From IMG/VR virus record IMGVR_UViG_3300025122_000167, positions 1 to 23,406 of that record: a stretch of 23,406 nt of DNA, one strand, 5' to 3'. The notes beneath the pieces were generated by a model. That model made no database searches. It was not told where the DNA came from and saw only the letters and a list, made by a program, of their open reading frames with translations. The position numbers were made by a program, and so were the translations under genes. Positions 1 through 23,406 of this stretch are shown here, in pieces. This DNA comes from a virus. The stretch's first letter is position 1. Every line of letters starts with the position of its first letter.

Positions 1-86
1 TCATTAGCAAGGATATCACCTTCATCATTAACAACTTCAAAATCCACAATTATTTTTTCTTTTACTCTTTTTTGTTTATTCAACAC
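1..86 (-). CDS. Partial hypothetical protein, 5' end only
   Basis: An open frame runs leftward off the window edge, so only about 28 residues are visible (N-K-Q-K-R-V-K-E-K-I-I-V-D-F-E...). There is no ATG. Candidate starts are GTG at 84-86 or the adjacent TTG at 81-83, directly behind a strong purine stretch (GGAAGGTGGGTGA on the minus strand). The leader closely resembles that of the next gene upstream (131-382), which supports real translation here. Function unknown. Confidence 0.4.
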   Translation of the reverse strand, partial: MLNKQKRVKEKIIVDFEVVNDEGDILAN

Positions 87-130
87 TCACCCACCTTCCT
101 TTTCTTTTAAACTTGTAATTACCATTTACA

Positions 131-382
131 TCAAGAACTCCACATATACCACGAATCTTCATCAGCGAATCTTTCTTGATACGCTAAAACCAACTCTCCG
201 TTTGCTAGGTTATCGTACCCAATAAACCCAAATTCCAGAATATCTGCAATGTCATATTGCTCGTAGGTTAAATCATCATTGGTAAGCATATTTACTATTT
301 CCCTTTTTTCCCTTTCCGTCAAACTAACTTTGTTGCTTTCCACCTTCTTAATCATAATTTTCATATGCATTTCCTTTTCCAT
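131..382 (-). CDS. Hypothetical acidic 83-aa protein
   Basis: The product is a soluble, acidic 83-residue protein with no motif I recognise. Its N-terminal half is charged and lysine/glutamate rich; the C-terminal half ends in an aromatic W-Y-M-W tail. The ATG at 382 follows an excellent ribosome binding site (GGAAGGGGGTGA, 4-5 nt before the start). It is a member of the leftward operon of small early genes. The upstream sequence shares a leader of about 30 nt with the partial gene at 1-86. Confidence 0.65.
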   Translation of the reverse strand: MEKEMHMKIMIKKVESNKVSLTEREKREIVNMLTNDDLTYEQYDIADILEFGFIGYDNLANGELVLAYQERFADEDSWYMWSS

Positions 383-493
383 TATTTATTCACCCCCTTC
401 CCTTTCTTTTAAACTTTGTTATATTCATTTAATATATAATCACTACCCTCTAAATCTACCAACCATTCTTATTTCAAATCAAATAAATAAAAA

Positions 494-721
494 TTAAAAT
501 TTAAGCAATCTATACATTAATTCTCCATCTTTTGTTTCATAATGTTTACGGCTTACAAATTTCCATTTATATTGTCCAATTTTGTGCTTGTACTCATTAA
601 GATTGAAATAATATGTACCACAGGAATAGTGTCCATCATCAATACTTCGCAAATATTGTCCATCATTTGATTCTTTCTCAAGTTCACCATAACCATTACT
701 CTCACAAATTGCATGACTCAT
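494..721 (-). CDS. Hypothetical 75-aa protein
   Basis: A short, aromatic-rich protein with many Tyr, His and Lys residues (for example H-Y-S-C-G-T-Y-Y-F). The ATG at 721 has an AAAGGAG site about 7 nt upstream on the minus strand. No domain is recognised; there is no signal peptide or membrane segment. It lies 20 nt downstream of the 742-1068 gene in the same leftward operon. It may be a host-takeover protein, but that rests only on its position. Confidence 0.6.
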   Translation of the reverse strand: MSHAICESNGYGELEKESNDGQYLRSIDDGHYSCGTYYFNLNEYKHKIGQYKWKFVSRKHYETKDGELMYRLLKF

Positions 722-741
722 TTTTTTTCTCCTTTTTCTAT

Positions 742-1068
742 TTATAAAATATGACCTATATTATAATTTTCATATTTGTCTAGTGTTATGTTTTCAAAAT
801 CTAAATTTATTAATTCTAAAAACATAGCTTTTGCAAGGCTTTTGTGTTTTAATTCAATCTCTGTAAAATAATGATTCATTTCACATTTTGCATTTTCTTT
901 TTCGTATTGATGTATTATTATTGAATTTTCACTTAATGCAATTATAATACATTCATCATTATTTTTAAAAAAAGAGTGCATTTCATTTTTTGCGTTATCT
1001 TTAAAAATAATTTTATGTTTTACTTTTAAAGATTTTAATTCATTTACTGTATCAATTATTTTATTCAT
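742..1068 (-). CDS. Hypothetical 108-aa protein
   Basis: A lysine, asparagine and isoleucine rich soluble protein of 108 residues. An amphipathic helical N-terminus is followed by alternating hydrophobic stretches (C-I-I-I-A-L..S-I-I-I-H) that look like beta strands. No catalytic motif is visible. The ATG at 1068 follows AAAGGAG with normal spacing. It belongs to the leftward small-gene operon. I do not recognise the family. Confidence 0.65.
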   Translation of the reverse strand: MNKIIDTVNELKSLKVKHKIIFKDNAKNEMHSFFKNNDECIIIALSENSIIIHQYEKENAKCEMNHYFTEIELKHKSLAKAMFLELINLDFENITLDKYENYNIGHIL

Positions 1069-1115
1069 TTTGTTCTCCTTTACTAAAAAAATTAAAGGTC
1101 TTTCAATGTAAACAT

Positions 1116-1295
1116 TTATTCTGCAACATTCCCCTTCAATATATTAAATTTTAAATTTCTTTCTTCTTCGGTTTTAAACCATTCAATATAAAAGTTCTCC
1201 ACATCATCATCACCAGAAACACCATAAACTAAACCATTGTTATCATCAGTTGGTTTGTGGTCATACCAAAACACCTTATGATATTCAATTTTCAT
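1116..1295 (-). CDS. Hypothetical 59-aa protein
   Basis: A small gene found by reading the gap between its neighbours. It begins M-K-I-E-Y-H-K-V-F-W-Y-D-H-K and ends G-N-V-A-E before TAA at 1116-1118. The ATG at 1293-1295 has a good AAGGAG site 8 nt upstream and starts 15 nt after the stop of the 1311-1580 gene. The product is acidic and aromatic rich, with a D-D-N-N-G and G-D-D-D cluster. Function unknown. Confidence 0.6.
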   Translation of the reverse strand: MKIEYHKVFWYDHKPTDDNNGLVYGVSGDDDVENFYIEWFKTEEERNLKFNILKGNVAE

Positions 1296-1310
1296 AATTT
1301 CATCTCCTTC

Positions 1311-1580
1311 TCAATCAATAACTATTTTATATAAATGTAAATATTTATCAGGAATATAGATTATTTCACCCCCTTCCGTAAGTAACAAATTGCCATGTTC
1401 ATCAAGTAATCTGTCGTGTTCATCTTTCCATTCAGATTGTTCAAGCTGATATGGATATGGAAAAAATGAATTATCCGTCATCTTTTTTAAACAATCTTCC
1501 ATCTCTGGTAATAAACTTTCAAGCTGTTCTTTCATTAATAAATAATTTTTCCTGAAAATTTCTTTCTCATCTTCTACCAT
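1311..1580 (-). CDS. Hypothetical 89-aa protein
   Basis: An acidic protein: helical N-terminal half (E-K-E-I-F-R-K-N-Y-L-L-M-K-E-Q) and a C-terminal part with turn-rich E-H-G-N-L-L-L-T-E-G-G-E-I-I-Y-I-P, probably a beta hairpin. The ATG at 1580 follows GAGGTGGTGGGTA, a strong ribosome binding site. It sits 14 nt downstream of the first SprT-like protease, so the two are probably co-translated. No family recognised. Confidence 0.65.
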   Translation of the reverse strand: MVEDEKEIFRKNYLLMKEQLESLLPEMEDCLKKMTDNSFFPYPYQLEQSEWKDEHDRLLDEHGNLLLTEGGEIIYIPDKYLHLYKIVID

Positions 1581-1594
1581 TACCCACCACCTCT

Positions 1595-2029
1595 CTATAT
1601 GAAAAGATTATTTATATCGTGGAATCGTTTATTTGTAACTTCTACCATGTCTACGGCATATTTCTTACCACTTGCAGAACATTTTAATTCTTTTATATAT
1701 GCTTTGGAATGTTTTGCAGTCAAACCAAATTCTTTTAATATATCAGTTTCATATTCCTTAAAAAATATACCATGTCCATTATGTCGGTATTTATCCCATA
1801 AAATAAAATGCAACACTTCATGTATCATATATGAATAACAATATTCTAATGAAGTGTAAAAAATCCATGTCGGCATTGTTATTTTTCTTGTATCATAATA
1901 TGCACGACCACCTTGCACATCTTTAAATGTAGTTTTAATTGGTTTAATATTAAATTTTTTTATAAGATAATCTTGCACTTCTAATAACTCTTTTACTTCA
2001 TCTTTTATAATGTTTTTTTCCATTTCCAT
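1595..2029 (-). CDS. SprT-like zinc metalloprotease (copy 1)
   Basis: SprT/Spartan-family metallopeptidase-like protein. The zinc motif HEVLH gives the two histidines and catalytic glutamate, and a downstream H-x-G-H-G-x-x-F supplies the third ligand, the usual SprT spacing. The upstream strand K-D-V-Q-G-G-R-A-Y-Y-D-T-R-K-I-T-M-P matches the SprT core. The frame extends to 2143, but that start would overlap the upstream gene (2058-2411) by 86 nt. The ATG at 2029 has GGAG just upstream and starts 28 nt after that gene's stop, giving a 144-residue protein. Known family members (human Spartan) cleave DNA-protein crosslinks; bacterial SprT is poorly characterised. The phage role, possibly degrading host DNA-bound proteins, is inference. 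A paralogue lies at 3434-3922. Confidence 0.8.
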   Translation of the reverse strand: MEMEKNIIKDEVKELLEVQDYLIKKFNIKPIKTTFKDVQGGRAYYDTRKITMPTWIFYTSLEYCYSYMIHEVLHFILWDKYRHNGHGIFFKEYETDILKEFGLTAKHSKAYIKELKCSASGKKYAVDMVEVTNKRFHDINNLFI

Positions 2030-2057
2030 TTTCTCCAGATTTTTTGGTATTATTCTA

Positions 2058-2411
2058 TTAACATCTTTTCCATCTATCAAATTCTTTATGAAATCTTTTT
2101 GGTACTTCAATTCCATTACTAAAATATTTTGGTAATTTACCATCTTCTATATAAGCGTGTGTTCTATTAATAATTCCTTCATAATAATCATGCACATCTC
2201 TAACCAAAACCAAATCAAAATGTCCATCTTGATTATTTTTGTGCAACCATTTACTATCTTCATTTAATCTCTGCCTTGTATCTTCTAATTTTCCCATGTG
2301 ATTATGGTCTAATACATCATACAATCCTTCATCATCTTCTTTTGTACATTCTTCCCAATCCCACTCATAAACAATTTCTTTACTTCCCTCAACCTTACTT
2401 GAAAATTCCAT
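2058..2411 (-). CDS. Hypothetical acidic 117-aa protein
   Basis: An acidic, tryptophan and histidine rich protein (Y-E-W-D-W-E-E near the N-terminus, H-D-Y-Y-E-G in the middle) with no motif I recognise. Two ATGs are possible: 2417 lies only 1 nt behind the GGAG, while 2411 lies 7 nt behind it, so 2411 is preferred. A leftward promoter sits at 2456-2483, making this the first gene of its transcript. It is followed by the SprT-like copy 1. Confidence 0.65.
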   Translation of the reverse strand: MEFSSKVEGSKEIVYEWDWEECTKEDDEGLYDVLDHNHMGKLEDTRQRLNEDSKWLHKNNQDGHFDLVLVRDVHDYYEGIINRTHAYIEDGKLPKYFSNGIEVPKRFHKEFDRWKRC

Positions 2412-2455
2412 TTCCATTCTCCTTTATAAGATGTTTCTATTTCAACTATGCCACC

Positions 2456-2483
2456 ATTATACACTATTTTTTTCAAATTGCAA
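2456..2483 (-). promoter_or_regulatory. Leftward sigma-70/sigma-A promoter
   Basis: On the minus strand TTGCAA (2483-2478) is followed after 16 nt by a perfect TATAAT (2461-2456). The transcript would begin near 2449 and reach the 2411 start after a leader of about 40 nt that carries AAAGGAG. The early leader (AGTTGAAATAGAAAC) resembles the leader of SprT-like copy 2. Confidence 0.6.
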
Positions 2484-2522
2484 GCATAAAATAAAATAAT
2501 TATTACTCACTTTCTTTTCTTT

Positions 2523-2774
2523 TCAATAATCTGAATCATCTGATAAGTGGTCAAAAGAATTTGTTGGCAATAAAAGATAATGCGATAATTCACTATCAGG
2601 ATAAATTGTCTTTGCTTGCTTTAAACTAGAAAAGGTATTTAAATAATTTTTTCTGTCCTGTCCTGCCAATACTGAATTTGTAGGATATGTGTCATATCCA
2701 TATACTGCAAATCTTCCATCATGTTTTTCAAGGATAACCAAATAATCATAATTGTTTGCTTTTTTATTTGTCAT
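2523..2774 (-). CDS. Hypothetical 83-aa protein
   Basis: A small soluble protein whose core reads Y-D-Y-L-V-I-L-E-K-H-D-G-R-F-A-V-Y-G-Y, a beta-strand pattern with a hairpin. Two starts are possible: GTG at 2792 without a good ribosome binding site, or ATG at 2774 with GAGG 12 nt upstream. The ATG is preferred because it lies next to the stop of the previous gene (TGA at 2779-2781). Function unknown. Confidence 0.6.
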   Translation of the reverse strand: MTNKKANNYDYLVILEKHDGRFAVYGYDTYPTNSVLAGQDRKNYLNTFSSLKQAKTIYPDSELSHYLLLPTNSFDHLSDDSDY

Positions 2775-2778
2775 TTTT

Positions 2779-2904
2779 TCATCTGTCCTCACTTTCTTTT
2801 TTTAAATATTCCTGTAAATCTTTAATAAGATATTCAATTTGTAATGTGTCTAAAACTTCAATTATGTCATTTAAAAATGCATACCTACTTTCATCTTGAT
2901 ACAT
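2779..2904 (-). CDS. Hypothetical 41-aa protein
   Basis: A very short gene in the gap between larger ones: M-Y-Q-D-E-S-R-Y-A-F-L-N-D-I-I-E..., ending K-K-E-S-E-D-R. It is predicted to be almost entirely helical. The ATG at 2904 follows AGTGAGGACAAT, with GAGG 5 nt upstream. It starts 18 nt after the preceding gene and runs into the next. Function unknown; the ribosome binding site and tight packing support it. Confidence 0.5.
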   Translation of the reverse strand: MYQDESRYAFLNDIIEVLDTLQIEYLIKDLQEYLKKESEDR

Positions 2905-2922
2905 ATTGTCCTCACTTTCTTT

Positions 2923-3084
2923 TTAGTCTTTCACAAAATTATAATATTTTCTTGGATTGTGGTCAAATTGTAAACTGCCTAATACATTATCCGATTTTCT
3001 TTTAACCACTACAAATGGCGATTGAAAACCTATCACTTCAAAATCTTTTTGCAGTTCTTTAGTATCCCATTCTGTTTTCTCCAT
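2923..3084 (-). CDS. Hypothetical 53-aa protein
   Basis: A short basic protein starting M-E-K-T-E-W-D-T-K-E-L-Q and containing I-G-F-Q-S-P-F-V-V-V-K-R-K-S-D, a probable beta hairpin. It ends Y-Y-N-F-V-K-D. The ATG at 3084 has AAGGAG 5-6 nt upstream. It lies 21 nt downstream of the 3106-3255 gene in the leftward operon. Not recognised. Confidence 0.6.
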   Translation of the reverse strand: MEKTEWDTKELQKDFEVIGFQSPFVVVKRKSDNVLGSLQFDHNPRKYYNFVKD

Positions 3085-3105
3085 TTTCACTCCTTTATAT
3101 AAAGG

Positions 3106-3255
3106 TTATTCATCTAATTCACTTAATCCCATAATCTCAAAACTATCAACTTTATATTCATCTGGTAATTCTACATTCTCTAAATAATTTAATGCTTGTT
3201 CCTCTGTTGTTGCTTTAAAATCATATTCTAATTCTATTCTTATTATTCCTTTCAT
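3106..3255 (-). CDS. Hypothetical acidic 49-aa protein
   Basis: First gene after the leftward promoter at 3364-3392. It starts M-K-G-I-I-R-I-E-L-E-Y-D-F-K and ends S-E-L-D-E. The pattern of strand, helix (T-T-E-E-Q-A-L-N-Y-L) and acidic end suggests a small alpha/beta fold. The ATG at 3255 follows AAAGGAGAGTGAG. Its leader of about 100 nt contains a 15-bp hairpin (3289-3350). Function unknown. Confidence 0.6.
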   Translation of the reverse strand: MKGIIRIELEYDFKATTEEQALNYLENVELPDEYKVDSFEIMGLSELDE

Positions 3256-3288
3256 CTCACTCTCCTTTGATAAAAGTTAAGAAATTTA

Positions 3289-3350
3289 AAAACTAAACTT
3301 CGGATTAACATTCATGGTCATGACTCCACAAAAAACCAAAGCCTAGTTTT
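3289..3350 (-). promoter_or_regulatory. Leader hairpin in leftward transcript
   Basis: In the minus-strand RNA, bases 3350-3336 can pair with 3303-3289 over 15 positions if three G-U pairs are allowed. The 32-nt loop contains the small palindrome GTCATGAC. The 3' arm runs straight into UUUUU. It begins only a few bases after the predicted start of transcription from the 3364-3392 promoter. It could protect the 5' end of the RNA or act as an attenuator. Confidence 0.4.
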
Positions 3351-3363
3351 CAATTATGTTTTC

Positions 3364-3392
3364 ATTCTACCATAACCAACTTCAAAAGTCAA
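3364..3392 (-). promoter_or_regulatory. Leftward sigma-70/sigma-A promoter
   Basis: On the minus strand TTGACT (3392-3387) and TAGAAT (3369-3364) are separated by 17 nt. Immediately upstream, 35 nt (3386-3420) match 3996-4030 at 33 positions, so this promoter and the one for SprT-like copy 2 share one module. Transcription would start near 3357 and serve the small genes from 3255 leftward. Confidence 0.7.
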
Positions 3393-3415
3393 CAACAAAA
3401 TTAAAAAAGTTTTGT

Positions 3416-3432
3416 AGCAAACGCTATGCCAG
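3416..3432 (-). promoter_or_regulatory. Sigma-54-like GG-N10-GC box, minus strand
   Basis: The minus strand reads CTGGCATAGCGTTTGCT, which fits the sigma-54 pattern YTGGCAYRNNNNTTGCW with exact GG-N10-GC spacing. It ends 25 nt upstream of the TTGACT of the leftward promoter at 3364-3392. It may instead be an activator site at a fixed distance from that promoter. Confidence 0.45.
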
Positions 3433-3433
3433 A

Positions 3434-3922
3434 CTATCTTCCTCTTTTGTAATACTCTATTCCATTATCATATGAAGATGTTAGCTGATGAACATATGCT
3501 TTAGCATATTTAGGTTTCAATCCTAGTTCATTTAATAAAGCAGTTTCTTGTAGTTTAAATCCCTCACCATGTCCATCAAATATTTTGTTATCAAATAGTA
3601 TGTAGTGTACTACTTCATGTATCATGTATGCCCATGCATATTCAGTTGAATGGTCAAATATCCATATAGGCATGGTTATCCCTCTTGTCCTATAATTTGC
3701 CCTACCACAGTTGACATCTTTAAATGTTATCCTAATATCATCAAGAAAGAATCTATCTACTAGGTACTGTTGTAAATCCATTAACTCATTTATTTCATCA
3801 TTAAATCTTTCTCTTATTGGTAAGTTCTTCTTCCTCTCATAAGTCTTAAAAGCTCGTTCTTTTATTTCCTTATCTTCTTCTGTATCATGTCTAAAATTTA
3901 ACAACTTATCACTTATCAGCAT
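3434..3922 (-). CDS. SprT-like zinc metalloprotease (copy 2)
   Basis: Paralogue of the protein at 1595-2029. It carries HEVVH as zinc-binding/catalytic motif and D-G-H-G-E-G-F downstream as the third ligand region. The strand K-D-V-N-C-G-R-A-N-Y-R-T-R-G-I-T-M-P aligns with copy 1 almost residue for residue, as does the C-terminal G-L-K-P-K-Y-A-K-A-Y-V. The open frame has a GTG at 3928, but the ATG at 3922 is correctly spaced (7 nt) behind AAGGAG, giving 162 residues. It is the first gene of the leftward arm, driven by the promoter at 3974-4002. The family processes proteins bound or crosslinked to DNA in eukaryotes; its purpose in a phage is unproven. Confidence 0.85.
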   Translation of the reverse strand: MLISDKLLNFRHDTEEDKEIKERAFKTYERKKNLPIRERFNDEINELMDLQQYLVDRFFLDDIRITFKDVNCGRANYRTRGITMPIWIFDHSTEYAWAYMIHEVVHYILFDNKIFDGHGEGFKLQETALLNELGLKPKYAKAYVHQLTSSYDNGIEYYKRGR

Positions 3923-3973
3923 TTTCACACTCCTTTATATAAAAGCTAAAAAGTTTTCATTTCAACTACGCAT

Positions 3974-4002
3974 ACCCTACCACAATCACTCACGAAAGTC
4001 AA
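3974..4002 (-). promoter_or_regulatory. Leftward promoter of SprT-like copy 2
   Basis: On the minus strand TTGACT (4002-3997) is followed after 17 nt by TAGGGT (3979-3974), a weak -10. The upstream 35 nt are nearly identical to those of the 3364-3392 promoter. Transcription near 3967 would give a leader of about 45 nt before the ATG at 3922. Confidence 0.55.
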
Positions 4003-4025
4003 CAACAAAATAAGAAAAGTTTTGT

Positions 4026-4042
4026 AGCAAGTCTTGTACCAT
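4026..4042 (-). promoter_or_regulatory. Sigma-54-like GG-N10-GC box, minus strand
   Basis: The minus strand reads ATGGTACAAGACTTGCT: GG and GC at the sigma-54 spacing, with TTGCT intact but GGTAC in place of GGCAT. As at 3416-3432, it ends 25 nt upstream of a TTGACT -35 element, here at 3997-4002. Confidence 0.4.
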
Positions 4043-4044
4043 TC

Positions 4045-4076
4045 AAAAATAATTCTTGGTTTGGCATGGATTTTGC
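4045..4076 (+). repeat. 32-bp direct repeat, copy A
   Basis: Thirty-two bases identical to 4240-4271. The 3' half is the sigma-54-like box TTGGCATGGATTTTGC; the 5' half is AAAAATAATTC followed by TTGG. Confidence 0.85.
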
Positions 4077-4077
4077 T
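4061..4077 (+). promoter_or_regulatory. Sigma-54-like promoter box 1
   Basis: TTGGCATGGATTTTGCT matches the sigma-54 -24/-12 consensus (TTGGCAC-N5-TTGCW) at all invariant positions, with GG and GC correctly spaced. It ends about 25 nt upstream of the TTGACA at 4102, the same arrangement as the two minus-strand boxes. Confidence 0.5.
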
Positions 4078-4101
4078 ACAAAAATATATTTTATTTTTTT
4101 C

Positions 4102-4130
4102 TTGACAAACAGATGATTTTATGGTAATAT
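4102..4130 (+). promoter_or_regulatory. Rightward sigma-70/sigma-A promoter
   Basis: Perfect TTGACA (4102-4107), 17-nt spacer, TAATAT (4125-4130), preceded by an AT tract like an UP element. No gene begins nearby; the next start is at 4528. The transcript would read through the repeats and palindrome, so it may supply a leader or non-coding RNA or activate an origin. Confidence 0.65.
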
Positions 4131-4152
4131 GATGGGAATGAACAGTTTTTCT

Positions 4153-4169
4153 TTGGCATGGATTTTGCA
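4153..4169 (+). promoter_or_regulatory. Sigma-54-like promoter box 2
   Basis: TTGGCATGGATTTTGCA, identical in its core to boxes 1 and 3. It lies about 22 nt downstream of the -10 at 4125-4130. The following bases form a short dyad, TTTTGC-ATATC-GCAAAA. Confidence 0.45.
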
Positions 4170-4239
4170 TATCGCAAAAATGATACCAGAATGATGTTAT
4201 AAATAAAAAAGATTTTGAAAAAATAATTTAAAAATTAGG

Positions 4240-4271
4240 AAAAATAATTCTTGGTTTGGCATGGATTTTGC
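4240..4271 (+). repeat. 32-bp direct repeat, copy B
   Basis: Identical to 4045-4076. It abuts the 20-bp tandem repeats that begin at 4273. Confidence 0.85.
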
Positions 4272-4272
4272 A
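4256..4272 (+). promoter_or_regulatory. Sigma-54-like promoter box 3
   Basis: TTGGCATGGATTTTGCA, sigma-54-type with exact GG-N10-GC. No sigma-70 promoter follows at 25 nt; instead the tandem repeat starts one base later, so a sigma-54 start point here would fall inside the repeats. Confidence 0.45.
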
Positions 4273-4329
4273 GTAAGTCAAAGTAAATCAATGTAAGTCA
4301 AAGTAAATCAATGTAAGTCAAAGTAAATT
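4273..4329 (+). repeat. Tandem 20-bp repeats (iteron-like)
   Basis: GTAAGTCAAAGTAAATCAAT occurs twice perfectly (4273-4292, 4293-4312) and a third time in part (4313-4329). Each unit is itself two similar 10-mers (GTAAGTCAAA and GTAAATCAAT), so sites recur about once per helical turn on one face of the DNA. This fits cooperative protein binding, as at iteron origins or operators. Confidence 0.9.
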
Positions 4330-4358
4330 GAGTTGAAACTAACCCTAATTGAGATTGA

Positions 4359-4378
4359 GTCGCAATTCAAATTGCGAC
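4359..4378 (+). promoter_or_regulatory. Perfect 9-bp inverted repeat (operator-like)
   Basis: GTCGCAATT-CA-AATTGCGAC has 9-bp arms with a 2-bp centre. It is not followed by a T tract, so it is not a classical terminator. It looks like an operator for a dimeric regulator, about 105 bp upstream of the SNF2 gene promoter. Confidence 0.65.
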
Positions 4379-4404
4379 AAGGAAAAGAATAGGAACACCT
4401 CTAC

Positions 4405-4451
4405 CTAGAATAGTCAAAAATGGTCGGTAATTTTTTGAGTTTTTAGATTTT
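4405..4451 (+). repeat. Dispersed ~47-bp element, copy A
   Basis: This stretch shares most positions with 19520-19565, including the exact core AAAAATGGTCGGT followed by RATTTTT, and both end in TTTTAGATTT. The core contains a dyad, AAAAAT...ATTTTT. It lies 32 bp upstream of the SNF2 gene promoter. Confidence 0.8.
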
Positions 4452-4482
4452 GACAATAGAATAAATTTATTTTATTTTTTTC

Positions 4483-4511
4483 TTGACAAGCAACATGTTT
4501 TATGTTATAAT
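4483..4511 (+). promoter_or_regulatory. Consensus sigma-70/sigma-A promoter of rightward operon
   Basis: Perfect TTGACA (4483-4488), 17-nt spacer and perfect TATAAT (4506-4511). Transcription would begin near 4518, only about 10 nt before the ATG of the SNF2 gene, leaving almost no leader. The AT tract upstream is nearly the same as that before the 4102 promoter. Confidence 0.85.
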
Positions 4512-4527
4512 GCCCAAATAAGAAATT

Positions 4528-6141
4528 ATGAAAGTAACTTACAACATAAAAAAGAATTGTTTTATATTAAAAAGTGGTAAAAAATTTCCACAACGAACTT
4601 ATCAAAACATCAAATTCATAGAGAATATGAAACAAGTAAGAACTAATAAAATAACTATACCTCATACAGAAACCAACATCGGAATTTTGAAAACTTTGAG
4701 TGGATTTAAATGGTCAGATTTGGCTTTTCAGCATCTATATATTGAGAATAAAGAGAAAGCTGAACAGAACATTAAAGGACTGAACCACGATCTGTTCGCA
4801 TTTCAAAAGAAAGGTGTTGGTTTCTTTTTTTCAAATAAAGGAAGGGGGGTATGTTGTGATGAAATGGGATTAGGAAAGACAATTCAATCTCTCGCATGGT
4901 GCAACCAACAGGATAAACTTACTCTTATTGTTTGTCCTTCATCAGTAAAATATAATTGGGAGAAAGAAATTAAATTCTGGTTGAAAGATAATAAAAAAGT
5001 CTTTGTCGTGAGTGGAAGAAAACCAGAACCAATTCCAGAAAAAGTAAATTACATTATAATAAATTATGATATACTTTCTCATAGATATAATGAACTTGCG
5101 AAACTTGCTATTGAAATAATAATACTAGATGAGTTTCACTATATAAAAGAAAGTTCAACCAAGAGAACCCAAGCTGTTAAAAAATTGTGTAAGAAGAAAA
5201 AACATATCATAGGTCTTAGTGGTACTCCAATCAAATCCAGACCTGTTGAATTTTTTAACATACTACATATAATTAATCCAATCATGTTTCCTTCTTTCTG
5301 GAAATTTGCACACAAATATTGTGGTGCTAAACATAATGGATTTGGTTGGGACTTTAAAGGAGCAACTAAAACAGAAGAACTTAATCTGTTACTTAAAGGA
5401 ACTATGATTAGGCGATTAAAAAAAGATGTTATAAAAGATTTACCCGATAAGATTCGTTCAATCGTCCCTTTGGAAATAACAAATAAAGCAGAATATAATA
5501 AAGCAAAAAAAGATTTTCTTACTTATACACTAAAGAAAAAAGGCATTGAAAAAGCAAAGAGTGCAAGCAAGGCTGAAACCCTTGTTAAAAAGGGAGTCCT
5601 CAAACAACTAGCCATTCAAGGCAAAATGAATGGAATAATAGAATGGTTAGTTGATTTCCTTGATGAAAATTCAGATGATAAAATAATCGTGTTTGCTATT
5701 CATAAAAAAACAATAGCTGAATTAAAATCACACTTTAATAAAGTGGCTGTTGTTTTAGATGGTTCTACCACCGCAAAAAATCGCATTGAAATGGTTGATA
5801 AATTCCAAAAAGACAAGAAGATTAGAATGTTTATTGGTAATTTACAATCCGCAGGTACAGGAATAACCCTCACAGCCTCATCAACAATTTGTTTTCTTGA
5901 AGTAGATTACTTACCCAATGAATACTTACAGGCAGAAGATAGAGCACATAGAATCGGACAAATAAATTGTGTAAACATCTATTATTTTTTAGGAATAGAT
6001 ACTATTGATGAAGAAATTATGATTGATATACTTAATCCTAAAATGAGTATATTTAATCAGATTATAGATGGTAAGAGTCAAAAAGACACAAACATTTTCG
6101 AAGCCTTAATGAAGGAAAAAAATAATGAAAACATATTATAG
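4528..6141 (+). CDS. SNF2-family DNA helicase/translocase
   Basis: A superfamily 2 ATPase of 537 residues with both RecA-like lobes. Motif I is DEMGLGKT (111-118), motif II DEFH (201-204), motif III S-G-T-P (231-234), then M-I-R-R-L-K-K-D-V (293-301). The second lobe has L-D-G-S-T (410-414), Q-S-A-G-T-G-I-T-L (440-448) and the SNF2 hallmark QAEDRAHRIGQ (468-478). Such proteins move along double-stranded DNA without unwinding it; the compact form resembles SMARCAL1/HepA-like annealing or remodelling enzymes common in phage replication regions. It is the first gene of the rightward operon behind a perfect promoter, with no clear ribosome binding site. Its end overlaps the next gene by 17 nt. 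Confidence 0.93.
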   Translation: MKVTYNIKKNCFILKSGKKFPQRTYQNIKFIENMKQVRTNKITIPHTETNIGILKTLSGFKWSDLAFQHLYIENKEKAEQNIKGLNHDLFAFQKKGVGFFFSNKGRGVCCDEMGLGKTIQSLAWCNQQDKLTLIVCPSSVKYNWEKEIKFWLKDNKKVFVVSGRKPEPIPEKVNYIIINYDILSHRYNELAKLAIEIIILDEFHYIKESSTKRTQAVKKLCKKKKHIIGLSGTPIKSRPVEFFNILHIINPIMFPSFWKFAHKYCGAKHNGFGWDFKGATKTEELNLLLKGTMIRRLKKDVIKDLPDKIRSIVPLEITNKAEYNKAKKDFLTYTLKKKGIEKAKSASKAETLVKKGVLKQLAIQGKMNGIIEWLVDFLDENSDDKIIVFAIHKKTIAELKSHFNKVAVVLDGSTTAKNRIEMVDKFQKDKKIRMFIGNLQSAGTGITLTASSTICFLEVDYLPNEYLQAEDRAHRIGQINCVNIYYFLGIDTIDEEIMIDILNPKMSIFNQIIDGKSQKDTNIFEALMKEKNNENIL

Positions 6142-6496
6142 TTTAGAAGAATTATTAATGATACTTGACCAAGACGAAGTGCTTGCTCAATGTGATGAAA
6201 CGGAAGCAGAAAAAATTATAGCTAGTGCTATATATTATAACGAGGAAATAGAAAAACAGGAATGGGAGAATTTAGGTCTTGAAATGGCTTGTGGTCAACA
6301 CACAGAAGAAGAAGCAATTGAGTTGTTAAGAAAACATGATGCACCTGATGGGATAATAGATACAGTGCGTTATGAATATGGAGAACTAAAAGAAATAGAA
6401 GAAGTTCGGGTATGTTGTTTGGCATGTGGAAGAGAAACAAAAGCTCCAATAAAGGAAAAATCCCCATTATGTTTTAGGTGTGATTCTAATTACTAA
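6125..6496 (+). CDS. Small protein with C-terminal zinc ribbon
   Basis: A 123-residue acidic protein. The first 90 residues are mainly helical. Near the C-terminus C-L-A-C and C-F-R-C, 18 residues apart, form a probable treble-clef or rubredoxin-like zinc site. The start ATG lies inside the SNF2 gene (17-nt overlap) behind AAGGAA, so the two are translationally coupled. It may be a partner of the helicase; function unknown. Confidence 0.75.
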   Translation: MKTYYSLEELLMILDQDEVLAQCDETEAEKIIASAIYYNEEIEKQEWENLGLEMACGQHTEEEAIELLRKHDAPDGIIDTVRYEYGELKEIEEVRVCCLACGRETKAPIKEKSPLCFRCDSNY

Positions 6497-6504
6497 GGAA
6501 AAAA

Positions 6505-6762
6505 ATGAAAAATAAAACAAGAAAAATGTTTTATCCAGTAAGTATTGTCAATACAAGTAATGGAGACTTGAAAATTTCTGAATACCTTCGCAATTCTCCA
6601 TTTGATAATGTTACACAATGTATTAAATTCTGTAATAGAAAGAAAATTAGATATTATTCAGTTGAAGAACAGATTAAAGAAAGGATATTTTTTGATGATA
6701 ATCTGGAATGGATATGGAAAACATTTGATTATAAGATAGTAGAAAATAAAAAAGGAAAATAA
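6505..6762 (+). CDS. Hypothetical 85-aa protein
   Basis: A basic, aromatic-rich small protein (N-terminal K-N-K-T-R-K-M-F-Y-P-V) with no recognised domain. AAGGAA precedes the ATG by about 5 nt, 8 nt after the previous stop. The stop is followed after one base by the initiator gene. Role unknown. Confidence 0.65.
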   Translation: MKNKTRKMFYPVSIVNTSNGDLKISEYLRNSPFDNVTQCIKFCNRKKIRYYSVEEQIKERIFFDDNLEWIWKTFDYKIVENKKGK

Positions 6763-6763
6763 T

Positions 6764-7888
6764 ATGAAAGTAGGACAAACTTATATCCCTTACAAGAAAT
6801 TTATCGGGGCTTATTTACCAAATTGGCTATTAAAAAGAACTGAACTAAATGGAAATGATAAAGTGATCTTCGCAAGATTGTGCCAATATGCAGGAGAGAA
6901 TGGAAAGTGTTTTCCAAAACAGAAAATTTTAGCAATGGAAACAGGTCTTAAAGAAGAAACAATAAGAAAGATATTAAAAAAATTAAGAGTATTAAAACTG
7001 ATAAAAGCAAAAACAAAAAAAGGAATTAATGAATATATTTTTCTTACGCATAAATGGATGGAAGATGATGGGTATGTAGACACCTCTAAGAACAGGTGCG
7101 TAGATACCGCTAGTAAAAAGAACAGGTATGTAGATACCTCTGACAACAGGTATGTAGATACCGCTAAGAACAGGTATGTACATACCTCTCTATATAAAGA
7201 GATAAATACAAGAGATAATAAGAAGAGTAAATCTTTATTATCTAAAGATAATAAAGAAGCTTCGGAAACCGAAGCTACCTTAAAAAAACCTTGCGATAAA
7301 TATAATTATACTTATACTGGAGAAATAAAAGATAGTACTTTTTCTTTTAGAATGAATCAAACTAAAAATTCTTATGTTAATATGTTGGAATGTGATTATG
7401 GGATTACAGTCTCAACCACATTTGAAGATAATTTACTTAATGGAAAAGAAAAATATTTCAAAGCATTGACTACTTTTCTTTTGGAATGGAATAAAGAAAC
7501 CCCAAATAAAGTAAATACATTTAAAGATTTAGTTAAATCATATTTTAGAAATATATTTGTTTCACCAGAAGGAGACAGTAAACATAATTATTATAAGACT
7601 AATCATCCTAAACCACATCAAATAATTACTAATAATAGCATTGATTTATGGCATGAATTTTGGATTGATAATCCATTACTCCAGATAAAATCTAAAGAAT
7701 TATCACTTGAAGTAAAAAAACAACAAGCTAAAGAAATTAAAAAATACAAGTGGCATCTTGAAGGATTGAAAAGATATATGTTTGATAATTCAATTAAGAT
7801 ATTTACTTCTGCTAAAAATAAATGGTATGATTTAGTGGATTTAAGAGATGAAATTGAAAAATTCAGAGAAGAAAGTGGAGTAAAATAA
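6764..7888 (+). CDS. Winged-helix replication initiator, origin in gene
   Basis: A 374-residue protein. Residues about 25-95 form a winged helix of the phage replication-protein type: L-N-G-N-D-K-V-I-F-A-R-L, C-F-P-K-Q-K-I-L-A-M-E-T-G-L and T-I-R-K-I-L-K-K-L. Residues 103-142 are repeats of N-R-Y-V-D-T-S/A, encoded by five DNA dyad iterons that probably are its own binding sites. Residues 190-374 are helical and may contact the helicase. It stands next to the DnaB-like helicase, as lambda O-type and DnaD-type initiators do. Binding to the internal repeats to open the origin is inferred from this layout. The peptide repeats look like a by-product of the DNA sites. Confidence 0.8.
   Translation: MKVGQTYIPYKKFIGAYLPNWLLKRTELNGNDKVIFARLCQYAGENGKCFPKQKILAMETGLKEETIRKILKKLRVLKLIKAKTKKGINEYIFLTHKWMEDDGYVDTSKNRCVDTASKKNRYVDTSDNRYVDTAKNRYVHTSLYKEINTRDNKKSKSLLSKDNKEASETEATLKKPCDKYNYTYTGEIKDSTFSFRMNQTKNSYVNMLECDYGITVSTTFEDNLLNGKEKYFKALTTFLLEWNKETPNKVNTFKDLVKSYFRNIFVSPEGDSKHNYYKTNHPKPHQIITNNSIDLWHEFWIDNPLLQIKSKELSLEVKKQQAKEIKKYKWHLEGLKRYMFDNSIKIFTSAKNKWYDLVDLRDEIEKFREESGVK
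7071..7186 (+). repeat. Five dyad iterons, putative replication origin
   Basis: Five copies of GGTATGTAGATACC-type dyads (arms GGTAT/ATACC around 4 bp) begin at 7071, 7095, 7125, 7149 and 7173, spaced 24, 30, 24 and 24 bp. The last, GGTATGTACATACC, is a perfect 14-bp palindrome. An AT-rich stretch follows. Repeats inside an initiator gene are typical of lambdoid-style origins. Confidence 0.75.
7232..7276 (+). repeat. Two abutting perfect hairpins beside the iterons
   Basis: TCTTTATTATCT-AA-AGATAATAAAGA (7232-7257, 12-bp arms) is followed with no gap by AGCTTCGG-AAA-CCGAAGCT (7258-7276, 8-bp arms). Both lie in the initiator coding sequence, 45 bp after the last iteron. They may form part of the origin, for example a cruciform or primase loading site. 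Confidence 0.75.
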
Positions 7889-7893
7889 AACTT

Positions 7894-9231
7894 ATGGAAA
7901 AAATAACTGAGTACATACAAGATAGTATTATCTCTTTATTACTTCAGGATAAAAATTTCTTGATGTTATGTAGAACAAATGTTTCAACAGATTTGTTTGA
8001 TGGGAGAGTACGAAAAGATTTATGTTCAATGATTTATAGTTACTATGATAGTTATGGCGATTCTCCAAAAGAAGATTTCAAAGATTATATTAAATTATCT
8101 AAAGACCGAACAAAAGAAACAAAACTTTACAGATTATATTTAAAAAAAATAAAACATCTTGATTTAAATAAAAAGTATGTTATTTCACAATTAATTGAAT
8201 GGATTCAGTACCAACAATTAACAGGAGCAGTTTTAAAATCAGCAGAGTTAATTAAAGACAAAAGATATAAAGAAGTCAAACACATTATAATTGAAGCATT
8301 TAATACTAAATTAAATATCTTAGATGTTGGAATGGACTTTTGGGATTTTGCTTATACAGGTGAAACAGATTTGGATGTTGTTTGCAGAACAGGAATAAGG
8401 ACAGTTGATAAAAAATTAAGAGGTTACTGCCGAAGTGAATTGTTTCTCTGGTTAGGTGCTACGAATGTTGGAAAATCATGGGCTTTAATTGATGGTGCTA
8501 GGTCTGCTCTTTTGCAAGGAAAGAATATTGTTTACTATTCTATTGAAATGACTACCACAAATATTATGAAAAGATTAGGTATGGCAATATCAGGAATGAA
8601 AAGAGAACATACTAACGATTTTGATGAGGACATAATTGTTACTTATAGTGATGGAAAGATGGTGAATTTTAAAGATAGAGAAGTTCTTAATACTGATTCA
8701 GAGGCATACAAACATACAAGGTCGTTTTACAAAAAAAGAAGAGGAAAGATTATAGTAAAAGAAGGAATTGAAAATAGGTGGACAGTCGGTTCAATACACT
8801 CACACCTTAATCAATTAGAAATAAGTGGTTTTGTTCCTGATATAATTTTTATTGATTATGCTGACCTGCTTACATCAGATAGAAAATTTAAAGAAAAGAT
8901 ACATGAAATAGATGATGTGTTTGTCAATTTGAGAGGATTAAGCAAAGAAAGAAATATAGCTGTAGTAAGTGCGACACAGGGAACAAGAGATGCCATTGAC
9001 GCAAGAAGAGTTGGTCTTAGACAAACATCAGGAAGTATAGGAAAAGCTAAAATAGCAGATGTAGTGATTACTCTCAATCAGACAGAAGAAGAAAGGCGTA
9101 ATAGGGTAATGCGTTTATTTGGTGCGAAAGTTCGGGAAGGCACAAAATATTGGTGGGTACACTTAACTCAAGTATTGGAAATAGGTGCTTTTTGTGTTGA
9201 CGATGAAGAACTTATTACAGAGGATTTGTAA
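7894..9231 (+). CDS. DnaB-like replicative DNA helicase
   Basis: A 445-residue RecA-fold helicase. The N-terminal ~140 residues are helical, as in DnaB. The motor has Walker A GATNVGKS (188-195), the following helix ending in Y-Y-S-I-E-M (DnaB H1a), Walker B as I-I-F-I-D-Y-A-D-L-L (317-326), and S-A-T-Q (359-362) as motif H3. The segment S-G-S-I-G-K-A-K-I-A-D-V-V-I-T-L matches the DnaB H4 region. It should form the hexamer that unwinds DNA at the fork, loaded by the initiator upstream and coupled to the primase at 10154. The ATG lies 5 nt after the initiator stop, with a GGAG rather far upstream. About 180 non-coding bases with a promoter follow. Confidence 0.92.
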   Translation: MEKITEYIQDSIISLLLQDKNFLMLCRTNVSTDLFDGRVRKDLCSMIYSYYDSYGDSPKEDFKDYIKLSKDRTKETKLYRLYLKKIKHLDLNKKYVISQLIEWIQYQQLTGAVLKSAELIKDKRYKEVKHIIIEAFNTKLNILDVGMDFWDFAYTGETDLDVVCRTGIRTVDKKLRGYCRSELFLWLGATNVGKSWALIDGARSALLQGKNIVYYSIEMTTTNIMKRLGMAISGMKREHTNDFDEDIIVTYSDGKMVNFKDREVLNTDSEAYKHTRSFYKKRRGKIIVKEGIENRWTVGSIHSHLNQLEISGFVPDIIFIDYADLLTSDRKFKEKIHEIDDVFVNLRGLSKERNIAVVSATQGTRDAIDARRVGLRQTSGSIGKAKIADVVITLNQTEEERRNRVMRLFGAKVREGTKYWWVHLTQVLEIGAFCVDDEELITEDL

Positions 9232-9279
9232 GTTCATGCATAGTAGTAATTAAGGAAAGAAAAAAAATATATTTTTTAC

Positions 9280-9308
9280 TTGACAAATGTGATATAATAT
9301 GCTATACT
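9280..9308 (+). promoter_or_regulatory. Internal sigma-70/sigma-A promoter
   Basis: Perfect TTGACA (9280-9285), 17-nt spacer and TATACT (9303-9308), preceded by an AT tract like those before the other rightward promoters. It would start transcription near 9315 for the small genes and primase, with a leader of about 100 nt. Confidence 0.75.
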
Positions 9309-9340
9309 ATTGCCATAATAAATTTTCATTTAAATAGAAA

Positions 9341-9404
9341 AGGGGGTGATTATAAGATTAAAGCCAATATTTTAGAAAATATAAGAACAGAACATTTAAA
9401 ATAG
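9341..9404 (+). other. Orphan strong ribosome binding site, possible leader peptide
   Basis: AGGGGGTGAT (9341-9350) is close to a perfect anti-16S match but no ATG follows. An ATT at 9357 at normal distance would open a 15-codon frame ending TAG at 9402-9404, and that stop overlaps the ribosome binding site of the 9414 gene. It could be a non-AUG leader peptide coupled to that gene, or a decayed start. Confidence 0.3.
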
Positions 9405-9413
9405 GAGAATAAA

Positions 9414-9626
9414 ATGACAACAGCAATTGTAGAGGGAAAAGAAGTTAAAATTGGTGACACAGTTGGATTTAAAAGTGATTATGAACAATACGGCAGAATT
9501 GTGAGTATTAAAAAAGGTAAGACACTTGGCGATGAACTTACCCTTGAAAACCTAAACGGTTTTGGGGGAGACTATTTACGATATGCCACAAGAACTGTTG
9601 AGTCTGCTGATAAGTGTTGGTTATAA
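9414..9626 (+). CDS. Hypothetical 70-aa beta-barrel-like protein
   Basis: Seventy residues with the strand-turn pattern V-K-I-G-D-T-V-G-F..Y-G-R-I-V-S-I-K-K-G-K, like KOW/SH3-type small barrels. The ATG follows TAGGAG by 7 nt. First clear gene after the 9280-9308 promoter. Specific function unknown. Confidence 0.65.
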   Translation: MTTAIVEGKEVKIGDTVGFKSDYEQYGRIVSIKKGKTLGDELTLENLNGFGGDYLRYATRTVESADKCWL

Positions 9627-9656
9627 TTTTAACTATTATTTAAAAAGGAGAACGGA

Positions 9657-9884
9657 ATGAACATTTCAAATTCTGATAAAATCGAATTCCTTAATCTTGC
9701 AAATTACATGTCACCTGAAAATGTTTCTTGTGATGGTGAACTTTCACGAACAGAAACAAATCGCAGATATTCTAAATTACAAACTCAATGGAGAAAGCTT
9801 GAAAAGAAAGTTGGTTGTAGGGTTGAGGAAGATGAGGTTTGGGATTGGTATAAGGAAGGAGATATAAATGAAATGTACTCTTAA
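9657..9884 (+). CDS. Hypothetical 75-aa protein
   Basis: Small charged protein, mainly helical, beginning M-N-I-S-N-S-D-K-I-E-F-L. It ends with W-D-W-Y-K-E-G-D-I, similar to I-D-W-Y-K-E-E in the next gene, and the DNA repeats there too (GATTGGTATAAGGAAG). AAAAAGGAG precedes the ATG. Its last 17 bases overlap the next gene. Not recognised. Confidence 0.65.
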   Translation: MNISNSDKIEFLNLANYMSPENVSCDGELSRTETNRRYSKLQTQWRKLEKKVGCRVEEDEVWDWYKEGDINEMYS

Positions 9885-10059
9885 AAATTTATACATGGTA
9901 TGTGATAAAATAGCTGAAACGCATGTTGATTCACAAACTGGTGCAGATTTTGCAGAGTTTGATGATGAAAGCGATTTACTTAACGCAGTAGAAACTGTTA
10001 TTGATTGGTATAAGGAAGAAAAAACAATTAATGGTCTTAGAGAGGAAGGAATAATATAA
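9868..10059 (+). CDS. Hypothetical acidic 63-aa protein
   Basis: Acidic helical protein (D-F-A-E-F-D-D-E-S-D-L-L-N-A-V). The ATG has AAGGAGATATAA upstream, inside the preceding gene. It shares the D-W-Y-K-E motif with that gene. Its TAA overlaps the ATG of the following membrane peptide by one base (TAATG). Function unknown. Confidence 0.65.
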   Translation: MKCTLKNLYMVCDKIAETHVDSQTGADFAEFDDESDLLNAVETVIDWYKEEKTINGLREEGII

Positions 10060-10166
10060 TGCATGCACCAAAAGAACGAAAGAACACCATGAGAAGATTA
10101 ATAATAATTGTAATTTCTATATTATTTATTCCTCTTGGATTAATATCTTTTCTATGGTGGAAATAA
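10059..10166 (+). CDS. Small 35-aa single-pass membrane protein
   Basis: A very short gene starting in the TAATG overlap, with AGAGGAAGGA just upstream. A basic N-terminus (M-H-A-P-K-E-R-K-N-T-M-R-R) leads into one hydrophobic helix of about 20 residues (L-I-I-I-V-I-S-I-L-F-I-P-L-G-L-I-S-F-L) ending W-W-K. The topology would be N-terminus inside. It could be a small toxin-like or superinfection-exclusion peptide, but nothing fixes its role. It overlaps the primase frame by 13 nt. Confidence 0.55.
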   Translation: MHAPKERKNTMRRLIIIVISILFIPLGLISFLWWK

Positions 10167-11179
10167 AGCCTATGGATTATGATGAAGAAGTTATGGGAAA
10201 ACGATTGGTGAGTGTGAAAAAAGAAAGTCAACAATTTGACATTAGAAAGTATCTTACCACTCAAGGTGTTCATTTCATTGAGAGTGGCAAAAATGTAGGT
10301 GAAGGAAATATAGGTATCTGCTGTCCTGCGTGTGATGATGATAATTTTCATATGGGAATACGCACAGACATAAAAATCTACAATTGTTGGAAATGTGAAG
10401 AACAAGGAGACCTTGTTAAATTTATATCTTTGATTGAGGGTGCAAACTATTATCTTGCATTAGCTAAAATAAAAGATTCTGCATCTGTAATTGATAGGTC
10501 AGATTTTCAAGATAAAATCAAGGATGTGTTTGCAAGGAAACCTATTGAAGAAGAAAAACAGAAAATGGAAAGAAATCTTCTTGTGCCTTGTACCAAATAT
10601 CTTCATGAATTAAATTCTGAATTTGAATTGGATGAACTGTTTTTGAATTTTATTTATGAAAGGCGTTATACAGTTAAAGAACTGGAAGAATGGGGAGTTA
10701 GGGCAGAATTGTTTAATGATTATGCTTACAGATTAATGTTTCCTGTCACATATAAAAAAAAGATAGTAAACTATGTTGGTAGAACAGTAATTGATGCCCC
10801 GAATAAGTATAAAAATTGTAGTAATAATGATGCTGTCTTCCCTATAAAAGATTTACTTTATGGTTATGATTATGTAAAGATAGGGCAAGATAATCTTGTT
10901 ATATGTGAAGGAGTGTTTGATGTAATAAGATTTGGTAAGGGAGTGGCTGTTGGAATTTTTGGAAAAGCAATTACAGTTAATCAAATGGAATTACTTTATT
11001 CACTTGAGATAAAAAAGAGAATATTAATAGTTCTTGATGGTGATGCGTTGAGAGATGCTGAGAAAATAGCAAAAGAATTACAAGCTATTGTTAAAGCAAA
11101 AGTAGAAGTGAAATGTCTTCCATCATGCCATGATCCTGATGATTATACTAAAGAACAATTAAAAGAGATTATAAAATAA
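10154..11179 (+). CDS. DNA primase (CHC2 zinc finger and TOPRIM)
   Basis: A 341-residue DnaG/T7-type primase that makes RNA primers at the fork. The zinc finger has C57, C60, H66, C78 and C81 (C-P-A-C-D-D-D-N-F-H ... N-C-W-K-C-E-E-Q-G-D), where E-Q-G-D matches the G-G-D/E-x-G-D end of CHC2 fingers. The TOPRIM core has L-V-I-C-E-G-V-F-D with the catalytic glutamate and L-I-V-L-D-G-D-A with the metal-binding D-x-D. There is no helicase domain; the helicase is the separate gene at 7894. The ATG at 10154 overlaps the small membrane gene; the ATG at 10172 is another possible start. It should work with the DnaB-like helicase. Confidence 0.9.
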   Translation: MVEIKPMDYDEEVMGKRLVSVKKESQQFDIRKYLTTQGVHFIESGKNVGEGNIGICCPACDDDNFHMGIRTDIKIYNCWKCEEQGDLVKFISLIEGANYYLALAKIKDSASVIDRSDFQDKIKDVFARKPIEEEKQKMERNLLVPCTKYLHELNSEFELDELFLNFIYERRYTVKELEEWGVRAELFNDYAYRLMFPVTYKKKIVNYVGRTVIDAPNKYKNCSNNDAVFPIKDLLYGYDYVKIGQDNLVICEGVFDVIRFGKGVAVGIFGKAITVNQMELLYSLEIKKRILIVLDGDALRDAEKIAKELQAIVKAKVEVKCLPSCHDPDDYTKEQLKEIIK

Positions 11180-11197
11180 TTTGAAAAGGAGAATAAA

Positions 11198-11416
11198 ATG
11201 ATTGACAAAGACGATGATCCATATTCATTATTGAGTTCTGATATGAAAGATTTAAGAAAGTATGCTAATGAAGTTCTGAAACAAAAAAAGAAAAGAGACT
11301 CAAGAGGAATTATGACAAATCTTGCTATGGTTAAGAAAATTGCCGATAGTGCTATAAAGAGTATGTCTAACAAATCTAAAGTTCTTAAAAATCTTTATAT
11401 GGAGAGTTCCTTATGA
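11198..11416 (+). CDS. Hypothetical 72-aa basic protein
   Basis: A lysine-rich, helical protein (K-Q-K-K-K-R-D-S-R-G in the middle) which could bind nucleic acid. AAAAGGAG lies 7 nt before the ATG. Its last four bases (ATGA) start the next gene, indicating coupled translation. Not recognised. Confidence 0.65.
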   Translation: MIDKDDDPYSLLSSDMKDLRKYANEVLKQKKKRDSRGIMTNLAMVKKIADSAIKSMSNKSKVLKNLYMESSL

Positions 11417-11706
11417 TAAAAGTTGATGATTATAAATGTTTTGTTTGCAACAAGCCAATAAAAGAGTTGTATAAATTAATGGTCATTAGTGAAGAAAGAA
11501 AAAAAGCATGGAGAACAAGTGATTTTGATTCTTGTGATAATAAAGAAATAGAAAAGAAATTTGAGGTGGCGAAAAAAAGAGCAAACAATAAAACGGTATG
11601 CATAGGCAAAGGTTTAAATAGGCATAGTAGATGTGAACCAAGTTCAAGTAATTGGATGAAGAATCCTAAATTAAGGAAAGTACACGAAGAAGTTATGGGA
11701 AAATAA
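11413..11706 (+). CDS. Small putative zinc-binding protein
   Basis: Ninety-seven residues. C-F-V-C near the N-terminus and C-I-G-K-G-L-N-R-H-S-R-C in the C-terminal half could form a zinc site with Cys and His ligands. Overlaps the preceding gene by ATGA, with GGAG upstream. It stops directly before the 11707 gene. No specific family recognised. Confidence 0.65.
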   Translation: MIKVDDYKCFVCNKPIKELYKLMVISEERKKAWRTSDFDSCDNKEIEKKFEVAKKRANNKTVCIGKGLNRHSRCEPSSSNWMKNPKLRKVHEEVMGK

Positions 11707-12318
11707 ATGGCAAGATTTGATAATGAAACAATAACTAAATACGGAAAACGGATTGCTAGAGCTTTGGGAGTGGTTATTAAATGTGATGAATTTGGAAGAA
11801 ATTGGAGCAGGGAAAATAAAGATTGTAAATTATGTAGAATAGATTCACAAAGATATAACACAAAATGTAGAGAATTTTCTTTGGGAATCAAAACAGGATA
11901 TAAACCCACAAAAATTGGAAGACCTAGAAAGAAATTAAAGCTTAAACAAAAAGAAATTTACAAAGTAAAGGGGAAAAAGAATTCGTATCAACTCTTTAAA
12001 AAAGGAACAAAGATAAGGACAGTTTATGATTTTTTGAAAGATGAAAGTAATATTGGTAAATTGGAATTAATAATGAAACATGTTGCAGAAACCTTTGAAT
12101 GTGATACAACATCTGGTTCTATTGTACAACTCATAGCATACATACGAAAAGCATTAAGTGAATTTGGGCATGAGGAAATTAAATATTATGGGGGAGTTTA
12201 TTATTTAACAAAAACCAGACAAGGAAATCGTTATGATAACATTAAACCTAAAAGGAAAGAATGCACAGAAATTGTGAACAATGTAAAAGAGGAACACCTT
12301 CAACATTTGAAGGCATAG
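11707..12318 (+). CDS. Hypothetical basic protein with AT-hook-like motif
   Basis: A 203-residue, strongly basic protein. Residues about 20-60 contain four cysteines (V-I-K-C-D, C-K-L-C, T-K-C-R), a possible zinc finger. It is followed by G-R-P-R-K-K, an AT-hook core that binds the minor groove of AT-rich DNA, then a lysine-rich stretch. The C-terminal half may be a winged helix (S-I-V-Q-L-I-A-Y-I-R-K-A-L...Y-Y-G-G-V-Y-Y-L). A DNA-binding role is inferred. Its end overlaps the polymerase gene by 58 nt. Confidence 0.65.
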   Translation: MARFDNETITKYGKRIARALGVVIKCDEFGRNWSRENKDCKLCRIDSQRYNTKCREFSLGIKTGYKPTKIGRPRKKLKLKQKEIYKVKGKKNSYQLFKKGTKIRTVYDFLKDESNIGKLELIMKHVAETFECDTTSGSIVQLIAYIRKALSEFGHEEIKYYGGVYYLTKTRQGNRYDNIKPKRKECTEIVNNVKEEHLQHLKA

Positions 12319-14531
12319 GAAATCCTCGTTCCGATGTACTCGTCATAGAAGAACAGCCTTTTAATATCTCAAAACTTTCTAGAGAGTTAGTCAGGGCAGG
12401 TTTTTCTATGGATGAAGTATATATGACAAGTGTTGTCAAATGTAGAAGTAAAAAGAAAATCTCTGATAAACAAATAAAATTATGTAAAGAATTTTTAATG
12501 GTTGAAAACAGCACACCCAAACTTATTATACTCATGGGCAGTGTTGCCTGTAAAGCCTTCCTAGAGAGGACAGGTGGAGTCAATAAATTCAGAGGATATG
12601 TAATTCCTTCCAACAAATTCAATTGTAATATTGTAACCACTTTTAGTTTAGACCAATCCCAAGTACATTATTTAGAACCAGTGTTTCGTAGAGACCTTAA
12701 AATAGCTAGAAAAGTTTTAGACCAAAGATTTATTGAATCAGATATACGAACAGATAATAATGTTATCTTGTCTCATGATGATGTAATAGATTTTCTTAAA
12801 ATGATTAAGGAAGAAAAGAAACCCTTTGCTTTAGATTGGGAAACCAAAGGTCTTAAACCTTATAATAAGGGAAATCATATAATTAGTTGTGGAATATCCA
12901 CAGATAAATATAATTCCTATACATTTTTAGTAGAAAAAGATGATTTGAGTAAATCTTCAATTCAAGAAGCACTTAAAGAATTGCTTGAGAGTGATTGTAA
13001 AAAGATGTTTTTTAATTATAAGTTTGAAAAACTATGGGCTAAAGAAAGGCTTTCAATAGACATACAAAATAATGTTTATGATGTAATGTATATGTCTTAT
13101 ATTTTAGATTCTAGAAGAGGTGTTCATAGTTTAGATCATCAAGCATTTGTTAGATTAGGTTTGGGCAAACTTAAAGAAGTAGATAAATATAAAAAAGATA
13201 TGGTTCAGTGTCCTATTGACCTTCTTCATAAGTATAATGGTCTTGATGCTAAATTAACCTTTGCACTTTATCAGATGCTTGAAACTTTGATGGATGAAAA
13301 TGATTGGAAAGTTTATTTTATGATGTTAGATGGTGCAGAAGCCACCTTGAAATCTGAAATGAAAGGTGCTTTAATAGATATAGATATTCTTAATAAAAAT
13401 AAAAAAAAAGTACAGCGAGAAAAACAAGAAGCTAATCTGATTTTATCACGCCTTGATGAAGTGACAAAATTTCAAAAAATAGAAAACAAAACAATTAATC
13501 TGAATTCAACTCAACAAGTAAGTAAAGTTATGTTTGATATATTAAAATTAAATGGTGCTAAAAAAACAGTTACAGGAGCAAAGAGTATTGACGCAGAAGT
13601 ATTAGAAAGGTTTGGTGATGTTCCGTTCTGTAATCATTTATTAAGATATAGGAAAGCAAGCAAGTTACTTTCCACTTATTTAGAGGGGTTTGAAGATCAC
13701 ATTTATGATGATGGACTCCTTCATACTAATTATAATTTGACATTTACAGAGACAGGGCGATTAAGTTCGGACTCACCAAATCTACAAAATTTTCCCAAAA
13801 GGGATAATCCATTTGTAAGAGAAATGTTTACTGTTCCACCAGACCATGTATTAATGTCGTTTGATTACAAAGGGGCAGAAGTTTGTTGTATGGCTATGGA
13901 AAGTAAGGATAGAGAATTAATACGACAAGTAAATGCTCATTATGATATGCATCAGTTTTGGGCTGATAGACTTTCTCAAGTATTAACCAAAAAAATAAAC
14001 AGGTTTGATGCTAAGAATGGTTTTGTTTTCCCTTCATTTTATGGGGCAGGTTTTAAATCAATTGCAAGGAATTTAGGAGTGCATGAATCAGGAGTAGAAC
14101 AGTCACAAGATGAGTTGTTTCGAATGTATCCTTTTATAAAAAGATGGCAGAAGAGATTAAAATTATTTTATAATAAAAATCATTATGTTCAAAGTCTGTT
14201 AGGAAGAAAAAGATATGCACCACTTGATTATAATCAGATGATTAACACCCCAATACAAAGTCTTGCCAGTGATTTCTGTTTGTTATCAATGATTAAAGCA
14301 TCTAGAGAGGGGTATAAAATTCCATTAATTATTCATGATGATATAACTCTTTATGTTCATGAGAGTGAGATTTTAAAGACTTATAAACGAATTAAAAAGA
14401 TTATGACTCAATGGGATTTTGATTTTCTTAATGTGAATATGGAAATAGAATGTTCTATTGGTCGTAACTGGTTTAAACAAAAGCCTTTAGAATTAAAAAG
14501 AAAACCAAAGAAGTGTCAAGAATTTGCTTGA
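12261..14531 (+). CDS. UDG-like domain fused to family A DNA polymerase
   Basis: A 756-residue replicative polymerase in three parts. Residues 1-155 resemble family 4 uracil-DNA glycosylase: C-x-x-C (5-8), Y-M-T-S-V-V-K-C-R (54-62), L-C-K-E-F-L, P-K-L-I-I-L-M-G. However, the catalytic G-E-A-P-G loop reads E-E-Q-P-F and the H-P motif is absent, so glycosylase activity is doubtful. The 3'-5' exonuclease has D-W-E (192-194), N-Y-K-F-E-K with Y-D-V-M-Y-M, and Y-N-G-L-D (325-329), so proofreading looks intact. Polymerase motif A is D-Y-K-G-A-E (D535), motif B R581..K585..F590..Y-G (594-595), motif C I-H-D-D (691-694). AAGGAAAGA precedes the ATG. It overlaps the previous gene by 58 nt, and its stop lies inside the next promoter. 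Confidence 0.92.
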   Translation: MHRNCEQCKRGTPSTFEGIGNPRSDVLVIEEQPFNISKLSRELVRAGFSMDEVYMTSVVKCRSKKKISDKQIKLCKEFLMVENSTPKLIILMGSVACKAFLERTGGVNKFRGYVIPSNKFNCNIVTTFSLDQSQVHYLEPVFRRDLKIARKVLDQRFIESDIRTDNNVILSHDDVIDFLKMIKEEKKPFALDWETKGLKPYNKGNHIISCGISTDKYNSYTFLVEKDDLSKSSIQEALKELLESDCKKMFFNYKFEKLWAKERLSIDIQNNVYDVMYMSYILDSRRGVHSLDHQAFVRLGLGKLKEVDKYKKDMVQCPIDLLHKYNGLDAKLTFALYQMLETLMDENDWKVYFMMLDGAEATLKSEMKGALIDIDILNKNKKKVQREKQEANLILSRLDEVTKFQKIENKTINLNSTQQVSKVMFDILKLNGAKKTVTGAKSIDAEVLERFGDVPFCNHLLRYRKASKLLSTYLEGFEDHIYDDGLLHTNYNLTFTETGRLSSDSPNLQNFPKRDNPFVREMFTVPPDHVLMSFDYKGAEVCCMAMESKDRELIRQVNAHYDMHQFWADRLSQVLTKKINRFDAKNGFVFPSFYGAGFKSIARNLGVHESGVEQSQDELFRMYPFIKRWQKRLKLFYNKNHYVQSLLGRKRYAPLDYNQMINTPIQSLASDFCLLSMIKASREGYKIPLIIHDDITLYVHESEILKTYKRIKKIMTQWDFDFLNVNMEIECSIGRNWFKQKPLELKRKPKKCQEFA

Positions 14532-14556
14532 CATTCAATGTAATATATGATATAAT
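14528..14556 (+). promoter_or_regulatory. Consensus sigma-70/sigma-A promoter
   Basis: Perfect TTGACA (14528-14533), 17-nt spacer, perfect TATAAT (14551-14556). The -35 overlaps the polymerase stop codon. It would start near 14563, about 20 nt before the 14583 gene, and drive the SSB, RecA, resolvase and modification genes. Confidence 0.85.
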
Positions 14557-14582
14557 TAATTGTACAAAAATGGGAGCATTAA

Positions 14583-14795
14583 ATGAAAGGGAGACACACC
14601 AGAAGAGTCACAAGAAGACACATAGAATCAGGAAATTATATAGATAGAATCACAATAAGTAAAGCTGTAGAAATTCTTGAACCTCATTATTCCTTTGACA
14701 CAGCTTTACAATCAGAAAGGAGAACGCTTATAAGAAGTAATCTAAAAAATAACAAAACAATGTATTCAAAAATCTATTCTTATCAATTAATTTAA
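14583..14795 (+). CDS. Hypothetical basic 70-aa protein
   Basis: A small arginine-rich protein (N-terminal K-G-R-H-T-R-R-V-T-R-R-H) followed by probable helices (I-T-I-S-K-A-V-E-I-L). Its charge suggests nucleic-acid binding. First gene behind the 14528-14556 promoter; GGGAGC lies just upstream of the ATG. Not recognised. Confidence 0.65.
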   Translation: MKGRHTRRVTRRHIESGNYIDRITISKAVEILEPHYSFDTALQSERRTLIRSNLKNNKTMYSKIYSYQLI

Positions 14796-14809
14796 AAGGA
14801 AAAACGAAA

Positions 14810-15742
14810 ATGGTAAAAAATAAAGCAAAAACAAATTTCAATCCAGATAGAATCAAAGATAGAATCGAAAGTGTAGACAGGGCTACAGGATATTACCATA
14901 TAGAAAAAAATGACGATTTAAAAAGTTACAGAATGATAGAAGGAGACAATTTCATTAGAGTACTTCCTGCTTATGATGCTGAACATGATATGGCATTAGA
15001 TATTCATGTTCATTATGGTGTGGGTGGAGATAAAAGTTCTTTTTTATGCCTAAAGAAAATGAAAGATGAAGATTGTCCTATTTGTGAACAAGCTTTAAAA
15101 TATCAACAAGCAGGGAAAGAAGAGGAAGCCAAGAGATTAAGACCTGCTAGAAGAACATTATTTTTTATTCTGGATAGAGAGAAAGAAGATGAGGGGGTAA
15201 AATTGTTTGAAGCCCCAACAGCTAGTGTTGGTGATCCTTTAATCAGTCTTTGTCTTAATAGACGCACAAGAAAGATTATAGATATAACTGATATTAATGT
15301 TGGCTATGATGTTATCATAGTTAGAAAAGGTACTGGAATGACTACAAAATATAAATCAGTTACTTTAGACCAAACCCCCAGTAAACTAGATGATGAATCT
15401 TTATTAGATGATATTCTTCCGTTTGAAAATTTACTACATTATGAATCTTACGAAACAATGAAAGCTGAATTTCTAGGAAAAGCTACAAGGAAAGATGAAG
15501 AAAAAACTAATGAATCAGAAGATGATTTTCCTGAAATAGACACAGGTGAAACTAATGATGAAAATAAAGAAGACCTCTCTGACCAAGATGATAAAGAAAA
15601 TAACGATTCATGTCCAGAGGGTTTTGCGTTTGGAGAAGATTATGATGATGAGGAAGAATGTGCAGATTGTGAAAAGGAAACCAGAAAACTTTGTAGGAAA
15701 GAACATAGAGCAATAAATAAGAAATTTGCAGACAAACTTTAA
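14810..15742 (+). CDS. gp32-like single-stranded DNA-binding protein
   Basis: A 310-residue protein built like phage T4 gp32. A basic N-terminus is followed by an OB-type core holding a zinc site, H66/H68, C80, C89 and C92 (C-L-K-K-M-K-D-E-D-C-P-I-C). Residues 228-283 form a very acidic tail, the part that in gp32 binds replication partners. Beyond the tail is a second Cys cluster (C-P-E-G-F-A-F-G-E-D, C284-x-x-C287, C295), which T4 gp32 lacks and which may bind zinc or a partner. It coats ssDNA at forks and recombination intermediates. It stands directly ahead of the RecA-like gene. Confidence 0.85.
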   Translation: MVKNKAKTNFNPDRIKDRIESVDRATGYYHIEKNDDLKSYRMIEGDNFIRVLPAYDAEHDMALDIHVHYGVGGDKSSFLCLKKMKDEDCPICEQALKYQQAGKEEEAKRLRPARRTLFFILDREKEDEGVKLFEAPTASVGDPLISLCLNRRTRKIIDITDINVGYDVIIVRKGTGMTTKYKSVTLDQTPSKLDDESLLDDILPFENLLHYESYETMKAEFLGKATRKDEEKTNESEDDFPEIDTGETNDENKEDLSDQDDKENNDSCPEGFAFGEDYDDEEECADCEKETRKLCRKEHRAINKKFADKL

Positions 15743-15764
15743 AATAAGAAAGGAAAATATAAAT

Positions 15765-16202
15765 GTGGATAGTTTTAACAAGAAACAAGCAGTAAATGAG
15801 ACCACAATTAATGAACATGACTTACAAAATGAATGGATTATACAACCATTAGTATTTTTAGAAACTTCATTAGGATTAACCGAATTAATTCACCAAAGAG
15901 ACACTTTAAAAAGCAAGAAAATAACAGAAATAACTAAGGAAATTTTAAAAAGTGGTAGTAAATTAACTGATGCTTCTTTGAAGAGGGCTTTAGAAGGTGA
16001 CCAAGAATTAATAGATTTAGATTTAGAAGTGGGAAAATTTAAGGCTTTTGTGTCTGCTTTAATGCAAAAGAAAAGTTCTTTAGAAAATCTTGTGACGCTT
16101 TTGATTAATGGTCTTAATGCTGAACCCAAAACTCCAGAAGAAAAAACAGCTATGAAAGAAAGTATCTTGAGAGGTTTAAAAAATGGTAAAGAAAAAGATT
16201 GA
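15765..16202 (+). CDS. Hypothetical 145-aa helical protein
   Basis: The frame extends upstream to a TTG at 15726, but the GTG at 15765 lies 10 nt behind AAAGGA and begins after the SSB stop, so it is preferred. The protein is helical and charged (D-T-L-K-S-K-K-I-T-E-I-T-K-E-I-L and S-S-L-E-N-L-V-T-L-L-I-N). It ends inside the RecA-like gene (20-nt overlap). Its place between SSB and RecA would suit a recombination mediator like T4 UvsY, but I see no sequence evidence for that. Confidence 0.65.
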   Translation: MDSFNKKQAVNETTINEHDLQNEWIIQPLVFLETSLGLTELIHQRDTLKSKKITEITKEILKSGSKLTDASLKRALEGDQELIDLDLEVGKFKAFVSALMQKKSSLENLVTLLINGLNAEPKTPEEKTAMKESILRGLKNGKEKD

Positions 16203-17238
16203 AGAAATTGCCGTACCAGAATTAAAAACCAGAGTAGAATTTACAAGCACAGGTTCAATATTATTAAATCTTGCAATGAGTGGTAAGGGCAGGAATGGTG
16301 GTTATGCAAGAGGGCGTATAATTAATTTGGTAGGTGATGGTAGTAGTGGAAAGACTCTTTTAGCCCTTGAAGCATGTGCTCAAGCTTATTACAATCTTAA
16401 CAAAACTCCTGTATTATTTGATAAAGTAAAGAAAATTATAATCGTCTACAATAATGTGGAAGGTGTAATGGACTTTCCAATTGAAGAAATGTATGGAGAA
16501 GATTTTGTTAAATCTATAGAGTGGGTACGACTTGATACAGCAGAGAAAGCAGGTAATGATTATTTAAGAAGGGTGAAGGCTCTTAAAAGTGGTGAATACC
16601 TTTTGTATGTAATGGATTCTCTTGATGCTATGGTTTCAGAAGCAGGGAAAGAACGAGCAGAAGAAGCAATTAAGAAAGACAAAATCCAAGATGGTAGTTA
16701 TTCCCTAGAAAAACAGAAATATTTTTCTTCAACTTTATTTCCTAGAGCAGTTGATTATACAGAAGGTAAGGATTCTACACTAATTTGTATTTCTCAAGTT
16801 AGAGAAAATATTAATGCAGGTCTCTTTGGGACAAAGCATTATCGGGTTGGTGGGAAAGCATTAGATTTTTACACCCACCAAGTAGCGTGGTTAGCTAAAA
16901 TTGGTAATCTCAGTAGAGAATTCAAAGCAAAGAAGAAAGTTTATGGCATTAGAATTAAAGCAAAACTTAATCGTAATAAAGTAGCGAAACCATTTCGTGA
17001 GGCAGAATTTGACATACTCTTTGATTATGGGGTAGACGATATTGGAAGTATGCTGACTTATCTTTATGGTGGAGCTAAAGAAATTCTTTGGAATGGTCAA
17101 GAGATGAAAAGAATTGATTTAATTAAATTTATTGAAGATGATAAAACACAATATGATTCATTGATAAATTTAATTGAAAAAGATTGGAATGAAGCAGAAG
17201 AAAAGATCAAACCAAAGAGAAAAAAAAGATTTAAATAA
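16183..17238 (+). CDS. RecA/UvsX-like recombinase
   Basis: A 351-residue strand-exchange ATPase. Residues 22-27 (S-T-G-S-I-L-L-N-L) match the conserved start of the RecA core. Walker A is GDGSSGKT (51-58). A glutamate after the second strand (Y-N-N-V-E-G, E93) fits the catalytic position. Walker B is L-L-Y-V-M-D-S-L-D-A-M (140-150). I-S-Q-V-R-E-N followed by G-G-K-A-L-D-F-Y covers the L2 DNA-binding region. The C-terminus is lysine rich. It should pair homologous DNA for recombination-dependent replication, loaded on SSB-coated DNA. GAGAGG precedes the ATG; its stop overlaps the resolvase start (TAATG). Confidence 0.9.
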   Translation: MVKKKIEEIAVPELKTRVEFTSTGSILLNLAMSGKGRNGGYARGRIINLVGDGSSGKTLLALEACAQAYYNLNKTPVLFDKVKKIIIVYNNVEGVMDFPIEEMYGEDFVKSIEWVRLDTAEKAGNDYLRRVKALKSGEYLLYVMDSLDAMVSEAGKERAEEAIKKDKIQDGSYSLEKQKYFSSTLFPRAVDYTEGKDSTLICISQVRENINAGLFGTKHYRVGGKALDFYTHQVAWLAKIGNLSREFKAKKKVYGIRIKAKLNRNKVAKPFREAEFDILFDYGVDDIGSMLTYLYGGAKEILWNGQEMKRIDLIKFIEDDKTQYDSLINLIEKDWNEAEEKIKPKRKKRFK

Positions 17239-17714
17239 TGGCTATAATTTACGGAATTGATGTGGGTTCAGAAAAGAGTGGAATATGTATTTGGGACACA
17301 CAGAAACAAAAAATTCTTTGTGCTGATGATCAATATCCTAATCATATGGTTGCTCAACAATCTGCTCACTATTATGTAATTGAAGACATCAAAAGTTATG
17401 GAATGCCTGTCGGCAAGACTACTTTTGACACTTGTAAAGCCATAGGAAGATTTCAGGAACGCATGGAGAAGAAACAGAAATCTTATGCTTTAATTTTCAA
17501 ATCAGATATACAATTACATTTCTGCCACACAACAAAAGCTAAAGATGCAAATGTTAAAAGAGTTTTATTAGATCGTTTTGGAGAAAAAGGCACTAAAAAA
17601 AATCAAGGGATTACTTATGGATTGAAGAATCATAGTTGGGATGCATTCGCACTTTGCGTTTATTTAGAAGACCACATAAAAGATGATGGAAGTCTTAAAG
17701 TAGAATTACATTAA
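17238..17714 (+). CDS. RuvC-like Holliday junction resolvase
   Basis: A 158-residue RNase H-fold nuclease. It opens with Y-G-I-D-V-G-S (D8), then Y-V-I-E-D-I (E49) and finally H-S-W-D-A-F-A-L (H132, D135), the acidic set expected for RuvC. Length matches bacterial RuvC (about 170). It would cut four-way junctions made by the RecA-like protein upstream, whose stop codon overlaps its ATG by one base. There is no RuvAB in the window, as is usual for phage resolvases. Confidence 0.85.
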   Translation: MAIIYGIDVGSEKSGICIWDTQKQKILCADDQYPNHMVAQQSAHYYVIEDIKSYGMPVGKTTFDTCKAIGRFQERMEKKQKSYALIFKSDIQLHFCHTTKAKDANVKRVLLDRFGEKGTKKNQGITYGLKNHSWDAFALCVYLEDHIKDDGSLKVELH

Positions 17715-17717
17715 TTT

Positions 17718-18797
17718 ATGAAATTCATCGAACTATTTGCAGGTATTGGGGGATTTAGATTAGGTCTTGAAAGGTCTGGACATAAATGTGTTTGGGCTAA
17801 TGAATGGTTAGAACGACCTCGTAGAATTTATAAATATAATTTTGGAGAATATCCCAATGAGCAAGACATTAGAAAAATCACAGGAGAAGAAATCCCTAGA
17901 GCAGACTTACTCACCGCAGGATTTCCTTGTGCAACTTTTAGCGTTGCAGGAAAGAAGACAGGGTTCTGCACATCAGACACCAGAGGAACTCTCTTTTTTG
18001 AAATCTGCAAAATCCTTCGGGTTACAAAAATCCCTTATTTGCTTCTTGAGAATGTCAAAGGACTCCTCAACCATGACAACGGAAGAACTATGTCAATCAT
18101 CCTCACTTCGTTGGATGAACTTGGGTATGACATTCAATGGGAAGTGCTTAACAGCAAAAATTTCGGAGTCCCACAAAATAGGGAAAGGTTATTCATTGTT
18201 GGAAATTCTAGAATTAAATCCAGACCAAAAGTTTTTCCTATCGGAAGCTCAAAAGAACAGGATGATAAAAAAGGATATGAAGAACAAGAAAGCAGGAAAG
18301 GGGTTTCTAACAAAGGTAATAGATATACAGGAACTTTAGATGCTCATTATACTAAAGGTGGTAGTACCAGAACTTTTATAAAACAATGGAGAAGAGGTTA
18401 CTTTAGAGATTATAAAGGTGATGGTGTGCCGACACTTACAGCTAATATGGGTACTGGTGGTCATAATGTGCCTTTTGTTGTAAGACCTTGTTTGACTCCT
18501 AATAGAAAAACCAAAAGACAAAGAGGTAGACGATTTAAAGAAAATGGTGAGATAGCTCACACTGTAGGAGTACAAGATCGTCATGGAATTTATACGGAAT
18601 CACTTGAACATAATGATATACGGAAGCTAACCCCTCTTGAAACTGAACGATTACAAGGTCTTCCAGATAATTTCACAAAGTATTATGATGATGGAACACT
18701 TGTATCTAATTCAGAACGATGGGAAAGATGTGGTAGAACTGTTACAATTCCAGTTATTGAAGCTATAGGAAGGAAATTGGGATATGAGTGGTATTAA
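17718..18797 (+). CDS. Cytosine-C5 DNA methyltransferase, motif X Arg (putative carboxymethyltransferase)
   Basis: A complete C5 methyltransferase of 359 residues. Motif I is F-A-G-I-G-G (7-12), motif IV G-F-P-C-A-T-F-S with catalytic C71, motif VI E-N-V (111-113), motif VIII Q-N-R-E-R-L-F (153-159); the target recognition region lies at about 165-310. Motif X, normally G-N-S/A-V, reads C-G-R-T-V-T-I-P-V, so the SAM-pocket asparagine is R340. An engineered enzyme with Lys at this position (M.MpeI N374K, from memory) accepts carboxy-SAM. The next gene encodes a CmoA homologue and overlaps by 14 nt. I infer transfer of a carboxymethyl rather than a methyl group to cytosine. Sequence specificity cannot be read. 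No restriction partner is present. The start has no strong ribosome binding site. Confidence 0.93.
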   Translation: MKFIELFAGIGGFRLGLERSGHKCVWANEWLERPRRIYKYNFGEYPNEQDIRKITGEEIPRADLLTAGFPCATFSVAGKKTGFCTSDTRGTLFFEICKILRVTKIPYLLLENVKGLLNHDNGRTMSIILTSLDELGYDIQWEVLNSKNFGVPQNRERLFIVGNSRIKSRPKVFPIGSSKEQDDKKGYEEQESRKGVSNKGNRYTGTLDAHYTKGGSTRTFIKQWRRGYFRDYKGDGVPTLTANMGTGGHNVPFVVRPCLTPNRKTKRQRGRRFKENGEIAHTVGVQDRHGIYTESLEHNDIRKLTPLETERLQGLPDNFTKYYDDGTLVSNSERWERCGRTVTIPVIEAIGRKLGYEWY

Positions 18798-19506
18798 AGA
18801 TGAAGTCAAACCTAAAGAAAAATGGGAGTTTGATGAAGATGTTACCAATGCTTTTGATGATATGCTAACTAGGTCTATTCCTGAATATAAACTCATGAGA
18901 TTATCTGTAAATGAGTTAGCTAAAGAATACATAAAGAAAGGCACATGTGTCCTAGATTTAGGATGCTCTAGAGGGGAAGCTATAGCTTCGTTGGTTGCTG
19001 AATTTTCCACAGAAAGCAAATTTCTATGCTGTGATACAAGCAAACCAATGTTAAAAGTAACAGAAAAACGATTTCAAGATTACGATAATGTTTTTGTTCA
19101 GTACACTGATTTAAGGCATAGCTTCCCACTCTTTAAAAATTCCAGTATTAAAAGTTCTGTTGTGTTGTCTATTCTCACAATACAATTTACACCAATTGAA
19201 TACAGATTACAAATTTTGAAAAATGTATATGATAGTCTCCAAGAGGGTGGTTGTTTCATATTAGTAGAAAAAGTAATAGGAAACTCTGCAGACCTTGATC
19301 GTAATTTTAGAAAAATGTACTATGACATGAAATCCTCTAATGGTTACACACAAAATCAGATAGAAAGAAAAAAGTTTTCTTTAGAAGGTGTATTAGTTCC
19401 TGTAACAGCTAAATGGAATGAGGAGATGTTAAAGACTTCTGGATTTACACAAATAGATTGTTTTTGGAGATGGATGAACTTTGCAGGTTGGATAGCTATT
19501 AAATGA
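18784..19506 (+). CDS. CmoA-like carboxy-S-adenosylmethionine synthase
   Basis: A 240-residue class I SAM-fold protein that follows E. coli CmoA along its length (alignment from memory). W-E-F-D-E-D-V for W-T-F-D-E-R-V; R-S-I-P-E-Y for R-S-V-P-G-Y; V-L-D-L-G-C-S-R-G (56-64) for V-Y-D-L-G-C-S-L-G; Q-F-x-P; M-Y-Y-D-M-K-S-S-N-G-Y for M-H-H-D-F-K-R-A-N-G-Y; L-E-G-V for L-E-N-V. The carboxylate-binding R199 of CmoA corresponds to K197, a conservative change. CmoA makes carboxy-SAM from SAM and prephenate, normally for CmoB and tRNA wobble uridine. No CmoB is in the window; the partner appears to be the adjacent DNA methyltransferase. A good AGGAAGG site lies inside that gene. Confidence 0.85.
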   Translation: MSGIKDEVKPKEKWEFDEDVTNAFDDMLTRSIPEYKLMRLSVNELAKEYIKKGTCVLDLGCSRGEAIASLVAEFSTESKFLCCDTSKPMLKVTEKRFQDYDNVFVQYTDLRHSFPLFKNSSIKSSVVLSILTIQFTPIEYRLQILKNVYDSLQEGGCFILVEKVIGNSADLDRNFRKMYYDMKSSNGYTQNQIERKKFSLEGVLVPVTAKWNEEMLKTSGFTQIDCFWRWMNFAGWIAIK

Positions 19507-19519
19507 TAAAATTAAATAA

Positions 19520-19565
19520 CTAGAGTAGTGAAAAATGGTCGGTGATTTTTGAACTTTTAGATTTA
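19520..19565 (+). repeat. Dispersed ~47-bp element, copy B
   Basis: Closely similar to 4405-4451 with a 1-nt gap, exact over AAAAATGGTCGGT. It fills the intergenic space between the CmoA-like gene and the 19575 gene, the only real gap in this part of the operon. Confidence 0.8.
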
Positions 19566-19574
19566 TAAAAAATA

Positions 19575-19850
19575 ATGAATTTAGAAAGATTTAAGAAAAT
19601 AAGTGGGAAACAAATTTATGAAAATTTACCAATAGAAAAAATTGAAAATTTCAGAATTCACTATCCTGAAACATTAACTGAAAATGGTCAAAGATTAACA
19701 GATGTGTCAATAACAATTGATGGGGAAAATTATTTTGGTCAATCAGCTTGCAGTAAAAAAGATATTTTTAGTAAGAAAAAAGGAAGAAAAATTGCTTTAA
19801 TTAAAGCTTGTAAACAATTTTGGAAATCTAATTATGTATTGTATATATGA
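19575..19850 (+). CDS. Hypothetical 91-aa phage protein
   Basis: A small protein with C-terminal pattern F-G-Q-S-A-C-S-K-K-D-I-F-S-K-K-K-G-R-K-I-A, which resembles conserved small phage proteins with a G-x-A-x-C-x-x-x-D-x-F...G-R-x-I-A-L signature. The N-terminal half looks like beta strands (T-D-V-S-I-T-I-D-G-E-N-Y). No ribosome binding site is evident before the ATG. It follows the 47-bp element and overlaps the next gene by ATGA. Function unknown. Confidence 0.65.
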   Translation: MNLERFKKISGKQIYENLPIEKIENFRIHYPETLTENGQRLTDVSITIDGENYFGQSACSKKDIFSKKKGRKIALIKACKQFWKSNYVLYI

Positions 19851-20029
19851 CAATAGAACTTAGATGGAAAAGAATAAGTGTAGACCATCCCTTACAAGAA
19901 TTACCTGAAGGAGCAATTCAAACAGGTGAAACTCTTTGTTTTGTAGTTCTGCAATACAGGCAGAGAGAACAAAGGCACATTGATGGGCAATGGATTAATA
20001 CTGAATGGAAGGATGTAGTATTTGATTAA
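19847..20029 (+). CDS. Hypothetical 60-aa protein
   Basis: A short protein (M-T-I-E-L-R-W-K-R-I-S-V) with probable beta strands and a C-terminal W-I-N-T-E-W-K-D-V-V-F-D. Its ATG overlaps the preceding stop, and its own end overlaps the SbcC N-terminal gene by 8 nt. Not recognised. Confidence 0.65.
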   Translation: MTIELRWKRISVDHPLQELPEGAIQTGETLCFVVLQYRQREQRHIDGQWINTEWKDVVFD

Positions 20030-20957
20030 TTCTCTAATTATGGATAATTTTCAGAGTCACAAAAACTCTGAATTTCTATTTGATGAAGGAATCAATATCA
20101 TTGTAGGACAATCAGATAGTGGTAAGACAACGATTGTTCGTGCTTTAAATTGGGTAATTAACAATAGACCTAGTGGAGAGGCTTTTAGAAGTAGTTGGGG
20201 CGGTGAGACTAATGTTAATTTAAATTTAGTAAGTGGATGGGCAGTCAGGAGAGGAAAGGGCAAGACTAATTTCTACAACCTACAAAACCTTACCTCTGTA
20301 GCAGGACAAGGTGATGAGAAGTTTCTGTCATTTGGTCAGGATGTTCCAGAAGAAATAAAAAAATTTTTAAACTTCTCCTCCTTAAACATTGCTTGGCAAT
20401 TTGATTCTCCTTTTCTCCTTGCGATGTCGGGAGGGGAAGTTGCTAAATATTTTAACACAATTGTTCATCTTGATAAAATTGATTCCTCTATATTAAGCAT
20501 TAACAAGACTCTTAGAAAAGAAAAAGAATTATTAGAGGTTTGTGATAAACACATAGAAGGATTAGAAGAGAGGGAGGAAAGTTTTGGATATCTTGATGAG
20601 GCAGAAGAAATTGCAGATGAACTTGAGATTCTTGATAGTGATCTTTTTAAAATCGGGACTCAACAAAAATTTCTTTCAGAGACTCTAGAAGAAATAAAAA
20701 ATTGTCAGAAAGAACTAGAACAATATTCAGATTTAGATGATTTACAAAAAGATATAAATAAAATTGGAAAGTTATTAGAAAAATTTAATAAAGTAAAAGA
20801 AAAACAAAATGAATTATTAAGAACTCTAGAATTAATTACAAATATTCAAACTAATTTAAATTGGTATGAAATTGAACTTAAAAAAGATCAGGATAAATTT
20901 AATGAGTTAATGCCTGACATTTGCCCATTATGTGGGAGAGGAGAACAAAATGGATGA
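20022..20957 (+). CDS. SbcC/Rad50 N-terminal half with zinc hook
   Basis: A 311-residue ATPase half. It starts I-N-S-L-I-M-D-N-F-Q-S-H-K as SbcC/Rad50/RecF proteins do, with Walker A GQSDSGKTT (29-37), Q-loop region S-F-G-Q-D, then coiled coil from about 150 to 295. It ends in a zinc-hook motif C301-P-L-C304-G-R, only seven residues from the C-terminus. Signature and Walker B motifs are absent; they lie in a separate gene at 22959. The start is a TTG (20022) with GGAAGGATG well placed upstream and conserved residues immediately after it. With the SbcD-like nuclease it would process DNA ends and hairpins. Confidence 0.85.
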   Translation: MINSLIMDNFQSHKNSEFLFDEGINIIVGQSDSGKTTIVRALNWVINNRPSGEAFRSSWGGETNVNLNLVSGWAVRRGKGKTNFYNLQNLTSVAGQGDEKFLSFGQDVPEEIKKFLNFSSLNIAWQFDSPFLLAMSGGEVAKYFNTIVHLDKIDSSILSINKTLRKEKELLEVCDKHIEGLEEREESFGYLDEAEEIADELEILDSDLFKIGTQQKFLSETLEEIKNCQKELEQYSDLDDLQKDINKIGKLLEKFNKVKEKQNELLRTLELITNIQTNLNWYEIELKKDQDKFNELMPDICPLCGRGEQNG

Positions 20958-21282
20958 TACATCAAATGTTATAAAAGAAATAGTAACAAGTGGATTGCAA
21001 TGGGAGATGCTTTTTACTCTCTTTCAATTAATGGTAGTTGGTTATATTATAATTTATCTTAGGTCTTTTCTATTTAATGAATTTGCATGGAGAAAATTTA
21101 AAAGTTCTCTTGTTATTGGTATAGGTGCAAGAGTGAGATTATACAATGAGGCAGGTAGTGTTGATGGTAGAATTATATCAGCTAATAGGTCAACTATAAA
21201 AATTGAGACAAAAGGAAAAGATGCTGTCATATATGTTCCAACCAAGAAATTTCCTGAAAAAGAATGGGTAGTTCTCAGATAA
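20950..21282 (+). CDS. Small membrane protein with MscS-like beta domain
   Basis: The frame extends to a GTG at 20932, but the ATG at 20950 lies 7 nt behind AGAGGAG, giving 110 residues. One hydrophobic helix (M-L-F-T-L-F-Q-L-M-V-V-G-Y-I-I-I-Y-L) is followed by a domain reading I-G-A-R-V-R-L-Y ... G-S-V-D-G-R-I-I-S-A-N ... V-I-Y-V-P-T-K-K-F. This resembles the beta domain of MscS channels (G-D-x-V ... G-x-V-x-x-I ... I-P-N). It lacks a full channel pore, so it may be an accessory membrane protein. It overlaps the SbcC half by 8 nt. Confidence 0.65.
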   Translation: MDDTSNVIKEIVTSGLQWEMLFTLFQLMVVGYIIIYLRSFLFNEFAWRKFKSSLVIGIGARVRLYNEAGSVDGRIISANRSTIKIETKGKDAVIYVPTKKFPEKEWVVLR

Positions 21283-21428
21283 TTGAAAAGTGTTCAATTT
21301 GTGAAATTGAATTTGATATTGAAAATGAGGGTGGCATTACTGGATATATTGGCATACTTCCAGTAACATTTTGCCCATTCTGTACCACTGGAATAGTAGA
21401 AATAGGTGAAAAAATGAATGAAAGTTGA
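21264..21428 (+). CDS. Small 54-aa zinc-ribbon protein
   Basis: A short gene overlapping the end of the membrane protein gene by 19 nt. It has C-S-I-C (10-13) and C-P-F-C about 25 residues later, a typical two-knuckle zinc ribbon, with a glycine-rich turn between. The ATG has only a weak purine stretch upstream (GAAAAAGA). Function unknown; the paired cysteines are the main evidence that it is real. Confidence 0.55.
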   Translation: MGSSQIIEKCSICEIEFDIENEGGITGYIGILPVTFCPFCTTGIVEIGEKMNES

Positions 21429-21440
21429 GCAAAATAAAAA

Positions 21441-21614
21441 ATGAATGATGAAGTATTAGAAAGTTTATTAATGGAGTATGATTTTGAGGATAGACAAGCT
21501 ATTCTTGAACATGTTGAAGAAAATTATATACTTCGAGCAGAGGCAAGGGTTATAGTTAATAATGCTATGAATGAAATCACAGATATTGCTAAAGAAGCCT
21601 TGCAGATAGAATAA
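21441..21614 (+). CDS. Hypothetical acidic 57-aa helical protein
   Basis: An acidic helical peptide (M-N-D-E-V-L-E-S-L-L-M-E-Y-D-F-E-D-R-Q-A). The ATG at 21441 lies 12 nt after the preceding stop, with no strong ribosome binding site. It fills an otherwise empty 200-bp gap in the operon. Not recognised. Confidence 0.45.
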   Translation: MNDEVLESLLMEYDFEDRQAILEHVEENYILRAEARVIVNNAMNEITDIAKEALQIE

Positions 21615-21626
21615 AGGAAGATATAA

Positions 21627-21860
21627 ATGAAATGGCTAAACAGAATAAAAAAACGAAGTAAAAAAGATAAGGAACTCAGAATCAGAGAAATAAAAAAATC
21701 CGACTTTCTTATGATGAAAGTTGATATTAGAGATTATGAAAGTGATATAGACAGAGATATCAAATTAGTTAAAAGATGTTATATAAAAGAAGATGATGTT
21801 CTTACATATATAGAAGAAGATGATAAATGTGTAAGAATAGCTTACTATGAAAAAAACTAA
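21627..21860 (+). CDS. Hypothetical charged 77-aa protein
   Basis: Very basic N-terminus (K-W-L-N-R-I-K-K-R-S-K-K-D-K) followed by an acidic middle (D-Y-E-S-D-I-D-R-D-I) and strands at the end. GGAAG precedes the ATG by about 7 nt. It overlaps the SbcD-like gene by 14 nt, implying coupled translation with the nuclease. Function unknown. Confidence 0.65.
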   Translation: MKWLNRIKKRSKKDKELRIREIKKSDFLMMKVDIRDYESDIDRDIKLVKRCYIKEDDVLTYIEEDDKCVRIAYYEKN

Positions 21861-22746
21861 AACACCAGATTATATACTTTCATCTGATTGGCATGTGAGA
21901 GGAACTAAACCTATATGTAGAACTGATGATTATATAGAAGCCCAAACCAAAAAAATAAAATTTATTTTATCTTTAGCCGAAAAATATGATTGTCCCATTT
22001 TAATCGCAGGTGATTTAGGACATAAACCAATTTGGGGAGATAAACTTCTTAATTATTTTATTGATATATTAAATAGATTTCCAAGTGTAAAAATTTATAC
22101 TATCTGTGGACAGCATGATTTAATTAATCATAGATTAGATAAATGGGAAGAGGGTGGGATAGGTTTATTAAATAGAAAGAAGTGTATTAAAGTATTAACT
22201 AAAGAATATAAGGATATAAGTCCTTTCTCTTATAATGATGCTTTATTAGATTCTAATAAATCTATCTCTCTTGTGCATAAGATGATTATTAAATCTCAGG
22301 AAGATAAATTATGGGACAGACAAGAAGCGGATCACGCTAAAAAATTACTTAAAAAATTGTCTGGTTCAAAATTAATCGTAACAGGAGATAATCATCAATC
22401 ATTTGTAATAGAGCAAAACAACAGGCTTCTTGTTAATGCAGGTTCTATTATGCGTATGAGTGCAAACCAAGTGGATCATAAACCTTCTATATATTTATGG
22501 TATGCAGATAATAATAGTGTTGAAAGAGTTTATCTTCCAATAACAGGAAATGTGATCAATAGAGACCACATAGATGTTGTAAAAGAACGCAACCAAAGAA
22601 TTGAAGTGTTTGTAAATAAATTACAAGATAATTATGAGCTAGGTTTAAATTTTGAAAAGAATATGGAAGAGTTCTTAGATAAAAATGATATAGATGAATC
22701 GGTGAAAGAAAAAATATGGGAGCATATAAATGACACTAGCGAATGA
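21847..22746 (+). CDS. SbcD/Mre11-like metallophosphoesterase nuclease
   Basis: A 299-residue calcineurin-type phosphoesterase. Metal motifs in order: S-S-D-W-H (D-x-H, D14/H16), A-G-D-L-G-H, C-G-Q-H-D (family G-N-H-D, with Asn replaced by Gln), L-V-H-K-M, and T-G-D-N-H (family G-H-x-H, first His replaced by Asp). Known SbcD/Mre11 proteins use two manganese ions to cut DNA ends and hairpins with SbcC/Rad50. The Gln in place of the catalytic-motif Asn is unusual. Its gene lies between the two SbcC halves. The C-terminal ~70 residues are helical, as needed to bind the SbcC coiled coil. Confidence 0.85.
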   Translation: MKKTKTPDYILSSDWHVRGTKPICRTDDYIEAQTKKIKFILSLAEKYDCPILIAGDLGHKPIWGDKLLNYFIDILNRFPSVKIYTICGQHDLINHRLDKWEEGGIGLLNRKKCIKVLTKEYKDISPFSYNDALLDSNKSISLVHKMIIKSQEDKLWDRQEADHAKKLLKKLSGSKLIVTGDNHQSFVIEQNNRLLVNAGSIMRMSANQVDHKPSIYLWYADNNSVERVYLPITGNVINRDHIDVVKERNQRIEVFVNKLQDNYELGLNFEKNMEEFLDKNDIDESVKEKIWEHINDTSE

Positions 22747-22978
22747 TTTAACAGCTTTAAAAGATCGTATTGAATCTCAAATAACTAAGAAAATTAAACT
22801 TCAAGGACAAAAAGAGGAATGTTTTAAGTATTTAAATGAGAAATTTGCTTGTAATAATCTTAAAGAAGGGGAAAATTTATATAAAAAATTAGATAGACGC
22901 AAAATAGAAATGGTAAAAGAGATTGAAAATAAAATTTTAAAATTGGATAATATTTTAAGTGAATTTAAAGGAACTTAG
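22730..22978 (+). CDS. Coiled-coil protein, possible SbcC arm segment
   Basis: An 82-residue, almost fully helical protein with heptad-like hydrophobic spacing (L-T-A-L-K-D-R-I-E-S-Q-I and I-E-N-K-I-L-K-L-D-N-I-L). GGAG lies 8 nt before the ATG. It overlaps the SbcD-like gene by 17 nt and the following SbcC C-terminal frame by 20 nt. Placement suggests that it provides the returning arm of the Rad50 coiled coil as a separate chain. A sequencing or natural frameshift joining it to the next frame is also possible. Confidence 0.6.
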   Translation: MTLANDLTALKDRIESQITKKIKLQGQKEECFKYLNEKFACNNLKEGENLYKKLDRRKIEMVKEIENKILKLDNILSEFKGT

Positions 22979-23406
22979 ATCACAAATAGACCAGAAAAAA
23001 GGTCAAAGAAATGAAGTTATAGAACAACTTTCTACATCTAAAGAGAAACAAAAAGCTCTGAAGATGTCTATAGAAGACTCTAGATGTGCTCAAGTAATAA
23101 TACAAGAAGTATCTAAAAAGACTCAAAGTCAACTAGAAGTGCACATTTCTGATATAGTAACTATGGCGTTAGAAACTATATTTGATGATCCTTACAAATT
23201 TGGAATGGAATTCGTTGTCAGACGAAATAAAACGGAATGTGAGTTGTTCTTTGAGAAAAATGGAGTTAGGATCACTCCATTGTCTGCAAGCGGAGGAGGT
23301 GTAGTTGATGTAGCCTCCTTCGCCTTGCGTATTGCTTTGTGGACTTTACAAAACCCGAAAAGCAGAAATACTTTAATACTTGATGAGCCATTCAAGTTTC
23401 TCTCCA
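22959..23406 (+). CDS. SbcC/Rad50 C-terminal half (partial)
   Basis: A frame open to the window end, about 149 residues visible. It begins with coiled coil (K-E-L-R-S-Q-I-D-Q-K-K-G) and contains the ABC signature-like L-S-A-S-G-G-G-V-V-D-V-A-S-F-A and Walker B N-T-L-I-L-D-E-P-F-K-F-L-S. These complement the Walker A half at 20022. The only upstream start is GTG at 22959-22961, right after an in-frame TAA, with weak GGAT upstream; ATG at 23064 would lose most of the arm. Translation may be coupled to the 22730 gene, with which it overlaps by 20 nt. Confidence 0.75.
   Translation, partial: MNLKELRSQIDQKKGQRNEVIEQLSTSKEKQKALKMSIEDSRCAQVIIQEVSKKTQSQLEVHISDIVTMALETIFDDPYKFGMEFVVRRNKTECELFFEKNGVRITPLSASGGGVVDVASFALRIALWTLQNPKSRNTLILDEPFKFLS

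Follow-up and report, generated by a model that had tools for sequence, protein, structure and literature searches.

A phage gene pair predicted to carboxymethylate cytosine in DNA belongs to an HhaI-like, GFPC-type branch apart from the published CmoX lineage

The closest described system is that of Synechococcus phage S-B43, in which CmoA makes carboxy-SAM, CmoX, a C5-methyltransferase homologue, makes 5-carboxymethylcytosine (5cxmC) in GC motifs, and CmoY ligates glycine after carboxymethylation (Yang et al., Nat Commun, Dec 2025; PMC12783734). In crystal 8YF3 residue R350 of the S-B43 enzyme (SpCmoX), located at the position of N304 in M.HhaI, touches carboxy-SAM; the wild-type enzyme works with carboxy-SAM only and does not use SAM, and the R350N variant accepts neither cofactor (PMC12783734). 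The same work reports that 5cxmC blocked HhaI digestion, raises SAM depletion by CmoA as a possibility, and refers to M.MpeI N374K, an engineered carboxymethyltransferase with Lys at the position of the motif X Asn. Its survey kept 5,615 sequences with a filter for SPPC in motif IV plus Arg350, and GFPC is not mentioned in the main text (PMC12783734). M.HhaI itself has been mutated by chemists at Q82 and N304 to admit bulky cofactors and transfer bulky groups (PMC10666283).

The window, i.e. the whole stretch of 23,406 nucleotides analysed here (IMG/VR record IMGVR_UViG_3300025122_000167, positions 1 to 23,406), carries two complete open reading frames on the plus strand, one for a C5-cytosine methyltransferase homologue of 359 amino acids (17718-18797) and one for a CmoA-family protein of 240 amino acids (18784-19506). 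The methyltransferase gene comes first and the two overlap by 14 nt (18784-18797), exactly as a preliminary description of this DNA had stated. The pair is preceded by genes for a RecA-like protein and a RuvC-type resolvase and followed by genes for a gp49-like small protein and an SbcC-like ATPase. The RecA-like gene of the window (16183-17238) has no intein, whereas its counterpart in another locus (L012:4345-6732) is interrupted by one that carries a LAGLIDADG domain (PF14890, PF14528). Further upstream, a family A DNA polymerase (12261-14531) combines its exonuclease and polymerase domains in one chain with a uracil-DNA-glycosylase-like domain at the N-terminus (PF03167, 6.5e-8), and an opposite-strand block contains a pair of similar genes for SprT-like putative metalloproteases with weak PF10263 matches (1595-2143 and 3434-3928, minus strand). 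A promoter and terminator scan gave no signal above chance.

The methyltransferase matches PF00145 over its whole length (2.4e-78) and TIGR00675 (dcm; 5.2e-85), and M.HhaI is both its best sequence match in the PDB and its best fold match. Conserved PF00145 motifs are present in order: F-A-G-I-G-G (I), G-F-P-C71 (IV), E111-N-V (VI), Q153-x-R-E-R157 (VIII) and the X region from R302 to G339. In motif IV (G-F-P-C71-A72-T73-F-S; 17919-17942, plus strand) the catalytic Cys71 corresponds to C81 of M.HhaI, and Ala72 takes the place of Gln Q82. Motif X (18723-18737, plus strand) reads E336-R337-C-G-R340 in place of K300-Q301-F-G-N304, so that HhaI residues C81/Q82/K300/Q301/N304 have C71/A72/E336/R337/R340 as their equivalents. 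The replacement of the motif X Asn by Arg, proposed earlier, is borne out by the HMMER alignment to M.HhaI, which places 'wercGRtvti' on 'ykqfGNsvvi' and thus R340 on N304. As R350 of SpCmoX contacts carboxy-SAM from this very position (PDB 8YF3; PMC12783734), we propose R340 as binder of the cofactor's carboxylate. AF2 gave a methyltransferase model of low quality in the target-recognition region (mean pLDDT 67.5), too weak there for geometry.

The best curated family of the second gene product is TIGR00740 CmoA (1.1e-45, residues 12-240), and the second-best family (1e-27) is also CmoA. Its score of 156 bits lies below the 193-bit equivalog cut-off; the verified S-B43 enzyme (SpCmoA) scores lower still, at 115.6 bits. 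The AF2 model (pLDDT 90.8) has its best fold matches in YecO/CmoA structures 1im8 and 4gek (E about 1e-21), and the cofactor residues Y35, D58, G60, S62, D84, D109, F135 and E162 are conserved. The claim that the protein follows E. coli CmoA over its whole length therefore stands, and we regard it as a predicted carboxy-SAM synthase. One supporting argument has to be given up: K197 does align with R199 of E. coli CmoA, as had been suggested, but this column is not diagnostic because the experimentally verified S-B43 CmoA carries Glu there, and we no longer count it towards the identification.

To see how motif X Arg and CmoA co-occur, we ran IMG/VR protein and profile scans and sorted the relatives by their motif IV and motif X types. 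CmoA was found in the locus of 69 of the 71 distinct GFPC-Arg sequences, all on viral contigs, but in none of the Asn-type relatives listed (GFPC-Asn 0/51, GSPC-Asn 0/17, together 0/68), the Asn counts being a sample because one of the scans kept its best 80 matches. Among the matches listed in one such scan CmoA stood beside every GFPC-Arg enzyme and beside no Asn enzyme. In a second scan all 70 GFPC-Arg loci with room for CmoA had it, and in the three loci where it was missing the sequence ends 80-150 nt from the gene. The co-occurrence put forward as a check by the preliminary description is thus nearly perfect. SPPC-Arg enzymes were accompanied by CmoA in 38/38 cases, a set gathered largely via CmoA, so that the unbiased test of linkage consists of the GFPC scans only, which were queried with the methyltransferase. 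The GFPC-Arg clade represents one origin, so its many cases count for less than their number suggests; it is the SPPC branch that supplies independent support. The CmoA partners of the clade do not themselves form one clade (AU p 0.016, quick tree) but fall into several CmoA lineages, indicating repeated replacement of CmoA with retention of the pairing. Some members of the clade have shorter, very divergent CmoA homologues as partners (22-27% identity to E. coli CmoA), for which TIGR00740 is still the best family. Compared with a relative whose methyltransferase and CmoA are 88% and 74% identical (L005), dN/dS is 0.14 for the methyltransferase and 0.12 for CmoA; both genes are under purifying selection. 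These ratios, together with the Arg found in motif X of all 71 distinct GFPCAT relatives, argue against the gene pair and its motif X Arg being products of chance.

The changes around the cofactor are coordinated. Ala82, Glu300, Arg301 and Arg304 (HhaI numbering) are present in 71/71 GFPC-Arg enzymes, whereas none of the GFPC-Asn relatives listed has any of the four; the SPPC-Arg enzymes share Glu300, Arg301 and Arg304 in 38/38 and Ala82 in 32/38 cases. A screen for columns that separate GFPC-Arg from GFPC-Asn enzymes revealed that the SPPC-Arg enzymes have the same residue as the former at HhaI positions 37 (Trp), 59 (Arg), 82 (Ala), 300 (Glu), 301 (Arg) and 304 (Arg). It looks as if two Arg branches have converged on one carboxy-SAM pocket, as judged from these alignments.

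Taken together, the gene pair is best explained as a phage DNA carboxymethylation cassette, a reading to which we assign a probability of about 0.85, the activities, the DNA product and an anti-restriction role being predicted from sequence comparison. The CmoA homologue would convert SAM and host prephenate to carboxy-SAM. The methyltransferase homologue, a predicted DNA cytosine C5-carboxymethyltransferase, would then use Cys71 to attack C6 of a flipped-out cytosine and place the carboxymethyl group on C5. R340, together with a pocket that Ala72, Glu336 and Arg337 have reshaped, would bind the carboxylate and shut out plain SAM. The phage DNA would carry 5cxmC in some short sequence context and resist restriction, and the cassette would comprise no CmoY-type amide ligase step. 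The preliminary description had arrived at carboxy-SAM and 5cxmC as well; the linkage of Arg and CmoA and the chemistry shown in S-B43 (PMC12783734) support this reading, although the idea is not new.

An ordinary 5-methylcytosine methyltransferase with an odd motif X, next to a CmoA homologue acting in tRNA modification or SAM depletion, would fit the PF00145/dcm family membership, the function of bacterial CmoA in tRNA cmo5U formation and the SAM depletion considered possible for CmoA (PMC12783734). Such an enzyme is highly unlikely here, since Arg types are nearly always linked to CmoA and the Asn types listed never, the coordinated Ala/Glu/Arg/Arg changes recur in the proven CmoX branch, and SAM is not usable by wild-type SpCmoX (PMC12783734). 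If the pair is a carboxymethylation cassette, its methyltransferase might still be a divergent offshoot of the published SPPC lineage, with which it has Glu/Arg/Arg of motif X in common. In a first AU test the joint origin of both Arg groups was indeed not rejected (p 0.358), since that set lacked Asn-type enzymes close to the SPPC class. We then added PPC-type phage enzymes, which are closely related to the SPPC-Arg group, and repeated the test on an alignment stripped of motifs IV and X and of the target-recognition region. With these Asn/Met relatives included, forcing GFPC-Arg and SPPC-Arg enzymes together costs 98.6 lnL units (AU p 7.35e-14), rendering a single CmoX lineage very improbable. 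In a tree built from an alignment stripped in the same way, the GFPC-Arg sequences form a single clade with 100/100 support inside the HhaI-like methyltransferases. We conclude that the window enzyme is, by its predicted activity, a CmoX, and that it evolved apart from the published SPPC lineage, within the HhaI-like GFPC methyltransferases.

What the finished base looks like is a separate matter. No CmoY amide ligase was found within the window, and CmoY homologues were found in 0/87 GFPC-Arg loci as compared to 27/49 SPPC loci (Fisher p 2e-15, a nominal value as loci within a clade are not independent). A search for Asn_synthase (PF00733) was negative in 21 of 21 whole, though incomplete, GFPC-Arg contigs of 21-71 kb and positive in 5/5 control records; with SpCmoY as query the sole match was weak (contig G008, E 4e-4, 26% identity). 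A ligase may still be encoded on parts of these genomes that the contigs do not cover. The simplest reading of this result is that the product may be bare 5cxmC. Alternatively, the carboxymethyl group made by the same cassette could be decorated further by an enzyme other than CmoY, whose gene would lie elsewhere in the phage genome or in the host. This possibility is the less probable one; in its favour, S-B43 DNA contained only the glycine-ligated form and no free 5cxmC (PMC12783734), and the contigs are fragments with many unannotated genes. It has to be set against the result that no third gene is common to the clade: only the methyltransferase and CmoA families occur in practically all of the 87 loci, the non-overlapping families that follow them in frequency are found in at most 43 of 87, and ParB-domain proteins, encoded just 3' of CmoA in about 36 loci, are absent from the window. 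The Asn_synthase search in whole contigs points the same way. The carboxymethyl group is thus probably left bare, or finished by an enzyme not recognised here. On balance we lean towards the view that phages came to use carboxy-SAM on DNA at least twice, independently and starting from different C5-methyltransferase stocks, with the same active-site solution, and that the HhaI-like branch is ligase-free with bare 5cxmC as its finished base.

Other CmoA-linked or CmoX-related enzymes came up in the scans. A CmoA-linked methyltransferase with SFPC and Arg (L086:10763-11908) lies outside both Arg classes in the tree and maybe represents a further origin. The SPPC-type enzymes of a Bacteroides LoVEphage (L264:3088-4056) and Flavobacterium phage Fpv5 (L265:2944-4011) group with the published CmoX and have Met at the position of N304; no CmoA was found in the sequence stretch seen around either gene. 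In Staphylococcus phages, an SPbeta-like phage (KT429160; L098:8684-9682) and vB-SscS-F1 (MW589261; L102:9500-10507), CmoA-linked methyltransferases have GSPC in motif IV and Gly at the N304 position, and in vB-SscS-F1 a CmoY homologue is encoded between CmoA and the C5-methyltransferase. These GSPC-Gly enzymes, which occur in isolated phages, may form a further branch that uses carboxy-SAM but anchors its carboxylate differently.

As to the host, the low-GC Gram-positive suggested previously is unsupported, the contig evidence amounting to a GC content of 30%. The sole genome match of the clade, NZBI01000015.1, is 99.94% identical to the window over 15.7 kb and is binned in an 800-kb GTDB Nanoarchaeota MAG. 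However, the window contig contains bacterial-type DnaB, DnaG, PolA and RecA genes, and the MAG yielded no chorismate synthase and no chorismate mutase, leaving it without an evident source of prephenate. Both observations make mis-binning probable, so we do not take the MAG as evidence for a host. Among 50,697 records we found no isolated phage of the GFPC-Arg clade, full-length matches to P0001 reaching about 42%; the best split match among isolated phages is 50% identical, but there the catalytic Cys is followed by Gln and motif X contains Asn. The window polymerase matches isolated phages at only about 24-27%.

The results extend a DNA modification system known since late 2025 by a separately evolved branch that an SPPC-based filter would not count. 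The branch offers a natural parallel to the engineering of the Q82/N304 pocket for DNA labelling and a predicted two-gene, ligase-free route to 5cxmC that is easily expressed and tested, on an HhaI-like scaffold of well-known structure.

Compared with E. coli CmoA and H. influenzae YecO (4gek, 1im8; TIGR00740), the window CmoA shows full-length homology, 30% identity and most cofactor-contact residues, but it scores below the equivalog level, has Lys for R199 and lacks a CmoB partner, with a DNA methyltransferase as neighbour instead. The methyltransferase resembles M.HhaI and phage HhaI-like C5-methyltransferases (PF00145, TIGR00675) in fold, GFPC motif IV and catalytic motifs, and differs from M.HhaI in having Ala for Q82, Glu for K300, Arg for Q301, Arg for N304 and an adjoining CmoA gene. 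M.MpeI N374K likewise has a basic residue in place of the motif X Asn to accommodate carboxy-SAM; it is, however, an engineered single mutant with Lys, whereas the natural clade combines Arg with three further coordinated changes. Like the CmoA-CmoX-CmoY system of S-B43 (PDB 8YF3; MN018232), the locus has CmoA near a C5-methyltransferase homologue with Arg at the N304 position, an E-R-x-G-R motif X, a small residue after the catalytic Pro-Cys and no CmoB. Of the features that define CmoX in that work (PMC12783734), the motif X Arg and the CmoA neighbour are present, whereas motif IV is GFPC instead of SPPC and common descent with the SPPC-Arg enzymes is rejected by the AU test above; the nearby amide ligase (Asn_synthase-like) that marks the hypermodification system is absent. 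The window CmoA is 27% identical to SpCmoA, and the genes follow the order methyltransferase, then CmoA, with their short overlap. The chemistry itself is already published (PMC12783734); what is new here is the branch, a separately evolved one of GFPC type in whose loci no CmoY was found.
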